Of a stretch of 34,710 nucleotides of DNA, positions 1 to 34,710 are shown one piece after another. Positions within the stretch are counted from its first letter, which is position 1. Each line of letters begins with the position of its first letter. The stretch is from NCBI GenBank assembly GCA_001782475.1, contig MFOT01000011.1, positions 1 to 34,710 of the forward strand. Direction: 5' to 3'. A model generated the notes under the pieces. The model was not told the origin of the DNA, searched no databases, and saw nothing but the letters and a program-made list of their open reading frames with translations. Origin of the DNA: Candidatus Levybacteria bacterium RIFCSPLOWO2_01_FULL_38_21. Lineage in GTDB: Bacteria > Patescibacteriota > Microgenomatia > Levybacterales > UBA12049. The position numbers and the translations under genes are program-made.

Positions 1-171
1 GAAGAAAACGAAATAGCCTTTAATGCAAGGTATCTCTTGGAGTTTTTAGGAAGTGTAGATTCGGAAAAAATTATTTTTGAAATGACAGGCCCCTTAAATC
101 CCGGCGTTTTTAAATTAGACGAGGACAAAGACTTCCTCCACATAATAATGCCGATTAGAGTCCAGGGCTAA
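1..171 (+). CDS. dnaN: DNA polymerase III beta sliding clamp, C-terminal end (partial)
   Basis: Frame 1 is open from the first base to a TAA at 169-171 and gives 56 residues. It contains IAFNARYLLEFLG, then GPLNPGVFK, and ends in LHIIMPIRVQG. This is the typical end of the third domain of the bacterial beta clamp, whose last residues are usually MPxR plus a hydrophobic residue. The clamp is a ring that tethers the replicative polymerase to DNA. The start lies outside the window. It converges on the minus-strand gene ending at 210, and no clear terminator is visible between them. The call rests on recognising the C-terminal signature only. Confidence 0.85.
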   Translation, partial: EENEIAFNARYLLEFLGSVDSEKIIFEMTGPLNPGVFKLDEDKDFLHIIMPIRVQG

Positions 172-209
172 CCAACCTAAGGTTTAATTTTAGGACTTAT
201 TTCTCTGGC

Positions 210-680
210 TTACTCACCGCTTGATACTACTGCTTTAAATTCAATCCTATACTCACCCACCAAGACAGAACCCCTTTGGCCATTAACCTTTTTAATTACT
301 AATGTATATTTCTCATCTGGCTTCCAAAAAGGTCTTGGCTTAAATGACAATTTGGTAGCTGTTGAGTCTAATTCAGTTAGCACGCTTATGCTCGGAGTGA
401 TTTCATAGGTTAAGCTTGTCGGATTAATAGACTCACCAAATGTAATAATGATCTGAGACGCAACAGATAATGATTGTAGGTATTTAGACTCAGGAAAAAC
501 AGAAACTATTTTTAATATTTTTTGTGCCTTGGGATAAATCCTCTCGGGGGCAGATGTGGGAGCTGGTAGTTCTTGCTGGGGAATCTCAGCCCCTTTTTTA
601 AAAGAAAGAAGATACAGGATTAAAATAAATATAAATAGAATTATTGCGCCCAAGATTAAGATTAAATAAGGCTTTTTCAT
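210..680 (-). CDS. Membrane-anchored protein with SbsA/Big_5-type Ig-like domain
   Basis: The product starts MKKPYLILILGAIILF, a single N-terminal membrane segment (about residues 4-24). A proline-rich linker follows, then one domain with SQIIITFGESINPTSL and KPDEKYTLVI, the pattern of bacterial Ig-like (SbsA/Big_5) domains. Such domains sit outside the membrane as structural or adhesive modules. The frame can also start at a GTG at 693-695, only 6 nt after the stop of the upstream cell-wall hydrolase; I prefer the ATG at 680 because it begins the membrane anchor. It is the last gene of the T4SS block, so it may be an accessory surface part of that machine. That role is inferred from position. 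Confidence 0.6.
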   Translation of the reverse strand: MKKPYLILILGAIILFIFILILYLLSFKKGAEIPQQELPAPTSAPERIYPKAQKILKIVSVFPESKYLQSLSVASQIIITFGESINPTSLTYEITPSISVLTELDSTATKLSFKPRPFWKPDEKYTLVIKKVNGQRGSVLVGEYRIEFKAVVSSGE

Positions 681-701
681 AATATAATTGTACACTTTTT
701 A

Positions 702-2156
702 CTATCTACACATCCCAAGATCCTCAGGGTTTAGCCACCCAGCGCCTCCATCTTCTCTTTCTGGATTTTTTCCAATATTAATATGTACGTGCGGATAAGA
801 CGTTGCGGCTATAGTTGTTACAACGTCCCCAGATTTATACGTGGTACCATCGCTCGGTGGTATAAGCGGAGGGGGACTTAAGTGTAGTAAGCGAAGCTCC
901 CATATATCACTCCCTGCCGTTGCTATAAATACATATCCATACCCTCCCCCTTCGCTACTTAGGACAAAGTAATTTGTGACATAATTCCAAGAAACCGTTT
1001 GATTATTTATTGTCGGGAGATAAACTGGTGTGCCCGGCGCTGCCGGAACATCGATCGAATGCGCTCTTCTTTGATCATTTGTTGCCTCAACTGTTCCTTT
1101 AAAGCAGCTTCCATATGTTTGGCCGCAGTGCCCTCTGTCTATTGGATTTGGGCCTGAGCATGCAGACTGGTTAAATTGAGGATCAGACATAAAAGAACCA
1201 CAGGTTATTTGCTGATTATTTTTAATTGGGCAGGAGGAAGCAAGCGATGTCACTTGACAGTTTACGTAGCTATTCCAGACATCCTCACCATAGTCGTTTG
1301 GGCCTGTTGAGCAGCTAGGATACTTCGTGCACCCATTAGGATCACCGGAGTAATAAGCAGCGGCAATTTTACTAATAGTAGCTTGGTCCCATGGCCCGTC
1401 TCCATTTATATCTCTCTTATTGTTCTTGATCAAGAAGGCTGTGGCAATTATAGAATCTCTTATGCTGTATATTCTAAAATAGCTAATTGGATAGACACTT
1501 CCCTTTGGATCAATAACCGCTCTTGCCTGTGTTTTTCCAAAAAGGGAATTCATTTCAGCGGCATTGTTATTAAATACGCCTGTAAACGTGCTGGGAACAA
1601 TTTGCATTATTCCACAGGCAACCGGAACACCACCAACGATACTGCAATTATCGTCGTAATCACCTGCTAAGTAAGAAGGATCAGTTCGTGTAAATGCCTC
1701 CTCTGATTCAACTCGCATGATTCCGGCAACAACCGCGGGCGGTACGCCAACCTTATTTGATATTTCTGAGACTAAGGTAGCCATTTGAGGATTACCAAAT
1801 GTAACCATTACCGACGCAGACCCCCCCCTGTAAAATGAACATGTAGAAATATCTGCCGAAGTGTCTCCGCCGCCTCCGGGTGTTGGTCCGCCATTTTGTC
1901 CTGCCCCAAGATTACCTGCCGACCCGCCGGAGCCCATTAGAATAATTACAGTAAAAATAATAATAAGAACAATAACTCCTATAATTACAGCCGGAATCCA
2001 GATTTCACTCGTTGCCGCGGCTGTAGCAGCTGTTCTTCCCACTGTTGCCGCGGTTCTTGCCAGTCTTACTGCATTTCTTAAGTTTTTTGCAGTGTTTACA
2101 GCGGAATTTATTCTATCGACAGCTCCCCGTTTTCGCTGTCTCTGATTTGGGTCCAT
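702..2156 (-). CDS. T4SS cell-wall hydrolase, PrgK/VirB1-like (lytic transglycosylase plus M23-like domain)
   Basis: This 484-residue protein has a basic, Ala/Arg-rich N-terminus and one membrane segment (about residues 52-74). A Gly/Pro-rich linker is followed by a lytic transglycosylase (SLT) domain: RVESEEAF with the probable catalytic Glu near 150, GIMQIVPSTF near 182-191 and AAYYSGDP. The last ~120 residues resemble an M23/LytM peptidase (AHSIDVPAAPGTPVY and the HVH motif near 456). The first His is one residue closer to the Asp than in the usual HxxxD, so peptidase activity is uncertain. In Gram-positive conjugation systems the PrgK/VirB1 protein has this TM-SLT-peptidase plan and opens the wall for the channel. 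It lies 22 nt after virB4. Confidence 0.82.
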   Translation of the reverse strand: MDPNQRQRKRGAVDRINSAVNTAKNLRNAVRLARTAATVGRTAATAAATSEIWIPAVIIGVIVLIIIFTVIILMGSGGSAGNLGAGQNGGPTPGGGGDTSADISTCSFYRGGSASVMVTFGNPQMATLVSEISNKVGVPPAVVAGIMRVESEEAFTRTDPSYLAGDYDDNCSIVGGVPVACGIMQIVPSTFTGVFNNNAAEMNSLFGKTQARAVIDPKGSVYPISYFRIYSIRDSIIATAFLIKNNKRDINGDGPWDQATISKIAAAYYSGDPNGCTKYPSCSTGPNDYGEDVWNSYVNCQVTSLASSCPIKNNQQITCGSFMSDPQFNQSACSGPNPIDRGHCGQTYGSCFKGTVEATNDQRRAHSIDVPAAPGTPVYLPTINNQTVSWNYVTNYFVLSSEGGGYGYVFIATAGSDIWELRLLHLSPPPLIPPSDGTTYKSGDVVTTIAATSYPHVHINIGKNPEREDGGAGWLNPEDLGMCR

Positions 2157-2178
2157 GATTTAATAATAACAGAACTTA

Positions 2179-4083
2179 TTATTTATTTAAAACAGGAGGG
2201 GTGAAGGGAGGATTTTGACTCGAAGACGGACTAGGATTTTGTTCGACCGCACTCACCGGTTCAACAGGTGAAGTATCTTGAGGAGTTTTTCCCAAAGAGG
2301 ATTGATCTTGCTCTTTGGCAAGTTCCTGCGGATTTGAGGTAATTATGCTATGCTCAAAAGGAGCTGCAATTACTTTCATAACCACATGGCTTTGTCCGGC
2401 AAAAAACAAACCTTCGCCTACATCCGAAGAAAGCAGTAGCTCCTTTTCCCCCTCGGACAGATAAAAAACCTTAGTAATTAAATCAATTTCAGTCGGACTC
2501 TGCTTAAGAAGCATTTGAATTGAGGAATTTGACAGTACTGCTTTGCCATAGTCTGTTGATAAAAAATCCTGCACATCCTGAGTAGCAGTTGTTAGAGCAA
2601 GGTAATATTTTCGTGCGCGCTTGGCAATCCCATAAACAAAAGAAGCAGAATCTTCATACTTCATAATATACCAGGCCTCATCTAAGATAAGAAGCCTTTT
2701 TTTAAGCCTTTTTCTTATTCTTGTCCAGACAAAGTCCAATATAATGTGCATGGCAATTGGCCTTAGCTCTTCTTCTAAGGCTTTTATGGAAAAAGCAGTA
2801 AAAGGATTTGTTATGTCAAAGTTTGACTGCTGGTTAAATATGCCGCTTAAGCTCCCTTTTATAAATTTTTCCAAACGGAGAGCAAGATTTCTAGCCGTCT
2901 GGTCTTCCATGCCGATTAAAACTTTATAGAGATCTTCCATCAAGGGAGGTTGCTTTTTTTGAGTTGCAGGATCTGCGGTTATCCCCTTTTGCCTATAAGT
3001 TTCAACCAGCGCTCTGTCAAGTATCGCATCTTCTTGGGCATCCAATTTTCCCATAACAATTCCTAAAAGTCCGTGAAGAGATAAAATCTTAAGTCCCAGT
3101 TCGTTTTCTCCCTCTTCATAAAGGCCTGATAAATCAAACGGGTTTACTTTTATTGGAGCAGATGGGGTAAATGAAGCATATTCCCCTCCAAGCGTTCGCG
3201 AGAGCGCCTCATATTCACCCTCAGGGTCTATAATTATCACCTCTGTCCCGAACATAAACTGCCTTAGCGCCTCAAGTTTAATAAGATATGATTTTCCAGC
3301 ACCGGATTTTCCTAGAACAACTTCGTTAGCATTCTCTAGAGAATATCTGTCAAAAATAATTAAGGACCCATTCTGCTCATTTATTCCGTACATTATTCCC
3401 CTATCTTGCGTAAGTGTCGCAGAAGTAAAGGGGAAGGTTGAGGCAAGTGATGTTGTATCCATGTTTCTTGTTATGTAAAGCCTGTCCACTCCAATTGGAA
3501 TTGTAGATTTAAATCCGTCTTCCATCTGCAAAGTTGCAGTTTTTGTTATAAGAAGAATCGATGAGAGGGTTGAGGTAAGTTTTTTTGACGCCTCTTCCAA
3601 ATCGGCAAGAGTTTCTGAAAAAAGTGTTATATAAAGAGAGAATTGGAAGAATCGCTCAACTCCTTTTGCAAGCTGCTCCTGAAGAGAAAGGGCATCTTCC
3701 AGTGCCGCCTGAACCTTTGGATCGACTATTTTCCCCTCTTCTGTCTGGGATGATATAGTTGCTTCCATCTCGGCGATCTTCCTTCGAATATCAGATAAAA
3801 CGTCATTTGATGAGGTTGGATAACAGAACATTGAAATATTTAAAGAGTGGTCAAAATCAATAAGAGGAGAAAGCCAATTGGGAGAAACAAAGCGAGGGTA
3901 GCCAACAATAAAAAACGTTTTATAAAAATAACTCCCAACTCTTATATAGTTAAAATCAACTTCAACAGAGGAAGGAGCTATAATATCCACAAGAGACATA
4001 GTTCCTTTCTCAAGCTTTGCCAGTCCAGGAAAAGCTGTTTGGGGAGAAGGCAAAGAAACCTGTTTTTGGCCAAACAATTTCAT
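2179..4083 (-). CDS. virB4: VirB4/TraC-family T4SS ATPase
   Basis: The 634-residue product has a Walker A GKSGAGKS at about 258-265 and a Walker B RLLILDEAW at about 463-471. After these come RARKYYLALTTATQDVQDFL and QMLLKQSPTEID, all typical of the VirB4/TrbE/TraC ATPase that powers pilus assembly and substrate transfer at the cytoplasmic membrane. It is shorter than typical VirB4 (about 800 residues). Part of the N-terminal region may be supplied by the separate gene just upstream, whose stop overlaps this ATG by 4 nt (ATGA), implying coupled translation. The last ~45 residues are a Gln/Pro/Ser-rich tail. Coupling ATPase VirD4 and VirB11 are not visible. Confidence 0.9.
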   Translation of the reverse strand: MKLFGQKQVSLPSPQTAFPGLAKLEKGTMSLVDIIAPSSVEVDFNYIRVGSYFYKTFFIVGYPRFVSPNWLSPLIDFDHSLNISMFCYPTSSNDVLSDIRRKIAEMEATISSQTEEGKIVDPKVQAALEDALSLQEQLAKGVERFFQFSLYITLFSETLADLEEASKKLTSTLSSILLITKTATLQMEDGFKSTIPIGVDRLYITRNMDTTSLASTFPFTSATLTQDRGIMYGINEQNGSLIIFDRYSLENANEVVLGKSGAGKSYLIKLEALRQFMFGTEVIIIDPEGEYEALSRTLGGEYASFTPSAPIKVNPFDLSGLYEEGENELGLKILSLHGLLGIVMGKLDAQEDAILDRALVETYRQKGITADPATQKKQPPLMEDLYKVLIGMEDQTARNLALRLEKFIKGSLSGIFNQQSNFDITNPFTAFSIKALEEELRPIAMHIILDFVWTRIRKRLKKRLLILDEAWYIMKYEDSASFVYGIAKRARKYYLALTTATQDVQDFLSTDYGKAVLSNSSIQMLLKQSPTEIDLITKVFYLSEGEKELLLSSDVGEGLFFAGQSHVVMKVIAAPFEHSIITSNPQELAKEQDQSSLGKTPQDTSPVEPVSAVEQNPSPSSSQNPPFTPPVLNK

Positions 4084-4718
4084 AACGAAACACTGCTTCT
4101 TACGATTGGAGTTTTTATCTCGTCTGTTATCTGATTTATTTCAACCGCGTCCCCATTATAAATTTCATAAAAAAACTTTATTAATTCTTCTTTTTGAAGA
4201 ATTTTTGCGCGCAGGTTAAGTCTTGCAATTTGAGACAGGACAGATTCGGCTTTTGAGGCAAGAGAAGTTTTGGCCTGATTTAAAAAAGAATCCGAAGATA
4301 CCATTACACCCTTTTCTAAATATGAGTAGGGAATTATTATGTAAAATTTTTTATCCAAAACCGTATTCACTTTTACCAGCTCTTTTACAAAATCCCTATA
4401 AAGCTTAATTTGCGTTGAGAGGAGCTGATTTTGTGTTTCTTGAGCTTGAGAATCCAAAAGCTTTAAATAGGATGAGATATCAAGTTTCTTACTCCTTATA
4501 AAAATCTGGATTGGAAAAGACAGAGAGTTAAGTAAAGACGCATAGGAAAAAATTTTTGTGTCCTGCTCTTCTTTTGAAAGAAGGGCAAAATTAGTCGAGT
4601 TTACTTCAATAACAAGAGCAGCATTTTTGCCAGATATAATAACTATATCGTCTTCGATGTTCTCAATCTCAATAAATTTTTGAGTTGTTGCCTTTTTCTT
4701 TTGGGCAGGTTTTATCAT
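4080..4718 (-). CDS. TraC-like T4SS protein (possible split VirB4 N-terminal module)
   Basis: This 212-residue soluble protein has FIEIENIEDDIVIISG near the N-terminus, then SLSFPIQIFIRSKKLDISSY and KKFYIIIPYS. This pattern occurs in the N-terminal region of VirB4/TraC-type proteins and in TraC-like proteins that Patescibacteria encode next to virB4. It has no P-loop. It overlaps prgI upstream and virB4 downstream by 4 nt each, so the three products are probably made together in fixed proportion. I infer that it docks on VirB4 or PrgI at the membrane. The family call is moderate because no single diagnostic motif exists. Confidence 0.65.
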   Translation of the reverse strand: MIKPAQKKKATTQKFIEIENIEDDIVIISGKNAALVIEVNSTNFALLSKEEQDTKIFSYASLLNSLSFPIQIFIRSKKLDISSYLKLLDSQAQETQNQLLSTQIKLYRDFVKELVKVNTVLDKKFYIIIPYSYLEKGVMVSSDSFLNQAKTSLASKAESVLSQIARLNLRAKILQKEELIKFFYEIYNGDAVEINQITDEIKTPIVRSSVSL

Positions 4719-5998
4719 GTTTTTTGCTTTACAGGATTAAAAAGAGATCTTCTTAACTCTTCTCTTTTGTCCAAAGAAATAACCTCAATCGGCATTAAAA
4801 TTTTGCCTATAACGTTTAACTCAATTGTGTCAAATTTATTTTCTGCCTTTGGATCTTCAAAAGATATTGTATATACGCCGTTTGCAAGGGGAGTTGCGGA
4901 TATAAATTGACCTAGGACATTTGTTTTAAATGCCCGCACGGGATTTCCAGCTTTATCTTTTACTTCAACCAAAATATTTGGGAGAGGGTTACCCCTTGGA
5001 TCTTTTATTACCCCAGCTATTAAATTTGGGAAGTCGGCAATTAGCGGTAACCCCAAACTTTTTCCAAGCTCTCTTGGAACTTTTCTAACTGTTTGAGTCT
5101 GCGGTTTGGGCTGAGCAATACTTGGGGTAAAAACATTTTGATTTTTCATTTCAAGTTTTTTTCTTAGCTCAATGATTTGATTTTCCAAAGTTTGTTTTTG
5201 CAATTGGATATCCTGCAATAATTTTTCAAGCTCTAGCACTTTCTTATGGGCAGCTTCATATTCTATGGATCCCTTCTTTGATGTTTCCGCAAGTTTTGCT
5301 TCCTCCAGCTGTTTTTTTAAAGAACTTGCTTCTTCCCTAAGATCATCTTCCTCTTGATCCTCCTTCTGGCCCTCTGTCCTTGGTGAAATTTCTTGTTGTA
5401 CTTGCGCTTTTTCCAATTGCTGCTGGTAGATTGTCGGTTTTTGAGAAGAAGAATTTGTTAGCTGGATTTGTGTATTTATCACTTGTTGGTACACACTCAT
5501 TGGTTGTTGATCTTGATTTATCTGCCCTGCGGTAGATAGAGATGAGAGAGAATTTAGAAAATCTGATTCTTTTTCGTCAAGTTTATTCTTTGGCTTTTGA
5601 GGAAGCGATTTTAAAAAATCTTTTAATCTTTGGGTAGAGGCGGGAGAAGCTTGCTGCGTTTCCAAAGCCTCTATTGGCTGTTTTTTAAGTTCCGGAAACC
5701 ACATATGACCGCCAATTTTTTGATAGACATATTGAGTTGGATTAAAAAGAGCCTTAAGGTAATTGGTTATCATTACATCAAACGGCCTTCCTTCAATTGG
5801 AATAAACGCGGTTGCAACACCAAGCCCTACAAAAATTAAAGCTATGGGAAGTTTTATAAGAATAAAAATAGGAAGAATAAATGTTATCCATCCTAAGATT
5901 ACTCCGGCTGCAAGATATGCAAACTGTTTTACTGTCATATCTCCAATCAGCTTAAATTGAAAACCTGTTATGTCCTGCGGAATTGGATGATTTCCCAT
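4715..5998 (-). CDS. PrgI-family (VirB3-like) T4SS membrane protein with coiled coil and C-terminal CarboxypepD_reg-like domain
   Basis: The N-terminal ~95 residues match the PrgI family: HPIPQDITGFQFKLIGDMT, two close membrane segments, and a cytoplasmic stretch with GRPFDVMITNYLKALFNP. PrgI is the Gram-positive counterpart of VirB3 and partners the VirB4 ATPase. This version is long (427 residues against about 110-130 for PrgI alone). It has a Gln-rich linker, a long charged coiled coil (about 205-300) and a carboxypeptidase-regulatory-like beta-sandwich with IAGVIKDPRGNPLPNILVEV. The added domains are cytoplasmic if the topology is standard. First gene of the prgI-TraC-virB4 set, with no Shine-Dalgarno before the ATG. 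Confidence 0.82.
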   Translation of the reverse strand: MGNHPIPQDITGFQFKLIGDMTVKQFAYLAAGVILGWITFILPIFILIKLPIALIFVGLGVATAFIPIEGRPFDVMITNYLKALFNPTQYVYQKIGGHMWFPELKKQPIEALETQQASPASTQRLKDFLKSLPQKPKNKLDEKESDFLNSLSSLSTAGQINQDQQPMSVYQQVINTQIQLTNSSSQKPTIYQQQLEKAQVQQEISPRTEGQKEDQEEDDLREEASSLKKQLEEAKLAETSKKGSIEYEAAHKKVLELEKLLQDIQLQKQTLENQIIELRKKLEMKNQNVFTPSIAQPKPQTQTVRKVPRELGKSLGLPLIADFPNLIAGVIKDPRGNPLPNILVEVKDKAGNPVRAFKTNVLGQFISATPLANGVYTISFEDPKAENKFDTIELNVIGKILMPIEVISLDKREELRRSLFNPVKQKT

Positions 5999-5999
5999 A

Positions 6000-6040
6000 G
6001 TTAAAATGGCTATATAGCTAAATAGCTACATAGTTAATTT
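6000..6040. repeat. Iterated TAGCTA-type repeat
   Basis: Consecutive imperfect units of the form TGGCTATATAGCTAAATAGC fill the gap between prgI and the four-helix-bundle gene and run into the end of the latter. Similar units recur at 6413-6455 and 6541-6600, so this gene is bracketed on both sides. Confidence 0.7.
6009..6037 (-). promoter_or_regulatory. Possible promoter of the prgI-virB4 set, built from iterated repeat
   Basis: On the minus strand TTAACT and TATAGC (4/6 matches each to sigma70 consensus) are 17 nt apart. The -10 ends 10 nt before the prgI ATG. Both boxes lie in the iterated TAGCTA repeat, and the -35 overlaps the end of the four-helix-bundle gene upstream. Weak match; listed because the spacing equals that of the better promoters here. 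Confidence 0.3.
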
Positions 6041-6415
6041 TTCCTCCGTTATTTTGATAAGCCAATTTATTTCTTTTGGTAATTTATTAAGTGTAGTAAC
6101 AATATGCTGGTATTCTCTTGAATTTATTAACTTTCTTTTTTTTGATTTTTCTGTCCAATAAATCGCTTCATACAAAGATCCTCGTGCATTATAATAGAAT
6201 TTTTGTTTGTCCTTTTTATGGTATCGTCCAAATCCTTCAGCTATATTTCCACCGACAGAATCAATTGCACTTACAAATTGAACGCCTAAGGTTCTCTTAT
6301 TAAGCCAATCCCATTTTGAAACCAAATCCCAAGCATAATCGGAAATCTTATCGGCGATTGTATATGCATTAATATTCTCAAGTCTTAAAAAACTCTTCCC
6401 CATAGAACCAACCAT
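6026..6415 (-). CDS. Four-helix-bundle protein (S23/23S rRNA intervening-sequence family)
   Basis: The product has 129 residues and the family signature: DLVSKWDWLNKRTLGVQFVSA, then SVGGNIAEGFGRYHKKDKQK and YNARGSLYEA. These small helical proteins were first found inside intervening sequences of 23S rRNA genes, and free-standing copies are common in Patescibacteria and Bacteroidota. Their function is unknown; a nucleic-acid-binding role is often proposed. The ATG at 6401-6403 (MGKSF) is an alternative start. It lies between the pilin operon and prgI, bracketed by iterated repeats, and looks inserted into the T4SS locus. It is one of three such genes here. Confidence 0.85.
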   Translation of the reverse strand: MVGSMGKSFLRLENINAYTIADKISDYAWDLVSKWDWLNKRTLGVQFVSAIDSVGGNIAEGFGRYHKKDKQKFYYNARGSLYEAIYWTEKSKKRKLINSREYQHIVTTLNKLPKEINWLIKITEEKLTM

Positions 6416-6455
6416 TCAACTATTTCAACCATTTAGCCATTCTAGCTATTTTTAG
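6413..6455. repeat. Iterated TAGC/ATTTAGCCATT-type repeat
   Basis: Units such as AACCATTTAGCCATTCTAGC cover the start codon and upstream side of the four-helix-bundle gene. They match, in the opposite sense, the units at 6000-6040 and the ATGGCTAAATAGTTAATTG unit at 6555-6573. Confidence 0.6.
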
Positions 6456-6527
6456 CGTACAACGTGAAAAATCTGAATGCAAGATTATCAAAATAGGTCA
6501 AAAAAAAGATAAATTGAGGCTACCGTG

Positions 6528-6553
6528 AAAAAAACAACAATTGATAAATTGTT
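6528..6553 (-). terminator. Rho-independent terminator of the pilin operon
   Basis: On the minus strand, stem AACAATT (6553-6547), loop TATC, stem AATTGTT, then G and seven T (6534-6528). It is about 50 nt after the stop of the pilin gene at 6602 and closes the two-gene pilin unit. Confidence 0.55.
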
Positions 6554-6600
6554 AAATGGCTAAATAGTTAATTGTTAACTGTCAACTGTCAGTTGTTATT
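6541..6600. repeat. Iterated repeat downstream of pilin gene
   Basis: Contains ATGGCTAAATAGTTAATTG followed by tandem AACTGTC units and the palindrome AACTGTCAGTT, ending at the stop codon of the pilin gene. It belongs to the repeat class that brackets the four-helix-bundle gene at 6026-6415. Confidence 0.5.
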
Positions 6601-6601
6601 A

Positions 6602-6910
6602 TTAGCAGTTTCCAAATCCGAATTGTCTAATGCAGGTTACTCCTGTAATTGCGCTTATTATGTTTATAATTGCAAAAGATAAAATTATTATAACAAGACC
6701 GATTAGAGCATAGGTTAAAGTTTCTCTGGCAGATTTAATCTTCTCTTCTTCTCCCCCGGACGTTACATATTTAATGCCTGCATATATAACAAAAAAGAGT
6801 GCGGCAACACCTGCAAAAATCAAAGCCCAGTTTACAATGTTTTGAAAAACTACGGGAATGCAGTTTAAAGTTGCAACTCCCTCTGGCGAAAGGCAATTTT
6901 TCCAATCCAT
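6602..6910 (-). CDS. VirB2-like T4SS pilin, cysteine-bearing
   Basis: This 102-residue protein has two membrane helices (about 22-48 and 68-90) joined by a short loop with GIKYVTSGGEEEKIKSARETL. This is the loop pattern of the TrbC/VirB2-like pilins of Patescibacteria (G-x-K-aromatic-x-x-SGG, then AR). Cysteines at 6, 17, 93 and 102 lie outside the helices at both ends, so disulfides are possible. It has no long signal peptide, unlike its neighbour at 6958-7362. A -35/-10 pair ends 6 nt before the ATG, so the mRNA would be leaderless. A terminator follows at 6528-6553. Confidence 0.8.
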   Translation of the reverse strand: MDWKNCLSPEGVATLNCIPVVFQNIVNWALIFAGVAALFFVIYAGIKYVTSGGEEEKIKSARETLTYALIGLVIIILSFAIINIISAITGVTCIRQFGFGNC

Positions 6911-6916
6911 AAATTT

Positions 6917-6945
6917 AGATTAGCAAGTAGCAGTAAAAAAAACAA
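6917..6945 (-). promoter_or_regulatory. Promoter of VirB2-like pilin, predicted leaderless start
   Basis: Minus strand: TTGTTT, 17-nt spacer, then TAATCT preceded by TGC (extended -10). Transcription should begin about at the ATG (6910). No Shine-Dalgarno is present. Confidence 0.5.
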
Positions 6946-6957
6946 GAGAAAGAAGTA

Positions 6958-7362
6958 TTATTGAGGAGGAGTAAGCTTAGGTAATGCCAGTTCGGTTAGC
7001 TTAAGGCCAAAGAGCCCAAGAATAATATTCAAAATAAAGTAGGACAAAAATACAATAATTAGTCCCACGACTGCTGCAACAATGTGATTTCTTGCACTCT
7101 CAACATTTGTTTTATCTCCTCCTGATATAATCCATTTAATGCCTCCGAAGATAAGAAAGCCCAGGGCAATAACAACCGCAATTACAAAAAGAACAGTTAC
7201 GGCAGTACTTACTATTCCCCCAAAACTGGTATCTGTAAAAGTGCATAAAACACTAAATTTTCCTTCGGGACATGTTTTAACCGGAGTGTCGGCGGCAAAA
7301 GCCGAAGGAACTGCAAGGAGATAGGATGAAAATGCGGCTATTATGGCAATTATTTTTTTCAT
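6958..7362 (-). CDS. VirB2-like T4SS pilin with signal peptide
   Basis: The 134-residue protein starts with a signal peptide (MKKIIAIIAAFSSYLLA, probable cleavage after AFA near residue 23). A short exported segment holds two cysteines (CPEGKFSVLC). Two membrane helices follow with the loop GGIKWIISGGDKTNVESARN, the VirB2-like pilin loop of this group. A proline-containing tail ends the protein. Pilins of this family form the T4SS pilus after membrane insertion. It is the first gene of the unit with the pilin at 6602 and has the best promoter of the window directly in front of its ATG. Confidence 0.85.
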   Translation of the reverse strand: MKKIIAIIAAFSSYLLAVPSAFAADTPVKTCPEGKFSVLCTFTDTSFGGIVSTAVTVLFVIAVVIALGFLIFGGIKWIISGGDKTNVESARNHIVAAVVGLIIVFLSYFILNIILGLFGLKLTELALPKLTPPQ

Positions 7363-7372
7363 CTTTAGTTTA

Positions 7373-7401
7373 ATGCTACGATGATTTTTTTACTTTGTCA
7401 A
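7373..7401 (-). promoter_or_regulatory. Strong sigma70-like promoter of pilin unit, nearly leaderless
   Basis: Minus strand: perfect TTGACA, 17-nt spacer, TAGCAT. The -10 ends 10 nt before the ATG at 7362, so the leader would be about 4 nt. An AT-rich near-palindrome (7402-7421) lies just upstream. Confidence 0.65.
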
Positions 7402-7462
7402 GGAGGAAAAATTTAAAATTTTCCGACGAAGATCCTGCCAAGCTGCTCGAAGGATAGAGAAG

Positions 7463-7732
7463 TCAGAGCCTACTGGAATGTAACTTTTCCATTAACCACA
7501 TTCTAGCTAGTGTTGAAACATTTAAGCCCTTAGATCGAGCTGTCTTTTCAAGTTTATCTTTAAAGTCTTTTTGAAGACGGACTATCAATGTCTCATCTCT
7601 TGGTTTATCGAGTTCAAAAACAATATCCACATTCTCTGTCTCATCGGCAAAATCAGTAACACTATGTGTGTCCCAGAATCTTGTTTCCTCTTCATAAGTT
7701 TTAAATTTAGGGATTCTACTTTTCTTTTTCAT
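7463..7732 (-). CDS. CopG/BrnA-type antitoxin
   Basis: From the ATG at 7730-7732 the product is about 89 residues: MKKKSRIPKFKTYEEETRFWDTHS near the N-terminus, then ETLIVRLQKDFKDKLEKTARSKGLN and VSTLARMWLMEKL, a ribbon-helix-helix-like C-terminal part. The first part is typical of the CopG-like antitoxins that pair with BrnT-like toxins. The frame could open further up at 7762, but that lies inside the toxin gene; the 7732 ATG gives the usual short overlap (17 nt) with the toxin. The role is neutralising the toxin and repressing the shared promoter. Confidence 0.78.
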   Translation of the reverse strand: MKKKSRIPKFKTYEEETRFWDTHSVTDFADETENVDIVFELDKPRDETLIVRLQKDFKDKLEKTARSKGLNVSTLARMWLMEKLHSSRL

Positions 7733-7991
7733 ATATATCTTTCCCTTCTTTTTTACTTGCATCTCGAGCGGTAATTAGATAATATTTCCCCAGAGATATT
7801 CTTCTGATTACTAAGGTTATTATCCTCTTACCCACTCTCCCAACCGCCAGATATCTTCCTGTATGAGTTTTTCTGTGATAGAAAAAGTTTTTCCCAATCT
7901 CCTTGACTTCTTCTTTTGTAACATTATGCTTCTTGATATGTTTAAGGTTATACTCATCAAAGACTAAATACTTAACGGTGATTCTAGTCAT
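7716..7991 (-). CDS. BrnT-type ribonuclease toxin
   Basis: The 91-residue product contains YLVFDEYNLKHIKKHNVT, then GRYLAVGRVGKRIITLVIRR and YYLITARDASKKEGKDIY. This is the BrnT/COG2929 plan, a RelE-like fold ribonuclease: N-terminal W/FDExKxxHIxKHxV, central RxxxVG and C-terminal ITARxAxxxE. The toxin is first in the operon and the antitoxin second, as usual for brnTA. The pair sits between two pilin genes of the T4SS locus and is probably an insertion stabilising that locus. Confidence 0.82.
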   Translation of the reverse strand: MTRITVKYLVFDEYNLKHIKKHNVTKEEVKEIGKNFFYHRKTHTGRYLAVGRVGKRIITLVIRRISLGKYYLITARDASKKEGKDIYEKEK

Positions 7992-8020
7992 AGTGTATTA
8001 CAGTGTGATACTAATGTCAA
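7992..8020 (-). promoter_or_regulatory. Toxin-antitoxin promoter with direct-repeat operator
   Basis: Minus strand: TTGACA, 17-nt spacer, TACACT ending right before the toxin ATG; an alternative -10, TAATAC, is 3 nt further up. Two 10-nt direct repeats, GTATCACACT and GTAATACACT, fill the spacer and -10 (7992-8011). They are candidate binding sites for the CopG-like antitoxin. Confidence 0.5.
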
Positions 8021-8075
8021 TAGTGACCTAATTATTGCAGAATTAAAAATAGATTACAATAAGGATTTTTGAAGC

Positions 8076-8152
8076 AAAATGTTTTGGATTTTTGAATATT
8101 TAAATTTAAATATTGTTTAGAATTTAGAGTTTCGAATTTAGAATTTAAAAGA
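8076..8152. repeat. Iterated GAATTTAGAATTT-type repeat with 20-bp perfect palindrome
   Basis: Includes the perfect palindrome AATATTTAAATTTAAATATT (8095-8114) and tandem units of the form AGAATTTAGAGTTTCGAATT. It lies just after the pilin gene ending at 8145. The same class occurs at 22606-22672 and 19086-19116. Confidence 0.6.
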
Positions 8153-8456
8153 ATTTTATATTAAAAAATCCACTGACAAAATTTATTATAAAGAAAGCCA
8201 AAAGTACTACAACAAGTCCTACTACTGCGTAAGTTAACTTGAGTCTTGCCTGTTCTATTCTTTGTTTATCGCCGCCTGACACGATCCATTGTATTCCTCC
8301 CTGAATAAGATAAAAAAAGGTTATTACAATAGCACCTACAAAAAGTATAGTAATTCCAATTTGTATAATTTTCTGTCCTGTGTTAATTCCCCCGGTGGGA
8401 ACACCGCTCGGCGCATTTATCGGGATTCCACTTATTGAAAGAGATAGGTACTTCAT
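8145..8456 (-). CDS. VirB2-like T4SS pilin
   Basis: This 103-residue protein has two membrane helices (about 28-52 and 72-98) with the loop GGIQWIVSGGDKQRIEQARL, the same motif as the other pilins here. The N-terminus (LSISGIPINAPSGVPTGGIN) is polar and Gly/Pro-rich and should be outside. It is the third short VirB2-like pilin of the locus and is separated from the other two by the BrnT/CopG pair. The paralogues differ in their ends but keep the loop, which suggests different pilus subunits rather than simple copies. Confidence 0.78.
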   Translation of the reverse strand: MKYLSLSISGIPINAPSGVPTGGINTGQKIIQIGITILFVGAIVITFFYLIQGGIQWIVSGGDKQRIEQARLKLTYAVVGLVVVLLAFFIINFVSGFFNIKFF

Positions 8457-8515
8457 AAAAATTCAAATAACAAATCCCAAATTGCAAATAAATATCAAGC
8501 TCCAAAAATAAAAAA

Positions 8516-8872
8516 CTATTTATTAACTATTGACGAAAAAATTTTTTTAAGTTCAACAGCTTCATTAAAAAGAGCTAACCCCTCATTTTTATATTCTACA
8601 TCATTTATTTCGATAATCAACCGTAACCAGTAGGCAGATTCTTTTGCCTCTTTTCGGCAAATTTTTGTTCGCATCATAAAGTCTTTCTTACTTAAGGCTT
8701 CATTTGCCTCTATATAATTGGCTCCAATAGAGCCGGAAGATCTTATTAATTGTTTACCATCTTCTATATTTGTTATTGTTTTTGGAAGTTTTTTAACGAA
8801 TAATCTTATTTTTTTAGCAAATTCAAAAGTGCGGTCTTCTAGATCATAGGGTTTATTTTGATTTTGGCTCAT
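8516..8872 (-). CDS. Four-helix-bundle protein (S23/IVP family)
   Basis: The 118-residue product has DLEDRTFEFAKKIRLFVKKLP, then QLIRSSGSIGANYIEANEALSKKDF and RKEAKESAYWLRLI, the conserved S23-family core. It lies between two pilin-type genes. Its flanks (8457-8515 and 8873-8911) are low-complexity, with repeated forms such as AAATCCCAAATTGCAAAT. It is the second of three such genes inserted in the T4SS block and belongs to a different subgroup from the one at 6026 (short N-terminus, SSGSIGANYIEAN instead of GGNIAEGFGR). Function unknown. Confidence 0.85.
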   Translation of the reverse strand: MSQNQNKPYDLEDRTFEFAKKIRLFVKKLPKTITNIEDGKQLIRSSGSIGANYIEANEALSKKDFMMRTKICRKEAKESAYWLRLIIEINDVEYKNEGLALFNEAVELKKIFSSIVNK

Positions 8873-8911
8873 TGGATATTATTTGAGATTTGATGTTTGA
8901 TTTTTGGAATT

Positions 8912-10264
8912 TTATTTACCTAGTCCTGGGATTTTAAGGATATCAACCCCAATTATTTGCAAAATTACCAATGAGAAAATTATGAAGATAAGTCCGATTA
9001 TTGCGGCAACCAACTGATCTCTGGCTGCCTGCAATGCCTCTGGTTTTCCTTGCGATGCAATGAGCTGATACCCAGAATAAATAATAAGAAGAAGCGCAAT
9101 TCCTCCTGAGAGACCAAGAACAATACCAAAGATAGATTTTACAAAACCCGCAGGAGTTGTATCTATTTCTTCGGGAAATGCAGTTTTTACTTTTGCACAA
9201 CCACCACCAGGGCTTCGAAGAGAACAAGGCGGAGGAGGGGCTTTGAATGCATGTTCAATACCCTGGAGGTCTCTTCCGTTTGGGTCTGGTTCTGGTTTTC
9301 CGTCACAACTCGTAGAGTTTGGCGTTGGTTCTCCAATACAACCCTTCTCTGTTCCCACCTTAACTTTTATCCAGTAATAGGTAAAGCCTGCACTACAATC
9401 ACCACGGAATACACTTGAAAATGCCCCCTCATTCACTTGCTCATTAATTTTTATTAAATAATCTCCTTCTTCTTCTGGGCCAAACTCAACAATTCCCTGA
9501 TAAACTTTCTCACTGACCTTTTCCATAGTTGTGCATTTATATTCAATCAACTGATCTGGGTTAATTTGTTTTACAATCTCAACTGCATAGTTATTTCTAC
9601 CACCGTTATCGTATGGGCGTCTTGCCCCTATTATTTTTACTGTAATAGTATCTGAGGTTGTGGGATGAGGAGAAAGAAACGGGCCAACAAAAACCGTTGG
9701 ATAATAATGGACAACATAAATAGGTACCGTATCAATAACATTTTTAGGATTGTCTTTGTCGAGAATACTTACTCTATATGTATGCTGTCCCCAGAAATAA
9801 TCATTCTCCTCGCATCTAGGAGGCTCGCCCTGAGGCTCGCTTTTAGCTATTTTTAAACTTTCTTTTCCATCTGCGCAGACTGGGACATCAAGTATTCCAT
9901 GGCCTGACCCATCATCTTTAGCTGTTCTCTCTACAGATCTTCTTGCAGAACCGCCAACGCCAAATATACACGATTCTAAATCTGAATCAAGACACAAGTT
10001 GTAGGTTTTGTTAGCCACCAGACCTTTGAAGTGCACGATTACTGTATCTGTGTTTTCTGTAACGAGTGGAAGAGGCTCTCCCCCTGTCTGAAAACTCTCT
10101 GTTATGTCCTCCATTAGTTTTCTTGCGCTTGGATCAACTGGTTGGGGAGTAGGTTCATTTATAACTTCAATATCGTAGCTTGCAAAGGCTATTTTTTGGG
10201 GAAGGAAAATAAGTATTAGAAAAAGAAAAAATGCTATTATAGTTTTTGTAAAAATTCTTCTCAT
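8912..10264 (-). CDS. Exported protein with large ectodomain and C-terminal VirB2-like two-helix module
   Basis: The 450-residue product starts with a signal peptide (MRRIFTKTIIAFFLFLILIF). About 330 exported residues follow, beta-rich in character with many Cys, Pro and Gly, including PVYVVHYYPTVFVGPFLSPH-like strands and a C-rich proline segment. Residues ~362-450 are pilin-like: two membrane helices with the loop SGYQLIASQGKPEALQAARD, which aligns with the loops of the three short pilins. No ectodomain family is recognised. The architecture suggests a specialised T4SS subunit, for example a tip adhesin or a membrane-anchored pilus base. It is preceded by a -35/-10 pair that predicts a leaderless mRNA. 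Confidence 0.7.
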   Translation of the reverse strand: MRRIFTKTIIAFFLFLILIFLPQKIAFASYDIEVINEPTPQPVDPSARKLMEDITESFQTGGEPLPLVTENTDTVIVHFKGLVANKTYNLCLDSDLESCIFGVGGSARRSVERTAKDDGSGHGILDVPVCADGKESLKIAKSEPQGEPPRCEENDYFWGQHTYRVSILDKDNPKNVIDTVPIYVVHYYPTVFVGPFLSPHPTTSDTITVKIIGARRPYDNGGRNNYAVEIVKQINPDQLIEYKCTTMEKVSEKVYQGIVEFGPEEEGDYLIKINEQVNEGAFSSVFRGDCSAGFTYYWIKVKVGTEKGCIGEPTPNSTSCDGKPEPDPNGRDLQGIEHAFKAPPPPCSLRSPGGGCAKVKTAFPEEIDTTPAGFVKSIFGIVLGLSGGIALLLIIYSGYQLIASQGKPEALQAARDQLVAAIIGLIFIIFSLVILQIIGVDILKIPGLGK

Positions 10265-10270
10265 AAAAAT

Positions 10271-10299
10271 ATCGTATAAGAATTTTTGGTTAAATGCAA
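10271..10299 (-). promoter_or_regulatory. Promoter of ectodomain-pilin gene, predicted leaderless start
   Basis: Minus strand: TTGCAT, 17-nt spacer, TACGAT, ending 6 nt before the ATG at 10264. No Shine-Dalgarno sequence. Confidence 0.45.
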
Positions 10300-10307
10300 A
10301 TGTATTA

Positions 10308-10351
10308 ATTAATTAATAAATCCCGCACCACCTAATTTTTATTGGTGTGGG
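10308..10351 (-). terminator. Rho-independent terminator of the regulator gene
   Basis: Minus strand: stem CCCACACCA (10351-10343), 12-nt loop, stem TGGTGCGGG (10330-10322, nine pairs including one G-T), then ATTTATTAATTAATT. The first arm contains the last codons of the regulator. Confidence 0.6.
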
Positions 10352-11661
10352 GTAAATCTTATGCCCTTGCCTTTTAATGTTTGCAAGTGCTTTGGATTGT
10401 TGGGATCCTCCTCAATTTTTTTCCTGAGCCTGAAGATAAGCTGGTCCAAAGCCTGGTCGGTTACCCCTTCAGTTGTTTTTGCATCTTTCCAGACAGCTTT
10501 TATAATTTCTTCTCTTTCTATGATTTTATCGGGGTTTTCTAAAAGGAATTTCAATAATCTGAATTCAAATGATGTGAGGGTCTCGGAAAGTGAAAGATCT
10601 CCCCTTTTTATTTCATTAGTAGCAGGATCAAAAGAAATTGCTTCATTGCTTAATTGCTTCATTGTTGACGCGAACTCTTCAAAAATTGGGATTTTTATTT
10701 TTTTATTCTCAAAGAGACCGACATTTCTTAAGTAGTCCGACCCTTCATTTTTAAGAATAAGATTTTGTTCAGAGGGTGTTAGCGAATACCAGATTTCAAA
10801 ACAAGCTCCATAAATAGCTTTCTGCTCAAGCAAAAACCCTTGTAGGTTCTTTCTAGTTGCTAGTTGCAAGTCGCTAGTTGCTAAAGTCGCTTCCAGCGAT
10901 AATCTTGTCAGCTTACCGTGACCGTCGGTTAAAGAGATTACTTCTTCAACTGTTTTTTTGTCGATCTTTTTTCCTGAAACCTTCCCAAGATAGGATATTC
11001 TAAAATCAAGACCCGGTTTATCAAAAAGCGGTAAGTAAACAATATTCCCTGCCAAAAATTCGTAAAAATCCGCAAAAAGCATTGGCTCGATTAAATCCTC
11101 CAAAGGTCTATTGAGCGAAAAAATAACCGAGAATCTATATTTTGCCCGGTTTCGAAGAATTCTTAAGCTGGCAAAAAATTCCGCCTCAAGCATTGAGATA
11201 TATTCTTCAAACCTGTCAAAAAGAAAGACTACAGTCAGCTCTTTTTCAATACACATAAAATCAATTGCTCTTTTAAGACCTTGGAATAAAACAAGTTCGT
11301 CGTTTGAGACTACAGAGTCTTTAAAAATTTTGTCTAAAGCCTCATATTCTTCATTCATTTTTCGTTCTCTTAAAGAGTCCACAAGAGAAAGAAATATAAA
11401 TTTTGTAGCTTCAAAAAGCGGCTTTTTTCTGATTTCCGAAAAATTACAGAGCACAAAATGAAACCATTTTTGATTTTCTCCTAAATGTTTTTGCCTAACA
11501 GCGCGGTTATAAGATAAAAGCCCTAAAAGATTTGATCTTCCGACTCCGGGAAGTCCAATTAGCTGAACAGAATTCCCAGCCTTTACAAACTTTAGAATTT
11601 TCTCAATCTCCGGGAATCTTGAATTCGAAGGATACAAAGATTCAAAATGAACACTCTCCAT
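10339..11661 (-). CDS. P-loop ATPase with C-terminal OmpR/PhoB-type winged helix (putative T4SS-locus regulator)
   Basis: From the ATG at 11659-11661 the protein has 440 residues. The N-terminal part is an AAA/STAND-like NTPase with P-loop LIGLPGVGRSNLL, where the usual lysine is an arginine, and a Walker B-like VVFLFDRFEEY. The last ~75 residues are a winged-helix DNA-binding domain of the Trans_reg_C type (FEFRLLKFLLENPDKIIERE, then SQLIFRLRKKIEEDPNNP-like recognition helix and KGKGIRF). This architecture suggests a signal-sensing transcription factor. It is transcribed towards the T4SS genes, so it may control them; that is inferred. Two stretches inside the gene (10637-10666 and 10850-10891) are in-frame iterated repeats. 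Confidence 0.75.
   Translation of the reverse strand: MESVHFESLYPSNSRFPEIEKILKFVKAGNSVQLIGLPGVGRSNLLGLLSYNRAVRQKHLGENQKWFHFVLCNFSEIRKKPLFEATKFIFLSLVDSLRERKMNEEYEALDKIFKDSVVSNDELVLFQGLKRAIDFMCIEKELTVVFLFDRFEEYISMLEAEFFASLRILRNRAKYRFSVIFSLNRPLEDLIEPMLFADFYEFLAGNIVYLPLFDKPGLDFRISYLGKVSGKKIDKKTVEEVISLTDGHGKLTRLSLEATLATSDLQLATRKNLQGFLLEQKAIYGACFEIWYSLTPSEQNLILKNEGSDYLRNVGLFENKKIKIPIFEEFASTMKQLSNEAISFDPATNEIKRGDLSLSETLTSFEFRLLKFLLENPDKIIEREEIIKAVWKDAKTTEGVTDQALDQLIFRLRKKIEEDPNNPKHLQTLKGKGIRFTPHQ
10637..10666. repeat. Iterated GAAGCAATTAAGCAAT repeat inside the regulator gene
   Basis: Minus strand reads AATGAAGCAATTAAGCAATG and continues with GAAGCAAT, encoding KQLSNEA. The same type of unit (AGCAATGAAACAATTTAAC) occurs at 22678-22696. 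Confidence 0.5.
10850..10891. repeat. CTAG/GCAACTAG iterated repeat inside the regulator gene
   Basis: Minus strand has units GCAACTAG, GCGACTTG, GCAACTAG, GCAACTAG, encoding ATLATSDLQLATRK in frame. The same repeat lies outside the gene at 11661-11710 and 12084-12127. Confidence 0.65.
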
Positions 11662-11712
11662 AGCAATTAGCAACTAGAAACTAGCAACTAGCCACTAGTC
11701 GCTAGAAACTAG
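11662..11712. repeat. CTAG-type iterated repeat between regulator and four-helix-bundle gene
   Basis: Units AGCAACTAGAAACTAGC, AACTAGCCACTAGTCGCTAG and AAACTAGTC fill the whole gap and overlap the end of the four-helix-bundle gene. A matching array is on its other side at 12084-12127. Confidence 0.75.
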
Positions 11713-12082
11713 TCTTCTTTTGGTCGTTTCTAATATTTGTAATCATTTTATTTAACATTCTCATAATCTCACCCAGTTTTGATATTAGAATTGTATAATC
11801 TCTTTCTTGCAGAATTTCTATATTTTTGGCTATTTCCAGTTCAGTTTCAAGTTCTGCGCCCGATGCAAATGCAATTTGCAGAAATTGTCTGAATTCGGCT
11901 CTTCCTCCTCTACAGAAACCCTCAGCAATATTAGAGGGAATCGAGAAAGCAGCTCTTCTTATCTGATTGATTAAGCCATATTGTTCTGACTTTGGGAAAG
12001 ATTTAGTTACTTGAAATACTAGAGTTGCCAACTCCATCGACTTTTGCCAAACAATCAATTCTCTGTAAGATTTTACTTTCAT
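11702..12082 (-). CDS. Four-helix-bundle protein (S23/IVP family, classical form)
   Basis: The 126-residue product is a textbook member: YRELIVWQKSMELATLVFQV, then FPKSEQYGLINQIRRAAFSI, PSNIAEGFCRGGRAEFRQFL and ASGAELETELEIAK. The family forms four-helix bundles (often pentamers) of unknown function and is related to the Avd accessory protein of diversity-generating retroelements; no reverse transcriptase is present here. The gene is bracketed on both sides by CTAG-type iterated repeats, and one array runs into its 3' end. This is the clearest of the three repeat-bracketed copies. Confidence 0.9.
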   Translation of the reverse strand: MKVKSYRELIVWQKSMELATLVFQVTKSFPKSEQYGLINQIRRAAFSIPSNIAEGFCRGGRAEFRQFLQIAFASGAELETELEIAKNIEILQERDYTILISKLGEIMRMLNKMITNIRNDQKKTSF

Positions 12083-12083
12083 G

Positions 12084-12127
12084 TTTATACTAATGGCTAG
12101 TAACTAGTCGCTAGTCGCTTCTAGTTA
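12084..12127. repeat. CTAG-type iterated repeat upstream of four-helix-bundle gene
   Basis: Units ATGGCTAGTAACTAGTCGCT, AGTCGCTT and CTAGTTACTG form the left bracket of the repeat pair around 11702-12082. Confidence 0.7.
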
Positions 12128-12202
12128 CTGTAATTATATCGTCAGGATGCTGTAATGTAAACGTCAAGTAAAACTCCGCCGCTCGTTGTACACTCGCGGC
12201 AT

Positions 12203-14848
12203 ATGAAAGAGCAGGTAAGACCAACTCAATCGGAATTGACAATGAATTCTAATCCTCCTACACTTGATGTAAGAGGTACTATTTTTATGCCAGAAGGAAA
12301 TGGAGAACAGCCGCCAAAACAGCCCGAATCAAAGCCAAGTGCTCCTAAAATCGACCAACCTCAAAGACAAACAACAAAAGGAGTTTCTCCGAGGGAACTG
12401 AGAACCCCAGAAGGTATTGAAAAAGCAAGGAAAGCATGGGAAGAATTCAACGCTGGAAAATTGTTATCTGTTGATGAAAGAAGAACCCAGGAGATGATGG
12501 TTGATATGGGAATTCCACCAATGCCAGGAGGAGCTCCAGATATAGATTTAGCAGGCATTGGTGATTTAGAAATAAGAAATTTGGGGAATCAATATAACAG
12601 GCATTTGATGAATGCAGGTGAAAGTTCAGAAGTGCTTAGAGAGCTGTGGAGAGATTTAACAAATAAAACAGTTCGTCCTGAGCAAGAAGCAGATAAGATT
12701 CTTTTGCTGCAAAGGATTGACGAAGCTATAGCACACAGAAGAAATCAAGAAATTCAGGATGCTCTTGATGCCCGTACTGCTGCGCGGCAGGAGAGATTCG
12801 GTTTTTACTTGCAACCGGCAGATATAGATATTTTAAGAGAAGACCCGGTTAAATGGCTCGATGCGCAATTTGCTGTTTTATATAAACTTACGCAAGAAGG
12901 ACAGGAATTGACCTCACCAATAATTAATAATTTACAGACGGTTGCATCAGAAGCCATGAGATATGTCCAATATAACAGTCCTGATTTTTTGGATGAATTT
13001 CAAAGACTCTTTACCACCCGGTTTAATCTAATCCAAATGCGAACTGTGATTGGTTACAAAAGCATCGAGAGTATAAAGCAAACTGCTTATAGACTTCAGA
13101 TTCATGGACTAATGTATGGGATGAGCTTGGAAGAAGGACGGGTAGGATCAATGTTTAATAGACTTAATGAGCTATTAGAAGATGAGAGACTAAAATCAGA
13201 GAATATGCACGTATTTCCTGAAACCGTGAATAGACTGCAGGATAAATTAATTGAGGAACAAGACAGATTGCGAGATAAAGACGGTATTTTTGCTGGAAAA
13301 GAAAGAGAAGATATAGTTAGAGCTGTAAGAACTGCATTTGATATTTTTGTGTCCTCTCAAAGGATGGCAGTAATTGTTGCAAGAGGAAAACATCTCACAG
13401 AACTAGATGCGTATTTCGGTGATCCCGCTTCGGGTCCTTTAAATGTTTACAACTTGGACGATCTTTTGACAGGAAAATTCGGTATTTATAATATTCATGA
13501 AGAGGAATTTCTGAAAGAGATAGAACTCGATATGGCTCGTGACTCACTTATAAAGAAAGGTATTAATCCAAAATCTATCAGTGAACAAGAAAGAATAGAT
13601 TTAGGGATAAGACTTTTTAGAGATATTTTTGTTGTGCCAGATTTTTTTTCTTCCGGCTGGAGGATAAAAGGAATTTTAGATGCACTAGAGGAGAGACTTG
13701 GAGAGGAAGGAGCAAAAGACTTAGCCTTATTCATGAGATTAAGAAATGCTAAAGAGGAGGAGAGGAAAGACGCTTGGGGTAAAATTGCAAAATACAGACC
13801 CGAGGAAATTGTTAGGTTATTTAGAGAAAGAGATAATGGTAGATTGGATGCGTTATATGAGGGATTGAAAACCATAGATAATACATTAACTCTGACAGCC
13901 GAAGAGGAAGCCCAGGGAGTTACAATTTACGATAAATTTAAAGATAAATATGCAAGTTCTCTTAATATTTTAAGAGAACAAGGTTTTCAGAAAGATCTTC
14001 CTGAGCAGATCGATATGTCTAATTTAACGCAGGAACAGAAAGAAGTCTTAAATAGAGTCTTAGAAGATCAACAGGCAGGTAATAAGGTAGTACAAATATT
14101 TGTTCAAATGCAAAATTTTATTAGCGGGCAAAATATGATTAATGCTTTAGTAAATGATACCAAATTTGAAGATGTCTACAACCGAACCTTGCTCGTTGAC
14201 GATGCCCTATTAGACAAGCTCGAATCCGATAGGTGGAGAGTTGGAGATGAAGAGGCGACTGTTATGCCTCTTTCTAAAAGATACGGAGCAGATCAAGGTG
14301 GGGATGCATACGTGAGAATGTGGGGTGATACAGAAAATGGAATGAGAGCTGCTCAAAACTTAGTTAAATTTATAAAAACAGAAAACGGCGAGGAAAGGTC
14401 AAAATTTGCAATGGAATTTGCAGATGCGGCGAGTCTGTATAATGGCGAACAACAGAGAGCCAAGGGTATCCGATATACGATAGGGACTTTTTTAAATCTT
14501 TCAAAGTCGGATTTTATTTGGGATGCGCTTGGTATAGGTAAGCTCCCTTTTAGACGAGCAATGTCAAGAATAGAAAAAATCTATGGACCCCAGGCGCAAC
14601 CAAAAAGTAGAGACGAATTAAGAAAAGAATTGGATCAGATACATTCAATTTTAGTTTTTCATGCAAATACCGAAGAAGAAAAATTAGAGGCAGCGCGTTT
14701 TTATAAGGATCTTGAAGGTTTACTTGAAGTGACTGCAAAAGATGCGGTAAAAAGAAGAGCGGCTTCTTTACTCTTTTATCTTATATTGGCAGCAATTATA
14801 GAAGGGTATGAACTTTCCGGCGTTAAAGAAGTTACAGGTAAAAAATAA
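12203..14848 (+). CDS. Unknown 881-residue helical protein with C-terminal membrane segment
   Basis: I recognise no family. The first ~75 residues are Pro/Gln/Glu-rich and probably disordered (EQPPKQPESKPSAPKIDQPQ). The rest is highly charged and helical, rich in Glu, Arg and Leu, without a signal peptide, P-loop or metal-binding cluster. The last ~30 residues hold one hydrophobic segment (AASLLFYLILAAIIEGYEL), so it could be tail-anchored in the membrane. It is the only + gene in the T4SS region and converges on the VirB6-like gene, whose stop is 1 nt away. A short inverted repeat (GCCGC and GCGGC, 12178-12200) precedes the ATG, and no Shine-Dalgarno is seen. A cytoplasmic T4SS partner is possible but unproven. 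Confidence 0.7.
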   Translation: MKEQVRPTQSELTMNSNPPTLDVRGTIFMPEGNGEQPPKQPESKPSAPKIDQPQRQTTKGVSPRELRTPEGIEKARKAWEEFNAGKLLSVDERRTQEMMVDMGIPPMPGGAPDIDLAGIGDLEIRNLGNQYNRHLMNAGESSEVLRELWRDLTNKTVRPEQEADKILLLQRIDEAIAHRRNQEIQDALDARTAARQERFGFYLQPADIDILREDPVKWLDAQFAVLYKLTQEGQELTSPIINNLQTVASEAMRYVQYNSPDFLDEFQRLFTTRFNLIQMRTVIGYKSIESIKQTAYRLQIHGLMYGMSLEEGRVGSMFNRLNELLEDERLKSENMHVFPETVNRLQDKLIEEQDRLRDKDGIFAGKEREDIVRAVRTAFDIFVSSQRMAVIVARGKHLTELDAYFGDPASGPLNVYNLDDLLTGKFGIYNIHEEEFLKEIELDMARDSLIKKGINPKSISEQERIDLGIRLFRDIFVVPDFFSSGWRIKGILDALEERLGEEGAKDLALFMRLRNAKEEERKDAWGKIAKYRPEEIVRLFRERDNGRLDALYEGLKTIDNTLTLTAEEEAQGVTIYDKFKDKYASSLNILREQGFQKDLPEQIDMSNLTQEQKEVLNRVLEDQQAGNKVVQIFVQMQNFISGQNMINALVNDTKFEDVYNRTLLVDDALLDKLESDRWRVGDEEATVMPLSKRYGADQGGDAYVRMWGDTENGMRAAQNLVKFIKTENGEERSKFAMEFADAASLYNGEQQRAKGIRYTIGTFLNLSKSDFIWDALGIGKLPFRRAMSRIEKIYGPQAQPKSRDELRKELDQIHSILVFHANTEEEKLEAARFYKDLEGLLEVTAKDAVKRRAASLLFYLILAAIIEGYELSGVKEVTGKK

Positions 14849-14849
14849 T

Positions 14850-16517
14850 CTACCTTACCACCCCAAAGCCTCTAAGAAACCTCCCGAGTCCTCCTCCGGG
14901 GTATACAAGTTGCGGTGGGCCTCCTCCTGGAGGTGTCTTATAGTGAGGAGCAAAGGCTGTAGATGCACCGCCACTGATTAATCTCCCCGGAGCTCCTGCT
15001 CCTACTCCAACTGCTGCGCCGATTGAGGAAAGATCAATCTGCGGAGCCTGGAATGCTGCTTTCATCATTTTCAAAACACTTGGCGTTGTCAAAATAATAC
15101 CAAGTCCAATGAGCGCACCAAATGCCTTAATATCACCTGGGTTGCCAATAAGAGGCGGAACAAATTGGCCGACAGCACCTCCTTTAGCAAAAGCATCTAT
15201 AAAAGTTTTTCCAAGAAGAAACATTACAATAGTTGCTGGAAAAACAGAAAGATTTGCTAGCATGTCTCTTACCCAGGAATTGAAACTTAATTTGCTTCCG
15301 GGAAAAAGGCCAGCTACAACCCAAAAGGGAGCAAAAACTACATCAACCAAAATCATTATATAGGCAGACAGAAGTGCGAACCAAACTCTAAAAAGTGCCC
15401 AGAGAAGAGCAATGCTAATTATAAGAAAAGCTACCACCCACCCAACAACTCCGAAAAGGGTACTGCCCGCAAGAGTGCCTAATATTCCGCCAGCTACGGC
15501 ACCGATAGCAGTTCCAATTACAGGCACAACGCTTCCAACGCCTGCCCCTATGACCGTTCCTATGATACCAACTATAACTGATCCTGCTGTACCATCAAAA
15601 AGAGATGTAATTATACTTTTGATGCTTCCTGAAGCATGATTAGCAATACCCCCAATTCCCCCAAGTCCTCCAACTGCCCCGATCGGATTTGCTCCTTGCA
15701 TAGACGTGGGGTTTAAGCTGGATACATCAACACCTTGTATTGATGCAAAAACTCCATAAAATAGATAAATTGCAACCCACATAATATCAATAAGAAATCC
15801 TGCAATTGCAAAAGAAAATGTAACCAGCAGTATTCCTATAATAAGTTTAGGAATCTGGTTTTGAATAGTCATTACAGTCCTTGGATCAATTCGAATTCTT
15901 AGCATAATAGCAACTCCTATAACAATAAAGACAAGAACGAACAATAAATAAACAATATTTCTAAATGCTGACCAGATGTTTATGAGGGGCAATAATCCTT
16001 GAAATCCTATCCCATTATTACTCGAGGCTGCAGGAGGTTCGCCCGAGTTACTACCGTCGTATATTATACGTGCATATGCATGCTTTGAGATTCCGAAATT
16101 TTGCGCGAGATTTTGGATATAGTCTCTTGTATGCGCAGGTGGAACATAAAGCATCGCAATCATATTTCCCATTGCTCCGATTGCCCCACCGCCACTGCTT
16201 ACATACCCTATTTTTCCGGTTTTAGTGTCAAAGCCAAGACATTTTCCATTGGGATTTATAGGATCAATGCCAGCAATAAGACAGGAGAGCCCGGATGTCA
16301 CCTCAAGCATTACATTTTGAGTATAGGTATGGAGATTTTTTGGAACATCGGGGTTGGTATTTGGGGCATTATAGGAATTTTGAGGAGATTGATTTATTGA
16401 CTGAGCAGAAACACTTTGAATAGAGAATAGAGAATAGAGAATAGAGAATAGAAAGAGAAGGAAAATTTTTGGCCCAACTTCGCTAAAGCTTCGTCGGACA
16501 AGGGCAGGAAATTTCAT
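14850..16517 (-). CDS. VirB6/TrbL/PrgH-like polytopic T4SS membrane protein
   Basis: The 555-residue product has an N-terminal signal-like segment, about 150 exported residues with two Cys, and then at least six membrane helices. These include NIVYLLFVLVFIVIGVAIML, IIGILLVTFSFAIAGFLIDI and VVAFLIISIALLWALFRVWF, and the C-terminus is Gly/Pro-rich. The large loop with Gly-rich helices and the FRVWFALLSAYIMILVDVVF segment resemble the VirB6/TrbL channel proteins of Gram-positive and Patescibacteria T4SS. The N-terminus is unusual: residues ~9-35 are encoded by a dispersed RRSFSEVGPK repeat and a (gaataga)5 tandem repeat, so the signal region has been rebuilt by repeat DNA. It is the most distant T4SS gene. 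Confidence 0.68.
   Translation of the reverse strand: MKFPALVRRSFSEVGPKIFLLFLFSILYSLFSIQSVSAQSINQSPQNSYNAPNTNPDVPKNLHTYTQNVMLEVTSGLSCLIAGIDPINPNGKCLGFDTKTGKIGYVSSGGGAIGAMGNMIAMLYVPPAHTRDYIQNLAQNFGISKHAYARIIYDGSNSGEPPAASSNNGIGFQGLLPLINIWSAFRNIVYLLFVLVFIVIGVAIMLRIRIDPRTVMTIQNQIPKLIIGILLVTFSFAIAGFLIDIMWVAIYLFYGVFASIQGVDVSSLNPTSMQGANPIGAVGGLGGIGGIANHASGSIKSIITSLFDGTAGSVIVGIIGTVIGAGVGSVVPVIGTAIGAVAGGILGTLAGSTLFGVVGWVVAFLIISIALLWALFRVWFALLSAYIMILVDVVFAPFWVVAGLFPGSKLSFNSWVRDMLANLSVFPATIVMFLLGKTFIDAFAKGGAVGQFVPPLIGNPGDIKAFGALIGLGIILTTPSVLKMMKAAFQAPQIDLSSIGAAVGVGAGAPGRLISGGASTAFAPHYKTPPGGGPPQLVYPGGGLGRFLRGFGVVR
16418..16452. repeat. Tandem heptamer repeat (gaataga)x5
   Basis: Five perfect copies of a 7-nt unit. 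Seven is not a multiple of three, so all frames are read in turn; on the minus strand it codes for part of the signal peptide (FSILYSLFSI). Copy number changes would shift the frame of the VirB6-like gene. Confidence 0.9.
16473..16501. repeat. Dispersed RRSFSEVGPK-coding repeat
   Basis: Minus strand reads CCGACGAAGCTTTAGCGAAG, with CGAAG repeated around CTTTAG, then TTGGGCC. From general knowledge of Patescibacteria genomes, this peptide appears at the start of unrelated proteins, so it is probably a mobile repeat used as coding sequence. Confidence 0.5.
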
Positions 16518-16565
16518 TCTTATAGTAGTTTGATATATTTTTTTACTAATGTCAAGACAAACAGT

Positions 16566-16603
16566 GGTTAGCCATTAGCTACTAGCAATTAGTTATTAGT
16601 TTT
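16566..16603. repeat. CTAG/ATTAG iterated repeat before tRNA-Ser(CGA)
   Basis: Units GTTAGCCATTAGCTACTAGC, AATTAGTTATTAG. Same class as around the four-helix-bundle genes and at 21748-21778 next to tRNA-Ser(UGA). Confidence 0.55.
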
Positions 16604-16617
16604 AATATAATCTTAGG

Positions 16618-16623
16618 TATACT
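16618..16623 (+). promoter_or_regulatory. -10 element of tRNA-Ser(CGA)
   Basis: TATACT, 12 nt before the mature 5' end. The -35 is weak and would fall in the iterated repeat. Confidence 0.35.
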
Positions 16624-16635
16624 TTAGCTACAACT

Positions 16636-16722
16636 GGAGGAGTGCAAGAGCGGTTTATTTGGCCGGTCTCGAAAACCGAGCGAGTCGTAAGACTCACAGA
16701 GGTTCGAATCCTCTCTCCTCCG
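16636..16722 (+). tRNA. tRNA-Ser(CGA)
   Basis: Acceptor GGAGGAG pairs with CTCCTCC. The anticodon loop CTCGAAA gives anticodon CGA (reads UCG). A long variable arm (GAGTCGTAAGACTC) and T-loop GGTTCGAATCC are present, with discriminator G. CCA is not encoded; the next bases are CAACGTAATAAATTAC. The long variable arm confirms a class II serine tRNA. Confidence 0.95.
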
Positions 16723-16737
16723 CAACGTAATAAATTA

Positions 16738-17727
16738 CTATTTCTGTTGGGGAATTGCTTCTTTACCACCTTCTACCACGGCTCCAACTGCTATTATTGC
16801 AGTTATCTCACCTAAAAGCTTTAATAAGTTTTTCTTTTTTTCCTCATCTTTCTCAGAACCCGCTGCCCATTCTGAAAGTTGTTTTATAGCATTCGCCTGT
16901 GCCTCGAGCTTCTCCATCATCTTTTCATTCTGCTCGATTATTTCTCTCATTCTCTCCTCCATGTCTTTCATTTTCTTCTCTAATTCTTTTACTCTGTTTT
17001 CCTCCCTAGCTCTTTCATCTTCCTGATTCAGTAATTTTTTAATATATTTTTCAAATGCTCTCTGTTGGATGTCTTCTTCGCTTATTGTTTCTCCTTTACT
17101 TCTAGCTTCTTCTCTGGTAGCGTTTAATTCCTCCTGATATTCTTCTCTAGTTAAGACCTCATCGGGAATAAGAACTTTCTTTTTCTCAGTATTCTCATGC
17201 CCAGTAGATGTTTCGTCTTTAGGATTGTCTTGTCCTTCGGATGAATCTTCTTGCTGAGACCCGTCCGATCTTACTAAATCTGTGGCAGTCTCAGCAGTCT
17301 CTGTGGGTGTTGAGTTTTCTGCAGGACTACCTGGAACAACAGGAGACTCGGTATTATTTTCTGCCATAGCAGCTCCGGCAGGAGAGATTTGATTTTCAGA
17401 AGAAGGTAATTCTCCAGGTATTTTGGCGCTTCCAATGCTTGACAATGCAGCATCAGCACCTCCTGCTGCCATTGCAGATTCGGCAGAATTGGCGATTCCT
17501 TCGCTTAGAACAGAGGCCTGAGCTTCTGCCGCTTTTACTACAGATTCACTCAGCGTTTCTGCACCAGCTTCAATAGCTGTTTTACCTACCTCCGCAGTTC
17601 CCTGAACAGCGGTTTGAGCAATAGCTTCTGTAGCTGCGGGGGCAGCTTTTGCTACAGATTCTACAGCAACGGGTACGGCTGTAGTTGCTATTTTTGCGAT
17701 CCCAGTTACCGCTCCTTCTAATGCCAT
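16738..17727 (-). CDS. Unknown Ala-rich, coiled-coil protein with C-terminal hydrophobic segment
   Basis: Not recognised. The 329-residue product has an Ala/Val/Thr-rich N-terminal ~115 residues (repeated AxxAxxA heptad-like runs such as AAPAATEAIAQTAVQG), an acidic Ser/Glu/Pro linker, and a strong charged coiled coil at about 195-290 (KELEKKMKDMEERMREIIEQ). It ends with a short hydrophobic stretch (ITAIIAVGAVVEGG). No signal peptide is present. It follows the 112-residue helical gene by 4 nt, with an AGGAG upstream, so the two form an operon. Its stop is 16 nt from tRNA-Ser(CGA), convergent. A structural or scaffold role is the most that can be guessed. Confidence 0.65.
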   Translation of the reverse strand: MALEGAVTGIAKIATTAVPVAVESVAKAAPAATEAIAQTAVQGTAEVGKTAIEAGAETLSESVVKAAEAQASVLSEGIANSAESAMAAGGADAALSSIGSAKIPGELPSSENQISPAGAAMAENNTESPVVPGSPAENSTPTETAETATDLVRSDGSQQEDSSEGQDNPKDETSTGHENTEKKKVLIPDEVLTREEYQEELNATREEARSKGETISEEDIQQRAFEKYIKKLLNQEDERAREENRVKELEKKMKDMEERMREIIEQNEKMMEKLEAQANAIKQLSEWAAGSEKDEEKKKNLLKLLGEITAIIAVGAVVEGGKEAIPQQK

Positions 17728-17731
17728 GATC

Positions 17732-18070
17732 CTATTGTGCTCCTGAATTTATCATTCTTGCTGCTTCTATTGCTTTATCGATATTCCCTTGTTTAATGTG
17801 ATCTCTCATTTGAGAAAGTGTCTGATCTCTCCGCTCCTCACTTATTTTTTTAAGCTCGTCGACATAAATCTCCTTTGCCTCCTGGTAATCTACTCCTAAG
17901 TTTTTTAATTTATCCAATAAATCCTGCTGATCATTAATCGGTAAAATCTTTAAAAAAGCTTCAGCTAATTTCTTTGCTTTATCAACCGGTATTTTTTTCT
18001 CCCGTAAATGTTTTATAATAAGCTCAACTAATTCTTTCTTTACCTCTTCAACTTCTTGTTGAATATCCAT
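17732..18070 (-). CDS. Unknown small helical protein
   Basis: The 112-residue, strongly charged, all-helical product (EVEEVKKELVELIIKHLREK, and later DHIKQGNIDKAIEAARMINS) lacks membrane segments or recognisable motifs. It is first in a two-gene operon with the coiled-coil protein downstream and is divergent from hicB. Both genes may work together; no function can be assigned. Confidence 0.65.
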   Translation of the reverse strand: MDIQQEVEEVKKELVELIIKHLREKKIPVDKAKKLAEAFLKILPINDQQDLLDKLKNLGVDYQEAKEIYVDELKKISEERRDQTLSQMRDHIKQGNIDKAIEAARMINSGAQ

Positions 18071-18171
18071 CTCCTATAATAATGACTAATATTTCAAGAG
18101 GTGTCAAATCTTGTGCCAAAAATGGATTTAAAGTAAGATAGAACTTCTATGCTGCAATGAAGAACTAAAAA

Positions 18172-18180
18172 TGTTATAAT
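18172..18180 (+). promoter_or_regulatory. Extended -10 promoter of hicBA, predicted leaderless start
   Basis: TGTTATAAT, a perfect extended -10, ends 6 nt before the hicB ATG at 18187, so transcription should begin at or next to the start codon. No clear -35. Confidence 0.55.
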
Positions 18181-18186
18181 GAGTAC

Positions 18187-18438
18187 ATGAGAAAAATGCA
18201 GAAAATAAAAACTACCACCTATAAATTCCCGGTTATCATTGAAAAGGATGAGGATGGATTTTTTGTGGCAGATTGCCCAGATCTTGCAGGATGTCACACA
18301 CAAGGGGAAACACTTGAAGAGGCGATTACTAATATTCGTGACGCAATTAGACTGCATTTAAAGGTTCTTCGCAAAGAACATCAGGATATTCCAAAAGTTG
18401 AACCTGTAAGCATGACTTCGCTTGAAGTATCTATCTAA
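18187..18438 (+). CDS. hicB: HicB-family antitoxin
   Basis: The 83-residue product contains YKFPVIIEKDEDGFFVADCP, DLAGCHTQGETLEEAITNIR and DAIRLHLKVL, the standard HicB partial RNase H-like fold. HicB antitoxins neutralise HicA and often repress their operon. Its C-terminus is short and I see no obvious separate DNA-binding domain. The stop codon overlaps the hicA ATG by one base. The order antitoxin-toxin is the less common but known arrangement. MQKIKT at 18196 is an alternative start. Confidence 0.9.
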   Translation: MRKMQKIKTTTYKFPVIIEKDEDGFFVADCPDLAGCHTQGETLEEAITNIRDAIRLHLKVLRKEHQDIPKVEPVSMTSLEVSI

Positions 18439-18671
18439 TGCCAAAACCTCCTCAAGTAAAAGCAAGAGAATTAGTTAAAGTAGTATTAAAGCTTGGATTT
18501 ACTTTTCGCGATCAAAGCGGAAGTCACGCAATTTATATACATCCTGATGGAAGAAGAACTACTATTCCAGTCCATCCTACGCAAGTGATCGGTATCGGAT
18601 TATTAACAAAAATAATAAAGAAAGATCTACAGGTAAGTAGAGATGAGTTTGTTAAATTATTGAGAGACTAA
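18438..18671 (+). CDS. hicA: HicA-family mRNA interferase toxin
   Basis: The 77-residue protein has the HicA/YcfA dsRBD-like fold: ARELVKVVLKLGFTFRDQSG, SHAIYIHPDGRRTTIPVH and a C-terminal LLTKIIKKDLQVSRDEFVKLL. The conserved catalytic His is in GSHAIY. HicA cleaves mRNA and tmRNA when free. It is translationally coupled to hicB, and the nudix gene begins 7 nt after its stop, so all three may be co-transcribed. Confidence 0.92.
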   Translation: MPKPPQVKARELVKVVLKLGFTFRDQSGSHAIYIHPDGRRTTIPVHPTQVIGIGLLTKIIKKDLQVSRDEFVKLLRD

Positions 18672-18678
18672 TGCTATC

Positions 18679-19107
18679 ATGAAGTTTGAATTCTCTGCAG
18701 GCGGAGTTGTTTATAAAAAGGACGATAGTAAAATGTCCATTCTTGTCGCTCAGCATTCCCAGCATCATGGATGGGTTTTTCCAAAAGGAATAATAGGAGA
18801 TCGCCATAAAAGAGAGAGTAAAGAAGAGACGGCTCTAAGAGAAGTCGAGGAAGAAACCGGTATTAAAGGCAAGATTATAGAGTCTTTACAACCTGTAACT
18901 TATTGGTATAATCTCAAAGGAGAAAAAATAAAAAAGACAGTTTATTATTTTTTAATGTCCTTTGTTTCCGGAGATATAAAAGGTCATGATTATGAAATGG
19001 AAGATGTCAAATGGCTCCCAATCGAAGAGGTAAAAAATAAACTTACTTATAAATCGGATAAAGAGGTCTGGACTCAAGCGGTAAAAATTTTAAATTTGAA
19101 ATTTTAA
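18679..19107 (+). CDS. Nudix hydrolase (Ap4A/diphosphoinositol-type)
   Basis: The 142-residue product has a complete Nudix box: G, five residues, E, seven residues, REVEEETGI (about residues 41-63). Before it stands GWVFPKG, as in the diadenosine polyphosphate hydrolase branch. YYFLMSF and YEMEDVKWLPIEEV complete the fold. Such enzymes cleave nucleoside diphosphate-X compounds with Mg2+. The exact substrate cannot be told. The last codons lie in a tandem TTTTAAATTTGAAA repeat (19086-19116). Confidence 0.88.
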   Translation: MKFEFSAGGVVYKKDDSKMSILVAQHSQHHGWVFPKGIIGDRHKRESKEETALREVEEETGIKGKIIESLQPVTYWYNLKGEKIKKTVYYFLMSFVSGDIKGHDYEMEDVKWLPIEEVKNKLTYKSDKEVWTQAVKILNLKF

Positions 19108-19116
19108 ATTTGAAAT
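19086..19116. repeat. Tandem TTTTAAATTTGAAA repeat
   Basis: Two perfect 14-nt units overlap the end of the nudix gene and lie directly upstream of tRNA-Ser(GGA). This is the same AT-rich class as 8076-8152 and 22606-22672. Confidence 0.7.
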
Positions 19117-19123
19117 TAATTAA

Positions 19124-19210
19124 GGTGGGATGGCTGAGTGGACGAAAGCGCACGCTTGGAGAGCGTGTATGATCGCAAGATCATCCCGGGTTCGAATCCC
19201 GGTCCCACCG
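19124..19210 (+). tRNA. tRNA-Ser(GGA)
   Basis: Acceptor GGTGGGA/TCCCACC, anticodon stem-loop CACGC-TTGGAGA-GCGTG with anticodon GGA (reads UCC/UCU), long variable arm ATGATCGCAAGATCAT, T-arm CCGGGTTCGAATCCCGG, discriminator G, no encoded CCA. Followed directly by the conserved trailer hairpin. Confidence 0.96.
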
Positions 19211-19241
19211 CAACGTACAAAATCAGTGATTTTTACGTTGC
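19210..19241. repeat. tRNA trailer hairpin shared by convergent tRNA-Ser(GGA) and tRNA-Arg
   Basis: Arms GCAACGTACAAAATC and GATTTTTACGTTGC around loop AGT, with a one-base bulge (C) in the first arm. It begins at the discriminator base of one tRNA and ends at that of the other. The copy at 21606-21637 is identical except for the 3-nt loop. It probably works as a bidirectional terminator or processing signal. Confidence 0.8.
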
Positions 19242-19313
19242 GTGCCCGAGAGGAGTCGAACCTCCAACCGCCTGGACCGCAACCAGGTGTTCTATCCTTT
19301 GAACTACGGGCAC
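19241..19313 (-). tRNA. tRNA-Arg(GCG)
   Basis: Minus strand: acceptor GTGCCCG/CGGGCAC, D-arm GTTC/GAAC, anticodon stem-loop CCTGG-TTGCGGT-CCAGG, T-arm GGAGG-TTCGACT-CCTCT, discriminator G. The total is 73 nt with no encoded CCA. The anticodon at positions 34-36 is GCG, which reads CGC/CGU. Most bacteria instead use ACG, edited to inosine by TadA. Confidence 0.88.
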
Positions 19314-19325
19314 AAATCGTTTCTA

Positions 19326-19354
19326 ATTCTATCTGATTTTAAATTACGAAGCAA
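19326..19354 (-). promoter_or_regulatory. Promoter of tRNA-Arg(GCG)
   Basis: Minus strand: TTGCTT, 17-nt spacer, TAGAAT, ending 12 nt before the tRNA. The -35 lies in the last codons of the gene at 19344. Confidence 0.5.
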
Positions 19355-19970
19355 CTTTTGTGTTCTCAAGAGGAAAATTTTTGGAAAGGAAATCTCCGGC
19401 TTTTTCCATAAAGGTGGGCTTGATCAGCTCTCTATAGGGGAGATAGGGGAGAAGAACTCTTTTTACATGCTCTTTGTCAATTTCACCTAAGGTAAGTGTT
19501 AGCTCCCCTGGGATAAACGAATGTGTTCTTATGTGTAAAACATCTATTCCTTCAATTTTTCTAAAATAAAAATCGTATAATTCTTGCCATAAAAAGAAAT
19601 GATCTTCAATTGTTATTCCTTCTGTCGAGATTCTATAATGAAAATCCCGAGGCGGAACAGTGTTGAGGGCAAATGCCACAAAAACAAGCGAGGCGACAAC
19701 CAGCATTAAAAGATATTGAGAAAAGAGAAATAGAATTACTTCCACCAAAAGCATAATAAGAAGACTTGTTAGATAATATTGTTTGCCCCTTTTTCTAAAA
19801 GGTCTTCCTGGAGACGCCCATGATAGAAGAGTCTTTACCTCCTCCGGATAAGACTTCAAAGGATCAGGGGGAGGAAGATCCAAGGGTTCTTTTGGTAAAC
19901 CTTGCCTGCCGGCAGGCAGGTCGACTGGCTCTTTTGGCAAAAATTCTTCTTCTGGTTCTTCTTTGGGCAT
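19344..19970 (-). CDS. Unknown membrane protein with two-helix hairpin and repeat insertion
   Basis: Not recognised. The 208-residue product has an acidic Pro-rich N-terminus, two close membrane helices (about 71-107, YLTSLLIMLLVEVILFLFSQ and the following segment) and a ~100-residue cytoplasmic domain. The domain has YRISTEGITIEDHFFLWQEL and GIDVLHIRTHSFIPGELTLT, which resembles bacterial PH-like or YcxB-type membrane-adjacent domains. Inside the N-terminus, LPAGRQG is coded by a palindromic GCCTGCCGGCAGGC insertion flanked by PKEPVDL and PKEPLDL. Confidence 0.65.
   Translation of the reverse strand: MPKEEPEEEFLPKEPVDLPAGRQGLPKEPLDLPPPDPLKSYPEEVKTLLSWASPGRPFRKRGKQYYLTSLLIMLLVEVILFLFSQYLLMLVVASLVFVAFALNTVPPRDFHYRISTEGITIEDHFFLWQELYDFYFRKIEGIDVLHIRTHSFIPGELTLTLGEIDKEHVKRVLLPYLPYRELIKPTFMEKAGDFLSKNFPLENTKVAS
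19901..19920. repeat. In-frame GCCTGCCGGCAGGC palindromic repeat (PAGRQ element)
   Basis: Perfect 14-nt palindrome at 19904-19917 followed by AGG. It codes for PAGRQ within 19344-19970 and is flanked by near-direct repeats (TTCTTTTGGTAAA and CTCTTTTGGCAAA). The peptide PAGRQG is common in Patescibacteria proteins, so this is a dispersed element. Confidence 0.75.
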
Positions 19971-20017
19971 AATTTTAATTTATAACAATAGGAAGAGCAA
20001 GTCAATGGCAAATAAAA

Positions 20018-20344
20018 CTAGATTCTGGCAGCGTAATTAAAAGCGTAAAAGTATTTTTGCCAGGAAGTGTCAGTAGAACGATAGCGGTTGTTAAAATACC
20101 AATCAACCAGCATTTCCCGCATACGACACAATTCCTTAAGCCGCATGCGGTTTTTGGGATCTTCCAATGTTAAATCAATCAACTCCAATGCCCGTTCGAA
20201 TGCCAATTTTTGATATTGTTTATCACCTTTATTTTTCCAGATGATAGTACGTTCAACCTCACTGCCGATATTGGCCATTTGTTCTACAAGTCTCATACTG
20301 AACCAGCGTTCTTGGGATAAATTTTTATGATAAACAAGATTCAT
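20018..20344 (-). CDS. Unknown partner of DUF5674 gene
   Basis: The 108-residue helical product contains LVEQMANIGSEVERTIIWKN, AFERALELIDLTLEDPKNRM and a C-terminal WQKYFYAFNYAARI. I know of proteins of this type next to DUF5674 genes in Patescibacteria but not of a function. The start codon overlaps the DUF5674 stop by 4 nt (ATGA). With two small, coupled genes of different type standing alone, the pair has the look of a toxin-antitoxin or similar module. That is inference only. Confidence 0.7.
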   Translation of the reverse strand: MNLVYHKNLSQERWFSMRLVEQMANIGSEVERTIIWKNKGDKQYQKLAFERALELIDLTLEDPKNRMRLKELCRMREMLVDWYFNNRYRSTDTSWQKYFYAFNYAARI

Positions 20345-20682
20345 CTTTTAATCAATTTATTGACGATTCGAATTATTTTTTTTTGAATTTCTGGGTTATC
20401 AACGCCCCGGGAGTAGTTGCTTTGCGACGGCTTGAGATTAATCATTGAATCAAACTCAATAAAGTCATCGCCATCTTTTTCCAGATAGAGGTTAATGCCC
20501 CATAAATTTTCCTGTTTAGATCCACGCTCTAATAAATACTGCTCTTCGTCGGCATGTAGTTCGGCATTGATAATCATTATTTCTTTTTCGATATCAATAA
20601 CTACCTTGACTAAATTACCAAACATTTTTTTGGCCATCTTTTTAATTTCTAGAATACTGATTTTTTTTTCAACAACTTTCAT
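20341..20682 (-). CDS. DUF5674 family protein
   Basis: The 113-residue product has MVVEKK-like start, then KKMAKKMFGNLVKVVIDIEK, INAELHADEEQYLLERGSKQ and ENLWGINLYLEKDGDDFIEF. It ends with SMINLKPSQSNYSRGVDNPE. The core strands and LWGIN/FIEFDSMINLRP motif define DUF5674, a family of unknown function found mainly in Patescibacteria and some cyanobacteria. It is coupled with the downstream helical protein. Conserved charged residues (HADEE, SRGVD) could be catalytic, but no activity is known. Confidence 0.82.
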   Translation of the reverse strand: MKVVEKKISILEIKKMAKKMFGNLVKVVIDIEKEIMIINAELHADEEQYLLERGSKQENLWGINLYLEKDGDDFIEFDSMINLKPSQSNYSRGVDNPEIQKKIIRIVNKLIKR

Positions 20683-20747
20683 AAAATCATTCTAACACGC
20701 CAAAAATATTGCTTCAATTTCAGATTGGATGATTTTCCTTCGATTTT

Positions 20748-20825
20748 ACTCAGGATAGTGAGCCTGTCGCCCATTCAACTCCGTTCAGGGCGACCCTGAG
20801 TTTTATCGAACGGGTCGAACCACAA
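20748..20825. repeat. Dispersed palindromic repeat (CAGGGCGACCCTG core)
   Basis: Core hairpin CAGGG-CGA-CCCTG with degenerate outer arms (TTCAACTCCGTT and AACGGGTCGAA). It matches the GTTCGACAGGCTCAGGG class of repeats known from many candidate-phylum genomes, here in a decayed form. It lies between the DUF5674 gene and a membrane protein gene and is more GC-rich than its surroundings. Confidence 0.6.
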
Positions 20826-20849
20826 GTTTTTCTTTAGCGGCAAATTCTT

Positions 20850-21230
20850 CTATACTTTAACTAGCCAGTTTACTATATAAGCCGAAACGGGCAGATAAAT
20901 AGTTTCCGAAATCATGCCAGCAATTGCTTCTTTCCAAGAGTAATTCGGACCGATTGCTTGGCCGGCTTCGCCAATAACAAACATCAACCACCAAATGAAA
21001 GTATATAAAAACCAATGACCGCCTAACGAATTACGAGCAAAATAAAATATCAGAACAAACGCAATAGCCGTACCGATTTTTGAAACAAACACGCTGAGTA
21101 AAAACATTAATGGCGAGGCTCCTTCAGGCGGTTTTAGCCCGAAAAGCACCGAAGAAAGTCCATACACAATAAAAGGAATGATATAAATAACCGCCAAAAC
21201 AAGAATTATGCTTAATGGTATCTTTGTCAT
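20850..21230 (-). CDS. Unknown four-helix integral membrane protein
   Basis: The 126-residue protein has about four membrane helices: LSIILVLAVIYIIPFIVYGL, MFLLSVFVSKIGTAIAFVLI, FLYTFIWWLMFVIGEAGQAI and a C-terminal TIYLPVSAYIVNWLV. No family is recognised. Its ATG overlaps the TGA of an XRE-regulator remnant (ATGA), so it was once translated together with a small DNA-binding protein. Regulator plus small membrane protein pairs are common, and this one has lost most of its regulator. Confidence 0.65.
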   Translation of the reverse strand: MTKIPLSIILVLAVIYIIPFIVYGLSSVLFGLKPPEGASPLMFLLSVFVSKIGTAIAFVLIFYFARNSLGGHWFLYTFIWWLMFVIGEAGQAIGPNYSWKEAIAGMISETIYLPVSAYIVNWLVKV

Positions 21231-21306
21231 ATTTTTATTAATTCCTCAATTGAAACGCCCAACGCTTTGGCGATTTTCGCCATAGTTTGAATTAGCTCCT
21301 TAAGTT
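21227..21306 (-). pseudogene. C-terminal remnant of an XRE-type HTH regulator
   Basis: Minus strand encodes LKELIQTMAKIAKALGVSIE followed by ELIKI and TGA. The MAKIAKALGVSxEEL pattern is the last helix-turn of XRE domains. The N-terminal two thirds of the domain is missing because the frame runs into the end of the GIY-YIG gene, which suggests that the GIY-YIG cassette replaced it. Confidence 0.6.
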
Positions 21307-21558
21307 TTAACTTAAATAATTTATTAAAATCTTTTTGATATTTCTAAATCCCCAGCCCGATTTTAAATATATTTCTCGTGCTTTTGCATCTTTCCGATTT
21401 AAAAATGCCTCATAAAAAATGAGTTTATATGGCCTGAATGGTTTAGTAGCCTTGCTTTTTCCTTTATTGTGTTCTTTTAGACGATTAGAAACGTCTTCGG
21501 TATAGCCGATATATAAACTTTGGTTCTTTTTACTTTGCAAAATATAGACGAAGTACAT
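21307..21558 (-). CDS. Small GIY-YIG nuclease-family protein
   Basis: The 83-residue product is a single GIY-YIG domain: YFVYILQSKKNQSLYIGYTE, SNRLKEHNKGKSKATKPFRP, YKLIFYEAFLNRKDAKARE and a C-terminal LKSGWGFRN. The first Tyr pair (YVYIL, YIGYT), the Arg and the Glu in REIYLKSG are kept, so a functional endonuclease is possible. Such small proteins (UPF0213/YhbQ type) are abundant in Patescibacteria. It is 8 nt downstream of a hairpin that follows tRNA-Ser(UGA), the same order as the truncated copy at 22300-22419. Confidence 0.87.
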   Translation of the reverse strand: MYFVYILQSKKNQSLYIGYTEDVSNRLKEHNKGKSKATKPFRPYKLIFYEAFLNRKDAKAREIYLKSGWGFRNIKKILINYLS

Positions 21559-21566
21559 ATTTTAAG

Positions 21567-21605
21567 TGGCGAAACGTACAAATTACTGTGCAATTTAACG
21601 TTCCA
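21567..21605. repeat. Second hairpin of the tRNA-Ser/GIY-YIG unit (copy 1)
   Basis: Minus strand: TGGAACGTTAAATTG, loop CACAG, TAATTTGTACGTTTCGCCA. Homologous to 22422-22464 (shared ends TGG-A/G-ACGT and ACGT-YTCGCCA). Lies between the trailer hairpin and the GIY-YIG start. Confidence 0.65.
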
Positions 21606-21637
21606 GCAACGTAAAAATCTCCGATTTTGTACGTTGC
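21606..21637 (-). repeat. tRNA trailer hairpin of tRNA-Ser(UGA)
   Basis: Minus strand: GCAACGTACAAAATC, loop GGA, GATTTTTACGTTGC. Identical to 19210-19241 except for the loop. Starts at the discriminator base of the tRNA. Confidence 0.8.
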
Positions 21638-21723
21638 GGAGAGGGTGGGATTCGAACCCACGGTTACCTTACAGTAACAAAGGTTTTCAAGACCTTCTCC
21701 TTAAACCGCTCGGACACCTCTCC
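21637..21723 (-). tRNA. tRNA-Ser(UGA)
   Basis: Minus strand: acceptor GGAGAGG/CCTCTCC, anticodon stem-loop AAGGT-CTTGAAA-ACCTT with anticodon TGA (reads UCA and, by wobble, UCG/UCU), long variable arm GTTACTGTAAGGTAAC, T-arm GTGGGTTCGAATCCCAC, discriminator G, no encoded CCA. A TATAAT (21732-21737) is 8 nt upstream of the 5' end. Confidence 0.96.
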
Positions 21724-21747
21724 ATACTAGTATTATAATTTAACTTA

Positions 21748-21778
21748 AAGCTAATTGCTAGAAGCTAGAGGCTAATTT
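21748..21778. repeat. CTAG-type iterated repeat
   Basis: Units AGCTAATTGCTAGAAGCTAG and AGGCTAATT upstream of tRNA-Ser(UGA). Same class as 11662-11712 and 16566-16603. Confidence 0.55.
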
Positions 21779-21793
21779 GCCGAACGGGTAAAT

Positions 21794-22297
21794 TTACACT
21801 TTTAACAAATATCCAACAATTATCCCAACAGCGGTTGCAATAGAACCTATTATAAATAATTCGATTGCGCTTCGAAGAGGCCTGTGCTTTACAAGATAGC
21901 CTTTAATATAGCCAATAATAAAAAGCCCAACAAACGCCGAAGCAATAGCTAAGATTCTTGCAATTGGTTGGTCAAACACTAGTATTGGAACAATCGAAAA
22001 AGAACCACCCATTAAATATGCAACAAACATAATAAGCGTGCCAATGTAAAGATTGTCATTATGTTTTCCGCTTTTATCCATTTGATGGACTGCTTTTTCG
22101 CTTGAATACTGACTTGCTGCCATTGATGATGCCTCAACCGTAACTGCAACGAGAGCTGCCAAAACTATTATTGCCTTATCGCTGACTCCGGTAGAGATTC
22201 CTACAACAACACCCGTTGTTGAAACTATCCCGTCCTGAAGACCAAACATAAGAGAACGAAGATAATCTTCATGCAGTACTTCTTTAGCTCTTTTCAT
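21794..22297 (-). CDS. VIT1/CCC1-family membrane protein, short form
   Basis: The 167-residue product has five predicted membrane helices and the family's N-terminal motif: EDYLRSLMFGLQDGIVSTTG followed by VVVGISTGVS. EASSMAASQYSSEKAVHQMD comes next. VIT1/CCC1 proteins move Fe2+ or Mn2+ across membranes. This one is much shorter than the usual ~230 residues because the cytoplasmic metal-binding helices between helices 2 and 3 are almost absent (only KAVHQMDKSGKHNDN). Transport may therefore work differently. It starts 2 nt after the stop of the truncated GIY-YIG ORF. Confidence 0.85.
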   Translation of the reverse strand: MKRAKEVLHEDYLRSLMFGLQDGIVSTTGVVVGISTGVSDKAIIVLAALVAVTVEASSMAASQYSSEKAVHQMDKSGKHNDNLYIGTLIMFVAYLMGGSFSIVPILVFDQPIARILAIASAFVGLFIIGYIKGYLVKHRPLRSAIELFIIGSIATAVGIIVGYLLKV

Positions 22298-22299
22298 AA

Positions 22300-22419
22300 C
22301 TATCTAATTGTTTCAAATAGACGCCTTTTAATAAAGATTCCCTCTCTTAAATTAGTAGTGTAGCCGATGTAAAGACTCCTATTTTTGAGACTCTTGAGAA
22401 TATAAACATAGTAGAACAT
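22300..22419 (-). pseudogene. Truncated GIY-YIG nuclease ORF
   Basis: Minus strand ATG at 22417-22419 codes MFYYVYILKSLKNRSLYIGY, then TTNLREGIFIKRRLFETIR and TAG. The first 25 residues are a clear GIY-YIG N-terminus related to the intact gene at 21307-21558. The rest of the domain, including the catalytic Arg/Glu region, is gone after TTNLR. It lies 2 nt downstream of a hairpin that follows tRNA-Ser(GCU). Too short to be a nuclease. Confidence 0.8.
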
Positions 22420-22421
22420 GA

Positions 22422-22464
22422 TGGCGAGACGTAATAAATTTGTCGAACAAATTTAAACGTCCCA
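22422..22464. repeat. Second hairpin of the tRNA-Ser/GIY-YIG unit (copy 2)
   Basis: Minus strand: TGGGACGTTTAAATTTG, loop TTCGA, CAAATTTATTACGT, then CTCGCCA. Same end sequences as 21567-21605, but different inner stem, so pairing is kept while sequence changes. Confidence 0.7.
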
Positions 22465-22515
22465 GCAACGTTTAACGTAAATTTTGCTTATCAAAATTTT
22501 ACGTTCTTACGTTGC
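22465..22515 (-). repeat. tRNA trailer hairpin of tRNA-Ser(GCU), enlarged
   Basis: Minus strand: GCAACGTAAGAACGTAAAAT, then TTTGATAAGCAAAATTTACG and TTAAACGTTGC. Outer arms GCAACGT/ACGTTGC as in the other copies, with an extra ACGTAAAATTTTG/CAAAATTTACGT inner stem. Confidence 0.75.
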
Positions 22516-22601
22516 GGAGAGGGTGGGATTCGAACCCACGCGAGCCTTACGGCTCAGGGGATTAGCAATCCCCCGCAATGGACCAGCTATGCGACCTCTC
22601 C
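22515..22601 (-). tRNA. tRNA-Ser(GCU)
   Basis: Minus strand: acceptor GGAGAGG/CCTCTCC, anticodon stem-loop GGGGA-TTGCTAA-TCCCC with anticodon GCT (reads AGC/AGU), long variable arm GAGCCGTAAGGCTC, T-arm GTGGGTTCGAATCCCAC, discriminator G, no encoded CCA. Confidence 0.96.
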
Positions 22602-22605
22602 AATG

Positions 22606-22672
22606 AAAAATTCTAAATTCGAAATACTAAATTCTAAATAAATTCCAAATTCAAATATTTAAATTCGAAACA
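22606..22672. repeat. Iterated AAATTCTAAATTCGAAAT-type repeat
   Basis: About five imperfect units (AAATTCTAAATTCGAAATAC, TAAATTCTAAAT, AAATTCCAAATTC, AAATATTTAAATTCGAAAC). They fill the stretch upstream of tRNA-Ser(GCU), whose promoter must lie in or near them. Confidence 0.75.
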
Positions 22673-22756
22673 ATCCAGCAATGAAACAATTTAACAAGTC
22701 AACAGTTGCAAAGTATATTATATCATTATTGGTTTCCACTTTGCTACACTGATATT

Positions 22757-23458
22757 GTGGATTTTCTAAATCTTCTTTTCCCAAAATATTGTATAAATTG
22801 CAAAAGATTAGGATATTACATTTGCGCAGATTGTTTCTCTTTTATTTCTTTTGATACAGAGGGTATTTGTGCTGTTTGTAGCCGTTATTCAATTAACGGA
22901 CTAACTCACCCCCGATGCAAAAAGAGATATTCAATAGACGGAGCATTTTCAAGCATCCTTTATAAAGGAGTTACAAAAAAGCTTATTTATAATTTTAAAT
23001 ACAAACCTCATTTAACAGACCTTCGAAAAATACTTTCGGATCTTTTCTATGAAGGACTAATTCAAAAAGAAGAGTTTTATAGTATTTATCAAAAATCCTT
23101 AAGTAATCTTATCCTCGTACCGATACCTCTTTATAAATCAAAAGAGAGGGCAAGAGGATATAATCAGGCAGAAATCCTAGCAGAAGAATTGTCAAAAAGA
23201 TTCAACATCAAAGCCTTGCCTGCGCTTAAAAGAGTTAAAAAAACAGTATCCCAAGTAGGGCTGTCAAAAATTGACAGAAGAAAAAATATTAAAGATTCTT
23301 TTGAGATAAATCAAAACCTAAAATCAGCTATAAAAAGTCATTATATTTTTCTTGTTGATGATGTTTTTACCACAGGCTCAACTCTTATGGAGGCCTCAAG
23401 AGTCCTAAAAAGACATGGTGCAAGAAGAGTATGGGGATTGACTCTGGCCAGAGATTAA
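22757..23458 (+). CDS. comF: ComF-family phosphoribosyltransferase-like protein
   Basis: From the GTG at 22757 the product has 233 residues: VDFLNLLFPKYCINCKRLGY with paired cysteines (CxxC ... CADC, then CAVC ... C), a zinc-ribbon-like N-terminus. The C-terminal domain has VPIPLYKSKERARGYNQAEI and the PRPP-binding motif FLVDDVFTTGSTLMEAS. ComF proteins work in DNA uptake during natural transformation in several bacteria, possibly with the ComFA helicase and DprA. The frame is open back to an ATG at 22706, but the GTG fits the family's usual start. An extended -10 (TGCTACACT, 22742-22750) ends 6 nt before it. Confidence 0.85.
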   Translation: MDFLNLLFPKYCINCKRLGYYICADCFSFISFDTEGICAVCSRYSINGLTHPRCKKRYSIDGAFSSILYKGVTKKLIYNFKYKPHLTDLRKILSDLFYEGLIQKEEFYSIYQKSLSNLILVPIPLYKSKERARGYNQAEILAEELSKRFNIKALPALKRVKKTVSQVGLSKIDRRKNIKDSFEINQNLKSAIKSHYIFLVDDVFTTGSTLMEASRVLKRHGARRVWGLTLARD

Positions 23459-23469
23459 AAATGAATTTG

Positions 23470-23829
23470 TGGAGATGTCCGGCAGTGAACCGGAGTCCAA
23501 GAAAGTATAATTAAAAACTTCTACAAGCTTAGCCAATTTTTAAATCTCGTAATATTTTCTCCAACTGGCAGGAAACAAATATAACAAAGGTTGAAATTTT
23601 CGGATAGAAAGCCAACCAACTTTTTATCTATAGCTCAACTTTATTTATGCCCATAAAGTCTCGTTGAGAAAAGGCGATATGAACAGCCTATTAGTTATAT
23701 GCGTATAAAGGCATATAAGCTAGGCGACTAGAATTGCTTCTAGCATTTATTTTTTGATCTGTTTAACGACTTTTATCAAGGTCGGCTTGCAGTTTTTAAC
23801 GTGCTTTCCTGTCGATGCAATGCATCCCC
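23470..23829 (-). ncRNA. ssrA: tmRNA (transfer-messenger RNA)
   Basis: Minus strand: the 5' end GGGGATGCATTGCATCGACAG matches the tmRNA start, and its first seven bases pair with CATCTCC at the 3' end (23471-23477). Near the 3' end is GCTAAGCTTGTAGAAG, then GGACTCCGGTTCACTGCCGG, the T-arm, as in other tmRNAs. The mRNA-like part has AAAAAATAAATGCTAGA, like the Bacillus resume site, in front of a short ORF with two stops. Length is 360 nt. CCA is not encoded (the next bases are CAAATT). tmRNA with SmpB rescues stalled ribosomes and tags the unfinished protein. smpB is encoded about 470 nt upstream on the same strand. Confidence 0.9.
23691..23744 (-). other. tmRNA tag-peptide reading frame
   Basis: If the resume codon is GCT at 23744-23742, the tag is ARSNSSRLAYMPLYAYN, followed by tandem stops TAA TAG. 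The choice rests on the AAATAAATGCT context, equal to AAATAACTGCT of Bacillus subtilis. The tag is longer than the usual 8-15 residues and lacks the usual ALAA or AA end. Confidence 0.65.
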
Positions 23830-23888
23830 AGGTAGAAAGAATTATAACAAGAATGATAGTCAAAAGTCAACTAAAAGGAGATTTGTGT

Positions 23889-24251
23889 TTACCTGATTGT
23901 TTGAGTTCTAATCGTTGGAGTGAATTTTTTAGCGCCTGATGACCAATACTCACGTCCTGAGTCATCAACCGTTACTACATTGTATTGATACCACACCCAC
24001 ATTTTAAGGTAGTCAATAGTAAGCGCAGTTAATGTATTTGGAACACCATTTACAGCATGTTGCCAATTGGTGGATCCACTCTCCTTGTAATAAATCTTAT
24101 AATAAGCAACGTTAGGAATCCTAGTCCACTTGATTGTTTCCTGTCCGTAATATATTGGTCTTTTTGCACCGAAGACTTTTGGGGTAGGTAAGACTGTTAA
24201 TAAAATAAGGATAATTACCAAAAAAGAAAAAAAGTAAATTAATCTTTTCAT
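23889..24251 (-). CDS. Small exported protein with fibronectin type III-like domain
   Basis: The 120-residue product starts with a signal peptide (MKRLIYFFSFLVIILILLTV, cleavage probably after VFG). It continues with one beta-sandwich of fibronectin III type: ETIKWTRIPNVAYYKIYYKE, then HAVNGVPNTLTALTI, YQYNVVTVDDSGREYWSSGA. The WxxxPxxxxYxIYY and YxVxxVDxxG patterns are characteristic. It stands between smpB and ssrA on the same strand. No enzymatic residues are seen; binding to other surface proteins is a guess. Confidence 0.7.
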   Translation of the reverse strand: MKRLIYFFSFLVIILILLTVLPTPKVFGAKRPIYYGQETIKWTRIPNVAYYKIYYKESGSTNWQHAVNGVPNTLTALTIDYLKMWVWYQYNVVTVDDSGREYWSSGAKKFTPTIRTQTIR

Positions 24252-24301
24252 AACTTAATTAACTCATATATTTACTTAATATGTCAACTACTTGAAAGAA
24301 A

Positions 24302-24736
24302 CTAATAAGAAAGTTCCTGTTCTGTTTCCCGCTCTAAATCTTTTTTCTTTTTAGCTTCTTTTTTTTGATATTCTTTTTTTCCTTTTCCCAAACCAAGCTC
24401 GACTTTTATAAAATTTTTCGTTGTATAAATCGAAAGAGGGATAATGGATAGATTGGAACCTTCAGTTCTGCCTTTTAGAGCTATTATCTCTTTTTTGTGG
24501 AGAAGAAGTTTGCGGGTTCTTCTTTCATCATAGCCCTCTGGCCTTGCGTATTGATAGGGAAAAATTTTTGCATTTATTAAATACGCCTCGCTTCCAATTA
24601 TTTTTACAAAACTTCCTTTTAAATCCGCCATTCCCAATCTTATTGCTTTAACCTCTGCACCGTTTAGATTGATTCCCGCTTCAAAACGTTCTAGGATTTG
24701 ATAATCAAAAAAGGCTTTTTTATTTACTATTTTCAT
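24302..24736 (-). CDS. smpB: SsrA-binding protein SmpB
   Basis: The 144-residue product has all SmpB motifs: NKKAFFDYQILERFEAGINL, NGAEVKAIRLGMADLKGSFV and IFPYQYARPEGYDERRTRKL. LLHKKEI, VELGLGKGKKEYQKKEAKKK and a charged C-terminal tail complete it. SmpB carries tmRNA to the stalled ribosome, its C-terminal tail filling the empty mRNA channel. The ssrA gene is ~470 nt downstream on the same strand, with one small gene between them. It begins 8 nt after the PP2C-like gene, probably in the same transcript. Confidence 0.96.
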   Translation of the reverse strand: MKIVNKKAFFDYQILERFEAGINLNGAEVKAIRLGMADLKGSFVKIIGSEAYLINAKIFPYQYARPEGYDERRTRKLLLHKKEIIALKGRTEGSNLSIIPLSIYTTKNFIKVELGLGKGKKEYQKKEAKKKKDLERETEQELSY

Positions 24737-24744
24737 CCTAGGTT

Positions 24745-26475
24745 TTATTTAAGATCTATTTGGTAGATTTTATTTTGGGAAAGAATGAAGATCTTTTTAC
24801 CACCTTCAATAACTTCAAAATCTTTTGTGTTTTTTATAATACTAGTCTGATATTGAGATTTATAAGAACCATTTTTATCAAGAACTACTATGCGGGAATT
24901 ACCATTGTCCAAAATATACAAATTATCAGAATCAACATTTGTATAGATTTTTGTTGGATTTGCAAGGGGTTTATCAAGGCCAGAGATATTAAAGCTCTCA
25001 GATTTTCCTTTTGTGAATTTTTCAATAGCTCCATCGGAAAATAAAATCCAAATGGAGCCGTCTATAGTAAGACTTTGAGCTTTGGAAAGGTTAGGTGAGG
25101 TATCTTTTGGAAAATAATTTGTTTTTGAAAATTCATTATCTATTGCAACAAACTTTAAAATTTGCCCGTTTTTATCCAGAACATAAATATTTCCAAAATA
25201 TACCCCAAGTCCCCCGATATTTTTAGGAAGATCACCTGCATTTATTATTTTTTTTGTTTTATTATCTTTTTTGTCTTCCGAAACTACCCCATCTTTAATA
25301 AAGTAGATATTTTTTTCATCTTGGGTAAAATATGTGGAATCAGCGTTTTTAAGTTCTAAAGATAATATCTGGCTTTGACTTTCGTCAACATTTTTTGCCT
25401 CAACTGAATTTATCTCTGAAACAGAAGCTAATGCTTTATTCACTTTTTCTAAGAGTTCAAGTATTTTCTTTTCCTGTTTAGAATTTTTTGGAAATTTCGA
25501 TTTATTCTCGATTAAGATATCAGAAGATAGAGAAAAACTATCTCTTGCAAGGTTTTTATTTAAATCTAAAAGACTTTGGCCCTCATCATATTTTTTTTGA
25601 GCCTGAGGATAAATTTGATTAAAAGTAGCCTCTATTTTTGCATTGTTTTGCGCTTTAATCGCAAAAATAACTGCAAGAATCAGCACAAGTATTACAACTG
25701 CTGCAACAGTTAAGAACATCTTTCTTGAATGTTCTAAGCTTTTTAACTTGGGAAGCTTGAGCTTATCCAAAAGTGGATAGATGTATTCTAAAATGTTCTT
25801 AAACTTAACTTTTTGAACAGGAACGTAATCTTCCTTTGGTTCGGTTAAAATATTTGGTGAGACTCTTTCCTCTTCCTTCTTTTTAATTTCAATTAGAATT
25901 GCCGCTGCCCCTCCTTTCTCCTGTTTGTGGATAATAGGCGCCAGTGTTTCTGCTATATTTGCTGCAGGTTCATGATCTAAGGAAGAGATAAGAATATTTG
26001 TTGAGATAATATCTTTAAACTGTTTGGTCTGAAGAATTATTAAATCACTGTCTTTTAAAAGTCCTGAAGAGGCGCTTAACTTATTTCCGTGCGACTGTAA
26101 GACAGTTCCAAAATCCTCACCTCTTTTTAAAGCGACCTTCCCCTCTCCCTGAATAAAAATATATAAAACCTGCTCGACAATCGAACCAATGACAAAAGAA
26201 CATTCTACATTTTCCGGAATTTTTTTGATTGTTGTTTCAACAGAATTTTTAATTGACTCAAGATCTTTTACCTCAAGTGTAAAAAATTCCTGCTCTAAAG
26301 TTTCCAAGAGATCTTTGCCAAGTATATTTAGATAATCTTTTTCTTCTGTTTCTTCGGTTTCTTTCTCTAGGGACAAAACAGCAAAAAGTTTGCCTGCGTT
26401 GTATGCTTGAGACCAAGAGGAGGGTGATGGTGTGGCTACAATTTTTGCAACAGAGATATTTAAATCTTGCGGCAT
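24745..26475 (-). CDS. PP2C-like/transmembrane/beta-propeller protein
   Basis: The 576-residue protein has three parts. Residues ~1-198 look like a degenerate PP2C (PPM) phosphatase domain: WSQAYNAGKLFAVLSLEKE, GEGKVALKRG (in the place of GDSRxYxxR), GLLKDSDLIILQT, and GGAAAILIEIK at the end. The metal-binding aspartates DGMGG are not visible, so it may be inactive. A single membrane helix is at ~253-275. After a helical linker comes a C-terminal propeller of about five repeats (DNLYILDNGNSRIVVLDKNG, GGLGVYFGNIYVLDKNGQIL, SLTIDGSIWILFSDGAIEKF). The plan suggests a transmembrane sensor or scaffold for the cell envelope. Confidence 0.7.
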   Translation of the reverse strand: MPQDLNISVAKIVATPSPSSWSQAYNAGKLFAVLSLEKETEETEEKDYLNILGKDLLETLEQEFFTLEVKDLESIKNSVETTIKKIPENVECSFVIGSIVEQVLYIFIQGEGKVALKRGEDFGTVLQSHGNKLSASSGLLKDSDLIILQTKQFKDIISTNILISSLDHEPAANIAETLAPIIHKQEKGGAAAILIEIKKKEEERVSPNILTEPKEDYVPVQKVKFKNILEYIYPLLDKLKLPKLKSLEHSRKMFLTVAAVVILVLILAVIFAIKAQNNAKIEATFNQIYPQAQKKYDEGQSLLDLNKNLARDSFSLSSDILIENKSKFPKNSKQEKKILELLEKVNKALASVSEINSVEAKNVDESQSQILSLELKNADSTYFTQDEKNIYFIKDGVVSEDKKDNKTKKIINAGDLPKNIGGLGVYFGNIYVLDKNGQILKFVAIDNEFSKTNYFPKDTSPNLSKAQSLTIDGSIWILFSDGAIEKFTKGKSESFNISGLDKPLANPTKIYTNVDSDNLYILDNGNSRIVVLDKNGSYKSQYQTSIIKNTKDFEVIEGGKKIFILSQNKIYQIDLK

Positions 26476-26481
26476 AGCTTG

Positions 26482-26703
26482 TTATAGTATAACAACACTG
26501 GAAAGAAAAAGCGAAATAGCAAAAACAAGATGGACTACAGAAATAACACTTAGTATTTGCGACGAATGAGGGACATAAACAATGCTGTTCATGGCTCTTA
26601 TCTGGTTAAAAATGACAAAGGCAAACACGCTATACATTATGATTACCAAAAGAAAAGCTACTTTCAGGATTAAATCAATATCGAGAGTGTTTAACAAATC
26701 CAT
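26482..26703 (-). CDS. Small two-helix membrane protein
   Basis: The 73-residue product has two membrane helices (LILKVAFLLVIIMYSVFAFV and SVISVVHLVFAISLFLSSVV) joined by a short loop with NQIRAMNSIVYVPHSS. It is co-directional and close-packed (2 nt after the PH-like gene, 6 nt before the PP2C-like gene). No function is known. A partner of the PP2C-like protein is likely from position only. Confidence 0.7.
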   Translation of the reverse strand: MDLLNTLDIDLILKVAFLLVIIMYSVFAFVIFNQIRAMNSIVYVPHSSQILSVISVVHLVFAISLFLSSVVIL

Positions 26704-26705
26704 AG

Positions 26706-27347
26706 TTACCCGCTTCCCTCTCCATGTCCAATAGAGTTCGAAATTACATGCGCCGCCCTGGCCGGGTTTGGCACACCCAAGGCTTCAAGATTTTCTCTAC
26801 CGCCAGCGGTTTGTACAAACACATCGCCATAGTTAAACAAAGAGCGGAAAAACCCGACTTTGGTGTAATTGACATCTTCTACCAGGTTGAAGTTGGTAAA
26901 GGCCACGTCGTGGTATAAGAGTCCAGAATAGTCTATATCGACTACTCCCAAGTTGGTAATTAAGGTTATATTGTAAAACCAGTTAAGAAAATTTAAAAAA
27001 GCATAGGAAAAAACAATTAAATAATAAAAAATTAAAAAAATCAGAAGAAACTTACCCGATACAAAAGAAAAGGGACTTGGAATAAAATTAACCACGACAG
27101 AGCCAAGTAAAGGAATAAAAAGCAGGAAAATAGTAATTGCTATCCATAAGAAGTTAGTGATTAAATGAGCTCTTAGGAATAGGACGATTTCTTCATGGCT
27201 TTTCTGATTCGCAAAAGTGACTCCATACGTTCTTTCCGCAAAGGCACTTAAAAATCCCATTCTTTTATGAAAGGGCCTTCGGGGCATATCTTGTACCATT
27301 TTAGTCTCGGGCGGATTTACGGCAGGTGCAACAAAAATGTCCGGCAT
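26706..27347 (-). CDS. Membrane protein with bacterial PH-like domain
   Basis: The 213-residue product has an N-terminal cytoplasmic part with RPFHKRMGFLSAFAERTYGV and EEIVLFLRAHLITNF. Two membrane helices (LWIAITIFLLFIPLLGSVVV and FLLIFLIFYYLIVFSYAFLN) follow, and then a PH-like module: YNITLITNLGVVDIDYSGLL, DVAFTNFNLVEDVNYTKVGF and NYGDVFVQTAGG. This order (helix pair then NxxxxITNxRVIxxxxxG) is typical of YdbT/bPH2-type membrane proteins. It begins 1 nt before the SpoIID gene's stop. A Gly/Ser tail ends it. Confidence 0.75.
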   Translation of the reverse strand: MPDIFVAPAVNPPETKMVQDMPRRPFHKRMGFLSAFAERTYGVTFANQKSHEEIVLFLRAHLITNFLWIAITIFLLFIPLLGSVVVNFIPSPFSFVSGKFLLIFLIFYYLIVFSYAFLNFLNWFYNITLITNLGVVDIDYSGLLYHDVAFTNFNLVEDVNYTKVGFFRSLFNYGDVFVQTAGGRENLEALGVPNPARAAHVISNSIGHGEGSG

Positions 27348-27348
27348 A

Positions 27349-29082
27349 CTACCTCTGCTCTACATTGTACAAAGGACCTACAATCTGAATATTAGCGGGA
27401 GCTCTAAGATTGAACCAATCCTTAAATTCAGATCCTGAAAACGAGCTTCCGCCAGCATCCCCTGAAACAGTTACTGAATTTACTCTTCCTCCTCCGAAAT
27501 CAACGCTTACGGAAATATTCGAAACACTATTGTATGGAGTTATATTTCTCGCCCGAAGCTCGGATTTTACACGTTCTTCATTCCAAACCTCGCCGCCGTA
27601 TGGATGAGGCTTGTCCGTCTGATACAATTTTTCCTTAGTTCCCGAATCTGCTCTTGCCAGAAGAATAACATTTACAATATCAGCAACCTCCGAAGGTTTA
27701 AGCCAAGCAGTTTTGTTGTATTGAGATCTTGACCCCCAGTCGCAGTAAAACCAAGGGGAGTCTTTATCGTACGCATTGCTCTGAAGATCTCCGAAGCTTC
27801 CAACAGCACCTGTTATTGTATCTACTACTCTTTTTGTCCATGCTGTTCCCGCCCAGCCGGGAAGTTCGGATGTTGGGAAGGCATAACCTCCATGAGTCGA
27901 TGAGTACCACGCTTTAATTACTTGACCGCCATTAACCATAACTTTTCCCGCTGTTTGTATTACTGCCTGTTCCCAATTACCGCCTTTGTTCCCTCCTTTA
28001 TAAACCTGACAAGACTGGGTAGTACAGATTTCACTCTCTCCATTATTTGTGTAGGCTAGAGCATAAGATCTTGCTGCTATGGTTTGCGCCTTCAAAGCAG
28101 CTCTATCAGTTTCAACCCATGAATCAGGCATTTCGTAAATTCCCAAAAGATAAGTCTCCAAAGGCATCTCTCCATAGCCTTGAACTTTTATGTTGATATT
28201 GGGTCTTGTTTCAAAACTGATCCCTTCATAATAGGCACGAAGAATGTCTTCTTCTTTCTGTCCTGCCTTTGCTCTTCCCCATGCGCCGTATTGATTAAGA
28301 CCTGTCCTATTGGGTACACCGTAAGTAAAAAAAGCAAATCTTGGGCTAAACCCCGGGTCTTTATCTCTGTCATCAATACATGCAGGAGCAGCGGTTCCTG
28401 CGGATCTTGGAATGTTTAAACTTGCCAATCTTTGACCTAGAATCTCTTGCTGTTTTGCGGAGAGCTCTGCTATTTTACTTGAAAGACCGGCTTGGTATTT
28501 CTTAGCGCCCGTTACTATTTCATCAAGCTTTGCCGATTGTTCGTCAAGACTTAACTTTAAAGAGAATAATTGTTTTTTTTCACTTTCAAGATTTCTCTTT
28601 TTTGTTTCAAGGTCCTGAATGGAAAGCGCGATGTTTGTGATTATTGCCTTGTCTTGATTGGTCGCCGCCCTTTGATAGGCAAGAATCTGAGTAATATCGA
28701 TTGCAGAGGAGATGGAGAAAAATACCCAGATAGGAGAATTGTAATAAGATTTTATATAAAAATCGCGTATTGCCCTATTTAGAATTAGTTCTTGTTTTGC
28801 CAAATTTTCATAGCTTTTATTAATACCTTTTTCTTTAGTCGCAATGTCTTGTTCTATAAATGATAGTCGATTTTTAATTCCGTCAATTTGTTTTTTTAAG
28901 TTGTTAAGCTGGGACTCAAGTGGGGTAGTTGCTTTTATAGACTCATTTAAAGAATTCGTTAAATCCTGAATTTGCTTTGTTATATCCGAAAGTTCATCGG
29001 AAGATGTTTTAGGTACATTAATAAAAAAAGATGCACCGAAAAAAAGTACTAAAATTACAAGAAGAAAAATTAATCTTAGCAT
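27349..29082 (-). CDS. SpoIID/LytB-domain cell-wall protein with coiled coil
   Basis: From the ATG at 29080-29082 the product has 577 residues. A membrane anchor (MLRLIFLLVILVLFFGASFF) leads into a long coiled coil (about 30-230), similar to the PcsB/EnvC type: SFIEQDIATKEKGINKSYEN-like heptads. The SpoIID domain follows: KVQGYGEMPLETYLLGIYEM with the EMP motif that holds the catalytic Glu of SpoIID, ALKAQTIAARSYAL, and VIKAWYSSTHGGYAF. SpoIID is a lytic transglycosylase acting on peptidoglycan denuded of peptides. The frame can also start with GTG at 29091. First gene of the minus-strand envelope block. Confidence 0.88.
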   Translation of the reverse strand: MLRLIFLLVILVLFFGASFFINVPKTSSDELSDITKQIQDLTNSLNESIKATTPLESQLNNLKKQIDGIKNRLSFIEQDIATKEKGINKSYENLAKQELILNRAIRDFYIKSYYNSPIWVFFSISSAIDITQILAYQRAATNQDKAIITNIALSIQDLETKKRNLESEKKQLFSLKLSLDEQSAKLDEIVTGAKKYQAGLSSKIAELSAKQQEILGQRLASLNIPRSAGTAAPACIDDRDKDPGFSPRFAFFTYGVPNRTGLNQYGAWGRAKAGQKEEDILRAYYEGISFETRPNINIKVQGYGEMPLETYLLGIYEMPDSWVETDRAALKAQTIAARSYALAYTNNGESEICTTQSCQVYKGGNKGGNWEQAVIQTAGKVMVNGGQVIKAWYSSTHGGYAFPTSELPGWAGTAWTKRVVDTITGAVGSFGDLQSNAYDKDSPWFYCDWGSRSQYNKTAWLKPSEVADIVNVILLARADSGTKEKLYQTDKPHPYGGEVWNEERVKSELRARNITPYNSVSNISVSVDFGGGRVNSVTVSGDAGGSSFSGSEFKDWFNLRAPANIQIVGPLYNVEQR

Positions 29083-29093
29083 AAGGTTCACCT

Positions 29094-29102
29094 ATTATAG
29101 CA
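29094..29102 (-). promoter_or_regulatory. Extended -10 promoter of the SpoIID gene
   Basis: Minus strand TGCTATAAT, a perfect extended -10, ends 11 nt before the ATG at 29082. The -35 is poor. It stands back to back with the promoter at 29119-29147. Confidence 0.6.
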
Positions 29103-29118
29103 AAAAACATTCAGCATC

Positions 29119-29147
29119 TTGCTAAAGTAGAACTTATGTGGTAGTAT
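29119..29147 (+). promoter_or_regulatory. Promoter of LytR_C gene, nearly leaderless
   Basis: TTGCTA, 17-nt spacer, TAGTAT, ending 11 nt before the ATG at 29159. No Shine-Dalgarno. Confidence 0.45.
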
Positions 29148-29158
29148 TTGCCTAAACT

Positions 29159-29740
29159 ATGGAAGAGTCCGCGTTTCCAACGCCTGCTATAAATAAATCT
29201 CCAAAGAGTTCTAAACGTTTCTTTTTTCTTGTGGCGGCAATTGTAATTATTGTAATAATAATTTTTGCAGCTCCTCGCTTTTTAGGGTCGAAAAATAAAA
29301 AAGAAGGGAGTAAAATAACTCCAACTCCTACAGAATTTCAAATACCAACAGATACACCTGCGCCAAGTTTAACTGAGGGGCCGACATCAAAACCAACCAA
29401 TACCCCAATTCCGACATCAAAACCAACTCAAAACCCCATAGATAAAGCAACCGGTCTTGACAGAAGCAAGCTCTCTGTCGAAGTCCAAAATGGCTCAGGA
29501 GAAACAGGAGTAGCGGGCAAAGCAGCTGAAGAATTAAAAAATCTTGGATATAATGTTACATCAATGGGAAATGCGGATAATTTTAATTATAGTAACGTAA
29601 CTATTCAAGTCAAAAGTGCAAAAAGTGATTATCTTTCGCTTCTTAAGAAGGATCTAAGCGCAAGTTACACAATGGGATCTTCATCTTCTGATCTTTCTGC
29701 AACTGCCTCAGCAGATGCCCTGGTTATTATTGGCAAGTAA
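29159..29740 (+). CDS. Membrane-anchored LytR C-terminal (LytR_C) domain protein
   Basis: The 193-residue product has a cytoplasmic N-terminus and one membrane helix (FFFLVAAIVIIVIIIFAAPR). A Thr/Pro-rich spacer (TPTPTEFQIPTDTPAPS and repeated PTSKPT) spans the wall, and the C-terminal ~85 residues have LSVEVQNGSGETGVAGKAAE. ELKNLGYNVTSMGNAD completes the LytR_C pattern (VxVxNGSGxxGxAxxxAxxLxxxGYxV). The domain is found at the end of LytR-CpsA-Psr proteins and alone; its role in the wall is unknown. It is divergent from the SpoIID gene, so both may be controlled together. Confidence 0.85.
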   Translation: MEESAFPTPAINKSPKSSKRFFFLVAAIVIIVIIIFAAPRFLGSKNKKEGSKITPTPTEFQIPTDTPAPSLTEGPTSKPTNTPIPTSKPTQNPIDKATGLDRSKLSVEVQNGSGETGVAGKAAEELKNLGYNVTSMGNADNFNYSNVTIQVKSAKSDYLSLLKKDLSASYTMGSSSSDLSATASADALVIIGK

Positions 29741-29770
29741 TTGACCCCTAAATCCTTTTTATGTTACTGT
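29741..29770 (+). promoter_or_regulatory. Possible promoter of the sugar-phosphate cluster
   Basis: TTGACC, 18-nt spacer, TACTGT, ending 11 nt before the pfkB-like ATG at 29782. The -35 starts at the base after the stop codon of the LytR_C gene. Confidence 0.4.
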
Positions 29771-29781
29771 AGATTTAGTCT

Positions 29782-30756
29782 ATGGATATGTTCGATGTTA
29801 TTGCTGTTGGTGGAGCAAAGGTTGATATCTTTTTGGATATCCATGATACAAATCAGCATTTCAGGCTTAGCAAAAAAACAGGTGAATTGTGCATTAAGTC
29901 AGGAGATAAAGTTCTTGTTGATAAAGCGCACTTCATGATTGGCGGCAATGCAGCTAATGTCGCCGTTGGACTTGCAAGAGCGGGGCTTAAAAGTGTAGTT
30001 GTTGAAGAAATAGGGTCAGATGAGTTTGCACAAAAAATTGTAAATGTTCTTAATAAGGAAGGGGTTTCAGAACGTCTGTTGAAACAAGTGCAAGGGACCT
30101 CCTCATTTTCTGTAATTATTAATTATAAAAGGGAAAGAACTATTTTTGTTGAGCATGAAGAAAGAGAACATAACTTCACATTCGATAATATTTCGACAAA
30201 ATGGGTTTATTTAACCTCCCTTGGTCATAAATGGAAATCAGCTTATAAACAAACCCTTGATTTTGTAAAAAACAGCAATATTAAACTTGCCTTCAATCCT
30301 GGAACATCCCAACTTGATGAAGGGAGCGAGGAATTATTGGAGGTTTTTAAAAAAGCAGATTTGATTTTTGTTAACAAAGAAGAGGCTGGACAGCTCTGCG
30401 GTTTAAAGAATTCAGAAAACAAAGAAAATCAGGAATTTATAAATAAACTTTTAATAAACTTAAAAAATAAAGGACCAAAGGTTGTAGTAATAACAGACGG
30501 CTCTAACGGTTCATTTTTAATAGATGATCAGAATAATATTATTTTTCGGAAAGCAATAGATACTGCCACAATTGAAAAAACTGGAGCAGGAGACGCCTTT
30601 GCGAGCGGGTTTTTGGCAGGAATTTTAAGCGGTAAAAATTATAAAGAAGCAATGGAGTGGGGTTCTTATAATGCAGCATCTGTCATAAGTAAAATAGGAG
30701 CACAGCAGGGATTATTAACAAGACAGGAGATCGAAAAAAAATTACAAAATGCTTAA
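29782..30756 (+). CDS. PfkB-family carbohydrate kinase (IolC-like candidate)
   Basis: The 324-residue product has DVIAVGGAKVDIFLDI at the start, HFMIGGNAANVAVGLARAGL (substrate-binding GGNxxNxA), VFNKEEAGQL-like FVNKEEAGQLCGL, VVITDGSNGSFLI and the catalytic/anion-hole motif TIEKTGAGDAFASGFLAGIL. These are all PfkB-family signatures; the GAGD aspartate is the catalytic base. It phosphorylates a sugar or sugar acid with ATP. Because the next gene is DUF2090, the aldolase domain fused to IolC in many bacteria, a deoxy-keto-gluconate-type kinase is the best guess. Substrate not shown by sequence. Confidence 0.88.
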   Translation: MDMFDVIAVGGAKVDIFLDIHDTNQHFRLSKKTGELCIKSGDKVLVDKAHFMIGGNAANVAVGLARAGLKSVVVEEIGSDEFAQKIVNVLNKEGVSERLLKQVQGTSSFSVIINYKRERTIFVEHEEREHNFTFDNISTKWVYLTSLGHKWKSAYKQTLDFVKNSNIKLAFNPGTSQLDEGSEELLEVFKKADLIFVNKEEAGQLCGLKNSENKENQEFINKLLINLKNKGPKVVVITDGSNGSFLIDDQNNIIFRKAIDTATIEKTGAGDAFASGFLAGILSGKNYKEAMEWGSYNAASVISKIGAQQGLLTRQEIEKKLQNA

Positions 30757-31678
30757 AGACTTAGGTTATTCAAAACTTCTATTCATTCTTCCTTTTGATC
30801 ATCGTTCAACATTTGAAAAAGGGATGTTCGGCATTGAGAATGAAGATCTACTCACACCCGATGTTATAGATAAAATGAAAGAAGAAAAACAAATAATTTA
30901 TGAAGGATTTAAAAAGGCAGTCGAAGAAAAAATAGAAAAAGAATTTGCTGCAATTTTGGTGGATGAACAGTTCGGAGATAAAATATTAAAAGATGCGATA
31001 AGAGAAGCTTATGTTACTTTACTAACAACAGAAAAAAGCGGGCAAAGTGAATTTGTTTTTGAATACGGCGATCAATTTGGAGAACACATTAAAAAATACA
31101 ATCCTACCTTTGCCAAGGCTTTACTTCGCTATAATCCGCAAGACCAAGGGGATTTAAAAAGAAGGCAGGCAGGGGATTTAAAAAGATTAAGCGATTTTTG
31201 CCACAATAGCGGGTATAAATTTCTGATCGAGGTTCTTATAAAAGCTTCTGATTTACAATTTGCAAGTGTCAATCACGATCAGGAGAAATTCGATAGAGAA
31301 TTAAGACCAAAACTCGCTGCACAGGTTATCGAGGAATTGCAAAATTTTGGAGTTGAGCCGGATGTATGGAAAATGGAGGGAGCCGAGGACGAAGAAGGTT
31401 ATAAATTAATGGTAGAAAAAGCAAGAAGGGGAGGGCGGGGAAACGTTGGGGTTATTGTTTTGGGAAGAGGAGCTGAGAAACAGCAGGTTGAAAAATGGAT
31501 AAAAGTTGGCGCAAGAGTTGCGGGAATGATAGGAATGGCTGTTGGTAGAACAATCTTTTGGGATCCTCTTGTTCTTTGTAGAGATGGTAAAATTACAAGG
31601 GGTGAGGCAGTAGATCAAATAAGCAAAAATTTTCAGTATTTTTATGACCTTTTTATGAATGAAAGGAGAGCTGTATGA
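30749..31678 (+). CDS. DUF2090 (IolJ/IolC C-terminal) aldolase-like protein
   Basis: The 309-residue product has LLFILPFDHRSTFEKGMFGI at the start, VDEQFGDKIL, GYKFLIEVLIKASDLQF, EPDVWKMEGAEDEEGYKLMV and the C-terminal GVIVLGRGAEKQQVEKWIKV and GRTIFWDPL. This is the DUF2090 family, known as the C-terminal domain of IolC fusion proteins and related to the 2-deoxy-5-keto-gluconate-6-phosphate aldolase step of inositol breakdown. The candidate catalytic Lys and Asp are visible, but which is used is not known. Start overlaps the kinase stop by 8 nt. A 24-nt in-frame duplication (GDLKRRQAGDLKR) sits at 31148-31186. Confidence 0.82.
   Translation: MLKDLGYSKLLFILPFDHRSTFEKGMFGIENEDLLTPDVIDKMKEEKQIIYEGFKKAVEEKIEKEFAAILVDEQFGDKILKDAIREAYVTLLTTEKSGQSEFVFEYGDQFGEHIKKYNPTFAKALLRYNPQDQGDLKRRQAGDLKRLSDFCHNSGYKFLIEVLIKASDLQFASVNHDQEKFDRELRPKLAAQVIEELQNFGVEPDVWKMEGAEDEEGYKLMVEKARRGGRGNVGVIVLGRGAEKQQVEKWIKVGARVAGMIGMAVGRTIFWDPLVLCRDGKITRGEAVDQISKNFQYFYDLFMNERRAV
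31148..31186. repeat. In-frame insertion with 15-bp direct repeats in DUF2090 gene
   Basis: GGGGATTTAAAAAGA occurs at 31148-31162 and 31172-31186, separated by AGGCAGGCA. The middle is a GGCAGGCAG piece like that in the PAGRQ element at 19901-19920. It codes for RRQAGDLK. Confidence 0.75.
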
Positions 31679-32136
31679 AAATTTATATAGGAGCAGATCA
31701 CAAGGGATTTAAATTAAAGGATGAACTTAAAATATGGTTTATTGAAAACAAGATTGATAGAGAAGATATGGGAGCTTTTGAATATGACCCCGAAGACGAT
31801 TACCCTATATATGCAGAGAAAGTTGCTAAAAGAGTTGCAGAAGATTTAGGTAAAAATCTTGATGTGCGCGGAATAGTTCTATGCGGATCAGGAGTTGGCG
31901 TTGATATTGTTGCCAATAAATTTAAACATATTAGAAGCGGGCTTGCCTTAAATGTAAAACAGGTTTTAGAAGCGCGAAAAGATGATGATATCAATATACT
32001 TGCAATTCCCTCCGATTTTGTATCAGAAGAAAAAGTAAAAGAGATCGTCAAAATTTTTCTCAAAACCCCTTTTTCCAAAGAAGAAAAAAAGATTAGAAGG
32101 CTTAAGGAAATTGACGAAATAGAGCATGGACTATAG
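31675..32136 (+). CDS. rpiB: RpiB/LacA/LacB-family sugar-phosphate isomerase
   Basis: The 153-residue product has MKIYIGADHKGFKLKDELK, DYPIYAEKVAKRVAED, VLCGSGVGVDIVANKFKHIR with the catalytic Cys, and NILAIPSDFVSEEKVKEIV. RpiB interconverts ribose 5-phosphate and ribulose 5-phosphate. The usual EHNDANVL sequence with its conserved His is replaced by KDDDINIL, so the substrate or the mechanism may differ from standard RpiB. The start overlaps the DUF2090 stop by 4 nt and has a Shine-Dalgarno (AGGAG) 7-8 nt before the ATG. Confidence 0.85.
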   Translation: MKIYIGADHKGFKLKDELKIWFIENKIDREDMGAFEYDPEDDYPIYAEKVAKRVAEDLGKNLDVRGIVLCGSGVGVDIVANKFKHIRSGLALNVKQVLEARKDDDINILAIPSDFVSEEKVKEIVKIFLKTPFSKEEKKIRRLKEIDEIEHGL

Positions 32137-32770
32137 AATAATTCCGGGAATTTTAGAAAAAGATTGGCCTGTTATAGAAACAAAAATCCAGCAGGTTTTG
32201 CCTTTTGCAAAAGCAATTCATATAGACTTGATTGACGGTAAATTTGCTCCAAATACCACATTTATGGATCCTGAGCCATTTTCAAAATATACAAAGGATG
32301 CTTTTTTTGAATTACATATGATGGTTGAGGAGCCGATTAATTTTTTAAAACCCTTCTCTGATTCGGGATTTCAAAGATTTATAGGACACATAGAAAAAAT
32401 GTCGGATCAGGTAGAGTTTGTTGCAAAAGCACAACTCTTAGGAGAAGTAGGTTTAGGAGTTGATCAGGATTCGGAGCTTGATAGGGTAGAAGTGCCTTTT
32501 TCGGATCTTGATGTTTTGCTTTTTATGACAGTTAAGGTTGGCTTCTCGGGTCAGGAATTTGTAGGAAAGAATTTGGATAAAATAAAAAAAGCAAGAGAAA
32601 AATCTTGTATTCCAATAGAAGTGGATGGGGGGGTAAATGATCAAACTATTCTCAAGGCAAAGGAATCCGGGGCCGATCGATTTGTGGCAACATCATTTAT
32701 TTTTGAAGATACGCCAAAGGAACAATATAAAATTTTGCACGATAAAATTGCAGGAGGGAGGTGGGATTAA
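32126..32770 (+). CDS. rpe: Ribulose-phosphate 3-epimerase-like protein
   Basis: The 214-residue TIM barrel has HIDLIDGKFAPNTTFMDPEP (metal-binding HxDxxDG), FELHMMVEEP (second His), HIEKM, LLFMTVKVGFSGQEFVGKNL and a phosphate-binding IEVDGGVNDQTILKAKESGA. These are the Rpe landmarks, but MSVNPGFGGQ is changed to MTVKVGFSGQ and the loops are divergent, so another ketose-phosphate could be the substrate. Rpe and RpiB together join the pentose phosphates. It overlaps rpiB by 11 nt, and its stop overlaps the next start (TAATG). Confidence 0.82.
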   Translation: MDYRIIPGILEKDWPVIETKIQQVLPFAKAIHIDLIDGKFAPNTTFMDPEPFSKYTKDAFFELHMMVEEPINFLKPFSDSGFQRFIGHIEKMSDQVEFVAKAQLLGEVGLGVDQDSELDRVEVPFSDLDVLLFMTVKVGFSGQEFVGKNLDKIKKAREKSCIPIEVDGGVNDQTILKAKESGADRFVATSFIFEDTPKEQYKILHDKIAGGRWD

Positions 32771-32958
32771 TGGCAGAAGATAAAATGATGATGCATGGCA
32801 AAGGAAAGATTCTCGAAGTCTTAGGAATCTTAGCCATAGTTTACGGTGTAGGCAATTATTTAATGGTGGGTTTAAACTGGCCTTCCTATGGAGCTTGGAT
32901 TGCCGGAGGAGTAATTCTTGTATTAATCGGCTGGGCTAAAAAAACCATGATAAGTTAG
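32770..32958 (+). CDS. Small membrane protein
   Basis: From the ATG at 32770 the product has 62 residues, with a Met-rich N-terminus (MAEDKMMMHGKG) and two membrane helices (LEVLGILAIVYGVGNYLMVG and YGAWIAGGVILVLIGW). A strong Shine-Dalgarno (AGGAGGGAGG) lies 8 nt upstream, which decides this start over a GTG at 32761. It ends the sugar-phosphate cluster and its stop overlaps the end of the PBP gene on the other strand by 4 nt. No function is known. Confidence 0.7.
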   Translation: MAEDKMMMHGKGKILEVLGILAIVYGVGNYLMVGLNWPSYGAWIAGGVILVLIGWAKKTMIS

Positions 32959-34710
32959 GGAGTTTTGGAAACTTTTGGCGTGATTTGTGGAATGCAGTTT
33001 ACAAAATTCTCTGTGCCTTTTATAAAATACTCATTTCTTCCCAAACAAGACTTCTGAATTATATTTTCCGGCACAAGCATTTTTTCATTGGGCTTTGGGG
33101 ATATAAGCTTTTCCATAATCCTATGCCAGATTGGAGCAGCGCCAGTAATTCCCGATGCTAAGCTCTGATTCATCGGACTATTGTCGTTGTTTCCCACCCA
33201 AACAGCTACCAGATGGGATGGAGTATATCCAATTGTCCAGTTATCCCTTTTGTTATCGGAAGTACCGGTTTTTACAGATACTGTATGATTTGGAATAACA
33301 AGAGGAGAATTCGTTCCGAATTCCATGGATCTTGCCTGATTGTCCGAAAGAATATCCGAGATGATAAAGGCGACTCCGGGATCAAGAATTCTGTTTTTTT
33401 CTATTTTCTTTTCCTCAAGTATATTTCCTTGAGTATCAGTTATCTTTAAAATTGGATTAAGATTTACTCTCTCTCCTTGGTTTGCCAAAACTCCATAAAC
33501 CACTGCCATATCTGTTATTTTTACATCGGCTGCTCCCAAAGTTATAGCAAGGCCGTAATTTTCTGGTTCCTTCCATGTGGATATGCCCATTTTCTTTCCA
33601 AGCTCTACCATAGTAGGGATGCCAATTGTATTAAGTGTCTTGACCGCAGGAATATTTATAGAATTGGCAAGAGCCAGTCGAAGTGTTAAAAGTCCATGGA
33701 ATCTCCCGTCATAATTTACAGGCGAATAGATTGGAGAACCAGGTGATGTAAAAGAAATCGGAGAGTCATCAATAGATGTTGCGGCGGTAAAACTGTGGGA
33801 TAGAGCAGCGCTATAAGTTACAACTTTAATACTTGAACCGGGCTGGCGCAATGCTGTTGTTGCATTAAAGTTTCCTCCATTTGGATCTGAATAATCACGG
33901 CTTCCGACCATTGCAATAATGTCCCCATTCTTGGGATTTGTAATAAGCGATGCACCATTTGTTAAGTTAAGACTTATATTGTTTTCTACTTCTTCTTTTA
34001 CAATTTGTTCGGCAGTTTCCTGAATCTTAAGATCAAGAGTTGTTTTGACCCAAAGCCCGCCTTTTTCAACCATCGGCAGCCCATACTTTTTAGCCAAAAG
34101 ATCTTTTACATACATAACAAAATGCGGAGCGTGTATTGGATTTTGAATTGGTTGAAAGCTGAGATCTTCTTTTTCTGCATCCCTAGCGTCCTTTTGTATA
34201 ATAAATTTTTGCTCAACCATCTTTGAAAGAACCTCTTTTTGTCTTTTTTTCCAAAGATTTGGAAATTCACCGTAGGGAGAATATAGAGTTGGAGCATTAG
34301 GAAGCCCTGCAAGAAACGAACTTTCTGAAAGTGTTAGGTCTTTTACGTGTTTTCCAAAGTAAGTTTGAGAAGCTGCCTCTACTCCATAGGAAGTCCCGCC
34401 ATAAGGAATTTGATTTAAATACATTTGAAGAATCTGATCTTTTGCGTAGATCCGCTCTGCCCAAAAAGCAAGAATTACTTCTTTTACTTTTCTTATTAAA
34501 CTTATCTCAGGCGTTAACAAAGTAGCTTTAATAAGCTGTTGGGTAATAGTTGATCCGCCCTGAAGAGGCTTTCCGGACAAATCTGCAATTACAGCTCTTA
34601 AAATTGCGGGAATATTAAAACCAGGATTACTGTAGAAATCTTTGTCCTCAATAGCTATTGTTGCATTTTGTAATTCTTTGGGAATAGAAGATAGCGGAAC
34701 AAATGTTCTA
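32955..34710 (-). CDS. Class A penicillin-binding protein (PBP1A-like), N-terminus outside window
   Basis: The frame is open from 34709 to the stop at 32955, about 585 residues. It contains the end of the glycosyltransferase (GT51) domain: ATIAIEDKDFYSNPGFNIPA, QGGSTITQQLIKATLL, KVKEVILAFWAERIYAKDQI and MYLNQIPYGGTSYGVEAASQ. The transpeptidase domain follows: PGSSIKVV (SxxK), ANSINIPA (SxN) and SVKTGTSDNKRDNW (KTG). Such enzymes polymerise and cross-link peptidoglycan from lipid II. The GT motif has FYSNPG where FYxHxG is usual. The transmembrane start is beyond the window. It converges with the sugar-phosphate cluster. Confidence 0.95.
   Translation of the reverse strand, partial: RTFVPLSSIPKELQNATIAIEDKDFYSNPGFNIPAILRAVIADLSGKPLQGGSTITQQLIKATLLTPEISLIRKVKEVILAFWAERIYAKDQILQMYLNQIPYGGTSYGVEAASQTYFGKHVKDLTLSESSFLAGLPNAPTLYSPYGEFPNLWKKRQKEVLSKMVEQKFIIQKDARDAEKEDLSFQPIQNPIHAPHFVMYVKDLLAKKYGLPMVEKGGLWVKTTLDLKIQETAEQIVKEEVENNISLNLTNGASLITNPKNGDIIAMVGSRDYSDPNGGNFNATTALRQPGSSIKVVTYSAALSHSFTAATSIDDSPISFTSPGSPIYSPVNYDGRFHGLLTLRLALANSINIPAVKTLNTIGIPTMVELGKKMGISTWKEPENYGLAITLGAADVKITDMAVVYGVLANQGERVNLNPILKITDTQGNILEEKKIEKNRILDPGVAFIISDILSDNQARSMEFGTNSPLVIPNHTVSVKTGTSDNKRDNWTIGYTPSHLVAVWVGNNDNSPMNQSLASGITGAAPIWHRIMEKLISPKPNEKMLVPENIIQKSCLGRNEYFIKGTENFVNCIPQITPKVSKTP

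Follow-up and report, generated by a model that had tools for sequence, protein, structure and literature searches.

Why does a nearly identical short hairpin follow different tRNA genes of one small genome? The window in which this question arises, 34,710 nucleotides long, is the whole of contig C11 of a Levybacteria-type genome of 0.79 Mb in 28 contigs; the only named relative obtained for a protein of the window, at 68% identity, comes from a Levybacteria MAG. At 19210-19241 (+) a hairpin with arms GCAACGTACAAAATC and GATTTTTACGTTGC and the loop AGT sits between the convergent genes for tRNA-Ser(GGA) and tRNA-Arg(GCG), its outer pair being the discriminator G of both. The 32 nt fold at -12.4 kcal/mol (z -4.9) with one unpaired C, the conserved bulge described in a first-pass annotation of this DNA. 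The recurrence after tRNA-Ser(UGA) claimed there was confirmed by a near copy at 21637-21606 (-), with the loop GGA, and the 15-mer arm occurs at exactly these two hairpins genome-wide (backwards control 0). All five tRNAs of the window (Ser CGA, GGA, UGA and GCU; Arg GCG) do run on from the discriminator G into CAACGTA. The accompanying remark that CCA is not encoded is correct for these five but not beyond them, several other tRNAs of the genome encoding it. The relevant features are listed here, where R1 denotes a covariance model trained on copies that follow G73, and HP1 and HP2 are the hairpins of the complete element.

16636-16722 (+): tRNA-Ser(CGA)
16722..16735 (+): decayed HP1 5' arm, directly 3' of tRNA-Ser(CGA)
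19124..19210 (+): tRNA-Ser(GGA), G73 at 19210
19210..19241 (+): single hairpin, a partial copy comprising the HP1 half (R1 E 8e-6; fold)
19241..19313 (-): tRNA-Arg(GCG), G73 at 19241
21307..21558 (-): intact GIY-YIG nuclease ORF, 83 aa (Pfam PF01541, E 1.5e-17)
21567..21637 (-): complete twin-hairpin element (R1 E 3e-17; covariation; fold z -5.4)
21637..21723 (-): tRNA-Ser(UGA), G73 at 21637; left flank of the complete element
22342..22413 (-): truncated GIY-YIG remnant, 3' of the second element
22422..22515 (-): second complete twin-hairpin element (R1 E 2.8e-15; fold z -6.8)
22515..22601 (-): tRNA-Ser(GCU), G73 at 22515

Two other parts of the contig deserve mention. The stretches 2179-4718 and 6602-10264 hold a long run of membrane and ATPase genes on the minus strand which, judged by eye from the translations, resembles a type IV secretion or pilus locus with a VirB4-like ATPase and small TrbC/VirB2-like membrane proteins. 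ORFs 6026-6415, 8516-8872 and 11702-12082 (-) look, likewise by eye, like four-helix-bundle proteins of the 23S rRNA intervening-sequence type.

From a single hairpin to a twin-hairpin element

The 3' flanks of the tRNA genes of the genome (44 by Rfam, 46 rows by ARAGORN) were collected, as had been proposed with the first-pass annotation. The hairpin is present at the 3' end of only six of about 44 tRNAs, namely the five of the window and tRNA-Arg(TCG) on contig C14, leaving some 38 without it, and tRNA-Cys carries it at the 5' end; therefore it is no general trailer signal, and the idea of a 3' motif common to the tRNAs of the genome was rejected. The motif GCAACGTA occurs ten times in the genome, against nine for its backwards control; six of the ten places lie within a 6-kb stretch of the window, three inside apparent coding DNA, and one is a remnant adjoining tRNA-Arg(TCG). 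The copy at tRNA-Arg(TCG) is a compensated variant (GCAGCGT..ACGCTGC), followed by a second hairpin, GAGACGT..ACGTCTC, which also lies 3' of the window's tRNA-Ser(UGA) and tRNA-Ser(GCU). Because these three copies share it, the unit is a hairpin pair. Three such twin copies stand at tRNA 3' ends of the genome and one at the 5' end of tRNA-Cys. The inverted second hairpin behind tRNA-Ser(UGA) and tRNA-Ser(GCU), and the GIY-YIG ORF after it, had escaped the first-pass annotation, as had the partial nature of the hairpin at 19210, which R1 scores at E 8e-6 versus 3e-17 and 3e-15 for the twins. A different interspersed palindromic family, with repeats of the TTCGGCAAGCTCAGGGCAAGC kind, opens several other tRNA trailers of the genome (G000:C25:17675, C28:3660, C14:46402, C14:66274).

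The complete unit, as seen in relatives, measures about 75 nt and consists of two bulged hairpins in inverted orientation, with strong covariation. HP2 is HP1 inverted, and the two share the position of an asymmetric internal loop; in the copy at 21567..21637 (-), HP1 spans 21637-21606, the linker T is 21605, HP2 spans 21604-21571, and the repeated GC occupies 21570-21569. An alignment of 20 copies comprises 28 base pairs with 97% of cells paired and compensatory changes at 16 pairs, a result matched by none of 500 shuffles and compared with 38-43% in slid controls. Pairing is mostly strict Watson-Crick with few G.T; on the tRNA-sense strand G.T outnumbers A.C by 33 to 16, with 12 of the 33 G.T cells falling at one pair.

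Distribution was followed outwards from the family. A pattern of T-loop, 11 bases and GCARCGT was found in 18 of 73 family genomes (backwards control 0), and most family genomes are devoid of the twin hairpin. Among 82 genomes of the order, the junction ACGYTGCTGRRACG occurs at 24 places, of which 23, judged by their flanks and including one tRNA cut by a contig end, lie directly 3' of tRNA-Ser or tRNA-Arg (L099 is the exception). R1 matches were obtained in 79 of 374 class genomes and in 10 of 380 genomes drawn across the phylum, three of them outside the class being strong (E 1e-17 to 7e-13); one of the loci outside the class, L281, has a twin hairpin with a GIY-YIG gene at a non-tRNA site. 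The 17-mer junction also matched 35 viral contigs; R1 found the element in none of these, spread by viruses was rejected, and the matches are probably due to chance.

We read 92 unique copies in context. They represent the top of the ranking by R1, a model that favours sites after G73 among its top matches, and the share at tRNA ends thus cannot be taken as unbiased; even so, copies are very strongly enriched there, given how little of the DNA lies at tRNA ends. Fifty copies stand precisely at the 3' end of a mature tRNA and 14, on the opposite strand, at a tRNA 5' end; three others terminate at the 3' end of an oppositely oriented tRNA, one is located at a tRNA-like end, and 24, about a quarter, are found apart from recognised tRNAs. 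The 3'-end hosts are mostly Ser, Arg and Asp tRNAs; Phe, Leu, Ala and Ile tRNAs contribute one or a few cases each. In genome G010 three tRNA-Ser genes bear the same twin hairpin, and the spacing between tRNA-Ser(CGA) and a Nudix gene is empty in some genomes and holds a twin hairpin in others.

The element ends match its target. Its two leading bases are the target's own: G73-C or A73-C for copies at tRNA 3' ends and, for those at 5' ends, tRNA positions 1-2 in reverse; overall the ends are the target dinucleotide GC, AC, GG or GT. In 84 of 92 copies the left dinucleotide has its complement in the 3' foot of HP1 (mean 48.2, maximum 60 in 10,000 shuffles), and the right end repeats the target dinucleotide in 87 (mean 53.9, maximum 65). 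Because GC is its own complement, the 25 copies at other targets are the informative ones; 23 of them have a complementary foot and 20 the right repeat, including GG and GT targets at non-tRNA sites. This pattern resembles a 2-nt target-site duplication combined with pairing between foot and target. The foot may either select the target or be rewritten to match it.

A linked GIY-YIG gene and probable traces of insertion

The ORF at 21307-21558 belongs to the GIY-YIG superfamily by its match to positions 1-70 of 78 of PF01541, well above cut-off; its sequence relatives in the PDB are UPF0213 proteins and, weakly, SLX1. Among its best 29 relatives in the 374 class genomes, an R1 twin hairpin lies directly upstream in all 29, and 25, a count that includes the window's own copy and leaves one locus unread, are within 200 nt of a same-strand tRNA. 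For 40 lower-ranked relatives R1 matched only at L188-L190 (60-62% identity). Most of these 40 also adjoin tRNAs (17 within 200 nt upstream, 9 just downstream) with other hairpins or none, and in L153 the ORF stands at a tRNA-Ser without hairpins. In a protein tree with few columns for many rows, a clade of moderate support has the R1 hairpin in 30 of its 35 members. In many copies the ORF starts a few bases behind HP2, and a role of HP2 in its expression is possible.

Further observations concern the surroundings of these genes. At 21227-21306 (-), 3' of the window's ORF, a fragment (KLKELIQTMAKIAKALGVSIEELIKI) looks like the C-terminal end of an XRE/Cro-type HTH gene, its Pfam HTH matches all staying below cut-off. 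Such a fragment follows the ORF in three distant genomes (the window, L131 and L137), and in L137 a partial hairpin interrupts it. A GIY-YIG subfamily at L154, L157, L162, L165 and L192 has inverted hairpin pairs that differ in sequence from R1 (CACGTAAAATCC../..GGATCACGTG); another, at L155, L163, L166, L176 and L187, has pairs of a tRNA-Met-linked GGGGATATTAAAG.. type. These sequences suggest a separate hairpin family for each subfamily.

A few insertions retain displaced pieces of tRNA. Just behind the ORF, a tRNA 3' fragment of 16 nt was found in L133 and one of 18 nt in L141. In two loci of other GIY-YIG subfamilies, which lack the R1 hairpin, an exact 32-nt piece of the 3' part of tRNA-Phe (L182) and an exact 13-nt piece of that of tRNA-Gly (L168) follow the ORF; behind the ORF of the window no such fragment was found. 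A further, tRNA-Val-associated subfamily (L161, L170) shows an exact 5' fragment, 12-16 nt long, upstream of the ORF and an intact tRNA behind it. Genes of this second subfamily stand ahead of intact tRNA-Val or tRNA-Ile in L164, L170, L174, L161 and L181; the upstream tRNA 5'-half fragment, significant only in L161, L170 and L174, seems to carry a hairpin in its D-loop.

Taken together, the observed anatomy, covariation, target match, location and nuclease-gene linkage lead us to favour, at a probability of roughly 0.7, the view of the hairpins as copies of a small mobile element seeking tRNA ends, with an autonomous form carrying the GIY-YIG gene and ORF-less copies moved in trans. The recent copying that the first-pass annotation offered as one of its options gains support from near-identical copies at different tRNA genes, from presence and absence at corresponding tRNAs of relatives, from the target-matched ends and from the linked nuclease gene. 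Its observation that the trailer starts exactly at the discriminator was right as to position; the boundary turned out to be that of the insertion. The window is then best explained by five insertions of the twin-hairpin element at differing stages of decay.

As to mechanism, we infer nuclease activity, cut site, repair route and trans-mobilisation. Insertion would occur precisely at mature tRNA ends, mostly between N73-C74 of tRNA-Ser, tRNA-Arg or tRNA-Asp and the downstream DNA. The non-coding part consists of the two inverted copies of one bulged hairpin, in the autonomous form with the endonuclease ORF directly behind. The target dinucleotide completes the outer HP1 stem and recurs at the right end in the manner of a 2-nt target-site duplication; because of this repeat, the tRNA stays intact. 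The GIY-YIG nuclease, which probably moves the element, would cut a tRNA gene at or within its 3' part, and the element would be installed when the break is repaired from a donor consisting of tRNA plus element. For a cut in the T-arm or acceptor, one side would be repaired from the donor junction of tRNA and element and the other side joined; the expected product, an intact tRNA, the element and a displaced tRNA 3' fragment, corresponds to what the few cases described above display. The hairpins, as extruded DNA or single strand, may serve as the recognised ends. About 70 of 93 twin hairpins have no GIY-YIG gene within 420 nt, and therefore mobilisation in trans must be assumed; ORF-less copies are best read as behaving like REPINs or MITEs.

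It is tempting to go further and see here a new class of transposition system, in which a single-domain GIY-YIG protein would recognise twin bulged hairpins and specialise on tRNA termini, each subfamily having its own hairpins and tRNA set, with target choice by foot pairing that follows an IS608-like principle on an unrelated nuclease fold. We regard this extension as possible but doubtful.

Alternative readings and related systems

Two inverted bulged hairpins forming a unit are REPIN-like, and the twin hairpins might accordingly be REPINs that a RAYT-like Y1 (HUH) transposase moves, with the GIY-YIG gene simply located at the same tRNA site. Y1_Tnp genes are indeed present in 10 of 12 carrier genomes. 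The own genome has five (G000:C24:5046, C20:4689, C2:28086, C28:14287, C1:12636), none linked to a twin hairpin. The element is found at 0 of 16 Y1_Tnp loci, on which ground RAYT linkage was rejected; almost no Y1_Tnp locus lies at a tRNA, two carrier genomes (G029, G120) have no Y1_Tnp match, and the GIY-YIG linkage is without exception among the best 29. We consider this explanation unlikely.

Selection for an RNA-level function, as a dedicated terminator or 3'-processing element of tRNAs, would account for the exact start of the 3'-end copies at the tRNase Z site, for the strongly conserved structure and for the slight G.T excess over A.C, although 12 of the 33 G.T cells sit at one pair. 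Against it stand the absence of the hairpin from most tRNAs of the genome and most family genomes, the copies at tRNA 5' ends and at non-tRNA sites, the repeated dinucleotide and target-complementary foot at such sites too, and the linked nuclease gene. A terminator scan of the region does not list the hairpin, and the pattern of an intrinsic terminator or trailer, that is, occurrence after most tRNAs, only downstream of genes and ahead of a U run, was not found. The processing or terminator function put forward in the first-pass annotation is thus unsupported, and we judge it very unlikely. Duplication of tRNA genes with their trailers, or gene conversion among them, without a mobile element would fit the four tRNA-Ser genes within 6 kb of the window, the frequency of tRNA-Ser as host and the tandem tRNA clusters of relatives, but is highly improbable given the same element on Ser, Arg, Asp, Phe, Leu, Ala and Ile tRNAs, its occurrence at 5' ends and non-tRNA sites, and stems that vary among copies yet remain paired and target-matched.

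The mobile element we favour has relatives in kind. Like REPINs or BIMEs with their RAYT (TnpA-REP), it is short and intergenic, built of two inverted imperfect hairpins, and combines presumed non-autonomous copies with one linked nuclease gene. By contrast, its nuclease is of the GIY-YIG type instead of a Y1/HUH transposase, its copies are few per genome and mainly at tRNA ends, and its ends are the target dinucleotide, no GTAG or CGTC tetranucleotide tag being found there. For the RAYT-related IS608, target recognition by pairing with a foot sequence is described (PMC5934647). REPs tagged with CGTC or GTAG are likewise palindromic units, often inverted dimers, the CGTC type having no known transposase (PMC3733652); tag and tail differ from those of our element, and they are not tied to tRNA ends or GIY-YIG genes.

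Among free-standing GIY-YIG homing endonucleases, SegB of phage T4 is encoded between tRNA-Arg and tRNA-Ile, cut-and-repair is established for such enzymes, and I-TevI cuts 23 and 25 nt upstream of its own insertion site (PMC2988022). SegB-like genes share with our element the small GIY-YIG gene adjoining tRNA genes and a likely spread by cut-and-repair; the cutting distance of I-TevI is comparable with the 13-32 nt of the displaced tRNA fragments. Our element differs in having a chromosome as host, and we know of neither a twin-hairpin partner nor a repeated target dinucleotide for the T4 Seg genes. Mitochondrial double-hairpin elements and yeast GC clusters are tiny mobile hairpins flanked by direct repeats of 2-3 nt, for which an intron endonuclease has been proposed as helper (PMC4478555). 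They differ in having no physically linked gene and in residing, with other sequences, in other genomes. We know of no tRNA-end rule for them. Searches of an open-access library yielded no account of GIY-YIG genes or paired hairpins at the tRNA ends of CPR bacteria. Related kinds are known (REPINs, mitochondrial double-hairpin elements, free-standing GIY-YIG genes); the combination seen here is, within that library, apparently undescribed.

If our reading is true, the tRNA ends of Microgenomatia and of some other Patescibacteria harbour a widespread family of very small mobile elements, whose candidate enzyme is compact at about 83 aa. This family would account for the many small GIY-YIG genes of these reduced genomes, represent a bacterial counterpart of the mitochondrial double-hairpin elements, and offer a way to test whether a GIY-YIG enzyme can choose its site by hairpin-foot pairing.
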